Part shown: positions 1 through 64,000 of the stretch, piece after piece
Numbering within the stretch: position 1 is the first letter of the stretch
How the letters are laid out: the number at the start of each line of letters is the position of its first letter
Origin: Shouchella clausii
GTDB lineage: Bacteria; Bacillota; Bacilli; Bacillales; Bacillaceae_D
Direction of reading: 5' to 3'
Assembly (NCBI RefSeq): GCF_001598215.1
Contig: NZ_BCXJ01000005.1
Location: forward strand, 372,001-436,000
DNA: 64,000 bases
Position numbers and translations under genes: made by a program
Notes under the pieces: generated by a model
Database searches by the model: none
Seen by the model: only the letters and a program-made list of their open reading frames with translations
What the model was told of the DNA's origin: nothing

Positions 1-1814
<1,814 letters not shown>

Positions 1815-1818
<4 letters not shown>

Positions 1819-2399
1819 TGCTGTTCCCCCTCAACATGCTCGTTTAAAACTTGTTTTACAACCGCCGGATAGAGCGTGTGCTCGACGGCTTGGATTTTTG
1901 CCGTTAACGTCTCCCGCGTCTCTCCTTTGGCAATCACTACTTGCTGTTGGGCGATCACCGGGCCTGTATCCATGCCTGCATCGACATAATGGATGGTTAC
2001 GCCTGTTGTTTCTGCCTTTGCCTCCAACGCTTGGCCAATTGCGTCCAAACCAGGGAACGCCGGCAAAAGCGATGGATGGATATTAATCATCTTTCCCTGA
2101 TAGGCATCAAGCAACGTCGGTCCAATCAACCGCATATAGCCTGCTAACACAATAAAACCGATGCCTTCTTTTGTAAGAAGCGCCAAAATTGCTTGTTCAT
2201 AAGCTGCTTTATTGGAAAAAGATTTTGGCGAAAGATGCTCCGCCTTCACTCCCAAGTTCCGCGCTTTTTCGAGTACTGGAGCATGTTGCTTATCGCTGAC
2301 GACAAGAGCGATCTCTCCGCCTAGTTCGCCTGTTTTTGCTGCTTTGATGAGCACTTCGGCATTCGTTCCCGTCCCAGAAGCAAAGACTGCGACCTTCAT
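1815..2399 (-). CDS. purN: Phosphoribosylglycinamide formyltransferase
   Basis: GAR transformylase (194 aa) moves a formyl group from 10-formyl-THF to GAR. The N-terminus has the family's FASGTGTN phosphate-binding loop. The core has the [13 protein letters not shown] segment with the catalytic Asn/His, and further on the [11 protein letters not shown] motif, the usual layout of the family. It overlaps purM upstream and purH downstream by 4 bp each, so the three are translationally coupled. Nothing unusual was seen. Confidence 0.98.
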
Positions 2400-3433
2400 G
2401 CACCAATGCCCCCAATCACCGTTCCTTCTGTTGGCGTTACGCGCCCAATGATATAGGCGTCTTCTCCATTAGCTTCAAGAGTGGCAAGCGCTTGTTGGTG
2501 TTTGTCCTCAGGTACAGCAAGCACCATGCCTATGCCCATGTTAAACGTCTGAAATAAATCCTGTTCAGATAGGCCGCCTTTCTGCTGGATCAATGAAAAA
2601 ATCGGCGGTACCGGCCATGAACCGTAGTCAATATGAATGCCTACGCCTTTTGGCAGCATGCGGGGAATGTTTTCGTAAAAGCCGCCTCCTGTAATATGGG
2701 CTGCACCAGTAAGCAACCCTTGTTTTAGGCATGCAAGCAACGGTTTTACATAAATTTTTGTCGGTGTCAGGAGCTCTTCTCCAAGCGTCTTTCCAAGTGT
2801 GGTACATTCCGTCTGCAACGTCAGGCCTGCGTCTTGCAGCAATACTTTGCGGACAAGAGAAAAGCCATTGCTATGAAGGCCGCTTGATGGGAGTCCAATC
2901 AGGACATCCCCTGCTTGAATATGTTCGCCTGTCAGCAAGTCTTTTTTTTCGACTGCCCCGACTGAAAAACCGGCCAAATCGTACTCCTCTTCCCCGTACA
3001 TGCCAGGCATCTCCGCCGTCTCCCCGCCAATAAGGGCACAGCCTGCTATTTCGCACCCATCGGCGACACCCTTGACAATCGCTTCAATTTTTTCTGGCAC
3101 TGCTTTTCCACAAGCTAGATAATCCAAAAAATAGAGCGGTTCAGCTCCCTGTACGACGATGTCGTTGACACACATCGCGACTGCATCTTGGCCGATTGTG
3201 TCATGCTTATTTGCCATGAAAGCAATCATCAACTTCGTGCCAACGCCGTCGGTTCCTGATACAAGTACAGGCTCTTTTAACCCTAATGATGAAAGGTCAA
3301 AATTGCCGCCAAATCCGCCTAAACTGCCAAGTACCCCTTTTCTTGTTGTTCGTTCCACGTGCCGTTTCATTCGGTTTACTGCTTCGTAACCAGCTTGAAT
3401 ATCGACCCCTGCTTCTTTATATGCGTTTGACAC
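2396..3433 (-). CDS. purM: Phosphoribosylformylglycinamidine cyclo-ligase (AIR synthetase)
   Basis: AIR synthetase closes the imidazole ring of FGAM using ATP. I place the start at a GTG (protein beginning [11 protein letters not shown], 345 aa) because GGAGGAG lies 7 bases before it. A longer reading back to 3541 would add a basic, unconserved N-terminus inside the end of purF. The protein carries the family motifs [21 protein letters not shown] and HITGGGF. It sits 23 bp downstream of purF and overlaps purN. Confidence 0.97.
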
Positions 3434-3456
3434 GAATGCTCTCCTCCGATCCTTTG

Positions 3457-4869
3457 CTATACTTTCGCGTGCGGATGCACGGTGTCGGCATAAATCTCCG
3501 TTGGGTATTCGCCTGTAAAGCAGGCGAGGCATTGCCCGCAATTATGCATGGCTTCAGAACGGCCAATCCCTACTTTTAAGCCTTCAGTCGACAAAAAAGC
3601 AAGTGAATCAGCACCCATGATTTCCCGCATTTCTTCAATTGAGTGGTTGGAAGCAATTAATTCTTCCGTCGTTGACGTATCAATCCCGTAAAAGCACGGA
3701 TGTTTAATCGGTGGCGATGAAATGCGGACATGAACCTCGGCTGCCCCTGCATCACGAAGCATGTGGACAATGCGGCGGCTAGTCGTTCCCCGTACAATCG
3801 AATCGTCAATCATAACGACACGTTTGCCTTCAACGACGCCACGAACAGGGGAAAGCTTCATCTTTACCCCTTGTTCCCGTAGTTCTTGTGAAGGTTGAAT
3901 AAAGGTACGCCCGACATAGCGATTTTTGATCATGCCCAACTCATAAGGAATGCCAGACTGCTCAGCATAGCCAATTGCTGCGGAAATGCTGGAGTCAGGC
4001 ACGCCTGTCACCACATCCGCTTCAACTGGCGCTTCAATCGCAAGCTGTTTTCCTAAATTTTTTCTCGCTGTATGAATATTGATTGTATCTACATTTGAAT
4101 CTGGCCGTGCAAAATAAACGTATTCCATGCTGCAAATCGCCCGGTTCCCTGGAGAAACAAAGCGTTCGCTGCGCAAGCCTGTATCATCAATAATGAGCAA
4201 TTCACCTGGCATCACTTCACGCTCGTAGGTGGCGCCAATGATGTCGAACGCACATGTCTCTGAAGCAACGACATACGCATCGCCTAAACGTCCGATGGAA
4301 AGGGGACGCAACCCATTTGGATCAAGGGCGACTATCAGTTGGCGCTCGTTCATGACAGCAAAGGCATAGGCGCCTTTTAAGGAAGACAGCCCATTTTTCA
4401 ATTGTTCTTCTAACGTATAGTAGCCACTGCGTTTAATGAGATGGGCAAGCACTTCCGTATCCGATGTAGACTGGAAGATCGACCCTTGGGCTTCAAGCTG
4501 GTGTTTTAAGTGATTGGCATTGACAAGATTGCCATTGTGGGCAATCGCAAGACCGCCTTTTTGCGAATTGAAATACAACGGCTGGACATTGGCATAGCCG
4601 CCTCCACCTGCCGTCGCATAACGAACATGGCCAATCGCGCCCTTGCCTTGGAGGTTACGCAAGACATCTTGATTAAATACATCATTGACGAGGCCGAGCC
4701 CTTTATGGGCAGAGAGCTTGTTTCCGTCGGACACGACAATGCCTGCACCTTCCTGGCCGCGGTGTTGGAGGCTGTGCAACCCATAATACGTGATTTGCGC
4801 AGCTTCTTTATGGCCCCAAACAGCAAATACGCCACATTCTTCGTTCAAGCCTTTGATTTCAGTAAACAT
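3457..4869 (-). CDS. purF: Amidophosphoribosyltransferase (glutamine PRPP amidotransferase)
   Basis: This enzyme makes phosphoribosylamine from PRPP and glutamine, the committed and feedback-inhibited step. The N-terminal Ntn-amidotransferase domain starts after a short propeptide: Cys12 in [11 protein letters not shown] would become the nucleophile after cleavage, as in B. subtilis PurF. The PRPP loop [16 protein letters not shown] is present. Cysteines in AICSMEY, HPCFYG and NCGQCLAC match the 4Fe-4S ligand positions of the Bacillus enzyme. The 5' end lies inside the 3' end of purL (25-bp overlap). 470 aa is the normal length. Confidence 0.98.
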
Positions 4870-7070
4870 GGAATAGCCCCTTTCCAGGCTTTCACTAATT
4901 CATCTTGGCAAAGGTCGATGACAGCATTTCCATTTTCGCTACGAATCGTCAATTTTCTGCTTTCCGTAACAGCCCCAACTGCAACCGCATCACGGACCGT
5001 ATCTTCAAATCGTTGTTGATCGCTAGGCTTCACGGTGACAATAAAACGTGATTGGCTTTCAGCAAACAGCTCAGCTGCGCTTAGGGATAGACTGACTTCA
5101 GCGCCAAACGGGCATTCCATCATTTTTTCCGCTAAGGAAACAGCAAGCCCGCCTTCGGCAACATCATGGGCAGACTGGACAAGGCCTTGTTCGATTGCGC
5201 TCAACAATTGCTGTTGGCGGGCTTTCTCTACAGCCAAATCAATTTCCGGCGCTTTCCCCGACAGTTCGCCAGCTAGCATTTTTTGCAGCTCGCTGCCGCC
5301 AAACTCTGCTTTGGTTTCACCGATTACATAAATCAGGTCGCCTGCATCTTTAAACGACTGCGTCGTAATATGAGTCACGTCTTCAACCAAGCCAACCATG
5401 CCGATGACAGGAGTTGGATAAACAGCACCGCCAGACCGTTCATTATAAAGGGACACGTTGCCGCCAATGACAGGCGTCCCTAGCTCCCGGCATGCTTCGC
5501 TTAAGCCATCGGTCGATTTTTCTAGCTGCCAGAAAATTTCTGGCTTTTCCGGATTGCCGTAGTTCAAGCAGTCTGTTACACCAAGTGGCTTCGCTCCTGA
5601 ACAAACGAGATTCCGCGCCGCTTCCGCAATCGCAATTTTGCCGCCCATTTCTGGATCTACATACAAATAGCGGGAATTGCAATCGGTTGTCATTGCTAAT
5701 GCTTTATTCGTGCCGCGGATGCGAATCACCGCAGCGTCTGAGCCAGGCTCAACAACGGTATTCGTTTGCACCATATAATCATATTGCTCATACACCCATT
5801 CTTTGCTGGCAATCGTTGGCTGAGCCAAAAGCTTCAGAAGCGTTTCATTCGCGTCTGTGATTTCAGGAATATAAGGAGCCTGTTGTTGAAAAACATCAAA
5901 ATAGGCAGGCACTTTTGACGGCTTATGGTAAACAGGGGCGTCTTCTGCCAGAGCATCAACGGGCACATCCGCAACGATTTCGCCTTTATGGGTTAAACGG
6001 AGCCGGCGATCATCTGTGACAACACCGACTTCCACAGCATGAAGGTTCCACCGTTCAAAAATCGCTTTGATTTCGGGTTCTCGCCCTTTTTCGACAACGA
6101 GCAACATCCGTTCTTGGGATTCGGACAGCATCATTTCATACGGTGTCATCCCTGCTTCACGCTGTGGCACCAAATCCAAGTTCATTTCGATCCCTGAACC
6201 TGCTTTGCTCGCCATTTCGGCTGAAGAAGAAACGAGGCCAGCGGCACCCATATCTTGAATGCCAATAAGCGCATCCGATTGAACCGCTTCTAGGCATGCT
6301 TCCAACAACAGCTTTTCCATAAACGGGTCGCCGACTTGGACGGCTGGCCGTTTGGCATCAGAGGCTTCGCTTAACTCTTCTGAGGCAAAAGTTGCGCCAT
6401 GAATGCCATCACGGCCTGTGCTTGCGCCGACATACATAACGGTATTGCCGACACCTTTTGCTTGGCCTTTTTGAATGTCTTTATGGTCGATTAGACCGAC
6501 GCACATTGCGTTGACAAGGGGGTTCGCTTCGTAGCACGGGTCAAATTGCACTTCTCCGCCGACCGTTGGCACACCGACACAATTGCCATATCCAGCAATC
6601 CCGGCCACAACTTCTTCAAACAAGTACTTCACTTTTTTTGATTCGAGTTCGCCAAAGCGGAGCGAGTTTAACAATGCAACAGGACGGGCACCCATCGAAA
6701 AGACATCGCGCAAAATGCCGCCGACGCCAGTTGCAGCGCCTTGGTACGGCTCAATCGCAGACGGGTGGTTATGGCTTTCAATTTTAAACACAACCGCCTG
6801 TTCGTCTTTAATGTCGATAATGCCTGCCCCTTCACCTGGGCCTTGGAGCACGTTCTCGCCGTCAGTGGGAAACTTTTTCAACAGTACTTTTGAATTTTTA
6901 TAGCTGCAATGCTCAGACCACATGACGGAAAACAAGCCTGTTTCTGTGAAATTCAAAGGCCTGCCGACCATTTTTTCAGCCAGTGCAAATTCATCATCCG
7001 TCAAGCCCATTTCTCGATATAACCGCTCGGCTTTAATCGTTTCAGCGCTTGGCTCAAGAAGCTGTGACAT
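4845..7070 (-). CDS. purL: Phosphoribosylformylglycinamidine synthase, large subunit
   Basis: This is the synthetase subunit (741 aa) of the three-part FGAM synthase PurS-PurQ-PurL typical of Bacilli. It lacks a fused glutaminase domain, and purQ and purS lie directly upstream. Visible motifs are [10 protein letters not shown] near residue 53, the [17 protein letters not shown]/Mg site, and the ATP-grasp-like repeat of the second half with [12 protein letters not shown]. It overlaps purQ by 17 bp. The length matches the small PurL class, not the ~1300-residue fused form. Confidence 0.98.
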
Positions 7071-7737
7071 GAGATTCCCTCCAGTTGCGTAAGATCGATG
7101 TAAAAACAGCCAATCCTTGATCGTTTCCGAGCAATGTTTCCGTTGCTCGTTCTGGGTGCGGCATCATGCCAAGCACGTTGCCCCGTTCATTGGTAATGCC
7201 AGCAATGTCGCCTTTGGAGCCATTGACATGCTCATTGTAACGAAAGACAATTTGCTTGTTTTCATGAAGCTTTGCTAACGTTTCGTCATCACATTCATAA
7301 TTGCCTTCGCCATGAGCGACAGGAATGCGAATCGTTTGCCCTTGTTCATAGCCAGAAGAAAACATCGTTTCGTTGTTTTCGACAACCAATTCGACTGTGC
7401 GACACACAAATTTCAAATCGATATTGCGTTTCATTGCCCCAGGAAGCAAACCGGCTTCAAGCAGTACTTGGAATCCGTTGCAAACGCCAAGTACAGGCTT
7501 GCCTGCCTCAGCCGCTTGGATGACTGCTGGCATAATTGGCGCAAAGCGGGCGATTGCTCCAGAACGCAAGTAATCGCCATGGGAAAAGCCGCCTGGAAGA
7601 AGCACAGCATCAAAACCGTCTAAAGACGTTTCCGTATGGAAGACATATTCAACTTCCTCGCCCAGCCCGTCTTTAATGGCATGATACATGTCTGCATCGC
7701 AATTGGAGCCTGGAAACACGATGACCGCAAACTTCAT
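7054..7737 (-). CDS. purQ: Phosphoribosylformylglycinamidine synthase, glutaminase subunit
   Basis: Class I glutamine amidotransferase (227 aa) that feeds ammonia to PurL. The catalytic triad can be read as Cys in GVCNGFQVL with His and Glu in [23 protein letters not shown], the characteristic PurQ loop, is also present. The start codon overlaps the purS stop by 4 bp, matching assembly of the S, Q and L subunits into one complex. Confidence 0.98.
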
Positions 7738-7985
7738 GATGGGACAACCTCCTCCACTTCAAAGCGGTAGTCTTCAATAACGGTATTGGCAAGCAATTTC
7801 TCACACATCTCTTTGACGCGCTCTTCAAGCTTTTCAGTAGATTCAAGCTGCAATTCCATGTACTTGCCGATGCGGACATCTGTAACTTCCTGGTAATCCA
7901 TCGCGTGGAGCGCACTTTTGACAGCGCCTCCTTGGGGATCTAACACACTTTCTCTCAGGGTGACATAGACTTTCACTTTATACAT
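7734..7985 (-). CDS. purS: FGAM synthase subunit PurS
   Basis: Small 83-residue subunit that holds PurQ and PurL together in the FGAM synthase complex. It starts [19 protein letters not shown], the family's conserved opening, and contains VRIGKYMEL. It overlaps purC upstream by 8 bp and purQ downstream by 4 bp. Confidence 0.97.
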
Positions 7986-8697
7986 GGTAAAGCCCTCCTA
8001 GCCGGGATAAAATTTCTTGATAGCCTTCTTGTAAGTTTCCTAGATTTCTGCGAAAAAGATCCTTATCAAAACGTTCCTTTGTGTCTTTATCCCATAGCCG
8101 GCACGTATCTGGCGATATTTCATCGGCAAGGAGCAACTCCCCTGCTTGCGTGCGGCCAAACTCAAGCTTAAAGTCAATTAATTGCACACCGACTGTGGCA
8201 AACAACTCGATTAACTCATTATTCACGGCAGCGGCCATTTGTTTTAATTGCGCTACTTCCTCTGCAGCAGCGACGTCTAAAATGCCGATGTGGTCCTCGG
8301 TCACCAATGGGTCACCGAGGGCATCGTCTTTATAATAAAACTCCACAAGAGGCTTTTTCAGCGCCGTTCCTTCTTCAATGCCAAGACGTTTAGCCATGCT
8401 GCCAGCGACAACATTGCGGACCACTACTTCAAGAGGAATGATGTCTACTTGTTTGACTAGTTGTTCCGTGTCAGATAATCTCCGTATAAAGTGCGACGGA
8501 ATCCCCTTTTTTGCAAGCGTGGCAAAGATGAGAGAAGAAATTTCATTATTGAGCCGTGCTTTGCCTGCAAGCGTCTCTTTCTTTTCCCCGTTGAAAGCTG
8601 TGGCATCATCTTTATATTCGACCCACAGTACTCCTTCTTCGCCGCTGCGGTAAATCCGTTTGGCTTTGCCTTCGTAAAGCAATTCCCCTTTAACCAT
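7978..8697 (-). CDS. purC: SAICAR synthetase
   Basis: Phosphoribosylaminoimidazole-succinocarboxamide synthase (239 aa) couples CAIR and aspartate with ATP. It begins with the ELLYEGKAKRIY element and carries VRNVVAGSMAKR, LIDFKLEFG and LADEISPDTCR, the conserved nucleotide- and substrate-binding segments. It lies 24 bp downstream of purB and overlaps purS by 8 bp. Confidence 0.98.
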   Translation of the reverse strand: MVKGELLYEGKAKRIYRSGEEGVLWVEYKDDATAFNGEKKETLAGKARLNNEISSLIFATLAKKGIPSHFIRRLSDTEQLVKQVDIIPLEVVVRNVVAGSMAKRLGIEEGTALKKPLVEFYYKDDALGDPLVTEDHIGILDVAAAEEVAQLKQMAAAVNNELIELFATVGVQLIDFKLEFGRTQAGELLLADEISPDTCRLWDKDTKERFDKDLFRRNLGNLQEGYQEILSRLGGLYHV

Positions 8698-8721
8698 TGC
8701 TTGCTCAGCCCCTTATGGATA

Positions 8722-10020
8722 TTAGTCGTTTAAACCAAGACGTGTAAAAATTGTATCGACATGCTTCATATGGTGTTCATAGTTAAAGCACTCATTTAAT
8801 TCCTTTGGCGACAGCACATTCGTAATGCGTGGCTCTCCTTCCACCAGTTCACGGAATTGAACGCCTTCCTCCCACGCTTGTGTCGCTTTCGGCTGGACAA
8901 GATCATATGCTTCTTCACGGACCATGCCTTTGTCGATTAAGCTAAGGAGCACACGCTGTGAATAAATGAGCCCGTACGTCCGGGTCATATTACGCTTCAT
9001 GTTTTCAGGGAAAACCGTTAAATGTTTAACAATGTTGCCGAACCGGTTCAGCATGTAATTGAGCACAATCGTTGCATCTGGCAAAATGACACGCTCGGCC
9101 GATGAATGGGAAATGTCCCGTTCATGCCACAAGACCACATTGTCATAAGCCGTGTTCATGTAACCACGCATCAGACGGGCAAGGCCTGTCATGTTTTCAG
9201 AGCCAATGGGGTTGCGTTTATGAGGCATCGCAGAGGAGCCCTTTTGCCCTTTTGCAAAATATTCCTCGACTTCGCGGAGCTCGCTTTTTTGCAGGCCGCG
9301 GATTTCGACGGCAAATTTCTCAATCGATGTCGCGATTAACGCCAAGCTTGCCATGTATTCGGCGTGGCGGTCACGCTGGAGCGTTTGCGTGGAAATCGGC
9401 GCTGGGTTTAAGCCAAGCTTTTCGCACACGATTTGCTCGACGCGTGGGTCAATATTGGCATATGTGCCTACTGCCCCTGAAAGCTTGCCAAAGCGGATGC
9501 CTTCAGCCGCATGTTGGAAGCGTTCAATGTTTCGTTTCATTTCTTCGTACCAAAGGGCGAGCTTTAAGCCAAATGTCGTTGGTTCTGCGTGCACGCCGTG
9601 TGTGCGCCCCATCATGATTGTATATTTATGTTCTTGCGCTTTTGTTTTAATTATGTCTAAAAAGCGGTTTAAGTCTTCTGCCAGAATCGCGTTTGCTTGT
9701 TTCAGCAAATACGACAGCGCCGTATCAACGACGTCTGTTGACGTTAAGCCGTAATGAACCCATTTCCGCTCTTCGCCAAGCGTTTCTGAAACGGCCCGCG
9801 TGAAGGCGACCACATCATGGCGCGTTTCTTCTTCAATTTCCAAAATACGCTCGACACGAAAGCTTGCGTTCTCGCGAATTTTCGCAACATCTTCTTTCGG
9901 AATTTCGCCTAGCTCCGCCCAAGCCTCACAAGCGACAATTTCTACTTCAAGCCACGCCTTATAGCGGTTTTCATCTGTCCAAATAGCACCCATTTCTGGG
10001 CGTGTGTACCGTTCAATCAT
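8722..10020 (-). CDS. purB: Adenylosuccinate lyase
   Basis: Releases fumarate from SAICAR and from adenylosuccinate, so it acts in both IMP and AMP synthesis. I choose the ATG giving [14 protein letters not shown] (432 aa) because TTGGAGGAA lies just before it; the reading frame is open further upstream but that extension overlaps the end of purK. The fumarase-superfamily signature [11 protein letters not shown] is present, as are [11 protein letters not shown] and [10 protein letters not shown] (catalytic His). Confidence 0.98.
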
Positions 10021-10039
10021 TCGTTGTTTCCTCCAACAA

Positions 10040-11170
10040 TTAATGTAAAGTCGTTTGTAGCCACAATTCATCCAGCAAGCGTAAGCAATGATCGGCATCG
10101 TTTCCAAGCGCCGTTACGTGCCCCATTTTCCGCTTTGGTTTCGCGTCTTTCTTTCCATAAAGGTGCAACGAAACGGAGCCGAGACGGTCAAGGCGGCCAA
10201 GCAATGGGCCAACATCCTCTCCAAGTATGTTTTCCATTGCCGCGGCGGCCAACAATTCAGTCGAGCCGAGTGGCAATCCGCACACAGCGCGGATATGTTG
10301 CTCAAACTGGGAAGTGCGGCACGCTTCTATTGTATAATGCCCCGAATTATGGGGTCTAGGGGCGAGTTCGTTGACAAGCAACGACCCATCTTCGTTGACG
10401 AACATTTCTACCGCTAACAGCCCGACTGCCTGCAAACCATTCACTATTTTCACAGCCAACTCAAGCGCTTGTTCTTCTGTTTCGCTTTTAATGCGGGCCG
10501 GAACGATCGTTCGATGGAGAATGTTGTCTTTATGTTCATTTTCTGCTACAGGAAAGGTCTTCACTTCGCCATTGCGCGATTTGGCGACAATAACCGAGAT
10601 CTCCCGTTCAAAGGGAATCATTGCTTCGAGCACAAGCTCCCCTGAGGCAAGAAGCGTTTTTACGGCTGCTTCTAATTCCGCTTTCGTGTGTACAACCGCT
10701 TGGCCTTTGCCATCGTAGCCGCCGCGGCAAGTTTTCAAAACCGCTGGCAAGCCTACTTTTTTGAGTGCTTCTTCGATATCGGCTTCCTCATAAATAGGAG
10801 CGAAAGGGGCGACTGGCACCCCTAAAGCAGAAATGGCCTGTTTTTCTTTAAGACGATGCTGTGTTGTCCCTAACACTTTAAACCCTTGGGGAAAGTCGCT
10901 TAACTCTGTGATTTTTTTAGCTGCTTTTTCATCTATGTTTTCAAACTCATAAGTGATGACATCACTTACATCGGCAAGTTGTTTGCACGCTTCTCCATCA
11001 TCATAGGCGGCCGTAAACACATGGTCCGCGATTTGTGCACACGGGGCGTCAGGAGTCGGGTCAAGCACAGCAATCCGGTACCCCATTTGCCTAGCCGATA
11101 ACGCCATCATCCGGCCCAGTTGGCCGCCGCCAATAATGCCGATCGTGCTCCCTGGCTTTACTTCGTTCAT
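10040..11170 (-). CDS. purK: N5-carboxyaminoimidazole ribonucleotide synthase
   Basis: ATP-grasp enzyme (376 aa) that carboxylates AIR with bicarbonate to N5-CAIR. The N-terminus has [14 protein letters not shown], the centre [10 protein letters not shown], and the C-terminal half [14 protein letters not shown]. It overlaps purE by 4 bp. N5-CAIR is passed to the PurE mutase, so the two genes act as a pair. Confidence 0.98.
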
Positions 11171-11658
11171 ACGAGTTCACCACTGCTTTCTAGAACGGTC
11201 TTTTTGATGCGTTCACGGCGCTTTGCCAATCGTTGTTGCAACGCCTGGTCCGTTGTTGCAATCATTTGCGCTGCCAAAAGCCCGGCATTGGTCGCACCTG
11301 CTTTGCCGATTGCAACCGTGGCCACAGGCACTCCCCCTGGCATTTGTACAATCGACAACAAGGAGTCCAACCCTTTTAATGCACGTGATTCAACAGGAAC
11401 GCCAATGACCGGGAGAAGCGTCTTTGCCGCAACCATTCCTGGCAAGTGGGCCGCTCCCCCTGCCCCTGCAATAATGACACGAAGCCCCCGCTCTTCCGCT
11501 TGTTCCGCGTATTCAAACATATAATCAGGAGTACGGTGGGCGGACACCACTTTTTTTTCATAAGGAACGCCAAGTTCTTCTAAAATCTCACTGGCATGGC
11601 GCATGGTTTCCCAATCAGAAGTACTGCCCATAATGATGCCGACGATCGGCTGTTTCAT
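11167..11658 (-). CDS. purE: N5-carboxyaminoimidazole ribonucleotide mutase
   Basis: Class I PurE (163 aa) moves the carboxyl group of N5-CAIR to give CAIR. It begins [19 protein letters not shown] and contains the SAHRTPD and [11 protein letters not shown] motifs of the active site. The ATG is chosen because GGGGGATG precedes it; the longer open frame upstream lies inside the attenuator hairpin and is not expected to be translated. First structural gene of the operon. Confidence 0.98.
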
Positions 11659-11692
11659 GTCACATCCCCCACTCTTGTCTTTTTTGCAAACA

Positions 11693-11755
11693 GAAAAAGC
11701 ATAGAACCGCTTTCTTTCCAGATACTCCATGAGAGAAAGTTCGCAAATCCTATGC
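11693..11755 (-). terminator. Riboswitch-controlled transcription attenuator before purE
   Basis: On the minus strand GCATAGGA pairs with TTCTATGC, and inside it CTTTC with GAAAG. The hairpin is followed by TTTTTC. It lies between the purine aptamer and the purE ribosome-binding site, the position of the expression-platform terminator that should form when guanine is bound. Confidence 0.8.
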
Positions 11756-11782
11756 CGAAAAGGCTAATATGCGCGTAATGAC

Positions 11783-11860
11783 TTCCCCTCATAGTCCGGC
11801 AATTTACGGTTGCCGGGTAGAAACGTTCGAGCCATATTCCCGAGTATATATGAGGCGTTT
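11783..11860 (-). promoter_or_regulatory. Purine (guanine-type) riboswitch aptamer
   Basis: Read on the minus strand, the element opens with CGCCTCATATA and closes with GACTATGAGGGG, which pair as helix P1. P2 (TCGGG with CTCGA) and P3 (CCGGCAA with TTGCCGG) flank the TTTCTAC joining segment. The base that pairs with the ligand is C (GACTATG, not GATTATG), so guanine or hypoxanthine is the predicted ligand. This matches the leader of the B. subtilis pur operon. Confidence 0.95.
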
Positions 11861-11887
11861 TCGTTTTTAACTTGCTTTTCCCCTTTT

Positions 11888-11916
11888 AGTTTACGCATCC
11901 TCCTCGTAAGTGTCAA
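11888..11916 (-). promoter_or_regulatory. Sigma-A promoter of the pur operon
   Basis: On the minus strand TTGACA (11911-11916) and TAAACT (11888-11893) are separated by exactly 17 bases. The promoter lies just upstream of the riboswitch aptamer. Confidence 0.85.
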
Positions 11917-11919
11917 TAA

Positions 11920-11963
11920 ATAGTCGAACATTTTATTAAAAGTATTTTACATTGTTCGTTTTT
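11920..11963. promoter_or_regulatory. Pair of inverted PurBoxes (PurR operator)
   Basis: CGAACATT at 11925-11932 and, inverted, ATTGTTCG at 11951-11958 match the core of the PurBox (CCGAACWWT) recognised by Gram-positive PurR. Two inverted boxes with a gap of about 18 bases directly upstream of the -35 box copy the arrangement known in B. subtilis. PRPP would relieve PurR repression. The match to the consensus is by eye. Confidence 0.75.
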
Positions 11964-12079
11964 ATCTTTTTTAGGTACTGCTGAAACAAATGCCCAATTG
12001 CTGCATAGCATAATGTACATTGATTCAATGATACTCCATTTAATTTCATGATTGTCATTGTTGATAAGGAGGACAGACG

Positions 12080-12817
12080 ATGAGCGCTTTTGAACAACGA
12101 ACCAAACGCCTCTTTCTGTTTATTGTTTTTGGCATTGCCTGGGGATGCGCCGCACTCGCGCTTGCCGTCCCGGAAACACCGGTTTTATACCTTGCTATTT
12201 TTGCCGCAGCAAGCCCGCTATTTGCTGCTTATACGTTGCATCTATCAAACTATAGCGACTCGTTCTTTGCCCATGTTTTCCTTTCAGGGAAACCAAACGT
12301 CTGGTGGATTGTTGCCGTTTTCGTCCCGCTTTTCTTTTGTTTTGTCCTGTTGTCTTCTTTTACGCTTATCGCGCCTGCACTGATGACGAATCCGTTTATT
12401 TGGCTGCTCGTTTTTTTCGCTGCCCTATTGCAAGAGGTCGGTTGGCGTGGTTTTTTTCAAAAAGAGTTTACTAGATTGACTTTTTGGCAATCATCGCTCA
12501 TTGTCGGTGCCATTATCGCCTGTTGGCACATCCCCGTTATTCTTGTATTTTTCCAAGGCAGCGATTGGCACGTTTTGCTTTTGGCTGCTTACTTTTTGCT
12601 AGCAAGCGCGCCCCTTTCTTTTTTGACGGCGACAAGCAAATCGTCAATAGCGGCAGCGCTTATGCAAACTGGGTTATTCATGGTGTTTTGGCTTAGTGTT
12701 CCTTACCTGCAAGCTGTGATTGTCGTTTTCGCTTTGCTTCTCATGCTTAATGGCCTTGTGATGCTCGCCAATGCTGTCTATCCAGCGTTATACCGCAATG
12801 CGTTTGTCATTAAGTAA
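12080..12817 (+). CDS. CPBP (CAAX/Abi) family intramembrane protein
   Basis: Integral membrane protein of 245 aa with about seven hydrophobic segments. Motif 1 of the CPBP glutamic protease family is visible as QEVGWRGFF (residues 118-126) and motif 2 as WHIP (His150). In most members motif 1 starts Glu-Glu; here the first position is Gln118, so only Glu119 remains. Proteolytic activity is therefore uncertain. It has a good ribosome-binding site (AAGGAGG) and stands alone, divergent from the pur operon. CPBP proteins often serve in bacteriocin immunity or prenyl-protein processing, but nothing nearby tells which. Confidence 0.75.
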   Translation: MSAFEQRTKRLFLFIVFGIAWGCAALALAVPETPVLYLAIFAAASPLFAAYTLHLSNYSDSFFAHVFLSGKPNVWWIVAVFVPLFFCFVLLSSFTLIAPALMTNPFIWLLVFFAALLQEVGWRGFFQKEFTRLTFWQSSLIVGAIIACWHIPVILVFFQGSDWHVLLLAAYFLLASAPLSFLTATSKSSIAAALMQTGLFMVFWLSVPYLQAVIVVFALLLMLNGLVMLANAVYPALYRNAFVIK

Positions 12818-12820
12818 GCA

Positions 12821-12849
12821 TTGGCTTTTCTCATCCCCCTTGCTATACT
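12821..12849 (+). promoter_or_regulatory. Promoter of a gene destroyed by a tnpB element
   Basis: TTGGCT and TATACT are spaced by 17 bases. They are followed by AAAAGGGGGGAAG, a ribosome-binding site, and a TTG start at 12878. The gene it served is cut after 11 codons. Confidence 0.6.
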
Positions 12850-12877
12850 AGATGAATCTTAAAAGGGGGGAAGAGAC

Positions 12878-12910
12878 TTGTTTACGCTTGAGATCGACGA
12901 TCACAGCTAC
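12878..12910 (+). pseudogene. First 11 codons of an interrupted gene, possibly a GNAT acetyltransferase
   Basis: The frame starts TTG and reads MFTLEIDDHSY, then meets the right end of the tnpB element. The opening resembles the N-terminus of RimL-type acetyltransferases, but 11 residues are too few to be sure. No continuation was found on the far side of the element, so the rest seems lost. Confidence 0.4.
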
Positions 12911-13740
12911 GTGAACTACCCACCACTTACTACCCTTACAGGCTGCTTGAAGTGGGGGCTTCTTGGGTAATCGCCCCTTTTGGTAGCTGACGAACTGGAC
13001 CAAGCGAACCATTTTGTTCCAAGAGTGAATCCAACCACCATTTTAATTTCCTTACTCTCAATCTCCTTCTCATACTCTGTAAGAATGGAAATATAATATT
13101 TCCCGGATGAAGTTATCGAAATCGTGCACGATTTGATTTAGTGTCCTGAAGGGATTTCTCGATGTTGTCTGATTTTGACCCTTTTTACTTTAGGTCATTT
13201 GATATGTCCACCCAACAACTGAATATTCCCATTTACAACATTCGTTGTGTAGCTTTGCTTGTGCCGCTTCCTTTTCGGGAACTTAGCCTTTCCTTTGAAG
13301 AATGCTTTATATACCTTATCCAAATGAAGTTGTGCGTTCGCTAACGATAATGAGTCTACTTCTTTCAACCACTCATACTCTTTTTTGTATTTGGCAGGAG
13401 TAGGGGCTTCGCTTTTTTGAAGGCATCTTTATCCTTTTTCAGTAACGCATAGTCTCTTTTCGTTCCGCTAACATCTTGTTATAGACATAGCGAACACATC
13501 CGAACGTTTTACGTATAAGCAAAGCCTGTTTATCTGTTGGATACAATCTGAACGTATACGCTTTATTTCGTTTGGCCATATCAAATCGCCTCATTTAACC
13601 GAATGTACGTTCCTGTTATATCATATGAAAAGCTTTTCGGCTATCGTCCAACCGGTATCCATCTCCCCTTACCGTTGGGCTAAAGCCCTTCACACGCTTG
13701 AAGAGGGAGACTTCTTTCGGAAATACGTTAAACAATGAAT
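12911..13740 (-). mobile_element. Decayed IS200/IS605-type (tnpB-only) element
   Basis: The right end on the minus strand has the CCCCCACTT / AAGTGGTGGG hairpin and ends in GTAGTTCAC at 12911, the typical 3' end of tnpB elements where the omega (re)RNA scaffold stops and the guide begins. The left side (about 13625-13740) holds small hairpins such as GGGCTTTAGCCC. No tnpA is present, so it could only have moved in trans. The left boundary is approximate. Confidence 0.6.
12936..13579 (-). pseudogene. tnpB: tnpB pseudogene (IS605 OrfB, RNA-guided nuclease family)
   Basis: The N-terminus MAKRNKAYTFRLYPT and CVRYVYNKML is that of TnpB/OrfB. The reading then shifts frame at about 13440 and again at about 13410, continuing as PAKYKKEYEWLKEVDS, SLANAQLHLDKVYKAFF and KAKFPKRKRH. 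After about residue 190 the sequence jumps to QLPKGAITQEAPTSSSL and a stop, the usual TnpB C-terminus. The RuvC catalytic core between them is deleted. It is therefore not functional. Confidence 0.85.
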
Positions 13741-14132
13741 GGCAAGCAAATGCAGAGTAATCGGACAACGAAAACATCCCCAGGCTAGTTGCGCTAACTA
13801 GCCTATAGAATATGTACCCCTGTTTTTCTATCTTCCCCCACCACCCATTCTCACGATTAAGCTCACACTTAGCCGATCGCTGAGCAGGCTTGCTTTTCCT
13901 CCTTAAAGTTCAAGCAACCCAGAACCCGCCGCTCCTCCATAACGCTATCCCGATAACTGGGCATTCGCTTATCTGGCCAAGATGACGGACGAACCGCCAA
14001 CCACAGAAGCAGCCACTTCCAACTCATTCAGTGCATTGTTAATACAGATCTTGATTGAGTTTAAAAATCATAAAATGTATAATGAAGACAAATTATTTTT
14101 TAGTCAAAAAAATTTTGTGAAAGGGTGTAGAG
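13741..14132. other. Intergenic region without a recognisable gene
   Basis: About 390 bases between the tnpB remnant and the YheO-type regulator. I found no convincing reading frame in either direction. A stem GGCTAGTT / AACTAGCC lies near 13783-13804. The last 100 bases are AT-rich and probably hold the promoter of the regulator. Confidence 0.5.
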
Positions 14133-14768
14133 ATGGAAAGCATACACGACGAGCTTCCTCTTCTTTCTTCTATTATTAAAGGAATTGCTGCTCAGTTCGG
14201 TCCCAACTGTGAAGTTGTTTTGCACGATCTGACAAAAGGGTATGAAAGTACGATTGTCCTCATTGAAAACGCCCATGTTACTGGCAGAAGGGTCGGCGAT
14301 TGCGGGAGTAATTTAGGGCTAGAAGTATTACGAGGCAGCACCAACGAAGGGGACCGTTATAACTACATCACCCATACACGGGATGGAAAAGTTGTCCGTT
14401 CTTCCTCTATCTATCTTAAAAATAGCAAACAAGAAGTAATCGGCAGTATTTGTATCAATATGGACATTTCCGATTTGATGATTGCCGAGAATGCAATTAA
14501 ATCACTAACGTTGCACGACTCCGAGGAGAAAGTCGACGAAGTATTTGTAAGCGACGTCAATGAACTTCTTGATCATTTAATAGGAGAATGCCAAAAAGAA
14601 ATCGGCAAGCCTGTTTCCCACATGTCGAAAGATGAAAAACTAAAAGCACTAAAGTATCTTGATGAAAAAGGGGCTTTTCTCATTAAAAAAGCTGGTGATC
14701 GTGTTTGTGAGTTTTTCGGGATTTCAAAGTTCACGTTGTACAATTATTTAGACGAGGTCCGATCATAA
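14133..14768 (+). CDS. YheO-like PAS / helix-turn-helix transcriptional regulator
   Basis: 211-residue cytoplasmic DNA-binding protein. The N-terminal ~115 residues match the YheO PAS-like domain (GPNCEVVLHDL, VIGSICINMDISD). The C-terminal ~60 residues match its HTH domain, ending GDRVCEFFGISKFTLYNYLDEV. Members are putative metabolite-sensing regulators; ligands are mostly unknown. The ATG follows AAAGGGTG. It is not obviously in an operon: the next gene is on the other strand, so a target cannot be named from context. Confidence 0.85.
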   Translation: MESIHDELPLLSSIIKGIAAQFGPNCEVVLHDLTKGYESTIVLIENAHVTGRRVGDCGSNLGLEVLRGSTNEGDRYNYITHTRDGKVVRSSSIYLKNSKQEVIGSICINMDISDLMIAENAIKSLTLHDSEEKVDEVFVSDVNELLDHLIGECQKEIGKPVSHMSKDEKLKALKYLDEKGAFLIKKAGDRVCEFFGISKFTLYNYLDEVRS

Positions 14769-14884
14769 AGATCAATAAAAGTAGGGGGATTTCATACTAG
14801 CTAGATTCTTTACACTTTTACACGCGCATCTCTAGACGCCACGTTGTATCCTTTATTCGTGGCTTTCATGGAAGAAGATGAACC

Positions 14885-15517
14885 TTATGCCATACTGTTT
14901 ACAAGATTCCATAGCTCCTCCTCTGCTATGTTTCCGGCTACTCCTGGTTTATCGCGCAAATACGTGACGATCTCCCCTTGCTGCAATCCTACATAGACAT
15001 ACAGCCCTTTTACAATCATCCTTAAGTACTCAAAGGATGGTGCATGGAACGGTACTTCCTTTTTCCACTTTGCCGTAAATGTAAAAATGGGAAACCCTTC
15101 CTCTTCCCCGGCGTAAAGCACTGTGCCGTACCAAGAAGGAAGTACCGTTTTCCTCCCTCTTTGCTTCACTTCGCCGATGTCGATTGAAAAAGCGAGTCCA
15201 TTATTTTCCTGTTTCACGACATCTTCAAATTGCTCTTTTGTAATTAAATACTTCCGGCTATATGTATAAGCTCCCGCTAAAGGAGTCAAGCCAATAAAAG
15301 CCACACCCTTCTTTTGCCAACGGGTTGAGTTTTGAGCAAAATAAAGCGGGAAAGGCAGTCGATGCGCACTTTCCTTTATTGGGTGGGCAGGATCCGAACA
15401 ACCAACTTCTTCGATCTCTGCCCCCTCTGGTTGGCCGCCTTTTATATAACAAAGAAACCGCTCCCTGTTCATATTCGATCCGTAGCTGGCATACCAGACA
15501 TACGTAGCGTTATCCAT
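14885..15517 (-). CDS. Gamma-glutamylcyclotransferase-like protein
   Basis: 210 aa. The N-terminal YASYGSNMNRERF matches the YGSN substrate-binding loop of the gamma-glutamylcyclotransferase/AIG2-like fold. The rest is not recognised with certainty: a PFPLYFAQNSTRW segment follows, then KAVxTxxxWYGTVLYAG-like sequence. A glutamate acid/base residue cannot be assigned by eye, so enzyme activity is uncertain. The start is supported by AGGGGGAGAA. It is a single-gene unit on the minus strand. Confidence 0.55.
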   Translation of the reverse strand: MDNATYVWYASYGSNMNRERFLCYIKGGQPEGAEIEEVGCSDPAHPIKESAHRLPFPLYFAQNSTRWQKKGVAFIGLTPLAGAYTYSRKYLITKEQFEDVVKQENNGLAFSIDIGEVKQRGRKTVLPSWYGTVLYAGEEEGFPIFTFTAKWKKEVPFHAPSFEYLRMIVKGLYVYVGLQQGEIVTYLRDKPGVAGNIAEEELWNLVNSMA

Positions 15518-15616
15518 TCGATTCTCCCCCTATTTTAATCTTAAGCCTCTCCTTTCATTGTTATAAAATCAGCCCTATTCTATTCTAACTTTATGTAGAG
15601 GGAGTTTGTTCGCCCT

Positions 15617-16225
15617 TTAAAGATTGACTGACTTCATCAGCACTAATCCTTTGTCAACTGATGTTTCTATATAACCAATGATTTGATCAAACGTAAATAC
15701 ATTTAGTTTCTCGTTTATGGCATCTTCATCGTACTCCATATCATTGATTACATCAGGAAGAAATGATTCTACATCTTGCGATTTTACTTCTTGCAAGTCA
15801 CAAATGGTCGGTAAGGATCGAAACATGTGTTTCAATTCATTTGCACAGCCATAGTGTTCTAATAACTTTGCGTTCAATAAGCGAAAGTCTTGATAATACA
15901 AGTTAGACAGCTCTTTATCGGCCTCCATCCGGTTTTTCAACCATGGCAAGTAAAAACCGTTTAGCCATAAATCATCAGCAATCAAATGAACAAAGTACCC
16001 TGTTATATAGTCACTTTCCGTTTGCAAATGATATTTGTCTAGAAACCCCTTATAGTCAATCCTTCTAGAATAGTCTTGCAACTCCCCTTTAAAGAAATGG
16101 GACAACTCTTTCGGCGACACAGCATCCGGTGCAATACCGCCAAGCAAAAACGATTTCTTATCTTCCACAGGGAAACACTCCTCTATTCGATTAGCGATAA
16201 TTAAGTGCATGATTCGTGAACCCAA
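15617..16225 (-). CDS. Zinc-dependent phospholipase C-like hydrolase
   Basis: 202 aa from a TTG start, preferred because GGGAGG lies 9 bases before it and the protein then begins MGSRIMHLIIANRI; the frame is open further back but that part is unlike the family. GSRxMHL, FLLGGIAPDAV, YFVHLIADDLW and the spaced His/Asp residues resemble the zinc-dependent PLC/S1-P1-like all-alpha fold found in many uncharacterised Firmicutes proteins. There is no signal peptide, so it should act in the cytoplasm. Substrate unknown. Confidence 0.55.
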   Translation of the reverse strand: MGSRIMHLIIANRIEECFPVEDKKSFLLGGIAPDAVSPKELSHFFKGELQDYSRRIDYKGFLDKYHLQTESDYITGYFVHLIADDLWLNGFYLPWLKNRMEADKELSNLYYQDFRLLNAKLLEHYGCANELKHMFRSLPTICDLQEVKSQDVESFLPDVINDMEYDEDAINEKLNVFTFDQIIGYIETSVDKGLVLMKSVNL

Positions 16226-16389
16226 ATTCCTCATCCTCCCATCATTATTCTGAACTCTCCTCCATCCTAACCATCTTATTAAATGTAACAGCCAATCATA
16301 CGGTAAAGGCGCCACAGTTTTGTTGTCTACACCGAGGCACAACTCATCTTTTTTGCTAATGCACAAAAGGAGTGGTTCAAAACCACTCC

Positions 16390-16755
16390 TTATACACTCC
16401 CGCTTAAATGTTCATGTATCAATTTCCATTCGCCGTCATAAACGGTGAAAACATTCGTTGCCCTGCCGCTGCCTGAAACAAACGCGCCATTATGGTATCC
16501 TTCATACTGGTACGTATAAATGCATGTAGCGACCTTCTCATCGGCAGCTAGCCAGTGAACATTTGTCGCAGCGTAAACTTCCTCTTTAATGACTTGCCAG
16601 GCGTGTTGGAAGTAGTTTCCGATTTCCTCCAAAGACGTACACGTCTTATCTGTAAACCAGTACACCGCCTCAGGATGCAGCAACTTTTTTACTTCATTAA
16701 AATCATGGGTATTTGTTGCGTGAATGTATGCCTCTAATGCTTTCTGATATTCCAT
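16390..16755 (-). CDS. SnoaL-like (NTF2-fold) protein
   Basis: 121 aa, starting at the ATG preceded by AGGAGGAC; an upstream ATG adds seven residues but lacks a binding site. MEYQKALEAYIHATNTHDFNxV, LLHPEAVYWF and the C-terminal EWKLIHEHLSG are typical of the NTF2-like family of small ligand-binding or enzyme domains. No pathway can be inferred. It lies downstream of the NETI gene on the same strand. Confidence 0.65.
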   Translation of the reverse strand: MEYQKALEAYIHATNTHDFNEVKKLLHPEAVYWFTDKTCTSLEEIGNYFQHAWQVIKEEVYAATNVHWLAADEKVATCIYTYQYEGYHNGAFVSGSGRATNVFTVYDGEWKLIHEHLSGSV

Positions 16756-16871
16756 AGTGTCCTCCTGAATGATCATGCTTTTCCATCCTAAAAGCTTTTA
16801 GCCTTTGCCGGGTAACGAACTAAAAGAGGAAAAACGGATGTCAACAATTTCCCAACGAAACGAACGAGCCG

Positions 16872-17078
16872 TTACGCAAAATCATTGCCATCTGTTCGAA
16901 TGCCTTCAAATACAATGCGCTGCCGAACATACTCAGGCTCCGCTTTGCTGTTTTTCTGGGCAAAAACGGGCTTCTCGATCCGCCTTACTGGCCGGTAGCC
17001 TTCCCGCTCCATCCGCGCCAAGCAATCGCTAATCGTTTCATTGGCCCCGACTTCAAATGTTTGTTTTTTCGGTTTCAC
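16872..17078 (-). CDS. yebG: NETI-motif protein (YebG-like)
   Basis: 68-residue protein from a GTG start with AGGAGGAAAAA before it. It contains the name-giving ANETISDCLARMEREGYRPVRR segment near residue 13. Such small proteins are restricted to Bacilli and have no known function. In B. subtilis yebG lies next to purE; here the same neighbourhood is kept, but about 5 kb of accessory genes and scars separate the two. Confidence 0.8.
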   Translation of the reverse strand: MKPKKQTFEVGANETISDCLARMEREGYRPVRRIEKPVFAQKNSKAEPEYVRQRIVFEGIRTDGNDFA

Positions 17079-17253
17079 TTTTTCCTCCTGCCATTAAAGC
17101 TAGTTTCCTTACAGCGATTTTACCACAAGTCACTCTATTCGCCTCACCTACATAAGTTCCTTTTTAGCTAGAAAGTTTTAAGAAACATTGAACGGCCAAT
17201 CCCCGATTCGTACCGAGAAAAGGCTGTAACTTAGGAGCATTTTTATTATAAGT

Positions 17254-17685
17254 CTACAAGTTATCTAAATAGGATTGTAATTCCTGGATATGAGTAGGGG
17301 TTCTTGAAATAATGCGTAGCTGATGATTAAGTTGAAGCAGATACGGTCTAAGCATTTTAGAGAATTCGAGCTCTACAATCCCTGTGCCCTTGTCATAAGT
17401 TGCGCTGGACAGCCACGACAATACCGTTCGTTCATTGCCTTTTTTAAACGTCACTGTTTTACTAATTAGACCCTCAATGGTATCTTCCACTACCTCATAA
17501 TAAGAATTTTTAGCTGTATCTATTCCAATTAATTTCGCCAAATCTTCTATTTTTATTTGTTGCCGTCGAAAACTAGTGTCTTTTTCGTTGATAAACGATG
17601 CTAAGACTAAAATAATTCTTTTCTCTTGTAGTGTTAAATCTTGAGGCATTTCTATTATATTCGCTTGTTTAACAGTTTCCTCCAT
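17254..17685 (-). pseudogene. Truncated plasmid replication initiator (Rep_3 / RepB family)
   Basis: 143 aa matching the N-terminal winged-helix half of Rep_3 initiators: DLTLQEKRIILVLASFI, KIEDLAKLIGI, VEDTIEGLISKTV and GIVELEFSKMLRPYLLQL. Full-length members are about 250-350 aa. The second winged helix is missing, and the last ~25 residues do not fit the family. It looks like a scar of an integrated plasmid, with no iterons or partner genes seen. Confidence 0.7.
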
Positions 17686-18190
17686 GGATAATATTAAAAG
17701 TTATCCTCCATATTTCCACCTCTCTTGCTATTAATTCTAATATAGTGTTGAGTTTATGTGCCACTCCTAAAAAAGGGACATTTAGCAAATTGAAGAGAAA
17801 GTCCAGTAGCCAGTACTATCAATCAATACTTTAGGCACTATAAAAAATTTAAATTAAAATATCCCTCTGGTACCTTAGTAATATTTAAATCGATAACAAT
17901 TTTCAGCTACTTCTTTTTGAAATTCCAATTGTAGATGCTTAGAACTAAGCGGAGCGGGTCCTAATCAATAAAAAAAGAGACGACTTTCAGTCCGAAGTCC
18001 TCTCTAGTGCTCTATCCTATGTTTCAATTGTATTTATATCAGTTTTATATTGCCTTCACCTAGCAGTGCTTTGATAGATCTGTTCATGTTTCTTCTATCA
18101 TTTTACGTTCTTGATTACATTTTGAACCGTTCCCTTTTTATTATTTCAACTTTGCCGCCTACCTCAAACCGCCCATTTCGGGCGGCTTGC
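17686..18190. other. Gene-free stretch downstream of tctA
   Basis: AT-rich and without a supported reading frame. It contains two hairpins: a clear terminator at 17969-18005 and a GC-rich stem (CCGCCC / GGGCGG) at 18169-18185 just after the tctA stop. Confidence 0.6.
17969..18005 (-). terminator. Rho-independent terminator
   Basis: On the minus strand AGAGAGGACTT pairs with AAGTCGTCTCT and is followed by TTTTTTT. It probably ends the tct transcript about 185 bases after tctA, although the GC-rich stem right after the stop may act first. Confidence 0.7.
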
Positions 18191-19702
18191 CTACATCCCA
18201 ATCGTACGATTGGTGTCTTGTTTTCGGTTTGCTCTTCTTTTCCGCCATTCTGGGAAAATTAACGCAATAAGCGTTAAGGCAAATAGCGATACAGCGAGTG
18301 GGCTTTGCAGAAAAATCATGAACGATCCATCTGAAATCGTTAATGATTGGCGCAACATCTGTTCCATCATTCCTCCAAGAATAAAGGCAAGGATAAAAGG
18401 GGCTGCCGGGAAAGCAAAGATCCGCATTAAATAGCCGAGTATTCCAAATAAAACGAGTAAATAAAGGTCAAATGTGCTAAAGCTGACCGCGTATACGCCG
18501 ACCATGCTAAACACGATAACGAGTGAAATAAGCAAAGGCCGTGGGACCGCCAATATTTTTACGAAGTAAGGAATAAGCGGCAAGTTTAAAATTAACAAGA
18601 AGACATTGCCGATATACATACTGGCGATAACCCCCCAAAACACAGTTGGATTTTCAGTCATTAACAATGGGCCAGGTTGGACGCCTAGCACGAGAAACGC
18701 TCCAAGCATGACAGCTGTTGTTCCCGAACCAGGAATGCCGAGGCTGAGCAATGGCACAAATGCGCCGCTTGTTGCCGCATTGTTCGCTGTCTCGGGGGCG
18801 GCAAGTCCTTTAATCGAGCCTTTGCCGAATTCTTCTGGTTTTTTCGCAAGCTTTTTTTCAGAAATGTAGGCAATAAACGATGAAATGGTTGCTCCTGCTC
18901 CTGGCAAAATACCAAGGAGAAAGCCTAGGAAAGACTGCCTTGTCATTGGTCCTGTCATTTCCTTAAAATCCGATTTGCTTAATTTTAGACTGCCGATGTT
19001 TTTAAAGGCACTCATTGATTCTTTCCGGTTTAAAATAAGAAAACAAACTTCAGCCAAGGCGAAGACACCAAGGGCAACAATGAGAAAATCGATGCCATCA
19101 AGCAGATTGACGCTGCCAAATGTAAAACGGGTTGTCCCCGTTTGTGAATCAATGCCGATCGTCACAACCATAAACCCTAGCACCGCAGATGTGAGCGCTT
19201 TCAATGTTGAGCCGTCGCTTAAACTAGCGATAGCTGTCAAACCAAGAAGCATAAGGGCAAAGTATTCTGGCGGCCCAAAGTAGATCGCGACGCTTGCCAA
19301 CATTGGCGCAAACAACATTAACAACACAACGCTGACTGTACCGCCAATAAACGAGCAAATGGCCGATATCGCGAGGGCTTTCCCCGCCTTGCCCTGTTTC
19401 GCCATCGGGTAACCGTCAAACGCAGCGGCGACTGTCCCAGCAACACCCGGGGCATTCAACAAAATCGACGACGTTGAGCCCCCATACATCGACCCATAAT
19501 AGACGCCGGCCATCATCACAAGTGCAATCGTCGGATTCATGCCATAGGTAATCGGGATCATAATCGCAATCGCGCTAATTGGCCCAAGTCCGGGGATCAT
19601 CCCAATGATGGTGCCAAAAAGCACGCCAATAAAAACAAAAATAATTCCTTCCCAGCTGAATGCAACTTGTAAGCCTTGCAACAGCCCTTCAAATGAGCCC
19701 AT
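18191..19702 (-). CDS. tctA: Tripartite tricarboxylate transporter, large membrane subunit
   Basis: 503 aa with about 11-12 membrane segments. Typical TctA motifs are seen: GTIIGMIPGLGPISAIAIMIP near residue 29, YGGSTSSILLNAPG, and the second-half GxxPGAGATISSFIAY and LGIPGSGTTAVMLGA. With TctB and the binding protein TctC it forms an ion-driven importer of citrate or other carboxylates. It sits 12 bp after tctB in the order C-B-A. The substrate cannot be read from sequence, but the adjacent CitA/B-like sensor system points to a di- or tricarboxylate. Confidence 0.93.
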   Translation of the reverse strand: MGSFEGLLQGLQVAFSWEGIIFVFIGVLFGTIIGMIPGLGPISAIAIMIPITYGMNPTIALVMMAGVYYGSMYGGSTSSILLNAPGVAGTVAAAFDGYPMAKQGKAGKALAISAICSFIGGTVSVVLLMLFAPMLASVAIYFGPPEYFALMLLGLTAIASLSDGSTLKALTSAVLGFMVVTIGIDSQTGTTRFTFGSVNLLDGIDFLIVALGVFALAEVCFLILNRKESMSAFKNIGSLKLSKSDFKEMTGPMTRQSFLGFLLGILPGAGATISSFIAYISEKKLAKKPEEFGKGSIKGLAAPETANNAATSGAFVPLLSLGIPGSGTTAVMLGAFLVLGVQPGPLLMTENPTVFWGVIASMYIGNVFLLILNLPLIPYFVKILAVPRPLLISLVIVFSMVGVYAVSFSTFDLYLLVLFGILGYLMRIFAFPAAPFILAFILGGMMEQMLRQSLTISDGSFMIFLQSPLAVSLFALTLIALIFPEWRKRRANRKQDTNRTIGM

Positions 19703-19714
19703 GTTCTCCCTCCT

Positions 19715-20173
19715 TTAAAACGGCAAAATGCCTGCTGGCAGCCGAATGGCTAACCCGTAATTAAACAACCAATAAACGCCGACTGAAAAGGCAATCGATG
19801 TAATCGCATTAACAAGCCACTTTCGATATCCTAAAAATCGTGAACATACGAGAATGAATAACGTGGTCATTATCACGAAGCCAAGTACTTCAAGTACAGT
19901 AATGTAAATAAGAATGAGCCCCATTACAGTAAGGAGCATCCAAACTTCCTTTTTGGGAATCGTCCGCTTTTTCTTTTGCTCTTCCGTATCAGGGTCTTTC
20001 ACAAAGAAAAAACAAATTCCTAGAACAAGCAAACTAGCTCCAAGCATTTTCGGCACTAAGTCCGAATCAACGGGAACAAACGCGTATTTTGGCAATTGGA
20101 ATGCCATCACTAAATAAACAACTGCAATCCCAATCAACACAAGCGAAATCCCTCGATTGACAGTAAGTCTCAT
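19715..20173 (-). CDS. tctB: Tripartite tricarboxylate transporter, small membrane subunit
   Basis: 152 aa with four predicted membrane segments and a charged cytoplasmic linker (DPDTEEQKKKR) after the second, the family's layout. Sequence in TctB is poorly conserved; the call rests on topology, size and position between tctC and tctA (12 bp from each). Confidence 0.88.
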   Translation of the reverse strand: MRLTVNRGISLVLIGIAVVYLVMAFQLPKYAFVPVDSDLVPKMLGASLLVLGICFFFVKDPDTEEQKKKRTIPKKEVWMLLTVMGLILIYITVLEVLGFVIMTTLFILVCSRFLGYRKWLVNAITSIAFSVGVYWLFNYGLAIRLPAGILPF

Positions 20174-20185
20174 GTGATCCCTCCT

Positions 20186-21196
20186 TTAGTCACGGCGGAA
20201 GCCTAGCTCATCCAAAATTTGTTCTAAATCTTCTGATTGTTCCCCTAAGAATGCACGAAACGTCTCAGAATCCATGTACATTTCATCCCACCCATACGCC
20301 TCGCGCACTTCCGCAAACGCTTCAGACTCGGAAGCTTGTTTAAAGATCGACTCATAATAAGCAAGCTGTTCATCGGTCATATCCGGCGGCCCAAAAATGC
20401 CTCGCCACACGACAAATTCTGCATCAATGCCCTGTTCCTTCCCTGTTGGCAACGTTGATAAAAACTCGCCTTCCAACCGTTCAGGAGCTGTGATGCCAAG
20501 AACTTTCATTTTGCCTGCACGAGCCTGTTCCGCTGCTTCTGACACGCCTGTTGAGACAACGTCGACGCTGCCATTTAAAACAGAAGTCATCGCCCCGCCT
20601 TCCTGATCGGAAACATAACGGATTTTTGTAATGTCGACACCAGCCGCATCAGCAAATAAGACAAACTGCATATGGTCCATACTTCCTGGAGATGACACGC
20701 CAATTGTTGTCACTTGGCTCGGATCTTCGCGCATATCGGCAAATAATTCATCAAGTGTATCCCACTTTGCATCTGCTCTCACAGCGAATGCCCCGTAATC
20801 GGCAATTAAATTGGCAATTGGCGTAAAGTCTTCGTAGCCATATGGAGACTGCCCAGCCAAGGCGACAAAATGCAACGGTGGCGAGGAGATAAAGATATTA
20901 TGGGGATCGTTTCGCTTATGGATGTATGCCCAAGCAACTGCCCCGCCACCGCCAGGTTTATTGACAACGCCAAAACTATGATCAGCAATCTTTTCTTCAT
21001 CGATTGTCTTGGCAAGCATTCTTGCGGTTGTGTCCCAGCCGCCTCCAGCTGCCGCAGGAGCAATAAACTCAATGGGGCGGTCCGGCTCCCATTCCCCTTC
21101 TGCGTTAACGGATCCGCTTTGAACCGGCAATGAACAGCCACTAATTAGTAAAGCAACACCTATGCCCACGGTCCATATGCCTTTTTTTATGAACAC
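20186..21196 (-). CDS. tctC: Tripartite tricarboxylate transporter, solute-binding lipoprotein
   Basis: 336 aa from a GTG start behind AAAGGAGAGAG. A signal peptide ends in the lipobox LLISGC, so Cys21 would be lipidated and the protein tethered outside the membrane. The mature part has the TctC/Bug signature PIEFIAPAAAGGGWDTTARMLA-like segment and VNKPGGGGAVAWAYI. It is the first gene of the tct operon. Confidence 0.93.
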   Translation of the reverse strand: MFIKKGIWTVGIGVALLISGCSLPVQSGSVNAEGEWEPDRPIEFIAPAAAGGGWDTTARMLAKTIDEEKIADHSFGVVNKPGGGGAVAWAYIHKRNDPHNIFISSPPLHFVALAGQSPYGYEDFTPIANLIADYGAFAVRADAKWDTLDELFADMREDPSQVTTIGVSSPGSMDHMQFVLFADAAGVDITKIRYVSDQEGGAMTSVLNGSVDVVSTGVSEAAEQARAGKMKVLGITAPERLEGEFLSTLPTGKEQGIDAEFVVWRGIFGPPDMTDEQLAYYESIFKQASESEAFAEVREAYGWDEMYMDSETFRAFLGEQSEDLEQILDELGFRRD

Positions 21197-21270
21197 CCTA
21201 CTCTCTCCTTTCGTTTTATTTTTCTTATCTTACTGAGTTTTTTTCATAATGTAACCGTTTTCAAAATAAC

Positions 21271-21307
21271 GTTCATTAAGTGCATATTATTTATTTTGTT
21301 CATAAAG
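21271..21307. promoter_or_regulatory. Direct repeat, candidate response-regulator site before tctC
   Basis: GTTCATTAAG at 21271 and GTTCATAAAG at 21298 form a direct repeat offset by 27 bases, between the regulator gene and tctC. Spaced repeats upstream of a transporter controlled by an adjacent two-component system are a common arrangement. This is inference. Confidence 0.4.
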
Positions 21308-21314
21308 TTCACGA

Positions 21315-21341
21315 AAAAAGGGCAAGAGACACCCTCTTGCC
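21315..21341 (-). terminator. Terminator after the two-component genes
   Basis: GGCAAGAG pairs with CTCTTGCC, followed on the minus strand by CTTTTTTC. It starts right at the regulator stop and separates its transcript from tctCBA. Confidence 0.85.
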
Positions 21342-21344
21342 TTA

Positions 21345-22016
21345 TTACGTTGCCCAGTACTTTCGCTCCGGTCTGCCGACAATGCCATATTCCAGCTCTG
21401 CTTTTGCTTCATTAGTTGAAATTAAATACTCTAAATAACGCCGTGAAGTCGTCCGTGAAGCGCCAAATTTCCGCCCTAATGCTTCAGCTGTTACCCCTTC
21501 CGATTGTTGACGCAGCAATGTGCGCACTTTTTCAAGCGTCAACTGGTCAATTCCTTTTGGCAATGCCACTGGTGGCGTATGTTTGGTTTTGGCGCCTTGG
21601 AAAAATTGGTCCGCTGCTTGCTGATCTATCGGCTGGCTATCCTGGAGCCACTTACGCAAGCTTTTGGCTTTATCGACCGACTGTTGCAAACGCTCAAACG
21701 CAATTGGTTTTACCAAGTAATCAACAACGCCATTTCGCAACGCTTTATGGAAGATTGTTTTTTCAGTCGCCGCAGTAATCAAGATGATTTGCATATCGGA
21801 GCACGCTTGGTGCAGCTCTGGCAAAACGTCTACGCCGAGGCGATCTGGCAAGTACACATCCAGCAGCAGCACATCAGGCTGGTGCATTTTTGCAAGTGAA
21901 ACAGCCTCTGTCGCATTTTGCGCTTTTGCGACAACGTCTATATTTTTCATTTTCCTTAAAAACTGTTCGTGAATTTCAGCCACTCGATAATCATCTTCGG
22001 CGATCATTATTTTCAT
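21345..22016 (-). CDS. CitB/DctR-family response regulator
   Basis: 223 aa. The receiver domain (1-120) has the acidic pair Asp8/Asp9, the phosphorylation site Asp53 in LLLDVYLPD, Thr81 and Lys103 in LVKPI. The C-terminal domain has a winged-helix/HTH (VTAEALGRKFGASRTTSRRYLEYL), as in CitT, DctR and MalR of Bacilli. Its ATG overlaps the kinase stop by 4 bp. It likely activates tctCBA downstream in response to the extracellular carboxylate. Confidence 0.92.
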   Translation of the reverse strand: MKIMIAEDDYRVAEIHEQFLRKMKNIDVVAKAQNATEAVSLAKMHQPDVLLLDVYLPDRLGVDVLPELHQACSDMQIILITAATEKTIFHKALRNGVVDYLVKPIAFERLQQSVDKAKSLRKWLQDSQPIDQQAADQFFQGAKTKHTPPVALPKGIDQLTLEKVRTLLRQQSEGVTAEALGRKFGASRTTSRRYLEYLISTNEAKAELEYGIVGRPERKYWAT

Positions 22017-23605
22017 GTTGTTCCCCCTTCCTTTACCTTCGGAATATACAAACTAATGATCGTCCCCGTCGGCTTATTCGCCTCAATTTCAAGAAAGCCA
22101 CCTAGTTCTTTTAATGCCGCTTGCACGAGAGAGAGCCCAAAACCGCGATGTCCCCCTTCTTTTGTAGTAAACCCTTGCTCAAAAAGACGTTCAACGACAT
22201 CAGGATCAATGCCAGTGCCATTATCGGCAATTTCAATGACAAGCTCTGTGCCGATGTCCGTCAAAAACACATCGACTTCTGGCGTTTTTGTTTCCAATAC
22301 GGCATCAAATGCATTATCAATCACATTTCCAATAATTGTAACTAACGAAGCAGTCACTTGTGCCGGCCATATAAATGACACCGCGCTTTCTGGATTGATG
22401 GCTAGTGTGACTTTCTTTTCTGATGCCTTGGAAAGCTTGCCAAGCAATACGGCCTGAATCGTTGGATCAGCAATTTGCTCAAAAATGACTTTTTCGTGGC
22501 GCGTATGTACGCCTGATTCTTCGTGGATAAATTCAAGCGCTTTGTCACTATAGCCAAGCTGAAGCCAGCCGGAAATGGCATACAGCTTATTGGTGAACTC
22601 ATGTGCTTGCGCCCTAAGATCCTGGGAGTACTGCTGCATTTCAGACAGAGCATTAATCAGCTCGTATAGTTCAGAACGGTCTTGAAAACTAGCAACTTTC
22701 CCGCCATACTCACCGTTCTCTTCAATTGTTTTGTAATGGACAATCAACCGTTTATTGCGAAAAATTGCTTCGTGTGGCCCTCTGCGGTGCTGCTCTTTTA
22801 AAACCGCTGCCATCTCTGATTGTGTAAGCACCGCTTCGACTGGTTTCCCGACCGCATCATCTTCAATTTGCAACAAATCTTTCGCCGACTGATTGACAAG
22901 GGTCACGATCCCTTTTTGGTCCGTTGCGATCAATCCTTCTTTTATCGATTGGAACACCGCTTGTCGTTCTTTATAGAGTCTGGCAATTTGGTAAGGTTCA
23001 AGCCCGAACGTGTCGTTGCGGATGCTTCGTGCCAATGCCGTGCTTCCTGCGATTCCGACTAAAAAAATCAACAGCAGCCAAATCAAAAATACAACCACAC
23101 CCTGTTTAAAGATGGAATCGATATAGCCGATCATAAATCCTACTGATACAACGCCAATGACGCCGCCTTCTTCATTAAAAACAGGCGTTTTCCCCCGCAC
23201 CGCAGTACCAAGGGAACCATCCGCCAACGAAATATAGCTTTTTCCGTAGACTAGCGCCTGTTCATTGTCTCCGCCTACCATTGGCATGCCGATTTTTTCA
23301 TGGTCCGGATGGGTTAAGCGGATGCCATTCTCATCACCAACCACAATATATTCTGCACCTGCCCGTTTTTGGATAGCAGCAATCAACTCCTGAAGCTCGA
23401 CTGTGCTCGCCCCCGCTTCCAGCGCTTTTTTTACGTCTGGAATTTCCGCAACAGCTTGGGCAGTCGTCAACGCTTGTTCACCAATAAGCTGGCGCGCCTG
23501 GTCTCGTTCTAAATAGACATATACCGCTGTGACGAGCACCATAATCAGTGTGATGAGCCCGCCTACGTATACGATAAACTTCTTTTCAAGCGACCGCTTT
23601 TTCAC
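22013..23605 (-). CDS. CitA/DcuS-family sensor histidine kinase
   Basis: 530 aa from a GTG start. Membrane segments at about 11-31 and 169-190 enclose an extracellular sensor domain of the citrate/dicarboxylate type (GTAVRGKTPVFNEEGGVIGVVSVG). A cytoplasmic PAS domain (about 210-320) follows, then a SpoB-type dimerisation helix with His335 in AQAHEFTNKLYAISGW, and an ATPase domain with VIDNAFDAV (N box), DNGTGI and GFGLSLV. It should sense a carboxylate and phosphorylate the adjacent regulator. Confidence 0.93.
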   Translation of the reverse strand: MKKRSLEKKFIVYVGGLITLIMVLVTAVYVYLERDQARQLIGEQALTTAQAVAEIPDVKKALEAGASTVELQELIAAIQKRAGAEYIVVGDENGIRLTHPDHEKIGMPMVGGDNEQALVYGKSYISLADGSLGTAVRGKTPVFNEEGGVIGVVSVGFMIGYIDSIFKQGVVVFLIWLLLIFLVGIAGSTALARSIRNDTFGLEPYQIARLYKERQAVFQSIKEGLIATDQKGIVTLVNQSAKDLLQIEDDAVGKPVEAVLTQSEMAAVLKEQHRRGPHEAIFRNKRLIVHYKTIEENGEYGGKVASFQDRSELYELINALSEMQQYSQDLRAQAHEFTNKLYAISGWLQLGYSDKALEFIHEESGVHTRHEKVIFEQIADPTIQAVLLGKLSKASEKKVTLAINPESAVSFIWPAQVTASLVTIIGNVIDNAFDAVLETKTPEVDVFLTDIGTELVIEIADNGTGIDPDVVERLFEQGFTTKEGGHRGFGLSLVQAALKELGGFLEIEANKPTGTIISLYIPKVKEGGTT

Positions 23606-23760
23606 GTCACGCTTCCCCTCTCTTGTTGTCTAGTATAACGTTTTCAAAGAGTCTGGAAAAGGGGGCGTGGGATGGCGTTTTTTATTTACTTGTACTGGCT
23701 AATTTCCCTAGAGTGAAACGACACGCCCAAAAAGGGAACGAGCTTCTACTTTTGCTATAC

Positions 23761-24045
23761 TTAATAACTGAGTGGGAAGGACAGGTTAGGACAACTTATA
23801 AAAATACTTGCTTCCAACGTGCTTGTTGTTTTATGGTTAGCAAATGATTTCCACTTAAAAAAGCGAAGTGACAGACTCATACATATCACTGTAAGTACAA
23901 TCATCACGACCACGTGAATGATAACACTATCCATTGGCATGTCAAGTGAAGCAGCTCTCAACATGTGTCAACGGCAATATATCGGCCACTTTTTGAAGTG
24001 CCGCAGGCATAACTTCAAATAATAGCTTTTCTACGCTCACTAGTA
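23761..24045 (-). pseudogene. Remnant of an ABC-2 type permease C-terminus
   Basis: On the minus strand LLFEVMPAALQKVADILPLTHV reads as the conserved late segment of ABC-2 exporters. After a frame change at about 23965 it continues as a hydrophobic last helix ending SLRFFKWK, the usual terminal motif. The first five-sixths of the gene and the cognate ATPase are absent. Confidence 0.55.
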
Positions 24046-24270
24046 ATGATAGAATGTTGCTACTTATCAGCTCAACCATAAAAACTATATGCATGACCGT
24101 GGCTTCAATAGCAAATGGAACAAAGGATTTTGAACAATGGGGCGTTTATGATAGAGATGAAGATGGCGTTACTGCAGACACCTTCACAAATACGCTTGGT
24201 GCGGTAAACTTGCCAAATTATGCAGTTATCAGGGTTTTAGACCACTCATTATTCGAAAAAGGGAGATCTT
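24046..24270. other. Short region upstream of the serine hydrolase
   Basis: A plus-strand frame running through here contains KDFEQWGVYDRDEDGVTADTF and later overlaps the hydrolase gene in another frame. It looks like the tail of an unknown gene, but I do not recognise it and see no ribosome-binding site. Confidence 0.3.
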
Positions 24271-25725
24271 ATGAAAAAAACACTTGTTTCTATGATAACG
24301 GTACTTCTATTGTTTTCAGTACTCCCGCAAAGAAGCTATGCGATGTCAGATGCGCAGGCGGAGGCCATACAGGCGCTGCTGGACGATGCTTCTCGTATAT
24401 CCGGTGTGCCGGGCTTGTCAGTCTCAATTCTGGCCGATGAGAAAGAATTCTATTACTCCTCCGGTTATGCAGACCTTAAAAAAGGAATACCCGCAAGTGA
24501 AAACACATTATACGAGCTGGCCTCGGTCAGTAAAGCCTTTACCGGCATAGGGATACTGTTGCTGGAGGAGCAAGGACTTTTATCTATGACCGACTCAATT
24601 CACGACTATTTACCCTGGCTTACGCTAAAATATCAAGGAAAACCTGTTGATATGCAGAGCCTTACTCTTAATAATTTTCTCCATCATACAAGCGGTCTGA
24701 CCAATAATAAACATGCCCAGCTTATCCCTCAAGGCAATACGCCCGATATGCTGCAAAAGACGGTGGAAGTACTGGTGGATGCTGATTTATCCTTTCCTCC
24801 TGGCAAACAATATACGTATGGAACCATTAATTATGATGTATTAGGTCTGGTTATCGAGCAAGTATCGGGTCAAAGCTACGAAAGCTTTATGAGCGAACAG
24901 GTATTCCAGCCGTTAGGCCTTAACCAGACATTCGTCTATAAAGAGGATGCCATGGCTACTGGACAGCTGGCACAAGGTTATCGTTCTTCTTTTTTTATAA
25001 CAACCCCGTGTAACGCGCCGGATTATTCCGGAAATAAACCCGCAGGCTATATCATCTCTTCTACAAAAGATATGGCGCGCTGGATGGGCATTCAGATGGG
25101 AATTGTGAAAAATATACCAGAAATATTTCACAACGCTATTCAAAAATCGCATCAGGGGGATAGATCCGTTCTGGCTGTTGACACGATGTATTATGCAGCA
25201 GGCTGGATGGTAAACACCGACCAAACGATTATCGAGCACTCAGGAGAAAACCCAAACTTCAGAACCCAAGTGGTGATATTAACCAATGAACGAACAGCCA
25301 TCTGCTTATTGGCCAACGGCGCCAATATCAATATCAACATAGTATTTAAAATCAAAGATATATTAGACGGCAATTTGTCGCAAACCTATGAAATTAGTAG
25401 CGCACAGCTTTTGGATATTCTTTTGTCCATTGTCACTATTACTTGTTGCTTGTTAACTGTTTTGTTTGTTGTTTTCGGATTCCGAAGGCGAAAATTAAAT
25501 AAAAAGCAGCCAATAACAAAAAAAAGAAAAATTGCATCCTTCATTTTATTACTAGTTACAGTGGCTCTAAGTATAACAGGCTTTGCCCTTGAGTGGTCGA
25601 TCATACTTGTTTGGGAAACCTATAGTATTCTTACTGCCCTCACTTCGGTAACACTATTAACAGCAAGCCTTGCATGGTTTGTATACTCTGGCCGAGATAA
25701 CCGTCCGCTCAAAAACATCCATTAG
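24271..25725 (+). CDS. Serine hydrolase of the class C beta-lactamase / PBP4* family, membrane anchored
   Basis: 484 aa. A signal peptide (1-24, ending RSYA) exports the catalytic domain. Ser85-Val-Ser-Lys88 is the nucleophile motif. The second motif region reads YTYGTINYDVLG, so Tyr183 is kept but the usual YSN is YGT. The third motif is His323-Ser-Gly. Three C-terminal hydrophobic helices (about 390-480) follow, typical of Bacillus serine-hydrolase/esterase relatives attached to the membrane. The role may be peptidase or esterase; resistance to beta-lactams cannot be claimed. Remnants of foreign genes lie on both sides. Confidence 0.8.
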   Translation: MKKTLVSMITVLLLFSVLPQRSYAMSDAQAEAIQALLDDASRISGVPGLSVSILADEKEFYYSSGYADLKKGIPASENTLYELASVSKAFTGIGILLLEEQGLLSMTDSIHDYLPWLTLKYQGKPVDMQSLTLNNFLHHTSGLTNNKHAQLIPQGNTPDMLQKTVEVLVDADLSFPPGKQYTYGTINYDVLGLVIEQVSGQSYESFMSEQVFQPLGLNQTFVYKEDAMATGQLAQGYRSSFFITTPCNAPDYSGNKPAGYIISSTKDMARWMGIQMGIVKNIPEIFHNAIQKSHQGDRSVLAVDTMYYAAGWMVNTDQTIIEHSGENPNFRTQVVILTNERTAICLLANGANININIVFKIKDILDGNLSQTYEISSAQLLDILLSIVTITCCLLTVLFVVFGFRRRKLNKKQPITKKRKIASFILLLVTVALSITGFALEWSIILVWETYSILTALTSVTLLTASLAWFVYSGRDNRPLKNIH

Positions 25726-26010
25726 GGTAAGCAATAAACGCTGTTTTCCTTAAAATACGGGACCTATTGACCCAGTTATATTAGGAAAACAAACTGCCTT
25801 TTTATTAGCGGTCTGTTAAACTGTTTCGAATCGAGTGTTCACTTCCGTATAATCCATTATAGGGAAGTAGATCTTAAACGTAACAGTGATGTTGCCATTT
25901 TCGTGTACCTTGATAGGCTCTACAAGCGGCCCTGTACCATATCCCCGATCTAAAGACGGTTATTATGGCATAGCTATACCACGCCAAACAACGCCACGCG
26001 CATGAAAAAA
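25726..26010. other. Intergenic region with a possible recombinase remnant
   Basis: Between the hydrolase and the terminator of bmrD. Apart from the minus-strand fragment at 25816-25950, nothing coding was recognised. Confidence 0.5.
25816..25950 (-). pseudogene. Possible C-terminal tail of a large serine recombinase
   Basis: An open minus-strand frame ends GPLVEPIKVHENGNITVTF, a short beta-rich segment before the stop. This resembles the last ~40 residues of large serine recombinases. No catalytic domain is present. The match is short, so this is tentative. Confidence 0.35.
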
Positions 26011-26042
26011 GACGCGAACAGATAAGATTTCGCGTCTTTTTT
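26005..26042 (-). terminator. Terminator after bmrD
   Basis: GACGCGAA and TTCGCGTC form a stem with A- and T-runs on both sides, so it can work in both directions. It lies 25 bases beyond the bmrD stop. Confidence 0.9.
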
Positions 26043-26066
26043 TTGTTTAATTGGTAGGACTCCAAC

Positions 26067-28064
26067 TTACACGGCTTGCCCTTGCTGTAAGTAGTACATG
26101 TGGGCATACGTCCCGCCTGCAGCTAACAGTTCTTCATGAGTGCCTTTTTCTAAAATCGTACCACGGTCGAGCACAATGATTTGGTCAGCATCTTTAATGG
26201 TAGACAATCGATGGGCAATCACAAACGTCGTCCGGTTCGCCTTTAACGATTCTAACCCGCGTTGAATGATCATTTCCGTTTCCGTGTCAATGCTCGACGT
26301 GGCTTCATCCAAAACAAGAATGGCTGGATCAGCGACTAGAGCGCGGGCAAAGCTGACAAGCTGCCGCTGCCCACTTGATAAGGTACTGCCCTTTTCCGAT
26401 ACTTCTTCATCTAAGCCATTCGTCAGTTTGGCAAACACGTCCTCTCCGCCAACAAGGCGAACGGCTTCCTCAATTTCAGCCCGTGTCGCATCAGGCCGCC
26501 CATAGGCGATGTTTTCGGCAATGGTACCTGAAAACAAGTACGGTTCTTGGAGGACAATGCCCATATGCGCCCGCATTGCTTGAGGTGGTAGTGTCTTCGT
26601 ATTGACACCATCGATCGAAATCGTGCCAGTCTGGGGATCATAGAAGCGGAAAAGCAAGTTGATAATCGAACTTTTTCCAGACCCCGTATGACCAACAAGA
26701 GCAACGGTATCCCCAGGTTTTGCGCGAAACGACAGGCCTTTTAGGACAGGCTCGCCGTCTTTGTAAGAAAAGTGGACATCCGTAAACGCTACTTCGCCTT
26801 TAAAGCGCGGAATTTCACTATCATCCACGTCTCTTCCTTCTTCATCCATTAGTTCAAATACCCGTGTACCTGCTGCACGGGCTTGCTCCAAATTAGCAAG
26901 CTGATTAATAATTTGGTTAACTGGCTCAAACAGACGGTTAATATAATCCACAAACGCATACAACACACCGAGTGTTAAAAAGCCTGCTGTTCCGCCGCTA
27001 ATCCACCAAATCAGCCCAACAAACACCACATTTTTGACAACAAACGTCAAATTGTGGGATGTTAATGAATTGAGTTTAAGCAGTTTTGCTTGATACGTAT
27101 AATGTTCTTCGTTTAACTTTTCAAACGCGGCTTCCGTTTTTGGTTCTTGGCGAAATGCTTGGATAATGCTCATGCCTTGGACTGCTTCGTTCATTGCAGC
27201 GTTAATTTCCGCATTTTTTGCGCGGATTTTCCGGTTATAGCCTGCAGCAAATTTACGGTACACTTTAAACCAGGCATACAAAATCGGCAATAGCACAAGC
27301 GCCATTAGCGCCAGGCGCCAATCAAGGATAAACAAAGCAACATAAATGCCGGCAATGTAGATGCCGCTTGAGAAAAAGTTGGCGAGCACGGTCATATACA
27401 ACTCACGGATCGCTTCGGTGTCATTCGTAATGCGGGCAACGATTTTCCCGGCAGGCTGATGGTCAAAAAAGCGTACAGGTACTCGGGAAAGCTGACCAAA
27501 TACATCGACCCGCATCCGCTGGATAATGCGGTGCGCCGCTTTCTTTAAATAGTAACTTTGGCCGTAGCGGAAGAAGGAAGCGACAAACACAATCCCTAGG
27601 TAAAGCAACAGCCAGTTGATAATAAGCGGGATTTCCGGCGAATAAAACGCAAGAACTTCGGAAGTCGACAACGGTACCGCTTCCGCCGTATAAACGTCTC
27701 CCCCTACCTCAATCCTCAGCTCTCCGTCTTGAAAAGAACGACTTCCGTCAGCAGGAAGTGGCTCTTCCGTAAAGTAAAACGACGTGCCGATTTGCATAAT
27801 TTGTACAGGTTCGCCTTGGATTTGGCTGCTATCGGCGTAAGCTTCCCGTGTGTAATAGGCACCATTATACGAGACTGCCTGGCTGCCTGCTTCGGTCTCA
27901 TACCATGGCTCTTCAATTCCTGAAATATGGCGGTCAATCACTGTTTTTGCAATAAAAGGCCCCGTCAACTCTGCTGCTACAGCGACGGCTAACATAAGCA
28001 AAGCAGCGATAATCGTCCACTTGCTTGTTAACGCATAACGAACGAGCCGTTTTTCCGTACTCAT
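26067..28064 (-). CDS. bmrD: Multidrug ABC exporter half-transporter BmrD-like
   Basis: 665 aa: six-helix ABC exporter domain followed by an ATPase domain. Between helices 1 and 2 there is an extra extracellular segment of about 90 residues (roughly 50-140), as in B. subtilis BmrD. The ATPase has Walker A GHTGSGKSS, signature LSSGQRQ and Walker B LVLDEATSS with the catalytic Glu, so it would supply the working site of the heterodimer. It overlaps bmrC by 4 bp. Confidence 0.92.
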   Translation of the reverse strand: MSTEKRLVRYALTSKWTIIAALLMLAVAVAAELTGPFIAKTVIDRHISGIEEPWYETEAGSQAVSYNGAYYTREAYADSSQIQGEPVQIMQIGTSFYFTEEPLPADGSRSFQDGELRIEVGGDVYTAEAVPLSTSEVLAFYSPEIPLIINWLLLYLGIVFVASFFRYGQSYYLKKAAHRIIQRMRVDVFGQLSRVPVRFFDHQPAGKIVARITNDTEAIRELYMTVLANFFSSGIYIAGIYVALFILDWRLALMALVLLPILYAWFKVYRKFAAGYNRKIRAKNAEINAAMNEAVQGMSIIQAFRQEPKTEAAFEKLNEEHYTYQAKLLKLNSLTSHNLTFVVKNVVFVGLIWWISGGTAGFLTLGVLYAFVDYINRLFEPVNQIINQLANLEQARAAGTRVFELMDEEGRDVDDSEIPRFKGEVAFTDVHFSYKDGEPVLKGLSFRAKPGDTVALVGHTGSGKSSIINLLFRFYDPQTGTISIDGVNTKTLPPQAMRAHMGIVLQEPYLFSGTIAENIAYGRPDATRAEIEEAVRLVGGEDVFAKLTNGLDEEVSEKGSTLSSGQRQLVSFARALVADPAILVLDEATSSIDTETEMIIQRGLESLKANRTTFVIAHRLSTIKDADQIIVLDRGTILEKGTHEELLAAGGTYAHMYYLQQGQAV

Positions 28065-29812
28065 ACATTCACCTCCTCTTCACCAAGCGATTGGTTCCTA
28101 ACTTGTTCTGCATACCAGCCGCCTTCTTCCATTAATTGCGCATGGGTGCCCCGCTCTACTACTTTTCCGTCTTCAAGGACAATGATTTGATCGGCATGTT
28201 CAACCGCGGACATCCGGTGCGTTGTAATAATCGTTGTTTGGCCAGCACGTTCCTTTTGGATGTTGGCGACAATCTTCGCCTCCGTTTTGGCATCGACAGC
28301 AGACAACGAATCATCCAAAATTAACAGTTCCGGCTTTGTCACGAGCGCGCGTGCAATCGAAATCCGTTGCTTTTGGCCACCAGATAAAGACACGCCATTC
28401 TCGCCAACGAGCGTATCAAGCCCCTCCGGCAAAAAAGCGAGGTCTTGGGCGAAAGCCGAAGCTTCGATTGCCTCGTTTAACTGAGCCTCTGTAACATCTT
28501 CGGCAGCAAATAGAATGTTCTCACGTACTGATTTGGAAAAGAGCACATGGTCTTGAGGCACATAACCGATCGCACCGCGAATTTCTTCTTGTGGCAAATC
28601 GGCGATCGACACACCGGCAAAAGAAATGTCCCCACTTAGTCCTGGATAATACTTCATTAATTGTTTCACAAGCGTCGACTTGCCGCTCCCCGTCTTTCCT
28701 ACAATTCCAATCGTTTCCCCTTTGTTGATTGTCAGTGAGACGTTTTCCAACTGATTTCCTTTTGCGCCTGGGTATGAAAAGCTCACCTTTTCATACCGGA
28801 TCGGCAAATGGTCGCCAAGGCCTTCAACTGGCACATCCGGCGCTTGAACCGCTTTTTCAACCGTTAAAGTATCGTTGACACGGTCATAAGAAGCGCCTCC
28901 ACGCTGCATAATGTTAACCAATTCGCCAATCGCAAACATTGGCCAAATCAACATCCCTAAGTACATGTTAAATGTGACGATTTGTCCAAGTGTCACTTGT
29001 TGGTGGAACACCAAATAAGCGCCATAGCCAAGTCCGATCACATAACTTAAGCCAACGACCATGTTGACAACAGGGTCAAAAAACGACTCGACACGCGCCA
29101 CTTGCATGTACCGCTTGTATACATCGTTGCTCTTTTTGGCAAATAATGTCTCGTCACGGCGCTCGCTCCGAAAGGCCCGGATGACGCGCATTCCTGCCAC
29201 CGACTCAAGCACACGGTTGTTCAAATCACCAAACGCTTCCTGCGCTTTTGAAAAACGGGAATGGATCATACTCCCTAAAATAGTGACGACTAACGCAATC
29301 AGCGGCAACGGCGCAACCGCCGCCAGCGTCAGACGCCAATCAATTAAAAGAACCATCGCAGCAAGCAAGATCCCCATAAATAGGACTGAATCCAACAACG
29401 TCAGAATGCCAAATCCAGCAGTCATCGAAATCGCCTTCATGTCATTCGTCCCACGAGCAAGCAAGTCGCCTGTTTTCCGTTTCTCGAAAAACGGCGGATC
29501 CATCGCAAACAAATGGCGCATAAAACGGGAACGCAATTTCCGTTCCAAAATAAAAGCGCCGCCAAACAATTGCTGCATCCAAATAAAACTAATCCAATAA
29601 CTGGCTATAATGATAACAACCAACAGCGCTATTAAGCTAAAAGCATACGAATAAGACAATGCACCGCGCTGGAATGCGTCCACCGCTTCCCCAATTAATA
29701 AAGCGGGCATCAAATCAACAACGCTGACCACAAGTAGCAATACAACCGCTACTGTGTACCGTTTTTTTTGCTCTTTGAAAAACCAAGCCAATTGCTTCAA
29801 TACACGAAACAT
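28061..29812 (-). CDS. bmrC: Multidrug ABC exporter half-transporter BmrC-like
   Basis: 583 aa: membrane domain plus ATPase domain with Walker A GKTGSGKST and signature LSGGQKQR. Walker B reads LLILDDSLS: Asp replaces the catalytic Glu, the degenerate site known for BmrC. With BmrD it forms an asymmetric exporter of drugs across the cell membrane. A small leader ORF and a terminator hairpin precede it, suggesting antibiotic-induced attenuation as in B. subtilis. Confidence 0.92.
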   Translation of the reverse strand: MFRVLKQLAWFFKEQKKRYTVAVVLLLVVSVVDLMPALLIGEAVDAFQRGALSYSYAFSLIALLVVIIIASYWISFIWMQQLFGGAFILERKLRSRFMRHLFAMDPPFFEKRKTGDLLARGTNDMKAISMTAGFGILTLLDSVLFMGILLAAMVLLIDWRLTLAAVAPLPLIALVVTILGSMIHSRFSKAQEAFGDLNNRVLESVAGMRVIRAFRSERRDETLFAKKSNDVYKRYMQVARVESFFDPVVNMVVGLSYVIGLGYGAYLVFHQQVTLGQIVTFNMYLGMLIWPMFAIGELVNIMQRGGASYDRVNDTLTVEKAVQAPDVPVEGLGDHLPIRYEKVSFSYPGAKGNQLENVSLTINKGETIGIVGKTGSGKSTLVKQLMKYYPGLSGDISFAGVSIADLPQEEIRGAIGYVPQDHVLFSKSVRENILFAAEDVTEAQLNEAIEASAFAQDLAFLPEGLDTLVGENGVSLSGGQKQRISIARALVTKPELLILDDSLSAVDAKTEAKIVANIQKERAGQTTIITTHRMSAVEHADQIIVLEDGKVVERGTHAQLMEEGGWYAEQVRNQSLGEEEVNV

Positions 29813-29965
29813 TTTCTCTCACTTCTCTCTATTCAAACTTTGATCATTGCTTTGCTATCCACCCTCTAGTTCTCCTAAATCAAGCAAAAGTGGAATTCGG
29901 TCCATCAACCTACTCACATGTTGTTCCTCCTTTTTTGTTTCCTTTTATTCCCAAACATTTTGCCT

Positions 29966-29998
29966 ACAAAAAAGACGCTGCGGCATGCCGCAACGTCA
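29966..29998 (-). terminator. Attenuator hairpin in the bmrC leader
   Basis: On the minus strand GACGTTGCGG and CCGCAGCGTC pair around the central CATG (one mismatch), followed by TTTTTT. It lies between the leader ORF and bmrC, so it must be bypassed for bmrCD to be expressed. Confidence 0.85.
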
Positions 29999-30065
29999 CT
30001 TATGTAAGCATATACGTGTGCAAAGGCGCGCTGATAGGACGCAGCCTCGTTCTGAAAGGCGCAAC

Positions 30066-30149
30066 CTACCGATGAAAAGGCAGCTCGCCGACGAGACAAA
30101 CGCGGTATTCCGTTTTTAACCGTGCAGTACCAAAAACGTTACGTGTCAT
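30066..30149 (-). CDS. Leader peptide of bmrCD (BmrB-like)
   Basis: A 27-codon ORF begins ATG behind AAAGGGGATGAG and reads MTRNVFGTARLKTEYR then VCLVGELPFHR before TAG. It ends 68 bases before the attenuator stem. In B. subtilis bmrB is a leader ORF whose stalled translation under ribosome-targeting antibiotics lets transcription enter bmrCD. The same layout is seen here; peptide homology was not tested. Confidence 0.65.
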   Translation of the reverse strand: MTRNVFGTARLKTEYRVCLVGELPFHR

Positions 30150-30547
30150 CTGTCTCATCCCCTTTCAAAAAAGTAAAAAGCTGTTTATAGCTTACCTGAT
30201 TTATCTGATAAAAAGCAAGAGGTTTTTGCAAGGTGTTTTGTTAAGTTGGGTCTTCAATTGATGCCGTAATAAAATCGGTTCAACAGCAATAGAAGTGTCT
30301 CTTACATTCTTATTTGATTGATTCAATTCAGATGAAGAAAAGGATGCGACGACAACTTAATCATGCAGACGAGGAGGACTCTCTTTGTAAAAAGTTCAAA
30401 AATAGTTTGAAAAATTCAAAAATAAAATTTACGATAAACACAATGCCTTATTAAAAGGAAATACCGCAATGTTGACAAGTAAGTTTTTGAGATTTTTAGA
30501 CTGAAAAGTGGGGATATCCTATATAACGAAATCAAAGAGGGGATTTT
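30150..30547. other. Divergent intergenic region between bmr leader and MFS gene
   Basis: Holds the promoters of both transcripts. The plus-strand promoter is listed separately. For bmr, candidate boxes TTGCAA and TCAGAT lie 17 bases apart at about 30197-30225 on the minus strand, but this is weak. No other gene was seen. Confidence 0.5.
30472..30500 (+). promoter_or_regulatory. Promoter of the MFS gene
   Basis: TTGACA (30472-30477) and TTTAGA (30495-30500) with a 17-base spacer, 48 bases before the TTG start. Confidence 0.6.
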
Positions 30548-31834
30548 TTGAAACGTAAATTCGCTCGTTTATTTGAAAACTATATACCCATTTGGGGTAA
30601 TAAAGACTATTTGTGGTTTCTATTAGTCTCTATGTTTTCATTGGCTGGAGATCTGGTTGCTTGGGTGATCACAACTTGGGTTTTAACAACTCAATTCGAC
30701 CATCCTGCCATTTACTTAACCACACTCGTCATACTCACTCAATCTGCTTACGCGATTATGTCTCCTTATATGGGGCATTTAGTAGACAAATGGGGACCGT
30801 TTACTAGCTTAATCTCTAGTACCGGAATTCGAACGGTTATTTTAACATTTTTATTTATATCGCTATTATATATCGAAGAGGGAATTAGCCCGTGGGTGAT
30901 TGTAGGACTGATGACTTTAGAATACATATTTGTTCCACTTAGCAAACAATCGGAATTCGTCATGATAAAGGTCTTAGTAAGAGAAGAAGAGCAGCTCATT
31001 CCGGCCAATGCTTTGCAAGGCATTCAATTTGATGCGTCTTACATTATCGGGCCTTTGATAGGTGGCTTATTTGTATCTACAATTGGCATTTATTACGGCC
31101 TCGTTCTTAACATGGCTTCCTTTCTTTTTCTCGGTATTGTCATGCTAATCATTGCTCAGAGAAACAAGGATTATAAAGACTACTATAAAATTGAACAAAA
31201 CAATGACGAACAAACAAAACCAAAAACATTTATAAACTCCCTAAAAACAGGGGTTTTGTTTATTGTAAAGACACCCCCTATGCTATCCATCTTGCTTATA
31301 GGATTTTTGTGGAATTTATTTGTATTTGGGCCGATTGAAGTACTTTACCCTATTTTCACCGTTGACGTTCTCGAAAGTAACGGATTTGTTTATGGATTAC
31401 TAATGTCTGTAAACTCAGTAGGCTTTATATTAGGCTTATTTTTGGCGGGCAATATTAAATGGAAAGTTCCTTTTGCTATGACGATGGGGATATTGATAGG
31501 TCTACATGGCCTCCTATATTTCTTTATAGGAATTGTACCGAATGTCGTTTTCGTATGTGTCATTCTTTTTTTAGGCGGTATTGTCATTGCACCTACCGAT
31601 ATTTTCTCCAAAATGATACGCCAAAAAATGATTCCTTTTCATATGCTTGCTGGAGTCAGTTCGGTGATTGCTTTTTTCAGCTTTATAAGCAAGCCTATCG
31701 GTGCTTTCCTTGTAGGCTCATTAATAAACGCTTATGGGAATGAATACTCCGGTTACATCATGGCGTGCCTCGGTTTTATTTTGTTCATAGTTTGTATGAT
31801 CATTTCATTCAGGCCAGTTATGAAAAAGATTTAA
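30548..31834 (+). CDS. MFS transporter (MFS_3 / macrolide-efflux-like)
   Basis: 428 aa with about 12 membrane segments. The family's first loop motif is seen as MSPYMGHLVDKWG near residue 75 and a NALQGIQFDASYIIGPLIGG segment near 145, typical of MefA/ transmembrane-secretion-effector-like exporters. The start is TTG behind AGAGGGGA; there is no nearby ATG. The substrate cannot be told. It stands alone with its own promoter and terminator. Confidence 0.85.
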   Translation: MKRKFARLFENYIPIWGNKDYLWFLLVSMFSLAGDLVAWVITTWVLTTQFDHPAIYLTTLVILTQSAYAIMSPYMGHLVDKWGPFTSLISSTGIRTVILTFLFISLLYIEEGISPWVIVGLMTLEYIFVPLSKQSEFVMIKVLVREEEQLIPANALQGIQFDASYIIGPLIGGLFVSTIGIYYGLVLNMASFLFLGIVMLIIAQRNKDYKDYYKIEQNNDEQTKPKTFINSLKTGVLFIVKTPPMLSILLIGFLWNLFVFGPIEVLYPIFTVDVLESNGFVYGLLMSVNSVGFILGLFLAGNIKWKVPFAMTMGILIGLHGLLYFFIGIVPNVVFVCVILFLGGIVIAPTDIFSKMIRQKMIPFHMLAGVSSVIAFFSFISKPIGAFLVGSLINAYGNEYSGYIMACLGFILFIVCMIISFRPVMKKI

Positions 31835-31848
31835 TGTCCGCATTAAAA

Positions 31849-31878
31849 AAAACAGCTTAAAAACAAAAGCTGTTTTTT
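31849..31878 (+). terminator. Terminator after the MFS gene
   Basis: AACAGCTT and AAGCTGTT form a stem followed by TTTTT; the A-run upstream could make it bidirectional. Confidence 0.9.
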
Positions 31879-32148
31879 ATTTCGATTGCCGTCTGGTGGA
31901 TTGTTTTTAATGTACGCTTGGATACTCACGGTCCCCTTACCCAAAGCACTACCTTCCACTTCCATTTAAACAATCATTTCTCCCCCTCAAAAGACAAAAA
32001 GCAACTTCATTCCTCGTTATTTCTACAGAAACGACAAAAATTAACTAGCTGCGTATTGGGAAAATCAGAAATTAGCAGAAAGTTGTTGATTTGTGTCATT
32101 TGCTGTACTACCATTTAAATAAGCCAAACCACAAAAGGAGGGAAGATC

Positions 32149-33234
32149 ATTCAACAACCTGTAATTGCAATTGCCAATAACGGTGTATTGCAGAAAGAAC
32201 AAATTACAGAACAATTGATGAAAGACCTCGCAAACAACCATCCAGAACTTTCATTTGAACAAGTGTTGACAATGATGAAGAAAACGCTGCCGAATGATTA
32301 CGTTCCTTTAATGAATATTTATGCCTTACACGTTAAAAGACTCCGACATGTGCAAGATGCATTTGAGTACGCGAACTTGTTTAGGCAAGTTGACACATTA
32401 GGAAAAATGATCCAGATCCATGAAAATGATGATTTATTGCAAGAATGGGTCCAAGTCTATCGGTTCTTCTATGATTTTTTGCCCCATTTAAAAATCGATG
32501 ATGTTTTGATCCGTAATATCCGAAATTTATTCGGCTTAGTCAAACATCCCCAATTGCGAATGAGATTAGAGATTGCTGAACTAAATTATTTTGACAATCA
32601 CGGTAGCATCAATAATTTAACACCCATGATGAAACAATTTAAAGAACAATTTAAAACGATGCCTAGTGGATTTTTCAAAAGTGCACTTGCAGCACGGGTG
32701 ACTTTGCTTGCAGGCAATGCTAGCTTATTCGGCGATGGAGACTATGAGGAAGCAGAACGTTGTTATTTAGCCGCCACAGTAATAGAGGCCATTCCCGATG
32801 TACTTCTGGTCACTGCTTATCATGGCCTTGGGCTTGTGTATTTAAAAGACAACAGGCAACAATGCTTAGATGCACATCAAAAAGCTCTTTTTTACGCACA
32901 ACGCTCTAAGTTGGATCATTATCATCAGAACTTGGAGTATGACTATATCCCGTTTGTGAAAAATATGCTCGGCGAAATTTTCGACATTGACCATGTGATG
33001 CCGAAAGAACAAGCACATCAATATGTGGTTAGGGGCGAAACCCGAAAAGCTTTAGAAATCATTTCCCAACTAGAGACGCCTGGAAAAAAAGACGCACATT
33101 TGCTGTTTTATAAAGCAAAAGCACTTAAAAGTATTCCCTTGTTTTTCGAGGCGATTAAAGCTTTTTCGTCGGAGGGATACACCCATATGATTGGATTTGC
33201 GGAAAAAGAAATTAAAAAAATCAAATTTTTTTAA
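32149..33234 (+). CDS. AimR-like TPR receptor of the RRNPP group
   Basis: 361 aa all-helical protein, starting with an apparent ATT codon placed 6-7 bases after AGGAGGG; a TTG at 32188 (348 aa) is the alternative but has no binding site. Repeated helix pairs (for example AERCYLAATVIEAIPDVLLVTAYHGLGLVYL) are TPR-like. The C-terminal segment (EQAHQYVVRGETRKALEII ... FYKAKALKSIPLFFEAIKAF) follows the C-terminal pattern of AimR, the phage arbitrium receptor. An N-terminal HTH as in AimR is not evident in the ~34 residues before the first TPR-like helix. The next gene encodes a small exported peptide, the usual partner. Confidence 0.65.
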   Translation: MQQPVIAIANNGVLQKEQITEQLMKDLANNHPELSFEQVLTMMKKTLPNDYVPLMNIYALHVKRLRHVQDAFEYANLFRQVDTLGKMIQIHENDDLLQEWVQVYRFFYDFLPHLKIDDVLIRNIRNLFGLVKHPQLRMRLEIAELNYFDNHGSINNLTPMMKQFKEQFKTMPSGFFKSALAARVTLLAGNASLFGDGDYEEAERCYLAATVIEAIPDVLLVTAYHGLGLVYLKDNRQQCLDAHQKALFYAQRSKLDHYHQNLEYDYIPFVKNMLGEIFDIDHVMPKEQAHQYVVRGETRKALEIISQLETPGKKDAHLLFYKAKALKSIPLFFEAIKAFSSEGYTHMIGFAEKEIKKIKFF

Positions 33235-33250
33235 GAAGGAGTTAATTTAC

Positions 33251-33373
33251 ATGAAAAAATGGTTTGTAGTATCTTCAACTCTTGTCGTTCTTTTTTCCTT
33301 TTCTCTTGGATCATTCCCTACTGAACAAAGCTCTGAAATTACCACACAGGCTAAACCAGGACAGCTCCTTTAA
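33251..33373 (+). CDS. Secreted signalling-peptide precursor (AimP/Phr-like)
   Basis: 40 residues starting ATG behind AAGGAG, 16 bases after the receptor stop. A MKKW start and a hydrophobic core (VVSSTLVVLFSFSLGS) form an export signal. The tail TTQAKPGQLL is short and polar. By analogy with AimP, whose last six residues are the mature signal, KPGQLL is a candidate active peptide. Position, size and layout support the call; sequence alone would not. Confidence 0.65.
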   Translation: MKKWFVVSSTLVVLFSFSLGSFPTEQSSEITTQAKPGQLL

Positions 33374-33383
33374 AATTTATGTG

Positions 33384-33412
33384 CCCCAAACCTTCTTCAA
33401 GGCTTGGGGTTT
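33384..33412 (+). terminator. Terminator of the receptor/peptide pair
   Basis: CCCCAAACCTT pairs with AAGGCTTGGGG, followed by TTTCTATT. The T-run is weak. Converging bpsB transcription could use it too. Confidence 0.65.
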
Positions 33413-33422
33413 CTATTCGTTC

Positions 33423-33992
33423 TCACACCAACCAAAACCGCTTCTTCTCCTTAAATCGTTCGCCGTAGTCTGTCTCTCCTTGCAAGGCTGCCTCTTCGAT
33501 GGGAATCCGGATCGTCAGCATGACCGCATTTAATAGACTAAACACAATAGCCGTCCAATACGCTTGAAACAGCAATGGGACAAAAGCGATTTCGGCCACT
33601 ACGACCATGTAATTGGGATGGCGCAAAAAGCGATAGGGCCCTTTTTCAATGACTGGCGCTTCTGGCAACACGATGATTTTCGTGTTCCAATATTTACCGA
33701 GGGAGGAAAGCGCCCAGATGCGTATGATTTGGGCAAGGACGACAATGGCAAGGGGAATCGCGCTCCAACGCGAAAACCCTATATTGGATAATGTCACTTC
33801 GATCAGCAGCGAAATAAAAAAACCACAATGCAGCGCAACCATCCATGGATAGTGGGCTGTCCCCGCTTCAACGCCCCCTTGTGCTTTCAGCCAACGTTCG
33901 TTTCCTCTCGCTACCCTTACTTCCACGAGGCGTTGAATGATAATCAGTGCAATCATAATATAGGCCCATGTCAATGGAGGCCACCTGCCCAT
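33423..33992 (-). CDS. bpsB: Isoprenylcysteine methyltransferase-family alkylpyrone O-methyltransferase
   Basis: 189 aa membrane protein with about five hydrophobic segments. The ICMT-family C-terminal motif appears as GPYRFLRHPNYMVVVAEI, with a late conserved pair of Glu (IPIEEAAL). In B. subtilis BpsB (YpbQ) methylates alkylpyrones made by BpsA. Here it overlaps the end of bpsA by 22 bp, so the pair is kept. Confidence 0.88.
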   Translation of the reverse strand: MGRWPPLTWAYIMIALIIIQRLVEVRVARGNERWLKAQGGVEAGTAHYPWMVALHCGFFISLLIEVTLSNIGFSRWSAIPLAIVVLAQIIRIWALSSLGKYWNTKIIVLPEAPVIEKGPYRFLRHPNYMVVVAEIAFVPLLFQAYWTAIVFSLLNAVMLTIRIPIEEAALQGETDYGERFKEKKRFWLV

Positions 33993-35071
33993 TCAAGCAC
34001 CAACATTTCTGAACAAAATCCGGGGCCCAGCGCAGCGACGAGGCCGACATCGCCATGCTTATGCGTTTCTCCCATTGATTCCTTTAGCACGTAAAGGACT
34101 GTGGGGGAAGACATATTGCCATGCTCTTTTAGCACTTTGCGGGAAAGCAGCGTCATTTCTTCTGGAAAACCTAGTGCTATTTCATACGCTTCCAACACCT
34201 TTTTTCCGCCAGGATGGGCGATAAAAGCATTGATCTCCCCGATCTCTTTCCCTTCTTGGCGAAGCAGCTCCTCAACGTTTGGCTTTAGCCATTGGGCCAC
34301 TAACGTTGGAATATGCCTGGAAAAGATCACCTTTAAGCCATTGTCCCGTACATCCCAGCCCATAACGTCTTCTGAATCAGGCATCAGTACCGATTGGGTC
34401 GCACGGATTACTGGGCGATAGGCTTGGGCGGCGTCTGCGAGCAGAGGTGAGGCATGCCCGGCAACAAGGGCACATGCGACGCCATCAGCAAAGAGCGACG
34501 TGCCAATTAAATTGCTTTTCGATTGGTCTTCTTTTTGGAAAGTGAGTCCGCATAGCTCTGCACAGACGACTAAAACGGCTTTTTTCGGATGGGCGAGGCA
34601 ATAGTCGTAAGCACGGCTTAAGCCCGCAGCTCCTCCCGCGCAGCCAAGTCCCCAAATAGGCAACCGTTTTGTTTCAGGACGGAAAGGCAGTTTGTTCATG
34701 ATGCGAGCGTCTATCGATGGTGTCGCCATGCCTGACGAGGACACAAAAATAATCGCATCGATTTCTTCGGGAGCGATTGTTCTTGACAAAAAATGGCCAT
34801 TGTCCAAACATCTATTTACTGCTTCTACACTATAGTCCGTTGCTTTTTCAATGAAGAGGTCGTTCCGCTCTCCTAGACGGTGGCTAGTTTGAAACCACTC
34901 CAACGGCACGGAAAAATGGCGCTTTTCAATTTCCCCATTGGCAAAAACGTTTAATAATCGTTCGATGTCTGAAAAACTTTCAGCAAATAGTTCCCGGGCA
35001 AACTCCACTGTCTGTTCCTGTTTGAGTGGATGGGGTGGATCATATGTACTAACCGATAAAATCGTAGGCAC
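33971..35071 (-). CDS. bpsA: Type III polyketide synthase
   Basis: 366 aa chalcone-synthase-like homodimeric enzyme that extends fatty acyl-CoA with malonyl-CoA to alkylpyrones. The triad is seen as Cys144 in WGLGCAGGAAG, His286 in IAHPGGKKV and Asn319 in EHGNMSSPTVLYVL. The length is normal. Products in B. subtilis are triketide and tetraketide pyrones that become membrane-associated methyl ethers. Confidence 0.93.
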   Translation of the reverse strand: MPTILSVSTYDPPHPLKQEQTVEFARELFAESFSDIERLLNVFANGEIEKRHFSVPLEWFQTSHRLGERNDLFIEKATDYSVEAVNRCLDNGHFLSRTIAPEEIDAIIFVSSSGMATPSIDARIMNKLPFRPETKRLPIWGLGCAGGAAGLSRAYDYCLAHPKKAVLVVCAELCGLTFQKEDQSKSNLIGTSLFADGVACALVAGHASPLLADAAQAYRPVIRATQSVLMPDSEDVMGWDVRDNGLKVIFSRHIPTLVAQWLKPNVEELLRQEGKEIGEINAFIAHPGGKKVLEAYEIALGFPEEMTLLSRKVLKEHGNMSSPTVLYVLKESMGETHKHGDVGLVAALGPGFCSEMLVLEWAGGLH

Positions 35072-35183
35072 TATCGCTCACCTCTACGTTAGAATGCCTA
35101 TAGCATGCCCGATCCTTTCCTTGTGCATGCATCCGCTTCTATAGAGGGAACCTAATCGCAAGAAAAAATGTTCTTTTTTTGTA

Positions 35184-35214
35184 TTGACATTAACGTTACG
35201 TAAACCTTTATTGT
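35184..35214 (+). promoter_or_regulatory. MerR-type promoter with 19-base spacer
   Basis: TTGACA (35184-35189) and TATTGT (35209-35214) are separated by 19 bases holding the dyad TTAACGTTACGTAA. Overlong spacers with a dyad are the signature of MerR-regulated promoters, and this one resembles TipA/Mta operators. It suggests that the following gene activates itself. Confidence 0.7.
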
Positions 35215-35234
35215 TAACTCAAGGGGGAGTTGAA

Positions 35235-35990
35235 ATGGAGTATACGGTCAAAAAACTGGCTCAATTAGCAGGCGTCAGTGCACGGACGCTTCGTTATTAT
35301 GATGAAATTGGTTTGCTTAAGCCAGAACGGGTCAATTCGTCAGGTTATCGGATATATGGCCAAAAACAAGTCGACCTGTTGCAGCAAATTTTATTTTACC
35401 GTGAGCTTGATGTTGACCTTGAAACGATTATGCAGCTCGTGACCGATGATTCCTTTGATCCTATCACGGCACTCTATGAGCACCGTGCCCAACTCCTAAA
35501 TAAACGCGCCCGTCTTGACCGCATTATCGACACGGTTGAGCGGACGATTGCCTCAAAGAAAGGAGCAGAATCGATGAGTGACAAAGAAAAATTTGACGCA
35601 TTGAAAGAAAAGCGAATTGCAGACAATGAAAAAGCGTATGGAGAAGAAATTCGCCAAAAATACGGTGACAAGACGGTTGATGAGTCTAATGCCAAATTTC
35701 GTGGCCTCTCGAAAGAGCAATACGACGCCATGCAAGCAAAAGAACAGGAAGTCTTTGCCTTGTTAAAAGAAGCACTGGCAACGAACGACCCTACTTCTGA
35801 AACAGCCCGAAAACTGGCCCAGACCCATAAAGAGTGGCTCCAGTTCTCGTGGGCATCTTACTCGAAAGAGGCACACGCTGGCGTTGCCCAAATGTATGTA
35901 GACGATGAGCGCTTTGCTGCTTACTACAACAAAGCAGTCCCTGGAGGAGCCGTCTTCTTGCGCGATGCTATATTGGCTTATCTTCAATGA
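35235..35990 (+). CDS. MerR-family regulator with TipAS drug-binding domain (Mta/TipA-like)
   Basis: 251 aa from the ATG after GGGGGAG. The N-terminal 70 residues are a MerR winged helix (YTVKKLAQLAGVSARTLRYYDEIGLL). A coiled-coil linker and a TipAS-type effector domain follow (about 115-250: EEIRQKYGDKTVDESN, HKEWLQFSW, AAYYNKAVPGGAVFLRDAI). Such proteins bind thiopeptides or other drugs and activate exporters and themselves. No transporter is adjacent on the same strand. Confidence 0.9.
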   Translation: MEYTVKKLAQLAGVSARTLRYYDEIGLLKPERVNSSGYRIYGQKQVDLLQQILFYRELDVDLETIMQLVTDDSFDPITALYEHRAQLLNKRARLDRIIDTVERTIASKKGAESMSDKEKFDALKEKRIADNEKAYGEEIRQKYGDKTVDESNAKFRGLSKEQYDAMQAKEQEVFALLKEALATNDPTSETARKLAQTHKEWLQFSWASYSKEAHAGVAQMYVDDERFAAYYNKAVPGGAVFLRDAILAYLQ

Positions 35991-36012
35991 TTTGACGAAA
36001 GTGTGCGGATGG

Positions 36013-36043
36013 AACCCAGTTTGAAGTTCTCTTCAACTGGGTT
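36013..36043. terminator. Terminator after the MerR gene
   Basis: AACCCAGTTTGAAG pairs with CTTCAACTGGGTT. The T-run afterwards is short (ATTCC). Confidence 0.6.
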
Positions 36044-36155
36044 ATTCCTAGTAAGCTTGCTCCTCCAAGCTGCTCGCCATTATTCATAAACCAGCCTTTT
36101 TTCCCATACATTGAATTAATGCTAGATTCCATATGAAAGGAAAAGAGGCGTTTTG

Positions 36156-36781
36156 ATGTATCGGCCCCATTCGCAAGCGTCAACTGAGCTTTTGACTAAA
36201 CGGTTATTCCTTAGGCTGCCACTGCCTGGCGACGGGTTTGCTTTGTATCAAGCGCTCCAGGCTTCCAGAAAAGAATTGATACCCTGGATTCCATGGGTGG
36301 AGAGAATGGCATCGCCAGAGCAAGCTGAACAAGGTGTACAGCAAGCACATGTTGATTTTTTGCAAAAAAAGCGTTTCATTTCCACTTATTTGAGCAGCGT
36401 TCCGGCACTTTTGTCGGCTCCTGCGGACTCCATCATATTAACTGGGATGTCCCGCGTATGGAAATGGGGTATTGGATCGATAGCCGATTTGCTGGAAAAG
36501 GCTATATGACTGAAGCGGCAAAAGCGCTTATGTCCTATGCCTTCTTTACACACTATACCCACCGCCTTGAGATTCGCTGTGATCGAAACAACAAAAAAAG
36601 CCGGGCGATTCCTGAGAAGCTCGGCTTTATGCTTGAAGCGACATTGCTAGAAAACGAACGGAGCCCACATACAGGAGAACTGATGGATACGTGCATTTAT
36701 ACAGCTTTTCATCCGTCTGTCTCCCGGCCACCTGAGTCTATTTCGGGAAAGCAAAATAGCGCTTTGCATTATAGTAGCTAA
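36156..36781 (+). pseudogene. RimJ/RimL-type N-acetyltransferase broken by a frameshift
   Basis: The frame starts ATG behind AAAGAGGCG and reads TKRLFLRLPLPGDGFALYQAL and PWIPWVER, typical of ribosomal-protein-serine acetyltransferases. At an A7 run (36364-36370) the family sequence moves to another frame: FHFHLFEQRSGTFVGSCGLHHINW, MEMGYWIDSRFAGKGYMTEA (acetyl-CoA loop) and KLGFMLEATL. Joined, the two parts give one full-length GNAT protein. The tail overlaps the end of uxaC on the other strand. Confidence 0.85.
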
Positions 36782-38156
36782 TGTCTTCGACAATCTTGGC
36801 GAGCCATTTTTCGTCTGCTGGCCATTCGCCCCGCTCAACCCATTCACCGATGCGATTGCAAAGAATGCGGCGAAAATATTCGTGGCGCGTGTATGAAAGG
36901 AAGCTACGGGAATCCGTAAGCATACCGACAAACAAACTTATCAAACCGTTGTTTGCCAAGTCGGTCATTTGTTTTTCCATGCCATCTTTCGTATCGTTAA
37001 ACCACCAGCCTGAACCGAACTGGATTTTTCCAGGTATGCCGCCTCCTTGGAAGTTGCCAATCGCAGTCGCGATCACCTCGTTATAAATCGGGTTTAATGT
37101 ATATAAAATCGTCTTTGGCAGCTCATTCGTCCGCTCTAGCTCGTTTAAAAAACGGTTTAATGATTCAGCAAAACGGTCATCACCCATAGAATCAAAACCG
37201 GAGTCTGGTCCAACTTGCTCAGCCATCCGCGAATTATTGTTTCGCAATGCCCCTAGATGAAATTGCATGGTCCAGCCGAGTTTGTTGTACAGCCGTGCCA
37301 AAAACAACAATACGTATGTTTGGTATTTTTCTTCCTCTTGCGGCGTAAGCGTTTCTTGGTTTAGCGCTTTTTGAAACGCCGCTTCTGCTTCTTTTTCGGT
37401 CGTATCTATAAACGGGAGTGTGCGAAGCCCATGGTCAGAAAGAACACAGCCTTCCTCGGCAAAGAACGTTGCCCGTTTTTCCAGTGCCTCCAATAAAGAG
37501 CGGAGCGATGAAATGTCCACTTCTGCTGCAGTCCCTAACGTTTCTAAATAAGAGACAAAGCTAGGCGCTGAAGCAAACAGGGCTTTGTCTGGGCGAAAGG
37601 CAGGGTACACCGCTGCTTGGCACGCTCCATCTGTTTTAATTTGCTGATGGGCTTCTAAATGGTCACTCGGATCGTCTGTTGTGCAAATTACTTCGACATC
37701 CGATTGCTTGATGATGCCTTGGACTGACCGCTCTGGTTCTGCCAGTTGTTCTTTCGTGGCGCTCCAGATGGCTTCGGCTGTATCACTGCTTAACAGCTCG
37801 TCAATGCCAAAATAACGTTTCAATTCCAAGTGCGTCCAATGGTAGAGAGGGTTGCCCATTGTATAAGGGACCGTTTCCGCCCATTTAAGAAACTTCTCTT
37901 TATCATCCCCATCGCCTGTAATAAACGTTTCCTCGACGCCGACAGCACGCATCGCCCGCCATTTGTAATGGTCGCCATGGAGCCAAATTTCGCTAATGTT
38001 GTTAAATTGGCGGTTTTCGGCAATTTCTTGTGGGGGGACATGGCAATGGTAGTCTATGATCGGCAGCGTTTTTGCATAAGTATGGTAAAGTGTTTCTGCT
38101 GTCTTATTTTGCAGCATGAAATTTTCGTGAATGAATGCTTTTCTTGTTGAGATCAT
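36738..38156 (-). CDS. uxaC: Glucuronate isomerase
   Basis: 472 aa amidohydrolase-fold enzyme that interconverts D-glucuronate and D-fructuronate (and galacturonate/tagaturonate). The N-terminal YHCHVPPQEIAENRQF supplies metal-binding His residues, and FVGMLTDSRSFLSYTRHEYFRRILCN is the family's C-terminal hallmark. The start directly follows the kduI stop, with GGAGGAG upstream. Last gene of the uronate operon. Confidence 0.96.
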   Translation of the reverse strand: MISTRKAFIHENFMLQNKTAETLYHTYAKTLPIIDYHCHVPPQEIAENRQFNNISEIWLHGDHYKWRAMRAVGVEETFITGDGDDKEKFLKWAETVPYTMGNPLYHWTHLELKRYFGIDELLSSDTAEAIWSATKEQLAEPERSVQGIIKQSDVEVICTTDDPSDHLEAHQQIKTDGACQAAVYPAFRPDKALFASAPSFVSYLETLGTAAEVDISSLRSLLEALEKRATFFAEEGCVLSDHGLRTLPFIDTTEKEAEAAFQKALNQETLTPQEEEKYQTYVLLFLARLYNKLGWTMQFHLGALRNNNSRMAEQVGPDSGFDSMGDDRFAESLNRFLNELERTNELPKTILYTLNPIYNEVIATAIGNFQGGGIPGKIQFGSGWWFNDTKDGMEKQMTDLANNGLISLFVGMLTDSRSFLSYTRHEYFRRILCNRIGEWVERGEWPADEKWLAKIVEDISYYNAKRYFAFPK

Positions 38157-38987
38157 TTATTTCAGCTCCTCCATCGCTACTGTGTCCATATCCGTAAACG
38201 TATAATTTTCGCCAGCCATCGCCCAAATAAATGTGTAATTGCTTGTGCCCACGCCTGAATGAATCGACCATGGCGGCGAAATGACAGCCTGTTCATTTTT
38301 GATCACTAGATGGCGCGTTTCCTGCGGCTGCCCCATAAAGTGGAACACACGGGTATCTTCTTCCATATCAAAATACAAATAGGCTTCCATTCGCCTGTCA
38401 TGGAGGTGGGCAGGCATTGTATTCCACATGTTGTTTGGCTCGAGCAGCGTCATGCCTACCATTAACTGGCAGCTTTCAATCCCGTCTTTATGGACATACT
38501 TGTAAATCGTCCGGTTATTTGATTCAGCATCTGAGCCTAGTTTCGTCGGTTGCGCTTCTCCGATCGGTGCCAGTTTCGTCGGATATGTTTGATGGGCAGT
38601 GGCTGACACTAAATAAAATCGGGCTGGTTGTTGTGGATCGTTGCTTGTGAATTCGACATGTTCATTGCCTTTACCGACATAGAGGCAGTCACGCTTTGCC
38701 ATCTTGTATGTGTCTTTTCCGACCGTTACCGTCCCTTCGCCACCGATATTGATAACAGCCAACTCGCGCCGTTCAAGAAAATAATCGGTCTTCAAAGCAT
38801 CGCCTGCGTCTAGGACAATCGCCTCACGGCTTGGCACAGCGCCGCCAATAATGAGTCGATCATAATGGGAATAGCTTAAATGGAGTGCACCCTCTTCAAA
38901 CAGCGATTCGACTAGGAAAGCATCTCTCATTTCCTCTGTTGTATACGTTTTAAAATCTCTTGGCCCTACTTCATAACGAATATCCAT
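38157..38987 (-). CDS. kduI: 4-deoxy-L-threo-5-hexosulose-uronate ketol-isomerase
   Basis: 276 aa double-cupin isomerase in pectin/hyaluronate-derived unsaturated uronate breakdown. I use the second ATG (MDIRYEVGPRDFKTY) because it has the better spacing to AGGGGAA and fits the family start. The metal-binding HLHDRRMEAYLYFD segment and PPWSIHSGVGTSNYTFIWAMAGEN are conserved. It is followed at once by uxaC. Confidence 0.95.
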   Translation of the reverse strand: MDIRYEVGPRDFKTYTTEEMRDAFLVESLFEEGALHLSYSHYDRLIIGGAVPSREAIVLDAGDALKTDYFLERRELAVINIGGEGTVTVGKDTYKMAKRDCLYVGKGNEHVEFTSNDPQQPARFYLVSATAHQTYPTKLAPIGEAQPTKLGSDAESNNRTIYKYVHKDGIESCQLMVGMTLLEPNNMWNTMPAHLHDRRMEAYLYFDMEEDTRVFHFMGQPQETRHLVIKNEQAVISPPWSIHSGVGTSNYTFIWAMAGENYTFTDMDTVAMEELK

Positions 38988-39037
38988 TTCCATTTCCCCT
39001 TTTCACGTTTTCGTTTGTTAGAGACACAATGGTTCGT

Positions 39038-39790
39038 TTACGCACTTAACCAACCGCCATCAACAGCTAGAATATGGCCATTCACATAGTTTGACGCCTC
39101 CGATGCGAGAAAAACAACAGGGCCTTTCAAATCATCAGGGAGCCCCCATTCGCCTTTCGGAATCCGCGAGCTAATGTAGGCATAACGGCTTTCATCTGTA
39201 CGAATCCCTTCTGTATTGTCTGTAACCATATACCCTGGGGCAATCGCATTGACGCGCACCCCTTTTTTGGCCCATTCGTTGGCAAGGGCTTTCGTCAAAC
39301 CGGCAACGGCATGTTTGCTTGCTGTATAGGCGGCAACGCGCAAACCGCCTTGGAACGACAGCATCGAGGCCACGTTAATGATCGATCCTGATCCCTTTTC
39401 AAGCATATGTGCGCCAATTTCCCGAGAGAGTGTAAATACGGCATCCACATTGACGTGCAATACTTCCCGCCACGACGCATCATCCAATACGTTCGCATCA
39501 GCCCGCTTAATGATGCCAGCATTATTGACCAAAATGTCAACGCTTTCAACATGATCCAAAACTTTAGCGGCCAGTTCTTTTGCCCCATCAGGCTGAGATA
39601 AGTCCGCTTTTATTCCATAAAAGCGCCCGCCAAGTTCCTCTATTTTTTGTTTTGTTTCCGTCATATCGCTAATCCCTGCACCAATGATGTTAGCACCCGC
39701 TTCGGCAAGTCCGAGCGCCATCCCTTGGCCAAGCCCTCGGCTAGCGCCAGTGACGACGGCTGTTTTTCCTGCAAGCGAAAACATCTCCAT
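39038..39790 (-). CDS. kduD: 2-deoxy-D-gluconate 3-dehydrogenase (KduD)
   Basis: 250 aa short-chain dehydrogenase that reduces 2,5-diketo-3-deoxygluconate with NAD(P)H. It shows the nucleotide-binding TGASRGLGQGMA, NNAG, and the catalytic Ser with YTASKHAV. The second of two ATGs is chosen, seven bases after AGGAGG. Next to kduI and uxaC it completes a route from unsaturated uronates towards KDG. Confidence 0.93.
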   Translation of the reverse strand: MEMFSLAGKTAVVTGASRGLGQGMALGLAEAGANIIGAGISDMTETKQKIEELGGRFYGIKADLSQPDGAKELAAKVLDHVESVDILVNNAGIIKRADANVLDDASWREVLHVNVDAVFTLSREIGAHMLEKGSGSIINVASMLSFQGGLRVAAYTASKHAVAGLTKALANEWAKKGVRVNAIAPGYMVTDNTEGIRTDESRYAYISSRIPKGEWGLPDDLKGPVVFLASEASNYVNGHILAVDGGWLSA

Positions 39791-39806
39791 CCCCATTCCT
39801 CCTTAT

Positions 39807-39862
39807 GTGTTTGTTTTGGTTCATTTACGTTTGATCATATCACAGCTTGAAACGGCTTACAA
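39807..39862 (-). promoter_or_regulatory. kduD promoter with candidate DeoR operator
   Basis: On the minus strand TTGTAA (39857-39862) and TATGAT (39834-39839) are 17 bases apart. Just downstream lies GAACCAAAACAAACAC (39807-39822), 13 of 16 bases identical to GAACATAAATAAACAC at 40678-40693 upstream of the adjacent DeoR gene. The shared element is a candidate operator. Confidence 0.55.
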
Positions 39863-39889
39863 CCAAGGCAGCGTTTTTTACTGCATTTG

Positions 39890-40642
39890 TTAATAAACGT
39901 TGATGCTGTATTCCTCCAAAACGCTTCGTGTTTCATTGTCTAACAGGTCATCGCTGACAAGTTCATCAATTTCTGTGATGTCTGCAAATCGCATTAAACC
40001 AACTTGGCCAAACTTGCTTGAATCAGACAGCAAGATCGTTTTTCGTCCACAATTGATTGCCGCTCTTTTCCATTCATAGTGAAAGCTGTTTAGGATCGAT
40101 AAGCCATGCTCAACAGAGACGCCAGTCGCCCCTAAAAATACTTTTTGCACATACAACGACTTGAGCATCGCCGTCGTTTGCTGGCTATACAGTGCGGAAG
40201 AAGTGCCTAGGCGTGTTCCCCCGAGCAAAATAAGCTGGATTGCTTCTTTTTCATAAAGGGCATTCGCGATTCGGATGTCATTGGTAATGACCGTCATCGG
40301 CTTGTCGCCAAGGCGCTCAGCAAGAGCAAGTGTCGTGCTGCCGCCATCCAGCAAAATCACGTCATTCTCACAAATCAACGATTTTGCTTTTTCAGCAATA
40401 TCGTGCTTTTCCTTTTCATTTCTTTGCTCCCGTTCCTGAATCGGAAACAAGCTTGTGTCGGTTTCCATTAATACGGCACCGCCATGAACGCGCTTGAGCA
40501 GCTTTTTTTCTTCAAGCCGCTCTAAATCTAGGCGGATTGTTTTTTCCGTAACACCAAGCCATTCGCTCGCTTGGGAAACGCGTATCGATTTATGTTTCGC
40601 CAAATAGGCAAGCAGTTTTTCGTGCCGTTCCAATGTGAACAT
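39890..40642 (-). CDS. DeoR-family transcriptional regulator
   Basis: 250 aa. The N-terminal HTH reads RHEKLLAYLAKHKSIRVSQASEWLGVTEKTIRLDLERLE. The C-terminal sugar-phosphate sensor domain has the family's DGGSTTLALAERL and LGATGVSVEHGLS segments. It starts ATG behind GGAGGTGA and lies 100 bp upstream of kduD on the same strand, so it is the likely repressor of kduD-kduI-uxaC, with a uronate-derived inducer. Confidence 0.9.
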   Translation of the reverse strand: MFTLERHEKLLAYLAKHKSIRVSQASEWLGVTEKTIRLDLERLEEKKLLKRVHGGAVLMETDTSLFPIQEREQRNEKEKHDIAEKAKSLICENDVILLDGGSTTLALAERLGDKPMTVITNDIRIANALYEKEAIQLILLGGTRLGTSSALYSQQTTAMLKSLYVQKVFLGATGVSVEHGLSILNSFHYEWKRAAINCGRKTILLSDSSKFGQVGLMRFADITEIDELVSDDLLDNETRSVLEEYSINVY

Positions 40643-40677
40643 GATTCTTCACCTCCGTTCCATTATCACACATAAAC

Positions 40678-40693
40678 GAACATAAATAAACAC
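40678..40693. promoter_or_regulatory. Candidate operator upstream of the DeoR gene
   Basis: GAACATAAATAAACAC; compare the copy before kduD. Suggests autoregulation; not tested. Confidence 0.4.
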
Positions 40694-40730
40694 AAAAAAC
40701 AGGCAGCTTTTTGTGAAACTGCCTGTTGAC
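40692..40730 (-). terminator. Terminator after the chromate transporter pair
   Basis: AACAGGCAG and CTGCCTGTT pair around a 13-base loop, followed on the minus strand by TTTTTG. Confidence 0.88.
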
Positions 40731-40745
40731 TACCTAACCGGCTGC

Positions 40746-41285
40746 CTACCCTAGAAATGGAATGACAAGCCCCCCGTAAACAAATGAGGCGACAATCACT
40801 AACGCCGGATGGACTTTTGCCTTTGTCAATAGTAGAAAAGCAACCGCTGCAATTGCCAATGACTGAAGCCAACCAATCTCGGCAGCGGCATCGCCAATGA
40901 TATCGAATGTCAACACTACCATCAATATACAAATAACAGGCTGGACAGCAAGGGAAATGCCTTTGACCACATTTGATTGGCGGTACTTTCGCAAAACACG
41001 CATCAACAAAATCATGGCCAGCGCTGATGGAACAATGGTCGCTGCATGGGCAACGATAAAACCTGACCAGCCCCCGGCAGCAAATCCAACATACGCAGCA
41101 ATTTTTGTTGCGATCGGCCCTGGCAGAGCATTTGCCAAGGCAAGGACATTGGAAAACTCATCGCTCGTCAACCAGTGATAGCGGTTGACAACTTCTTCAA
41201 ACATAAGCGGAATGGAAGCCGGGCCACCACCATAGCCTAGCAAGTTAGCAAGAAAAAATGCGATAAATAAATATAATAAAATCAT
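40746..41285 (-). CDS. Chromate transporter, short-chain CHR protein (second subunit)
   Basis: 179 aa membrane protein with about six hydrophobic segments. NLLGYGGGPASIPLM and ALANALPGPIATKIAAYVGF are the CHR-family signatures. The start is the ATG after AGGAGAG, overlapping the stop of the other CHR gene. Short CHR proteins act as heteromeric pairs that export chromate; other anions are possible. Confidence 0.9.
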   Translation of the reverse strand: MILLYLFIAFFLANLLGYGGGPASIPLMFEEVVNRYHWLTSDEFSNVLALANALPGPIATKIAAYVGFAAGGWSGFIVAHAATIVPSALAMILLMRVLRKYRQSNVVKGISLAVQPVICILMVVLTFDIIGDAAAEIGWLQSLAIAAVAFLLLTKAKVHPALVIVASFVYGGLVIPFLG

Positions 41286-41872
41286 GACGACTCTCCTTTT
41301 TGCCTGCTCCGCCATTTATCCACCAGTTTATAATGAAATACACCGTAAATAATAAAGGCAATAATCACAAAACCAGGGTGGACGTCAAACCCTTGCAAAG
41401 CGGCAAAGGCAATGAGAAAAGTGAGGATGCCAAAAACCCAGCCGAAGCCTTTAACCGTCTTCTTGCCAAAATCATACGCCATTTGTGCGAGCAAAACGGC
41501 GATAACAGGCGTAACTGCCCCTATCATGCCAGCAACAACCTCAGAACCACTAATGGCATCAACAAGCGAAAAAAGCAACACCATCGCTACACTTGTAGGA
41601 AAAATATGCCACAACGTTGCCCAACAAGCGCCAGTCCAGCCCTTCAATCGATAACCTAAATAGGCCGCCATTTTCGTTGCCACGGGGCCCGGCAACGTAT
41701 TGGCAATCGCCAGCGTCTCGCCAAATTCCTCATTGTCCATCCATTTATACGTATCAACAGCTTCCACCCGAAACAGTGGCATGACAGACGGGCCGCCGCC
41801 AAACCCAAACAGCCCTGTCCGCAGCATCGCCAGTGCTAGCTGCCTATATTGCGTCACGGTCTCTTTCTCCAC
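41282..41872 (-). CDS. Chromate transporter, short-chain CHR protein (first subunit)
   Basis: 196 aa from a GTG start behind AGAGGGA. TGLFGFGGGPSVMPLFRVE and AIANTLPGPVATKMAAYLGYRLKGW match the CHR domain. Each protein carries one CHR domain, so two together equal the long-chain form. The two genes overlap by 4 bp and share the terminator at 40692-40730. Confidence 0.9.
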   Translation of the reverse strand: MEKETVTQYRQLALAMLRTGLFGFGGGPSVMPLFRVEAVDTYKWMDNEEFGETLAIANTLPGPVATKMAAYLGYRLKGWTGACWATLWHIFPTSVAMVLLFSLVDAISGSEVVAGMIGAVTPVIAVLLAQMAYDFGKKTVKGFGWVFGILTFLIAFAALQGFDVHPGFVIIAFIIYGVFHYKLVDKWRSRQKGESS

Positions 41873-41926
41873 TGCGGTTATCCCTCTTTTCTCTATTCAT
41901 TCTAGTTTACAAAGCTCCGCTTAGCG

Positions 41927-42757
41927 CTATAACCGAATTTTAGCGATGTCGAAGTTAGGCACAAGCCCTTGTTCCATCGCGCGGCCTAACAAGTTCTCAA
42001 CCGCTTGATAGCCGTCTTCTCCAAGTGACTTCGTAAACTCATTTACATAAAGTTCAATATGGGCATTGGCGACTTCTTCTGAAAGCTCTTGGGCATGTGA
42101 AAGCACATAGTCGCTTGTCTCCTCAGCGTGTGCCCATGCATACTCAACCGATTGTTGGGCCCACTTCGCCAATTGCTCTTTATCGAGGGAGCGCTTGGCA
42201 ATAATCGCGCCTAATGGGATCGGAAAACCTGTATCTTGTTCCCACCATTCGCCTAAATCTTGCAACAGGGACAGGCCATACGTTTGGTATGTAAAGCGTG
42301 CTTCGTGGATGACGAGCCCTGCATCGACTTCCCCTTTTGCGACTGCAGGCATAATACGGTCGAACGGCATCACCTTTATAAAAATGTTATTTTCAGGCAA
42401 TTTTTGTTCAGTCCATAGACGGAACAATAAGTATGCAGTGGAGCGGTCACTTGGGACAGCAACTGTTTTCCCTTCAAGAGCAGTTGCTTCTTGCTGTTCT
42501 TTCGTTAACACAAGCGGCCCGCACCCACGACCAAGAGCGCCTCCGCTCGGCACTAGACAATAATGGTCCAGTACATACGGCAACGCAGCGTAAGAAATTT
42601 TCATGACTTCAGGCCCCGTCTGATCAATCGCCCAATAGTTGGTGCGGTCAATATCGGCATAGGTTACATTTAACTTAGGGGCACCAGCAATCTTCCCGTG
42701 AACCCATGCATAAAAGACAAATGTGTCATTTGGACATGGCGAAAAAGCAATCTCCAA
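41927..42757 (-). CDS. mqnD: 1,4-dihydroxy-6-naphthoate synthase (futalosine pathway)
   Basis: 276 aa periplasmic-binding-protein-like enzyme of the futalosine route to menaquinone. I use the TTG nine bases after AAGGAGG, giving MEIAFSPCPNDTFVFYAWV, the typical MqnD opening. Further conserved segments are MKISYAALPYVLDHYCLVPSGGALG and GLVIHEARFTYQ with the active-site His. It follows mqnB with a 32-bp overlap. Confidence 0.9.
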   Translation of the reverse strand: MEIAFSPCPNDTFVFYAWVHGKIAGAPKLNVTYADIDRTNYWAIDQTGPEVMKISYAALPYVLDHYCLVPSGGALGRGCGPLVLTKEQQEATALEGKTVAVPSDRSTAYLLFRLWTEQKLPENNIFIKVMPFDRIMPAVAKGEVDAGLVIHEARFTYQTYGLSLLQDLGEWWEQDTGFPIPLGAIIAKRSLDKEQLAKWAQQSVEYAWAHAEETSDYVLSHAQELSEEVANAHIELYVNEFTKSLGEDGYQAVENLLGRAMEQGLVPNFDIAKIRL

Positions 42758-43400
42758 GTTGTTCAACCTCCTTCAATTTCTCTGCTGCTTTCGTCAACGA
42801 CGAAAAAGCACTCGCAAATTCCCAGCTTGCTTTATCGCGAATGCCTACTTGGTTTGAAATGGACCTTACTTCGGCAAAAGGCAAGCCAAACTCCGCTGCC
42901 GCATTGGCTACACCAAACCCTTCCATCGCTTCTGCCACTACGTCTTTCCCATAAGATTGACGAACGTTTAATGTCGCTTCTGTCCCAGTCACAGTCATCA
43001 CGGACAAAATAGCACCAGTTGCTACAGATACGGCTTCTTCAAGTTTCCCAATATAAGCATCGTTTGCAACTGCAGGCAATGTTTGTGTACCAAAACCGAG
43101 CGCATCAATCGTCAAAAACCCTTCTGGTGACTCTGCTCCTATTTCCGGGGCAATAATCGACGTTGCGACAGCAACCGTGCCATTTGCCGCTTTTCCTGGG
43201 AAGCCACCAGCAATCCCCATGTTTATCGTTCCTTGATAGTGTTTTTGGGCGAGCTGCCTTGCTGTACGCGCTGCTGCCTGGGCGATCCCTACGCCGCCAA
43301 CGAGTACTTCATAGGCTGAAGAATTTCCCAACCCTTGTAAGACAGCCTGCTTTTCAGGTTCCACGGAAACGACAATCAAAATAGGCTTCCTGTCTATCAC
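42726..43400 (-). CDS. mqnB: Futalosine hydrolase
   Basis: 224 aa nucleosidase of the MTA/SAH-nucleosidase fold that removes the base from futalosine. It starts GTG. ILIVVSVEPEKQAVLQGL, GGVGIAQAAARTAR, NMGIAGGF and EAMEGFGVANAA (with the catalytic Glu/Met-Glu) support the call. Together with mqnD it shows that menaquinone is made from chorismate by the futalosine route; mqnA, mqnC and mqnE must lie elsewhere. Confidence 0.9.
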   Translation of the reverse strand: MIDRKPILIVVSVEPEKQAVLQGLGNSSAYEVLVGGVGIAQAAARTARQLAQKHYQGTINMGIAGGFPGKAANGTVAVATSIIAPEIGAESPEGFLTIDALGFGTQTLPAVANDAYIGKLEEAVSVATGAILSVMTVTGTEATLNVRQSYGKDVVAEAMEGFGVANAAAEFGLPFAEVRSISNQVGIRDKASWEFASAFSSLTKAAEKLKEVEQLGDCFFAMSK

Positions 43401-43578
43401 GCGCCAACAATCCTTTCCAACGATTCTAACGATCTAGTATACCATAAATGAAGTTGCCAACAAAGTCCATTTGTTTGCTTTCAAGCCTGCTCAAAATAAG
43501 AATCACTTCTATAACCTATACATGAGGCAAGGAATCATTCATAGAATGTATTATCTTACAAATAAGGAGTGAATTTGG

Positions 43579-45033
43579 ATGAAAGAATTATTTTTGAAAG
43601 CGCTTACTTTATTTTTGTTGTCTTTCCTGCTTTTTTGGCCGCAAGCTCCCGCACACGCTGGGTTTCTTGGCGCAGGAAAACCAGCCCCTGGCGCTCCGCC
43701 AGGAACATGGGTTGTCGGTGATACGCCAGCAACGACTGCTGGATCGCCGATCTTGTTTGTCCACGGCCTTAATAGTTCTGCACTCACTTGGTTCGAGCCA
43801 AATGACATGTTTGTACACACGTATGAGCAAGGATTTCCGAGCGCCTACATCAATTTGCACCCAGATAAATCAAACTGGCAAAATGGCGAGTTGCTAGCGG
43901 AAAAAATCCGTGATATTTATCACTATTTTGGTGAAAAAGTCACAATTGTTGCTCATAGCAAAGGCGGCGTTGATACGCAAACTGCGCTCCTTCATTATGG
44001 GGCTGAACCTTATGTAAAAGAAGTCATTACGCTCGGTTCGCCTCACCACGGAAGCGAACTTGCCAACTTAGCATATAGCAACTGGGCTGGCTGGCTCGCG
44101 GAAATCATCGGCCAACGCTCAGAAGGCACTGCCTCTTTGCAAACAGGGAACATGGCCTATTTTCGAGCGCAAACAGACGCTTTAATCTCTGGGCAATCTG
44201 TCCCTTTTTCGACGATTTCAGGAACGTCCTGGGGCTCGTTTGGATCTGCTCTCTATTTCGGCGGGCTATATTTGCAATTTTTCGGCACTAATGATGGGGC
44301 TGTGACAGTAAATAGCTCTAGACTAAGCTACGCACCAGAACTTGCTTCCAACCGTTGGGACCATATGCAAGTGGCGCAAGGCCATCTTGTTTTTCCTTTG
44401 CTGCAAGCGCAAATGGGTGCACAGGCTAAGGAAGAGGAGGAGGCGAAGCCCATGAGCGCAGCCATAGTCCGTGGCGGCCGATTTAACGGAAATGCCAGCC
44501 AGTCTTTTGTCGTCGAACCAAACGTAAATAAAGCGCAAATCTCAGTGCTCGCTAATGAAAAGCTTGACTCCGTTGAACTTCACTCCCCAGATGGGCAAGT
44601 CTATCATGTTGCCGCCGTCACTGCCGAGGAAGAGCACAGTGTTTTTTACGGAGCTTATGTCCATCATTTTGAAATGGATCATCCGAGTGCCGGGGAATGG
44701 GAACTAAAAATGGCACACCCGCAACCAACAGCCTATTTAGCTGTTATGGCGCTTGAAGGCGGTGTTTCGTCAGCCATCGCTTTTGACAGCGTTCGCCTCC
44801 AGTCTGACCTTGACCCGAATGCCATCGATATTAGCAAAACACGCTACACCGTCCATATCAATGATGACAACATCGCAGCCAATACTGCTTCGCTTCACGC
44901 GCTGCCTCCTCAAAAAGATGCTTCGCAAACGATTACCATTGATATTGAAGGGATGACAAGAAACGGTGATCGCTTTGAACGGACGATCGTTACCAACCGC
45001 TATGTCGATAAGCACGGCACTATTTATGAATGA
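43579..45033 (+). CDS. Secreted alpha/beta-hydrolase lipase
   Basis: 484 aa. A signal peptide ends at about APAHA (residue 27). The oxyanion segment ILFVHGLNSSALTW is near residue 60, and the nucleophile Ser127 lies in VAHSKGGVDTQ. An acidic residue and His complete the triad in FFGTNDGAVTVNSSRL and WDHMQVAQGH. After about residue 290 a C-terminal half rich in beta-strand follows, of unknown role. It starts behind AAGGAGTGA and stands alone. Substrate could be lipids or esters. Confidence 0.85.
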   Translation: MKELFLKALTLFLLSFLLFWPQAPAHAGFLGAGKPAPGAPPGTWVVGDTPATTAGSPILFVHGLNSSALTWFEPNDMFVHTYEQGFPSAYINLHPDKSNWQNGELLAEKIRDIYHYFGEKVTIVAHSKGGVDTQTALLHYGAEPYVKEVITLGSPHHGSELANLAYSNWAGWLAEIIGQRSEGTASLQTGNMAYFRAQTDALISGQSVPFSTISGTSWGSFGSALYFGGLYLQFFGTNDGAVTVNSSRLSYAPELASNRWDHMQVAQGHLVFPLLQAQMGAQAKEEEEAKPMSAAIVRGGRFNGNASQSFVVEPNVNKAQISVLANEKLDSVELHSPDGQVYHVAAVTAEEEHSVFYGAYVHHFEMDHPSAGEWELKMAHPQPTAYLAVMALEGGVSSAIAFDSVRLQSDLDPNAIDISKTRYTVHINDDNIAANTASLHALPPQKDASQTITIDIEGMTRNGDRFERTIVTNRYVDKHGTIYE

Positions 45034-45111
45034 TCGGATAATGGTTTGATAGCGGCGAGTTTAAGAAGCGGACTGAAAGAAGAGGAAGAATACGGTCAAT
45101 TACCCGCAATA

Positions 45112-45222
45112 ACAAAAAGGAACCCTACCAAAGCAGCTGGTCCACTAACATCGATGTGACAAATAGCATGTGTAAGCCAATAATAGTTGCCGGTTCCTTT
45201 TTCGATACCGAAAAAGGAACCT
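45112..45222. repeat. Inverted repeat cluster after the lipase gene
   Basis: AAAAAGGAACC occurs at about 45115, then GGTTCCTTTTTCG at 45192-45204 and its inverse CGAAAAAGGAACC at 45209-45221. The last two make a 13-bp stem with a 4-base loop. No T-run follows, so it is either an unusual terminator or the remnant of a small mobile repeat. Confidence 0.5.
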
Positions 45223-45257
45223 TATCTATGAAACCACACAAACGTAACTGTAGCTGC

Positions 45258-45689
45258 TCATCTCAATGAATGACATCGCTTACTGTCGGTTGCGACTCGT
45301 TCTTTTTTTAGAATCCTTCTAATACAATTTTCCAGCCGCACATAATCTTGTTTCGTTGGATTGTTCACATTCAATATACAGACGACCGCTCCGTTTGCCT
45401 TTTCTTTTTTTAACGTTACATAATCGCGATCTGAAACAATCAAATCTGGTGTTTCCCCCGGCTCACAAAAACGCGAATGTGGATAGACTTCTTGAACCAT
45501 TTTTAAACCTACGTTTTTTCCTGCTTTGCCAAAAATGGAATACAGCTTGATTTTAATAGGTTTTACTGCACCATCAAAACCCAATACATTTCTTAATAAA
45601 AATCGATACCTATCTAGCAATTCTCGTTTTGTCTTTTTATCTAACCAAATCACTTGTGTGGTCAAATGATCCAGAAACGAGTCAATCAA
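45258..45689 (-). CDS. C-terminal EIIB-like part of a split Mga/AtxA-type regulator
   Basis: 143 aa. It opens LIDSFLDHLTTQVIW and continues IKIKLYSIFGKAGKNVGLKMVQEV, TPDLIVSDRDYV, resembling the EIIB-like C-terminal domain of Mga/AtxA regulators. The TTG at 45689 has no ribosome-binding site. Reading back in this frame gives HSETEPAQ, joined to the end of the upstream ORF across a T7 run (45724-45730). It is probably not an independent protein. Confidence 0.55.
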   Translation of the reverse strand: MIDSFLDHLTTQVIWLDKKTKRELLDRYRFLLRNVLGFDGAVKPIKIKLYSIFGKAGKNVGLKMVQEVYPHSRFCEPGETPDLIVSDRDYVTLKKEKANGAVVCILNVNNPTKQDYVRLENCIRRILKKERVATDSKRCHSLR

Positions 45690-46741
45690 TTGGGCAGGCT
45701 CTGTTTCAGAATGATCGTGACTGAAAAAAAGGAATTACCCCTAAAATAGCTGTCTGCCAAATGAATGTTTATTAGATTAGCATATAGTGTTGTATATTCT
45801 TCGCCACTAATCGCGACACCAAAAAAATCAATAAAACGATCCAACCATTGAATTGTCCGTTTTACAAAATCAGCAGAAGCGTTGGAAAAAGCATTCTGGA
45901 TAAAAGAAATGGAACGTTGGTCGCCTTTTTCTATATAAGAAAAAGAAATGAAGGCTAAGAATAAAAAGGCAATTTCATCCTCTAAATCTCGATCATTTAT
46001 TTTTGTAAGCTCCTTATAAAGGGTATAGATATTTTTCCGGAATTGTTCAAACAAAGGATGTGTTTTCACAAACACGTCAAAAAAACGTTCCTTGTTAATG
46101 GTAAATCCTTTGCGGATTCTACTTACGTTTACACCTACCCAATACAACAACGATTCCTGGCAACTCCCAAACGCCTTGTACAATAACGATTCTGCTTGTT
46201 TCAGACTAATAACGTCAAATGGCCATTCCTCCGCCCAACTGGAATCCCAATAAAAAAGATAGTAAAAATAACGAATTTGTTTTTCGTCGCCATGAATAAT
46301 GGGCTCCCTTTTTAATTGAATGTCCAAATCAAACGTATTTAAAAGCGGCACTAATCTTTTTAGAGAACGATAAAGGGACCCATAACTAACATATGCTTCG
46401 TTTGAAAACTTAACGCTATTGACGAACTGACCCTTGAAAACAGTATCTAGAAACTGGTAAGGCAATGAGTTATGATTATACAGCCGTTCGATTGTCTTAA
46501 CGGAAAACGCAAACGAGCGTTTCAACCAATAGCCTTTTGTTTTTTCTGAGCGAACGATTGTGGCTTGGTCTGTTAAGGTTTCTAGTTCCATAGCCAATTC
46601 ATGTACATTTTTCTTCGCTGTTCGTTTTTCTATCCCGCATACTTCTGCTATCTGTGTAAGTGTGACACTTTGGCTTTGGGCCTCCAAAAACCTTAGGATT
46701 CGTACTTTAGAAACTGCACTCCCATTCAGAAAATAATCCAA
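45686..46741 (-). CDS. Mga/AtxA-like virulence-type regulator, N-terminal and PRD part
   Basis: 351 aa from the TTG six bases after AGAGGTG (an ATG at 46768 lacks a site). The N-terminal HTH reads KVRILRFLEAQSQSVTLTQIAEVCGIEKRT; a second Mga-type HTH (FSNEAYVSYGSLYRSLKRLVPLL) follows, then a helical PRD-like region. The frame stops early after a T7 run. With the downstream 143-codon frame the total is about 495 aa, the usual length of Mga/AtxA proteins. Its place beside the wall-protein operon suggests that it controls it. Confidence 0.65.
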   Translation of the reverse strand: MDYFLNGSAVSKVRILRFLEAQSQSVTLTQIAEVCGIEKRTAKKNVHELAMELETLTDQATIVRSEKTKGYWLKRSFAFSVKTIERLYNHNSLPYQFLDTVFKGQFVNSVKFSNEAYVSYGSLYRSLKRLVPLLNTFDLDIQLKREPIIHGDEKQIRYFYYLFYWDSSWAEEWPFDVISLKQAESLLYKAFGSCQESLLYWVGVNVSRIRKGFTINKERFFDVFVKTHPLFEQFRKNIYTLYKELTKINDRDLEDEIAFLFLAFISFSYIEKGDQRSISFIQNAFSNASADFVKRTIQWLDRFIDFFGVAISGEEYTTLYANLINIHLADSYFRGNSFFSVTIILKQSLPN

Positions 46742-47042
46742 GCCATTCACCTCTTCTCTTGCTTCCATAAATTAAATTGTTCTATTTGTTCTCTGTATTC
46801 ATCCTTATCTATGCTACTGTCGGAGAGAGACACTCATTGCCTATTCTTTATGTCAATTTACAATCGACACTGTATTCTTCTTACGAAAATGCGTCACATA
46901 GATTTTTGAAATTCAGGTTTGAGAGGTGCATTGGCAAGAAGCATGCCCTATGGTGACATGCTTACACAGTATGTTCGCTTCTCCTAAAAGCAAAAAATCG
47001 ATACTTTTGCTGCATTCCCTTCAAGGCAAAACGATGCACTGT
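46742..47042. other. Intergenic region between sortase and regulator genes
   Basis: About 300 bases with no supported gene. GCATG motifs at 46941-46963 (AAGCATGCCC, GACATGCTT) form a small inverted repeat. It probably holds the regulator's promoter. Confidence 0.4.
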
Positions 47043-47633
47043 TTAAGTTGTAGGATACGCATAAATGACAAATCGCTCAGGGGCGCTTCCTACATAATGA
47101 AAAGGATAACAAGTTGTTATGACTAACACTTCCTCCCCCATTTTTCGAATAACAGAAGTATCATCTGCGGAAACAATTTCGGTTTCTTTTAGCTCATACG
47201 TAAATTTGCCATAAGGCATCGTCACAATAAAAGAGTCGCCTATTTCTAGCTCCCCAAAGTTACGAAATACGGTGTCTCTATGACCAGATAACAAAATCTG
47301 TTCATCTTGCCCAGGAAAAGCAGATTCGGATAAATGACCTACGCCATTTTTTAAAGCCTCTTCATTGGTTCCTTCAACAACGGCAATTGTCCGATCTAGC
47401 TTTGGAATCTCTAATGTTGCAAAGGCTTCGTGAGCGTCTGGACGAAAGGCCTCTACAGCGCCAGCGTCTTCGTCTTCTCCAGCACGAATCCATTCACGTT
47501 CGGCTTTTTCTATATACGCTTTCGCTTCTACCAGTGATTTGTCTTGGGCACGTTCATGAGCCATTAGTTGATAAACAAATGCCCCCAAAACAATTAGACC
47601 TGTTATGATTAGCAAATTTCCAATTCGTTTCAT
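47043..47633 (-). CDS. Class D-like sortase (YhcS/SrtD type)
   Basis: 196 aa transpeptidase anchored by one N-terminal membrane helix (6-24). Catalytic residues are His118 in LLSGHRD, Cys175 in LVITTCYPF and Arg187 in ERFVIYA. The TTCYPF form is typical of class D sortases, which cut LPDTx/LPNTA signals. The wall protein of this locus carries LPDTA, so it is the probable substrate. The gene starts 13 bp after the stop of the toroid-like gene and should be cotranscribed. Confidence 0.92.
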   Translation of the reverse strand: MKRIGNLLIITGLIVLGAFVYQLMAHERAQDKSLVEAKAYIEKAEREWIRAGEDEDAGAVEAFRPDAHEAFATLEIPKLDRTIAVVEGTNEEALKNGVGHLSESAFPGQDEQILLSGHRDTVFRNFGELEIGDSFIVTMPYGKFTYELKETEIVSADDTSVIRKMGEEVLVITTCYPFHYVGSAPERFVIYAYPTT

Positions 47634-47646
47634 ATCGCGGTCCTCT

Positions 47647-49317
47647 CTATTTAAACAATCGTGATTCAGTCCTCATGTGCACAAAATAGCGACAGTAGCC
47701 AGATAAGTAATGTTCTACATCATCAATACGGCTTCGAAATGAATGGTGGCGAATAAAAAAGCTGCCAAGAATTCGAGAAGGGTTTTTATAATACATAGCC
47801 AATTCTGGATAAAAATATCCATTGCGTTGATATTCTGCGCGTTTGTGAATAGTGTTTTCAAGTTTTTTTTCATCGAATTCTGCTAAAAGGGTTCGATGGT
47901 CTGTTTCTTTCATACACTGAATCATATTGTAAGCTGCCAATGTCAATTCTAAAAAAGTCGGGTATGTGGTGATGCGATGATAGATAAAATCTAGTTTAGC
48001 TTGAACATTTTGTAGACCAAAATGAAAGTACTTTCGCAATGGCTTATATCGTGTCAATTCCTCTGTACAATAACTAAGCCAGTGATCATGATTTTTCCAA
48101 TATTCGTTAGCAATAAAGTAATCAAACGCTCTTTCAACTGTCTTCATCCATTTTTCATTTTTGTCTAATTGATAAAGCCTTAGCAAAGCAAAAGCAGCTT
48201 CTCCATCATAATAAACAATTCTAAATGCATCTTTTAATTCGAAAGATGGATAATGGAGGACATGGTGAAAGCCACCATTTTCTTGTTGAAGCTGACATAT
48301 CCCATTTGCCAGCTGTTGGGCAACTGGAAGGTAACGATCATTTTGGAAAACGTCCGTATACTTTGTAAAAGCAAGAATGGCAGCTGCATTCGCTCCTAAT
48401 TTAACTTCCAACTGATCTTGTTCGACTCCGTCGACAACATAGGCAGCCCCTTGCTTCTTATCAACATGTAGCCCCTTTAGCAAATAATCAAGGCCTCTTT
48501 CAATAGCGGGAATGGCCTCTTTGTCCTTAGTGATTTCGAGGGCTTCGATCATTGCATAAAGTGTACTGGCATGTCTCAACAAATTATAAAAATGAATTTC
48601 TTTATCAAAACAAGAAAAATACCCATATGTAAATTGGCCCGCCTCTTTATTCATTTTAGCCAAATAATTGAGTCCGCTAGCAATCATTTCTTTTACTTCC
48701 ACAGCGTCTAAAAGGGTATCCCGTCTTCCGTTGTCCCTTGGCCCTTCTTTAAGGGCATAAAGCTGCTGATTTTCTAAAAAGTACCCTTTTGTTGTAAATG
48801 TGGTTACCGAGGAAACTTTGTTGAAATCTAATCGTTTTAAATGAGGGCGATGGTTCCGAATATAAGATTGAATGTTTTTTTCATTTAAATACCCTCGCTT
48901 TGTATCTTTGTCAATTTGAATCATTGCGTTTCCATTGATCTCTTGCTCTAAAAAAGCATAGCTAAAGTTTTCATCAAAACTGATTCCTTGCCTAAAGTAG
49001 TTCTTTTTTGTTTTGGTCATAGTGTTAATAAATGACAAAAGCGAGTGTTGTTCAGTACTAGTAACCCAGTCGATTTTTAAACAGGAATATTCCTGCTTCA
49101 TGATGGAAACCCCTCTGTTGTAAAGACGTTTCCAAGCGCGCTGAAAACTATTCTCCTTGACGGTTAATACCGTTGCTCGTTTATCTAAATAGCCAATAGA
49201 AAGAAACAAGATAACCGGCTTTTCTTTTCGTAGTTCCTTGTACTCCCCTGACTCGGTAATAAATGCATGCAGTTGATCCATATCACGATTAAATATTTGG
49301 GTAAGATTCTGGTTCAT
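47647..49317 (-). CDS. Toroid-like protein of unknown function in the wall-protein operon
   Basis: 556 aa with no signal peptide or membrane helix. After an unrecognised N-terminal ~200 residues, the remainder shows repeated helix pairs of the alpha/alpha-toroid kind: YNLLRHASTLYAMIEALEIT, KLGANAAAILAFTKYTD, YYDGEAAFALLRLYQL, and LTLAAYNMI. Such folds occur in glycosidases, epimerases and cyclases. A late segment ELAMYYKNPSRILGSFF and RIDDVEHYLSGY is conserved-looking. It starts behind GGAGGGTTG, between the wall protein and its sortase, so it may modify the protein or its glycan. I do not know the reaction. Confidence 0.5.
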   Translation of the reverse strand: MNQNLTQIFNRDMDQLHAFITESGEYKELRKEKPVILFLSIGYLDKRATVLTVKENSFQRAWKRLYNRGVSIMKQEYSCLKIDWVTSTEQHSLLSFINTMTKTKKNYFRQGISFDENFSYAFLEQEINGNAMIQIDKDTKRGYLNEKNIQSYIRNHRPHLKRLDFNKVSSVTTFTTKGYFLENQQLYALKEGPRDNGRRDTLLDAVEVKEMIASGLNYLAKMNKEAGQFTYGYFSCFDKEIHFYNLLRHASTLYAMIEALEITKDKEAIPAIERGLDYLLKGLHVDKKQGAAYVVDGVEQDQLEVKLGANAAAILAFTKYTDVFQNDRYLPVAQQLANGICQLQQENGGFHHVLHYPSFELKDAFRIVYYDGEAAFALLRLYQLDKNEKWMKTVERAFDYFIANEYWKNHDHWLSYCTEELTRYKPLRKYFHFGLQNVQAKLDFIYHRITTYPTFLELTLAAYNMIQCMKETDHRTLLAEFDEKKLENTIHKRAEYQRNGYFYPELAMYYKNPSRILGSFFIRHHSFRSRIDDVEHYLSGYCRYFVHMRTESRLFK

Positions 49318-49386
49318 GGCTCAACCCTCCTAGATTAGTTAAAGGGAAGCAAATGCTAATAGCGCATTTGCTTCCTTATAACACTT

Positions 49387-51300
49387 CTATCTCTTTCTCC
49401 GAAATAGTCGAGCACTTATTCCAGCTAATAGTGCTGCCATTCCCGTAACTCCTACAGTCCAAATGGAAGTTGCTGTATCTGGGAGCTTCTTCCCATCTTT
49501 CGAAGAGTCTTGCTTACCAGTATAGTCTCGATCGACCCGATTTTTATCAGTAACCCTGTCCACGTCCGCATCCGCATCCGCATCCGCATCCGCGTCGGCG
49601 TCCGCATCCGCATCAGCGTCAGCGTCCGCATCGGCGTCAGCGTCGGCATCCGCATCAGCGTCAGCGTCCGCATCAGCGTCCGCATCAGCGTCCGCATCCG
49701 CGTCAGCGTCAGCGTCCGCATCCGCATCAGCGTCAGCGTCAGCATCCGCATCGGCGTCCGCATCCGCATCAGCGTCCGCATCCGCATCAGCGTCCGCATC
49801 GGCATCCGCATCAGCGTCAGCGTCGGCATCCGCATCAGCGTCGGCATCCGCATCAGCGTCCGCATCAGCGTCGGCGTCGGCATCCGCGTCAGCGTCCGCA
49901 TCGGCGTCAGCGTCCGCATCCGCATCAGCGTCGGCGTCGGCGTCCGCATCGGCGTCGGCATCCGCGTCCGCATCCGCATCGGCGTCGGCGTCCGCATCGG
50001 CGTCAGCGTCCGCATCCGCATCCGCATCCGCATCGGCGTCCGCATCAGCGTCCGCATCGGCGTCGGCATCCGCGTCCGCATCCGCATCGGCGTCGGCGTC
50101 CGCATCGGCGTCAGCGTCCGCATCCGCATCAGCGTCAGCGTCCGCATCGGCGTCAGCGTCCGCATCGGCGTCCGCATCCGCGTCAGCATCCGCATCGGCG
50201 TCAGCGTCCGCATCGGCGTCCGCATCCGCATCGGCATCGGCGTCAGCGTCAGCGTCCGCATCACTGTCGTCATCAAATATTACTGTATCATAATCCCCAA
50301 TGCTGCTTAGCAGTTGAAGATCAATCGCACTATTGTGTACACCTGCGCCGTAAATTGGAACTTCACCAAATACATTGGTGCCGTCCACTTTTGTGTTCAG
50401 CGTAACTTCTGTCCTTCCCAGCAACTGCGCGCCAACCAAATCATTGGATAGATCTATCGCACCACCGGAAATATTATCAATTAGACCTAAAAGCGGTTGG
50501 ACAAGCGCTTGAAGAGGCTCTAGAGGAACGGAAATCCCACCACCCAAAATGTCAATGCTGACATTGCCAATCGCATCTACTACATCATTCAGTAATTGAA
50601 CCACAACATCTTGAATCGCCGATTCAAGGTGATTTCCTATACCATCTGAAAAATTAACAATGATAGAACCGTCTGGCTGGACGACTGCTTCTACTTCATC
50701 ATTATAAGCAAGCAGATCAGCTAGCGCTCCATCTATATTATTAAGCGCACTTAGAGCATCTTGTAATTCTGTTAATCCACTTACACGAATTAAAGGTGCC
50801 GTAATTGGATTATTTACAATCCGGTCAACTGCAGCAACCAAGTCATTAACTGTAGTATTCAATTGCTGCGTGATATCCCCTATTAAATTGCCTAGAGTTG
50901 GCAAAGAATCCATTGTAACTGGAAGGATTTCTACTCTGACTTGCGCCGGCCCTTCTACCGTCCACTTATCAGCAAGGTCAGGAGAATAAAAGATAACCGT
51001 ACGCTCTGGACCGAGGAGTTCGGCATCAGCAAGGCCTCGCCCAGTTAAAGAAAGCCCCAGATCATAAAGCCCATTTTCGTCAGCATTACCAAGTTGAGCA
51101 TTGACTGCAACATCCGTCAATAATTGAAACTCTGTTAAACTAGCTGGCGAAACGTAAGCATTTGGGTTTGTCAACACATTTCCAGATACGCCTTCCGCAT
51201 TGGCGAGATTGCTAAAAGGCACTATCGTTAGAGATGTAATCGCCGTAGAAGCGACCACTTTTGAAAGAGTGCTCATTTTTCTTTTTTGCCTATTTTTCAT
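49387..51300 (-). CDS. LPDTA-anchored surface protein with long Asp-Ala repeat
   Basis: 637 aa from ATG at 51300 (the frame is open to 51402; no start has a strong ribosome-binding site, and an ATT at 51333 six bases after GAGGAAGTG is possible). Signal peptide to about NLANA. An N-terminal domain of ~340 residues with strand- and helix-rich segments follows, then about 117 Asp-Ala units, a basic linker ([14 protein letters not shown]), the sorting signal LPDTA, a hydrophobic helix and the RLFRRKR tail. The layout is that of Sdr-like adhesins with Asp-Ala instead of Ser-Asp. The repeat adds over 100 negative charges to the wall. Confidence 0.88.
49560..50262 (-). repeat. Asp-Ala coding hexanucleotide repeat
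   Basis: About 700 bases of 6-base units that always encode Asp-Ala but vary at the third codon positions. The unit variants form higher-order copies: about 80 bases starting at 49941 recur exactly at 50049, an offset of 108 bases. This implies recent internal duplication. Confidence 0.95.
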
Positions 51301-52711
51301 CTTTTTTTGTAATCGTACTTTTTCGAAGACAATAGTCCACACTTCCTCTGTTAAGTATTTTCTCTCGGTAACTTTATTGATAAAAAGCAAAAAAGCATAC
51401 ATAATAAAGCCATTTTTCCGAATATTGATCGCGCATTAATAGCGATTATAAATAGCCACTGCTGTCCTAAAAGGTGTATGCAACCGATAGCCGACAGCGG
51501 TTTCGTATACCGAGGAATGACAAGGATTGCTTGCGAATGCTTCATAACGTACTTTTTAAAATCTGCTTAAATTAATAGGAAAAGAAAAACGATCACTCCC
51601 CTTTTCATGTTTGGTTTCTCCTAAGCACACATCTTACATCAAGAGGAACTAAGGCCTATTTATTCAAAACAAATAGGTCTATTTATTTATTTTAGTGTAC
51701 TTGATACGCATGATAGCATACGAATAGCCCAGTCACGTATCATCTTTTTCCTACTTACATACCATTCCCTCAACCCAACACAATACTTAAGTCCTGTATC
51801 AAAAGATGCCTTAGATTGGATGTACAATCCTTCTGTAGAACTACTCCTATGAAAAAAAGACTTGATATGAAGCAACTGCTTTTGTAGAGAAACCGTTAAT
51901 GTTAGGCGGGTTATACACCATTAAAACCCTTTAAATAGAATGATGTAGGTTGGTTTAATAATTCATTTCTCCTATTATGTTTCAAATCTATTAAATTTTA
52001 TTTTCTGTGATAGAAATATCTCAACAAACCTTTAAAAGATTTCCCCTTATTTAGACATGTAATGATAGGTATTCTTTAAGATTTCTATTAAAATTGTTCA
52101 GCGATATTTAACTACATGTAAAAATAAAACCGTTGGTACAGAGTATTAATGGGGATTAAAACCGAACATGGAGGATAAAGTACGTAGAAGATTTGGTAGT
52201 TTATGAGAAGAATTTTAAAATAAGATACTAGAGAACCATTCCATCGTTTAGCCCTGCTTATAGCAAAAAACACATTCTTTGTCTCCTAGATTTTTTATGG
52301 AGGTCTTTTCTGCACTTTTAAAATGATCTCTTTTAGGCAACTGTAACTAATAAATGGGGCTACTATTGACGGTAGGTGGGCAGACAGCCTTGCGGGTGCT
52401 TTAAGAATACGCTTGATCTCCTTCAGCGCTTGATATTGAATAAATTTGCCTCCAGATTTTGCGGACAACCCAATATCAACTGGTATTTGATTTTCGGGTT
52501 TTTATGAAATGCTTCAACTGCTTGACTCGCTAAACCGCCTCCTAGCAAACTTGCAGTAAGGATAGGCGCCCTTTGGGTAAATAATGCTTGAACCACGCCA
52601 GCTCAGTGCGAGGCGCGGCCTTTAATACACAAAAAAGCCGCAATGAACCAGATAGCATGATCCCTCACGGCGTGTCAATGCAAGCGTTTAAAATAGCTGT
52701 TCTTCTTAATT
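51301..52711. other. 1.4-kb region without an intact gene
   Basis: AT-rich DNA upstream of the wall-protein gene. It holds an inverted repeat CCTATTT / AAATAGG at 51653-51680, a 62-codon minus-strand frame at 51687-51875 without a ribosome-binding site, and the degenerate coding stretch at 52295-52610. The promoter of the wall-protein operon must lie at its left side but I could not place it. Confidence 0.5.
52295..52610 (-). pseudogene. Degenerate coding remnant, family not recognised
   Basis: On the minus strand one frame reads QALFTQRAPILTASLLGGGL and ASQAVEAFHKNP, and after a frame change ENQIPVDIGLSAKSGGKFIQ then YQALKEIKRILKAP before a stop. Both look like real protein, so this seems to be a frameshifted gene end. 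I cannot name the family. Confidence 0.35.
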
Positions 52712-53560
52712 CTATACGCCTTTCAACCACTCATCGACTTTATCTTGGTTGGCATTCACCCATTTTTCCGCTGCTTCTTCTGGTTCCATTCCATCTTTTG
52801 CCATATACAACATGACTTCATTCATATCATCTGCTGTCCAGTAAAATTGGTCGAGAATTCGATAAGCTTCTGGCTTTTCTTCGGCCAAGCCTGCACGGAC
52901 AATTGTACGGATTTCTCCGTTTGCTTCATAGATGCCTTTGCTGTCCTCAAGAAATTTTAGATCATACGAATTAAACTTCCAGTGAGGTTGCCAAGCGGTA
53001 ATGACAATTGGTTCTTGCGCGGCATAGCGGTTGCCAAGCTCTGCCGTCATAATCGCATCTGAACTTGATGACAACGTAACATCATCAATTCCATATTCAT
53101 GAAGCGCCTCTTCCGTTGTCATCATCACGCCTGCGCCAGCGTCAATGCCTGTGATGGTGCTGACGACATCAGCTGACAATTCTTCGATGCTGTCAATCTC
53201 CATATACATTGGGACAGCTAAGCCAGTTTGTGCCCCTTCCAGATTAGCTCCTAAATCGACAATGTCATCCTTATGCTGTTCATAGTGGACTTTCATATCT
53301 TCTGGCAGCCATCCGGCAACATGGGCATCGGCGCTTCCGTCTGCCACTGACGACCACATGATTCCTTGCTCAACACTTGTTAACGTTACATCATAACCGG
53401 CTTGTTCCAAAGCAATCTTCACCACGTGGTTTGAAGCGATTTCAGAATCCCATACAACATAAACGAGTTCAATTTCTTTGGCTTCTTCCCCTTGGGCGCC
53501 ACAGGCCGACATCATGGGCAAAGCCAATAGGAAAAATGCAGGCAAGCGAATGGTTTTCAC
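52712..53560 (-). CDS. Glycine betaine/choline-type ABC binding lipoprotein (OpuAC-like)
   Basis: 282 aa from a GTG. The signal peptide ends in MMSAC (lipobox, Cys20). The mature part has the OpuAC fold features: ELVYVVWDSEIASNHVVKIALEQAGYDV, SADAHVAGWLP, and IVITAWQPHWKFNSYDLKFLEDSKG with the Trp cage residues. No ATPase or permease gene is adjacent, so it must work with a transporter encoded elsewhere. A GbsR-operator-like palindrome lies in its leader, linking it to choline/betaine control. Confidence 0.88.
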   Translation of the reverse strand: MKTIRLPAFFLLALPMMSACGAQGEEAKEIELVYVVWDSEIASNHVVKIALEQAGYDVTLTSVEQGIMWSSVADGSADAHVAGWLPEDMKVHYEQHKDDIVDLGANLEGAQTGLAVPMYMEIDSIEELSADVVSTITGIDAGAGVMMTTEEALHEYGIDDVTLSSSSDAIMTAELGNRYAAQEPIVITAWQPHWKFNSYDLKFLEDSKGIYEANGEIRTIVRAGLAEEKPEAYRILDQFYWTADDMNEVMLYMAKDGMEPEEAAEKWVNANQDKVDEWLKGV

Positions 53561-53583
53561 TATCGATCATCCTCTCTAATTAT

Positions 53584-53650
53584 GTATAATATATTTAAAA
53601 CGAATTAAATATTTTAGAAACTATACTAACATAGCCTCTCATTCTGTCAA
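53584..53650 (-). promoter_or_regulatory. Promoter and GbsR-operator candidate of the OpuAC-like gene
   Basis: On the minus strand TTGACA (53645-53650) is followed 16 bases on by TAGTAT. Downstream of it lies GTATAATATATTTAAAAC (53584-53601), matching 15 of 18 bases of the perfect palindrome before gbsA. Confidence 0.6.
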
Positions 53651-53748
53651 CATCCAACAGAACTGCCAGTCGTTCGCTACCTTGCTTTATTACAGGTAAA
53701 CAGCTATACTATCGCTAAATTTGGTTAAATTGCAATTGAGGTGTTGAA

Positions 53749-54315
53749 ATGGAAAACGATGAACATGCTTTTGAAAAATTAGAACAAGCGCACGCAATCA
53801 TTAAAGACGGCATAGCCGATACGATGGACATTTATGGTGTAAACCGTTCAGTCGGGCAACTTTATGCGACTTTGTATTTAAACGACGGGCCGATGACGCT
53901 CGATGATCTCCGCGATGAATTAGGAATGAGCAAAGGCAGCATGAGTATTGGCGTACGCAAACTCCTAGAGGAGAAAATTATTCACCGCGTGTACCGAAAA
54001 GGTGAGCGTAAAGACTTGTATGAGGCTGAAAAAGACTTCTTTCAATTTTTCATTTCCTTTTTTACACGGAGATGGGAACGGGAGCGTAGCGTGAACCTCC
54101 AGGCAGTTAAACAAGCAATTCCTCTGTACAAAGCATTATTGGACGATGCTGAGACGCCAGACGAGGTACGAGCGGAAGCAGCACACACATTAAAAAAAAT
54201 AACTGCTTCCCTTGAGTATTATGAGTTTCTTGGCTTACTAGTAGAACAGTTCCAAAATGGAAACCTTGCCAAAGATTTAGTTGAACGCTATAAAAACGAG
54301 AACGGCACCTCCTAA
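53749..54315 (+). CDS. gbsR: GbsR choline-sensing repressor
   Basis: 188 aa MarR-like winged-helix protein with the GbsR layout: helix IADTMDIYGVNRSVGQLYATLYL, recognition region LRDELGMSKGSMSIGVRKLLEEKI, wing VYRKGERKDLY, and an all-helical C-terminus. In B. subtilis GbsR represses gbsAB and the choline importer opuB, and choline releases it. It starts behind GAGGTG and lies 183 bp upstream of gbsA. Confidence 0.93.
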   Translation: MENDEHAFEKLEQAHAIIKDGIADTMDIYGVNRSVGQLYATLYLNDGPMTLDDLRDELGMSKGSMSIGVRKLLEEKIIHRVYRKGERKDLYEAEKDFFQFFISFFTRRWERERSVNLQAVKQAIPLYKALLDDAETPDEVRAEAAHTLKKITASLEYYEFLGLLVEQFQNGNLAKDLVERYKNENGTS

Positions 54316-54416
54316 CAAAGAGCTAACCGGATACAATTATCATCAAGTTTCAGTCAAAGAACCTCCTAAAATAGTGATCCTTACAATGGGCATCACTTAT
54401 GAAGGGGGCTTTTTTT

Positions 54417-54445
54417 TTGACACAAACGAGCAGAAATGATATGTT
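54417..54445 (+). promoter_or_regulatory. Promoter of gbsAB
   Basis: TTGACA (54417-54422) and TATGTT (54440-54445) with a 17-base spacer. It follows a hairpin (GTGAT / ATCAC) and T9 run that may end gbsR transcription. Confidence 0.75.
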
Positions 54446-54460
54446 TATTTCATACAAAAC

Positions 54461-54478
54461 GTTTAATATATATTAAAC
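54461..54478. promoter_or_regulatory. Perfect 18-bp palindrome, GbsR operator candidate
   Basis: GTTTAATATATATTAAAC is a perfect palindrome 15 bases past the -10 box, where a roadblock-type repressor would act, as described for GbsR. A near copy lies before the OpuAC-like gene. Confidence 0.65.
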
Positions 54479-54498
54479 AAAATAAAGGAGAGAGGTTG

Positions 54499-55974
54499 AT
54501 GATTCGCGGAAAGATGTTTATTAACGGAGAATGGACGGATGCCAAGAATGGCCAAGTTCGAGAAATTATCAATCCTTTTAATCAGGAAGTGATCGCAACA
54601 GTGCCAGAAGGTGCGGCTGAAGACAGCCAAGCTGCGATTGCAGCTGCCCGAGCTGCCTTTGATAAAGGCGTTTGGACCGCTACATCCGCAAGTGAACGAG
54701 GTGAACGGGTACGTCTAATTGGCCAAAAAATAGCCGATCAAAGTGAGGAATTCGCCCGCTTGGAGTCCCTTGATACAGGTAAAACGCTTGAAGAAAGCCG
54801 AACCGATATGGAAGACATCGCCAATGTGTTTTTTTATTTTGCTGGTCTGGCGGACAAAAATGGGGGCGAGGTCATTGAGAGCCCACTTCCGAATTCAACG
54901 AGCATCGTTGTCCGTGAACCTGTGGGCGTGTGTGGGCTAATTACGCCTTGGAATTATCCGTTGTTGCAAGCAGCATGGAAATTGGCGCCTGCACTCATTG
55001 CAGGAAACACCCTTATTTTAAAGCCAAGCGAACTTACACCTCTTACGACGATGAAACTATTTGAGCTATTTGAAGAAGTCGAGCTTCCTAGAGGAGTAGC
55101 CAACCTTGTGCTTGGCACAGGCAAGGAAGTTGGCGCGCTGCTTTCCGAAAGTACAGATGTCGACTTGATTTCATTTACTGGAGGCATTGAAACAGGAAAG
55201 ACGATCATGCGAGCAGCAAGCGGTAATGTAAAAAAAATGGCTCTAGAACTTGGCGGCAAAAACCCTAATATCGTCTTTGCTGATGCTGATTTTGAAACAG
55301 CCATTGACCAAGCCTTAAACGCTGTCTTTTTCCATGCTGGTCAAGTTTGTTCTGCTGGCTCGCGCTTGCTTGTTGAAGAAGCGATTCATGATGTTTTCGT
55401 AGAAGAATTAGTAAAGCGGGCTAAACGTATCAAGCTTGGCAATGGCTTCGATGAAAAAACAGAGTCTGGGCCGCTTATCTCTGCCGCCCACCGCGCCAAA
55501 GTTGAAGACTACATTAAAATCGGATTAGATGAAGGCGCTACACTTGCCTGTGGCGGAAAACGCCCGGACGCCCCTGAACTGCAAAACGGCTTTTTCTTAG
55601 AACCAACTATTTTTACGAACTGCCACAGCAACATGCGCATCGTCCAAGAAGAAGTGTTTGGTCCTGTGCTTACAGTCGAAACATTCAGAACAACAGACGA
55701 AGCGATCGCAAAGGCAAATGACACCATCTATGGGCTTGCTGGCGCTATTTTTTCCAATGATATTGGCAAAGCAGAACACATTGCAAGCAAACTTCGTTTA
55801 GGAACCGTATGGATCAATGACTTTCACCCATACTTTGCCCAAGCGCCTTGGGGAGGCTACAAACAATCTGGCTTCGGGCGAGAATTAGGCAAAATCGGCT
55901 TAGAAGAGTACACGGAAACAAAGCATATTTTCCGCAATAAGCAACCGCAACCAATCGGCTGGTTCCGCGGGTAA
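54499..55974 (+). CDS. gbsA: Betaine-aldehyde dehydrogenase
   Basis: 491 aa aldehyde dehydrogenase oxidising glycine betaine aldehyde to the osmoprotectant glycine betaine with NAD. The start is the ATG after AAAGGAGAGAGG; the open frame upstream is promoter and operator DNA. Seen are ITPWNYPLLQAAWK, the catalytic Glu in LELGGKNP and the nucleophile Cys in FHAGQVCSAGSRL. It is followed 22 bp later by gbsB. Confidence 0.95.
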   Translation: MIRGKMFINGEWTDAKNGQVREIINPFNQEVIATVPEGAAEDSQAAIAAARAAFDKGVWTATSASERGERVRLIGQKIADQSEEFARLESLDTGKTLEESRTDMEDIANVFFYFAGLADKNGGEVIESPLPNSTSIVVREPVGVCGLITPWNYPLLQAAWKLAPALIAGNTLILKPSELTPLTTMKLFELFEEVELPRGVANLVLGTGKEVGALLSESTDVDLISFTGGIETGKTIMRAASGNVKKMALELGGKNPNIVFADADFETAIDQALNAVFFHAGQVCSAGSRLLVEEAIHDVFVEELVKRAKRIKLGNGFDEKTESGPLISAAHRAKVEDYIKIGLDEGATLACGGKRPDAPELQNGFFLEPTIFTNCHSNMRIVQEEVFGPVLTVETFRTTDEAIAKANDTIYGLAGAIFSNDIGKAEHIASKLRLGTVWINDFHPYFAQAPWGGYKQSGFGRELGKIGLEEYTETKHIFRNKQPQPIGWFRG

Positions 55975-55996
55975 AAACAATCAAGGAGCGATAAAC

Positions 55997-57205
55997 ATGA
56001 GCATGCATATGAAAGTTGAATCAATGTTAAACTACCATACTTTTGAAGTACCGACCGCAATTAAGCATGGCATTGGCGCTATCTCCCACCTTGGCGAAGA
56101 AGTCCGCGCCCTTGGTTCCAAAAAAATATTGCTTGTGACGGACCCTGGCATTTACAAAGCAGGGATTACAAAACCAGTCGAACAAAGCCTCGAAAAAGCG
56201 GGCATTGACGTCGTCCTTTTCAACGAAGTTGAGCCCAATCCACCAACACGATTAATCGCCAAAGGTTCCAGCGTTTACGAGAAACATCGTTGCGACGGCT
56301 TAGTGGCTGTCGGCGGCGGCTCTTCTATGGATACAGCTAAAGCAATTGGCGTGGAAGTGACACACGAAGGCACAGTTCTTGATTACGAAGCAGCAGAGGG
56401 CAAAAAGCCGCTTGAACGGCGAATTCCAACATTGGCTACTGTTCCAACCACTGCCGGTACAGGTTCTGAAGTGACACAATGGGCGGTCATTACGGATGAA
56501 CAACGAAAATACAAATTCAACACAGGCGGCCCCTTGATCGCTGCACACGTAACCATTATTGATCCACAATTGCATACTTCGATGCCTCCCCATGTCACAG
56601 CGATGACAGGCATTGATGCCATAGCCCATGCAATTGAATGCTACACGATGAAATATGCACAGCCCGTTACAGATGCCGTCGCCTTATTGGCAATTGAATA
56701 TGCAGCCACCTATATACGCCGCGCTTTTGCAGACGGGGACGACCTAGAAGCACGCTATGGAATGGCGCAAGCTGCGATGTTAGCGGGGCTTTCCTATGGG
56801 AGCGAATCGGCTGGGGCCGCTCACGCAATGAGCCAGTCTCTTGGCGGCATCGTCCCTGTAGCTCATGGACAATGTGTGGCAGCAATGATGGGACCTGTCA
56901 TGGAATTCAACTGGAAAGGAGCGCCTGAACGCTTTGCCCGCATTGCTCAAGCATTCGGCATAAACATAACGGGGATGACAACAAACGAGGCAGCCAAGGC
57001 AGCCGTCCGCTACATGTATGAGTTAGTCGAAGAACTGGAAATCCCGTCACTTGAAGACCAAGGCGTTGACAAAACACAAATTAGCCGTTGGGCGCAAGAA
57101 GCGTTGAAAGACCCACAAACCATTGGAAATCCTCGTGACTTGACGCTTGCTGATTATGAATGGATTTACAAACGCTGCTTTAACCTAGTACCAAGCACCC
57201 TTTAA
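55997..57205 (+). CDS. gbsB: Type III (iron) alcohol dehydrogenase, choline dehydrogenase
   Basis: 402 aa iron-containing alcohol dehydrogenase oxidising choline to betaine aldehyde. AVGGGSSMDTAKAIG binds NAD. PTTAGTGSEVTQWAVI, the metal-binding DAIAHAIECYTM and AAHAMSQSLGG segments are complete. The start is the ATG after AAGGAGCG. With GbsA it turns choline into glycine betaine under osmotic stress. Confidence 0.95.
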   Translation: MSMHMKVESMLNYHTFEVPTAIKHGIGAISHLGEEVRALGSKKILLVTDPGIYKAGITKPVEQSLEKAGIDVVLFNEVEPNPPTRLIAKGSSVYEKHRCDGLVAVGGGSSMDTAKAIGVEVTHEGTVLDYEAAEGKKPLERRIPTLATVPTTAGTGSEVTQWAVITDEQRKYKFNTGGPLIAAHVTIIDPQLHTSMPPHVTAMTGIDAIAHAIECYTMKYAQPVTDAVALLAIEYAATYIRRAFADGDDLEARYGMAQAAMLAGLSYGSESAGAAHAMSQSLGGIVPVAHGQCVAAMMGPVMEFNWKGAPERFARIAQAFGINITGMTTNEAAKAAVRYMYELVEELEIPSLEDQGVDKTQISRWAQEALKDPQTIGNPRDLTLADYEWIYKRCFNLVPSTL

Positions 57206-57217
57206 ACAAAACAACGA

Positions 57218-57244
57218 GCAAGCCGCTTCTGCGGCTTGCTTATT
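57218..57244 (+). terminator. Terminator of gbsAB
   Basis: GCAAGCCGC and GCGGCTTGC form a 9-bp stem with a TTCT loop, followed by TTATT. Confidence 0.8.
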
Positions 57245-57280
57245 AGCAGTGAAAGGCAAACACCTTTCTTTCTCGCATAT

Positions 57281-58015
57281 TTACTGGCTGCCGTCCTCTT
57301 GTTTTTGCTTATCATATTCCATCAGCGCTTGTTCCACATTCACTAAATGAATCATCATTGCCTGGTGGGCTTTGTCTTTGTCTTGCGCTTCCACCGCCTT
57401 AAAAATTTGTTCATGCTCATAATGGAGCTGTTTAAGCGTTTGTTTTTCGGCGTAAAGACTGATTTTCCGGCTCTCATACATGGTCATGACCAGCGTATCA
57501 GACAACTTTTGCATCATTTCAATCAGCAAATCGTTTTCTGTCGCCTCTGCCAAGGCTAAATGAAATCGAACATCTGCCTCCTCGCCTAAATCCTTACCAG
57601 CTTCCGCTTTGGCCATTTGCGAAAGCGCCTCCTCGATCTTGGCAAGGTGGTCAGCGCTGCGGTTTTCAGCCGCCAAACTTGCGACGCCGACTTCGAGAAT
57701 TTTTCGCACTTGGAATAAATCTTGTTTCTCTTTATTCGATAAAACTCCCTTAATGCCTACTGGTTTGACCATACTTGAAAAATCAAATTTATTGACAAAT
57801 GTGCCTTCTCCTTGGCGGATCGTCACAAGTCCGACTGCACGCAATGCGCTTAATGCTTCCCTAACGGCCGAACGACTTACTTGGAATGTCGCCGATAGTT
57901 TCTCGACTGAATCGAGTTTCTCCCCTGGTTGAATATCGCCGCTCCGAATCATGTCCTCGAGTTGGTCGCGGATCAATTCGGACACTTTTTTAGACTTTAC
58001 TTGTTTTAAGGACAT
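57281..58015 (-). CDS. lutR: GntR/FadR-family regulator LutR
   Basis: 244 aa. I use the ATG with GAGGTG upstream (MSLKQVKSKKVSELIRDQLE). The GntR HTH has LDSVEKLSATFQVSRSAVREALSALRAVG. The C-terminal FCD helical domain carries the metal-ligand pattern (Asp/His in DVRFHLALAEATEND). It ends the lactate gene cluster on the same strand. A TCATC-N-GATGA site before lctP fits the LutR recognition sequence described in B. subtilis. Confidence 0.88.
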   Translation of the reverse strand: MSLKQVKSKKVSELIRDQLEDMIRSGDIQPGEKLDSVEKLSATFQVSRSAVREALSALRAVGLVTIRQGEGTFVNKFDFSSMVKPVGIKGVLSNKEKQDLFQVRKILEVGVASLAAENRSADHLAKIEEALSQMAKAEAGKDLGEEADVRFHLALAEATENDLLIEMMQKLSDTLVMTMYESRKISLYAEKQTLKQLHYEHEQIFKAVEAQDKDKAHQAMMIHLVNVEQALMEYDKQKQEDGSQ

Positions 58016-58139
58016 AGCAGACACCTCATTTGCAACTTCTCGTTTTAAGTATAGCATATGAAAACGAGCAACATCCTTTTGCTGACTAGTAAAAAGCATC
58101 TGCAGTCCCCTTCTACCTAGTGACATATCCAACAACTAA

Positions 58140-58164
58140 GAGGCCAGCGAGTTACCACTGGCCT
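58140..58164 (-). terminator. Hairpin after lutC
   Basis: GGCCAGTGG and CTCGCTGGCC can form a stem in the minus-strand transcript. The T-run is poor (CTCTTAGTTGTT), so it may only partly stop transcription into lutR. Confidence 0.5.
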
Positions 58165-58174
58165 TGAGTGTTAT

Positions 58175-58864
58175 TTACTTGTCATTCACTACTATATAGC
58201 AAGCTTTTAGCGGGCCATGCACGCCGACGACTAAACTCATTTCAATGTCAGCGCTGTTGCTTGGGCCTGAAATAAAATTGATGCACGATGGGAGGCGTCC
58301 CTCGCCTGCTCGTTGCTGAATGTGGATCGCCGCTTGCGTCATCCGCGCCACTAGCGTGCTTTTCGGGATGATCGCGATATAATAGCGAGGCAACAAACTG
58401 ACAGAACGCCCTTTGCCATTACTGCTAAACAATGTGACTGTTCCTGACTCAGCAAGAGTGATATCGGCAAAGGTGATGCCTACGTCCGCTTTTTCTGCCA
58501 GCTCGATAGAACGATTGCTGTCACGATTGTCCCATAACGAAACAGAAGGACGGTTTAAAAAGGAGCTGAGGCCAAAATCGTGAAAACGGCGGTCATCCCA
58601 AGTAATGACTGATTGCGCTCCATACATGGCGATTGTTTCATCAATGACTCTCTCTAACTGGCCACTATCCACTTGTTTAAAGTCTGTATGGATGGCTGCG
58701 CATTGTTCCCTCAGTACCATAACCAGCTCATCCTTTGAAGCGTCTTTTAATACTTCAAATTGGGGGGAAGCTCGGTAATTGGGACGTAAAACACCTTCTG
58801 TTTTGCGGGGCCGGCCAAGTTGATTTGCCACATGGTCGAGAAAGGACTCACGGTTTTTAATCAT
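58175..58864 (-). CDS. lutC: Lactate utilization protein C
   Basis: 229 aa LUD-domain protein of the L-lactate oxidation complex. The ATG behind AAAAGGAGAG is chosen over longer openings that lie within lutB. Conserved LUD segments are [23 protein letters not shown] and [25 protein letters not shown]. It overlaps the end of lutB by 8 bp. Confidence 0.93.
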
Positions 58865-60293
58865 GTGAACTCTCCTTTTGCCGCGCTTTGAACCAGTCAC
58901 GGAACCGTTGTTTGGCAGGAGCGGGCAAATGGCGGACATCTGTCCAGCCTTTTAGCGGCCCTGGCCCTTTCGGAATCGCACCATCCTTTACAAACGGGAA
59001 CAGCAAAAACGGCACTACTTTGGTTCCAGCCTTATACATAGTAGGCGAACTCGCACCGATTCCAAACCCTTTCATCGCCAGTGCTTCGGTTCGCGCAGTC
59101 TGCTTTTGTTCGGCAATAACGCGGCGATGCTTAATTAACAATTCATGAAGAGGAATTTTGACAGGGCATGCGTCAGTGCAAGCTGCACATAAGCTTGACG
59201 CATAAGGCAACTCTTTGTGGTCTTCATACCCTTCCAATAACGGTGTTAACACTGCCCCGATTGGCCCTGGATAAATGGAGCCATAGGAATGGCCGCCGAC
59301 GTGGCGGTACACGGGGCAGACATTAATGCAAGCTGCACAGCGGATGCAATGAAGCGCTGCTTGGAATTCAGTGCCGAGAATATTGGACCGTCCATTATCG
59401 ACAATGACGAGGTGAAACTCTTCAGGACCGTCTGCATCGCCATCTTCGCGCGGACCTGTGAGGCCAGTCACATAACTCGTTAATTTTTGCCCTACTGCGC
59501 TTCGGCAAAGCATGCTTACTAAAATGTCGAGCTCTTCCCATGTCGGAACAATCCGTTCCATCCCCATAACGGCTATATGTGTTTTAGGCAGTGCTGTCGC
59601 TAGGCGAGCATTTCCCTCATTCGTGACCAACGAAATGCTCCCTGATTCTGCTACGGCGAAGTTACAGCCTGTAATGCCAACATCGGCAGACAAAAACTCT
59701 TTGCGGAGCTGTTCCCGGGCAAACAATGTCAACTCTTGGGGATTTTCCGACTTTGTATAGCCTTTGCGGGTTTTAAATGTATCGCGGATCTGTTCTTTAT
59801 TTTTGTGCAATGCTGGCGCAACAATATGGGAAGGGGGATCATGGTCGTCTATTTGTAAAATATACTCGCCTAGGTCGGTTTCAATGACGTCGCAACCAAT
59901 GTCTTCGAGCGCTTTGTTCATGCCGATTTCTTCGGTTACCATCGATTTCGATTTGACGACTTTTTGCGCTTCTTTGCTGCTTACAATTTCCTTGATATAA
60001 CGATTGGCTTCTTCAGCCGTTTGGGCAAAATAAACATGTCCTCCTGCCTTCTCGACATTGTCGCTAAGCTGCTGCAAATAAAAATCAATATGATTGAGCG
60101 TATGTGTGCGGATTTCTTCAGCTAATGTGCGCCACTCTTCCCAATTGCCAAGCTCCTTTTCCGCTGAACCTTTTGATGTTTTCAGCCGTTCCTGGGCAGA
60201 GCTGACCGCTTGGCGCATAAAGCCGTCTTGGAGCCCTTTTTCAACCCGCTCTGAAAAAGGAACATCACTTATTTTAATGGCCACATTCCTCAC
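58857..60293 (-). CDS. lutB: Lactate utilization iron-sulfur protein B
   Basis: 478 aa. N-terminal LUD domain ([25 protein letters not shown]) and a C-terminal ferredoxin-like part with two cysteine clusters, [19 protein letters not shown] and [18 protein letters not shown], each suited to bind 4Fe-4S. With LutA and LutC it oxidises L-lactate to pyruvate. Its ATG overlaps the lutA stop by 4 bp. Confidence 0.95.
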
Positions 60294-61009
60294 TCCTTGC
60301 TATTTAAGACTTGGGCGATATGCTTTACTTCAATTGCTTTACCGTTTCGTTCGATCCGCCCGCCAATGTTCATCAAACAACCGCAATCGGCACCAATGAG
60401 TAGCTCAGCACCAGTCGCTTCGATATGGCCGACTTTTTCTTCCACCATTTGTTCCGATATAGCAGGCATTTTGACTGAAAACGTACCGCCAAAGCCACAG
60501 CACGACTCCTTGTTTGCCAGCGGGGCCAACTCAAGCCCCTTTACTTGTTCCAACAAAGAAAAAGGGGCCTCGGTTTCCCTTAATAACCGCGACATGTGGC
60601 ATGACGTATGGTATGTCGCTTTTTTGTTGCAAACTGCCCCAATGTCTTCCACTTTAAGTACATGGACAAGAAATTGGGTCAGTTCATACGTTTTGCTAGC
60701 AAGCTCCTCTGCCCGTTTTTTCCACTCAGGATCGTCAGCAAACAGCTCTTTGTATTCGAGGAGCATAGCAGCACATGATCCTGACGGCAGCACAACATAA
60801 TCGGCATCGGCAAACGTTTCAATAGTATGTTTGGCTGCTTTTTTTGTATCTTTATGATAGCCGCTATTAAATGCCGGTTGCCCGCAACAAATTTGATTTT
60901 CCGGAAATTTGACACTGCAACCATGACGTTCGAGTACTTCTACAGTGTCTTTCCCAACACCTGGATAAAAAATGTCCGCTAGACATGTGACGAATAGCGC
61001 AACGTTCAC
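60290..61009 (-). CDS. lutA: Lactate utilization protein A
   Basis: 239 aa CCG-domain protein with the two cysteine-rich repeats [12 protein letters not shown] and [14 protein letters not shown] plus the preceding Cys residues, likely iron-sulfur ligands or the catalytic site. It starts 12 bp after the lctP stop. Confidence 0.95.
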
Positions 61010-61021
61010 ATTACCATCCCC

Positions 61022-62806
61022 TTATAGCGTTGATACTTTTTTGGTTTCTATGTTTGCCAACTTGGCTTTACGCTGGTATCTGAGGATCATGATTAGAAAT
61101 ACAAGTAAGACAGTTGCCACAAACAACGTGCCGATATGAAACCCAAACCCATGTATCGCTACATAGCCTAGCCCACCGGCAAAAACAAGATAATATGTTA
61201 GCGGGATCAACGCTTTCCTAATAAGTACGCCTTCTTTACCAATAATCCCCGCAGCTGCCGATGCTGCCACAACGTTATGGACACAGATGATGTTTCCTGC
61301 TGCTCCACCCACAGCTTGCAAAGCAACGATTGTAGCAGGAGAAATGCCGACATTTTCCGCCGCCCCAAATTGGAACAAGGCAAACATCATATTGCTGATC
61401 GTGTTGCTTCCGGCTATAAATGCGCCTAGCGCGCCAATTACTGGCGCTACGGCCGGCCAATGTTCGCCAACCATTCTAGACACGCCTTCCGCCAGTAAGA
61501 GCGGCATCGACTCATACCCATTTGCATTGACGCCAGAGTTAATAAACACTTGCACCATCGGCACGGCAAACAAAAGCGCTGGCGCAGCACTGATAATCAT
61601 TTTTGTGGAGTTGCTCACGGCCGTCCGATAGGAAGAGCGGTCCATCTTGTAAAGAAAATAACCAACCACCGACACGGCTACCATAATCGTTCCTGGTAAA
61701 AACAACGGAGTGCTGGAAATGTCAATTGTCGTTCCAAACACTTGTTCAATCGTAATTGCCACTTTTTTCAAGGCAGCACCAAAAGGAAATGCCTCCATGC
61801 GAGTTATTACGAGCATAAAGCCAATGAGTATATACGGAAACCAAGCTTTAAACATTGAAATGGTCGGTTTGGTAAGAGGATCAGCCGAAAGCATTCCCGT
61901 CCATCCACGCTCCCATGTTGATGGAGGAGGGAAATTCCAGTTCTTTTTTGGCATAAACCACCCTTTCTTAGCGGCAGGAACAACAATCGCTAACCCCATT
62001 AATCCACCGAAAAGCGACGGAAATTCTGGTCCAAGTACATTGGCGACCAAGGCATAAGGGACCGTAAAAGCTAGGCCAGCAAACAGCGCAAACTTCCACA
62101 CTTCCAGCCCAGCCCAAATGGAACGTTTCTCGCCAAAAAACAGCGTAAGCATCATTACCAATACCAACGGCAAAAACACACCGACAATCCCATGGAATAT
62201 CGCCACTTGACCGCCGATAGAACGAATAAACTCATCGGTTGTCATCCCAAGTGCTGCTGCCTGTTCAACCACGTTTGGCGCTCCCGTGAGTCCCGAGTTC
62301 ACCCCAATTAAAATCGGTGTACCGACAGCGCCAAATGAAACTGGTGTTGACTGGATAATGAGAGCTGAAAGCACTGCGGCCATCGCTGGAAAGCCAATGG
62401 CGACAAGGAGCGGTGCAAGTATGGCGGCGGGAGTGCCGAAGCCCGAGGCCCCCTCAATAAATGAGCCGAACAGCCAACAAATTATAATGACTTGTATCCG
62501 CCTATCAGGCGTAATAGCTGTAAATCCAGCACGAATCGTGTGGATTGCGCCGCTTTCTCGCAATGTGTTGAGCATTAATACAGCACCGAACACAATAAAT
62601 AGCACTTCTAAAGCCGTAACGATCCCTTTTGCGCTCGCGGCCGCCACATAGTTATAAGGCACGCCCCAAAAGAAGATTGCCACTATTCCTGTCATTAGAA
62701 AAGCAAGTGGCATAGCCCGCTTGGCCGGCCAATTCAAAAGAACAAGAAACAACAATACCGTTAAAATTGGCGTCAGCGCTATCATCGCAAGCCACCAAAA
62801 TCCCAT
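61022..62806 (-). CDS. lctP: L-lactate permease
   Basis: 594 aa LctP/LldP-family carrier with about 13-14 membrane segments. [62 protein letters not shown] and [18 protein letters not shown] are the family's conserved segments. It imports L-lactate with protons. As first gene of the cluster it supplies substrate to LutABC. Confidence 0.96.
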
Positions 62807-62830
62807 TCCTTTTCCCCCTCTAACATAATG

Positions 62831-62855
62831 ATTATATCATACGGTCATCAGATGA
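62831..62855 (-). promoter_or_regulatory. lctP control region: -10 box and LutR-type operator
   Basis: TCATCAGATGA at 62845-62855 matches TCATC-N1-GATGA, the site described for B. subtilis LutR. It lies 8 bases upstream of a minus-strand TATAAT (62831-62836), so bound repressor would cover the promoter. The -35 box is poor. Confidence 0.7.
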
Positions 62856-63019
62856 CTATATGTAAGCACTTACAAATATAGCTTACTTTCATTAATCAGG
62901 CAAGCCAATCTCGTACAATTTTTATGAAAAGGAGGTTTTGGCTTATCGCAAAATAGCTTATTTTTTGCTGTTCTTGTCCTTCCTTTTCCATTATACTAAA
63001 CCGAAAGGAAGTGAAGAAA

Positions 63020-63292
63020 ATGACAAACGACCAATTTAAGCAAGTTATGACTGCATTTCGGGAAGTTAACAGCCAATTGCGGGAAATCAAAGGAGATGTT
63101 GCCATATTAAAAGACGATGTATCTGTCTTAAAAAGCGATGTATCTGTCTTAAAAAAGGATATGGCTGAATATAAAGTCATAACTGCCCAATTACAAAAAC
63201 ATGCAGAACTTGCCTCTACTACGTTTGACTTTATTAAAGAAAAACTCATTAACCACGAACGCGACATTTATGCATTAAAACGCCGTTCATAA
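63020..63292 (+). CDS. Small coiled-coil protein of unknown function
   Basis: 90 aa from ATG after AAAGGAAGTG (a GTG at 63011 is possible). Residues ~20-55 are heptad-like repeats (KGDVAILKDDVSVLKSDVSV), with one 7-residue unit occurring twice in near-identical form. No signal peptide or membrane helix. It resembles many short coiled-coil proteins in Bacilli annotated only as hypothetical. It is monocistronic, between lctP and the P450 gene. Confidence 0.65.
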   Translation: MTNDQFKQVMTAFREVNSQLREIKGDVAILKDDVSVLKSDVSVLKKDMAEYKVITAQLQKHAELASTTFDFIKEKLINHERDIYALKRRS

Positions 63293-63325
63293 CGCTTGCC
63301 AACCCCAAAATAAGCATGCTGAAGC

Positions 63326-63348
63326 AGGACACTGCTTGGCAGTGTCCT
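63326..63348. terminator. Hairpin between convergent genes
   Basis: AGGACACTGC and GCAGTGTCCT pair around TTG. It lies between the ends of the coiled-coil gene and the P450 gene. No T-run on either side, so its strength is uncertain. Confidence 0.5.
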
Positions 63349-63350
63349 GG

Positions 63351-64000
63351 TCAACCTGTTTCCACAGGCAAGTTTTCTAACCCTCTAATCACTAAGCTTT
63401 GCCGCCACGCTAATTCGTTTGGTTCCACGCCTAGACGTATGTTAGGACATTCTTCTATAAGAATACGAATCGCCGATTCTGCTTCCAATCGTGCAAGCGG
63501 AGCGCCTAAACAATAATGGATTCCTGTCCCAAATGACAAATGGGGGCTTTTTTCTCTTGTTATGTCCAGCTTATCGGGATTTTCAACTAGCGCTTCATCA
63601 TGATTGGCAGAAGCGAGCGACACAATTACGAAGTCTCCCTTTTTTATCTCTTTGCCCATAAACGAAAATGACTCACGAGCCCACCGGTCTGTGCTAAATT
63701 CAACGGGACTGTTATAACGAAGCAACTCCTCAATCGCTTGAGGGATCAATTGATAGTCGTTTTTTAACAACGCCAACTGGTTTGGATGCATAAGCAATGC
63801 CAACATCCCATTTGCAATCAAATTAACGGTTGTCTCATGGCCAGCAACAATGAGCAGCATCACGACGCCATAAAGTTCATTTGTCGTTAACCGGTCACCA
63901 TCTTCTTCGGCGCGGATTAAATCAGATAAGAGGTCCTCTCGCGGGTCTTGGCGACGAGCATTGATTAATGCTTGCAAGTAAGCAATAAAGTCGTCCATGC
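63351..64000 (-). CDS. Cytochrome P450, C-terminal part (cut by window edge)
   Basis: About 216 residues of a soluble P450 monooxygenase; the start lies beyond the right edge, so the Met near 63998 is internal. The I-helix oxygen-binding motif is IVAGHETTVNLI. The substrate-side segment EELLRYNSPVEFSTDRWARE follows, then the heme-binding loop HLSFGTGIHYCLGAPLARLE with the Cys ligand. It resembles bacterial CYP107-type enzymes. Substrate and redox partner are unknown. Confidence 0.93.
   Translation of the reverse strand, partial: MDDFIAYLQALINARRQDPREDLLSDLIRAEEDGDRLTTNELYGVVMLLIVAGHETTVNLIANGMLALLMHPNQLALLKNDYQLIPQAIEELLRYNSPVEFSTDRWARESFSFMGKEIKKGDFVIVSLASANHDEALVENPDKLDITREKSPHLSFGTGIHYCLGAPLARLEAESAIRILIEECPNIRLGVEPNELAWRQSLVIRGLENLPVETG

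Follow-up and report, generated by a model that had tools for sequence, protein, structure and literature searches.

Shouchella clausii carries, at what orthologue comparison shows to be a stable chromosomal site, a receptor gene of the AimR family that is followed by its own propeptide gene and has lost the HTH core. On balance, and with modest confidence, we regard the two genes as a host-owned chromosomal quorum-sensing pair in which the AimR-family receptor acts through protein contact. The pair lies in the window, the whole 64,000-nucleotide stretch of DNA analysed here (C5:372001-436000 of a genome of 4.66 Mb in 14 contigs). The original prediction of a chromosomal, non-phage version of the arbitrium system stands as regards an AimR receptor with its own peptide gene, located on the chromosome and with no phage genes found; it is not supported as regards the arbitrium circuit, since no aimX lies alongside and, in the alignment, Y344 and V218 replace the SPbeta groove residues D360 and R228. 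The features of the locus are as follows.

31847..31878, + strand: terminator-like hairpin behind the MFS gene, separating that gene from the receptor unit (terminator scan)
32134..32151, + strand: receptor Shine-Dalgarno AAAGGAGGG and ATT initiation codon, read from the sequence and kept in 6/6 orthologues
32149..33234, + strand: AimR-family receptor gene, 361 codons plus stop, ATT start
32149..32253, + strand: N-terminal 35 codons of the receptor, corresponding to the HTH region of AimR, with incomplete core helices (HTH-core profile, model)
32254..33231, + strand: TPR-like solenoid and predicted peptide groove (residue map)
33251..33373, + strand: AimP-like propeptide gene, 40 codons, signal-like N-terminus (small-ORF rule, substitution pattern)
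33353..33370, + strand: C-terminal hexapeptide KPGQLL, candidate mature signal of inferred length (orthologue comparison)
33384..33409, no strand: inverted repeat where the peptide gene and bpsB converge, probably a shared terminator (read by eye)

The receptor scores 119.8 bits against NCBIfam NF038310 (cut-off 70), 66.5 bits against Pfam PF22871 (cut-off 26.7) and 114.4 bits against PHROGs phrog_1728, and its predicted fold is an AimR-type, nine-TPR solenoid. The three profiles and the fold prediction agree, confirming the AimR-type, TPR-like protein first recognized from the letters; in the AimR profile search then proposed as a check, NF038310 and PF22871 both exceeded their curated cut-offs. 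Fold libraries brought no family besides AimR near the receptor, an absence that proves nothing. The claimed 361-residue open frame is present on the + strand at 32149-33234, and this length makes ATT the start codon. ATT is a rare start codon, the known example being infC. The frame closes 10 codons ahead of the ATT, and its earliest ATG, GTG or TTG is a TTG at codon 14 without a notable Shine-Dalgarno. AAAGGAGG precedes the ATT by 7 nt, and the two elements are conserved at a spacing of 7-8 throughout the six orthologues, one of which comes from a second genome of the window species (G011) and two of which are only 57-58% identical. Across codons 1-35, the closest informative pair (G006 and G009) shows 7 synonymous changes to 1 replacement, which fits translation from the ATT; other close pairs give synonymous:replacement counts of 1:1, 0:2 and 1.5:2.5, too few changes to tell. 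Receptor dN/dS is 0.08-0.25 (six orthologue pairs), the substitution pattern of a gene under purifying selection.

The N-terminus departs from that of phage AimR. As described in PMC6458997, residues 1-59 of SPbeta AimR form the HTH, and recognition helix 3 carries N30, N32 and Y35. The predicted model of the window receptor has a helix at residues 3-11 (pLDDT mostly <50, as for the first 11 residues altogether), followed by helices 21-30 and 36-46; in the alignment, which is loose there, SPbeta N30 and Y35 face gaps, and Q22 stands at the position of N32. An HTH-core profile gives the window receptor 2.1 bits, compared with 7.6-74.4 bits for 21 HTH-bearing AimRs scored by leave-one-out (12 from Shouchella, 5 from phages and 4 others, some of them near-copies of one another) and at most 3.5 bits for 35 of the 37 HTH-less rows, the other 2 being unscored. 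Extending the profile by 12 residues of the next helix separated the classes less well (13.9-88.8 bits for HTH-bearing and -1.9 to 13.3 bits for HTH-less receptors), the ranges nearly touching at 13.9 vs 13.3. The low HTH-core score and the contact residues not kept support the earlier suspicion that the N-terminal DNA-binding domain is missing; judged by profile and alignment, the HTH core has been lost.

AimR is present in 14 of 398 sampled Bacilli genomes, and AimR-family matches occur in all 13 Shouchella genomes, 8 of which have matches above 300 bits to the HTH-less profile A1. In a tree built on core columns (79 rows), the Shouchella rows group together with G018 (100/98), and inside this group the 37 HTH-less rows form a single clade (99/96); group counts exclude 25 rows belonging to no group, and G011a (identical receptor), L148 (the same protein as L138), L143 (no open frame by script) and any rows with stops were left out. 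Other HTH-less-looking receptors, with script-picked starts, lie elsewhere in the tree (8 rows of family f8, 5 of genus g5), so the HTH seems to have been lost more than once; L144, L151 and L135 are among 4-5 non-Shouchella rows whose starts are probably too late and whose HTH state was therefore not judged. The phage row SpaA1 stands apart from the four SPbeta-group rows. Elsewhere in the class, AimR-like proteins of g5 (L092-L096) and of part of f8 (L134-L149) have short N-termini, and several g5 propeptides (for example, L092, L094 and L095) contain a repeated unit, probably repeated signals.

HTH-bearing AimRs number 12 in Shouchella, with 7 neighbourhoods listed and 4 scanned. The scanned neighbourhoods contain FtsK (3), Replic_Relax, integrase (one whole, one fragment) or Toprim genes, which places these four receptors in mobile elements; at the other three listed loci (G005, G011 and G012) no mobile gene could be named by eye, which speaks against a clean split. 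A tblastn search of phages and plasmids with the window receptor (E 1e-5) returned no relative, a negative that says little because an HTH-bearing Shouchella AimR is also matchless in phages. The S. shacheensis AimR matched one phage, SpaA1, at 23.4% (2 records). One degenerate peptide pattern retrieved 25 stretches from viral contigs with no relative among them, a weak search resting on that single pattern; from genome contigs, also with one pattern only, it retrieved 74 stretches including 20 relatives, all from Shouchella or Bacillus sp. JCM 19041.

Sixteen bases past the receptor stop begins the claimed 40-residue frame ending in AKPGQLL, present at 33251-33373. Such frames were sought with a fixed small-ORF rule that requires a Shine-Dalgarno, a length of 28-65 codons, an early basic residue, a hydrophobic core, and a start -15 to +120 from the receptor stop; the Sec-type signal was assessed with a simple rule rather than SignalP. 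Of 50 AimR-family receptors in Shouchella, 33 (27/38 HTH-less, 6/12 HTH-bearing) are followed by an ORF satisfying the small-ORF rule, vs 1 among 160 control gene ends. The small ORF recurs beyond chance; relatedness among the receptors means that these counts are not independent. KPGQLL is identical in four of the six orthologues and the remaining two end in KPEQT; the propeptide genes of the orthologues at 57-58% identity are 40 codons long, follow the receptor by 16 or 14 nt and keep the KP motif, with little else in common. Between G000 and G001 or G007, the propeptide gene shows 5-6 synonymous changes to 1 replacement, a ratio that marks it as a gene under constraint. The locus contains a TPR receptor adjoining a Sec-type propeptide gene, the arrangement of RRNPPA pheromone systems. 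In Bacillus sp. JCM 19041 (G009c; L019 and L034-type loci), two different consecutive signal-like ORFs lie behind one receptor.

The predicted groove combines kept and replaced residues. N190, L193, F269 and E287 of the window receptor align with SPbeta N202, L205, F276 and E300, and E287 is invariant in 22/22 alignment rows; SPbeta R228, D360, N206, T236 and N239 are not kept. PMC6458997, which describes the roles of the SPbeta groove residues and lists six peptide families ending in RGA or VGA, has D360 and R228 holding the peptide Arg and carboxylate, with D360 paired to the Arg of RGA-type peptides. The replacement of both residues in the alignment matches a peptide without an RGA end, and KPGQLL has neither that SPbeta-type end nor any Arg. 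Other AimR clades have other peptide ends, so the non-RGA end excludes the SPbeta group only.

Around the pair lie genes for an MFS_1 transporter, an ICMT-type bpsB, the type III polyketide synthase bpsA and a MerR/TipAS regulator, together with two ABC exporters, UxaC, a beta-lactamase-fold protein and a histidine kinase. In line with the claim at the outset, no phage genes were found alongside: a Pfam scan of nine of the proteins encoded at 22.0-38.2 kb of the window revealed no phage or mobile gene. The peptide gene stop and the convergent bpsB are separated by 49 bases containing the hairpin, with no aimX beside the pair, and Rfam gave no match in 31700-33600 (1,901 bases). Terminator-like sites numbered 2 vs 1.7 expected from shuffling, the scan not including the repeat at 33384..33409, and the promoter scan found 4 sites vs 5.0 expected, which is no evidence of promoters. 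Elsewhere in the window, a GNAT-like gene at 36153-36781 is split into two overlapping ORFs, corresponding to one 209-codon ORF in G011 of the same species.

In all six genomes that have the orthologue, it sits between the ABC exporter pair and bpsBA, and the site is empty in S. lonarensis and G012, where the exporter pair neighbours bpsB, a single small ORF intervening in G012. This locus comparison, which the original prediction had recommended, bears out a chromosomal locus. The MFS gene adjoins the receptor in just 4/6 genomes, and the seven other Shouchella genomes all have bpsBA without a receptor beside it; regulation of the MFS gene and of bpsAB were accordingly both rejected as functions. 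No recurrent neighbour hinted convincingly at a function or partner. A Gfo/Idh-type gene (named by eye) lies beside three receptors and also beside an AimR-like C-terminal remnant on contig C1 of the window genome (L003:1429-1740), probably a broken locus d.

At sister loci, the specificity part is exchanged. In locus b, two genomes of the same species (G000 and G011) share 97-100% identity up to ~nt 200 of the receptor gene, drop to ~50% from nt 230 until ~260 nt past the stop, and are 100% identical again thereafter. The same break pattern separates G001 from G007; one allele is common to G000 and G001 and the other to G011 and G007, in each case across species. At locus d, identity between G001 and G007 breaks at ~nt 155 and rejoins ~160-200 nt beyond the stop. 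In each exchanged pair (L002/L050 vs L016, L018 vs L017, L030 vs L042) the N-terminal part and the outer flank stay identical, the peptide gene falls within the exchanged stretch, and the N-terminal 50-80 receptor residues remain constant; the G000/G001 allele of locus b has no rule-satisfying peptide ORF, only a 50-codon ORF that fails the rule. This looks like pherotype switching, and the borders may merely mark where homology permitted recombination. At the window locus itself a single allele was seen in the S. clausii group (96-100% identity), the exchange having been observed at the sister loci.

S. lonarensis (G004) has 16 AimR matches, 15 full-length and 1 partial, in a 2.6-Mb genome. 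Three of its receptors (L035:1827-3239, L037:1905-3281 and L041:1749-3197) have a LuxR-type (GerE) HTH at the C-terminus instead of the N-terminal HTH that was lost; the model of one of them shows four helices in the GerE part (pLDDT 48-86). L035:1827-3239 has no Pfam AimR match at E 0.1; its match to the window receptor has E 1.2e-50. In several S. lonarensis receptors the core is preceded by 52-65 residues, an N-terminus as long as that of HTH-bearing receptors. The AimR-like genes of this species are scattered among housekeeping genes. Rap N-terminal domains gave 5-11 matches (fragments included) in 11 of the 13 genomes searched and none in S. lonarensis or S. shacheensis; the latter has a single AimR-like protein, so the two Rap absences do not both accompany expansion. 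With a possible Spo0F target in S. lonarensis in view, Spo0A was found in 8/8 genomes searched, and Spo0B had a match in 5/8 (4 above cut-off), not in S. lonarensis, G002 or G008; as G002 has 11 Rap matches, the missing Spo0B says little about such a target.

Under the protein-contact model, the 40-residue propeptide would be exported via Sec, cut down to roughly its last six residues, KPGQLL, and re-imported through an oligopeptide permease, and the mature peptide would then bind the receptor groove. With its HTH core gone, the receptor would, unlike phage AimR, not regulate through DNA binding of its own, and protein binding as in Rap would be the most economical output. The receptor N-terminal part (approximately the first 50-80 residues) would contact a protein partner, this being the part kept at the sister loci while the rest is exchanged, and the peptide would alter or end the contact, as Phr peptides do on Rap proteins.

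The partner might be a LuxR-type (GerE) regulator bound in trans by HTH-less AimRs and fused to the receptor in S. lonarensis, in the manner of a Rosetta-stone protein; this is a special case of the protein-contact reading, and we think it unlikely. Such a contact would resemble that of RapF, which binds the DNA-binding domain of ComA. The GerE fusions, however, may simply restore direct DNA binding, MalT-like and with no partner in trans, one of the three has no Pfam AimR match at E 0.1 despite its match to the window receptor, the Z score to MalT may reflect only the common solenoid, and we know of no LuxR-type gene linked to the window locus. We give equally little credence to the reading that the receptor still regulates by DNA binding through a degenerate HTH: the receptor does belong to a transcription factor family, and in the model helix 21-30 remains roughly at the position of the SPbeta recognition helix, but the HTH-core score of 2.1 bits, the low pLDDT of the first 11 residues and the SPbeta contact residues lost to gaps or to Q22 in that loose stretch of alignment argue otherwise.

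It is very improbable that the pair is what remains of a phage or mobile element and is now decaying. Such an origin would agree with the integrase, FtsK, Replic_Relax or primase genes beside HTH-bearing relatives in the genus (four neighbourhoods scanned) and with the broken locus d copy in the window genome; against decay speak a receptor intact in 6/6 orthologues at the dN/dS given above, a peptide gene likewise kept and nine scanned neighbours without mobile genes. A broader scenario would join host takeover of a mobile-element receptor, a single HTH loss in Shouchella, Rap-like exchange of receptor-peptide cassettes on a constant N-terminal output, a LuxR-type partner and, in S. lonarensis, a fused DNA-binding domain and a stand-in for Rap; taken whole, it is quite doubtful.

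AimR, known as a phage DNA-binding switch, has in Shouchella a host lineage that keeps peptide genes without the HTH, multiplies its receptors (15 full-length in the 2.6-Mb S. lonarensis genome) and exchanges their specificity part at two loci. The family makes it testable whether HTH loss yields a protein-binding switch, and its fused and unfused forms offer a route to the partner. A survey that placed 87% of its AimR hits on mobile elements detected a propeptide for just 11% of the hits located outside prophages and plasmids, and took chromosomal AimRs mostly as peptide-less 'eavesdroppers' (PMC9765709). Conversion of a receptor into a protein-binding switch through HTH loss has been proposed for the origin of Rap, and such loss is named for Rap and subfamily 17 (PMC12700828). 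In the open-licence literature we found no paper on AimR or arbitrium in Shouchella or clausii, and none on RRNPP in Alkalihalobacillus or on RRNPP-LuxR tetratricopeptide fusions; this is not to say that the family is new to the literature.

For a while, Shouchella species were classified within Alkalihalobacillus. The window receptor resembles RRNPPA 'subfamily 21' of Alkalihalobacilli, a chromosomal group from alkaliphilic Bacillaceae that branches within AimR in a sequence tree (PMC12700828), and this subfamily, compared by its published description only, may include the window receptor family. MalT is not known to be a peptide receptor. Its architecture, a MalT-like solenoid with a C-terminal LuxR HTH, is that of the three S. 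lonarensis fusions; unlike MalT, the window receptor has no C-terminal HTH. It also differs from Rap-Phr in lacking RapH_N, the Rap N-terminal three-helix bundle, among its Pfam matches up to E 1. With the SPbeta/phi3T arbitrium system AimR-AimP(-AimX), the window pair shares the receptor family, the fold, a downstream peptide gene with a signal-like propeptide and four groove residues at matching alignment positions; it differs in having no HTH core, adjoining aimX, phage genes or RGA-type peptide end, and in the replacement of D360 and R228.
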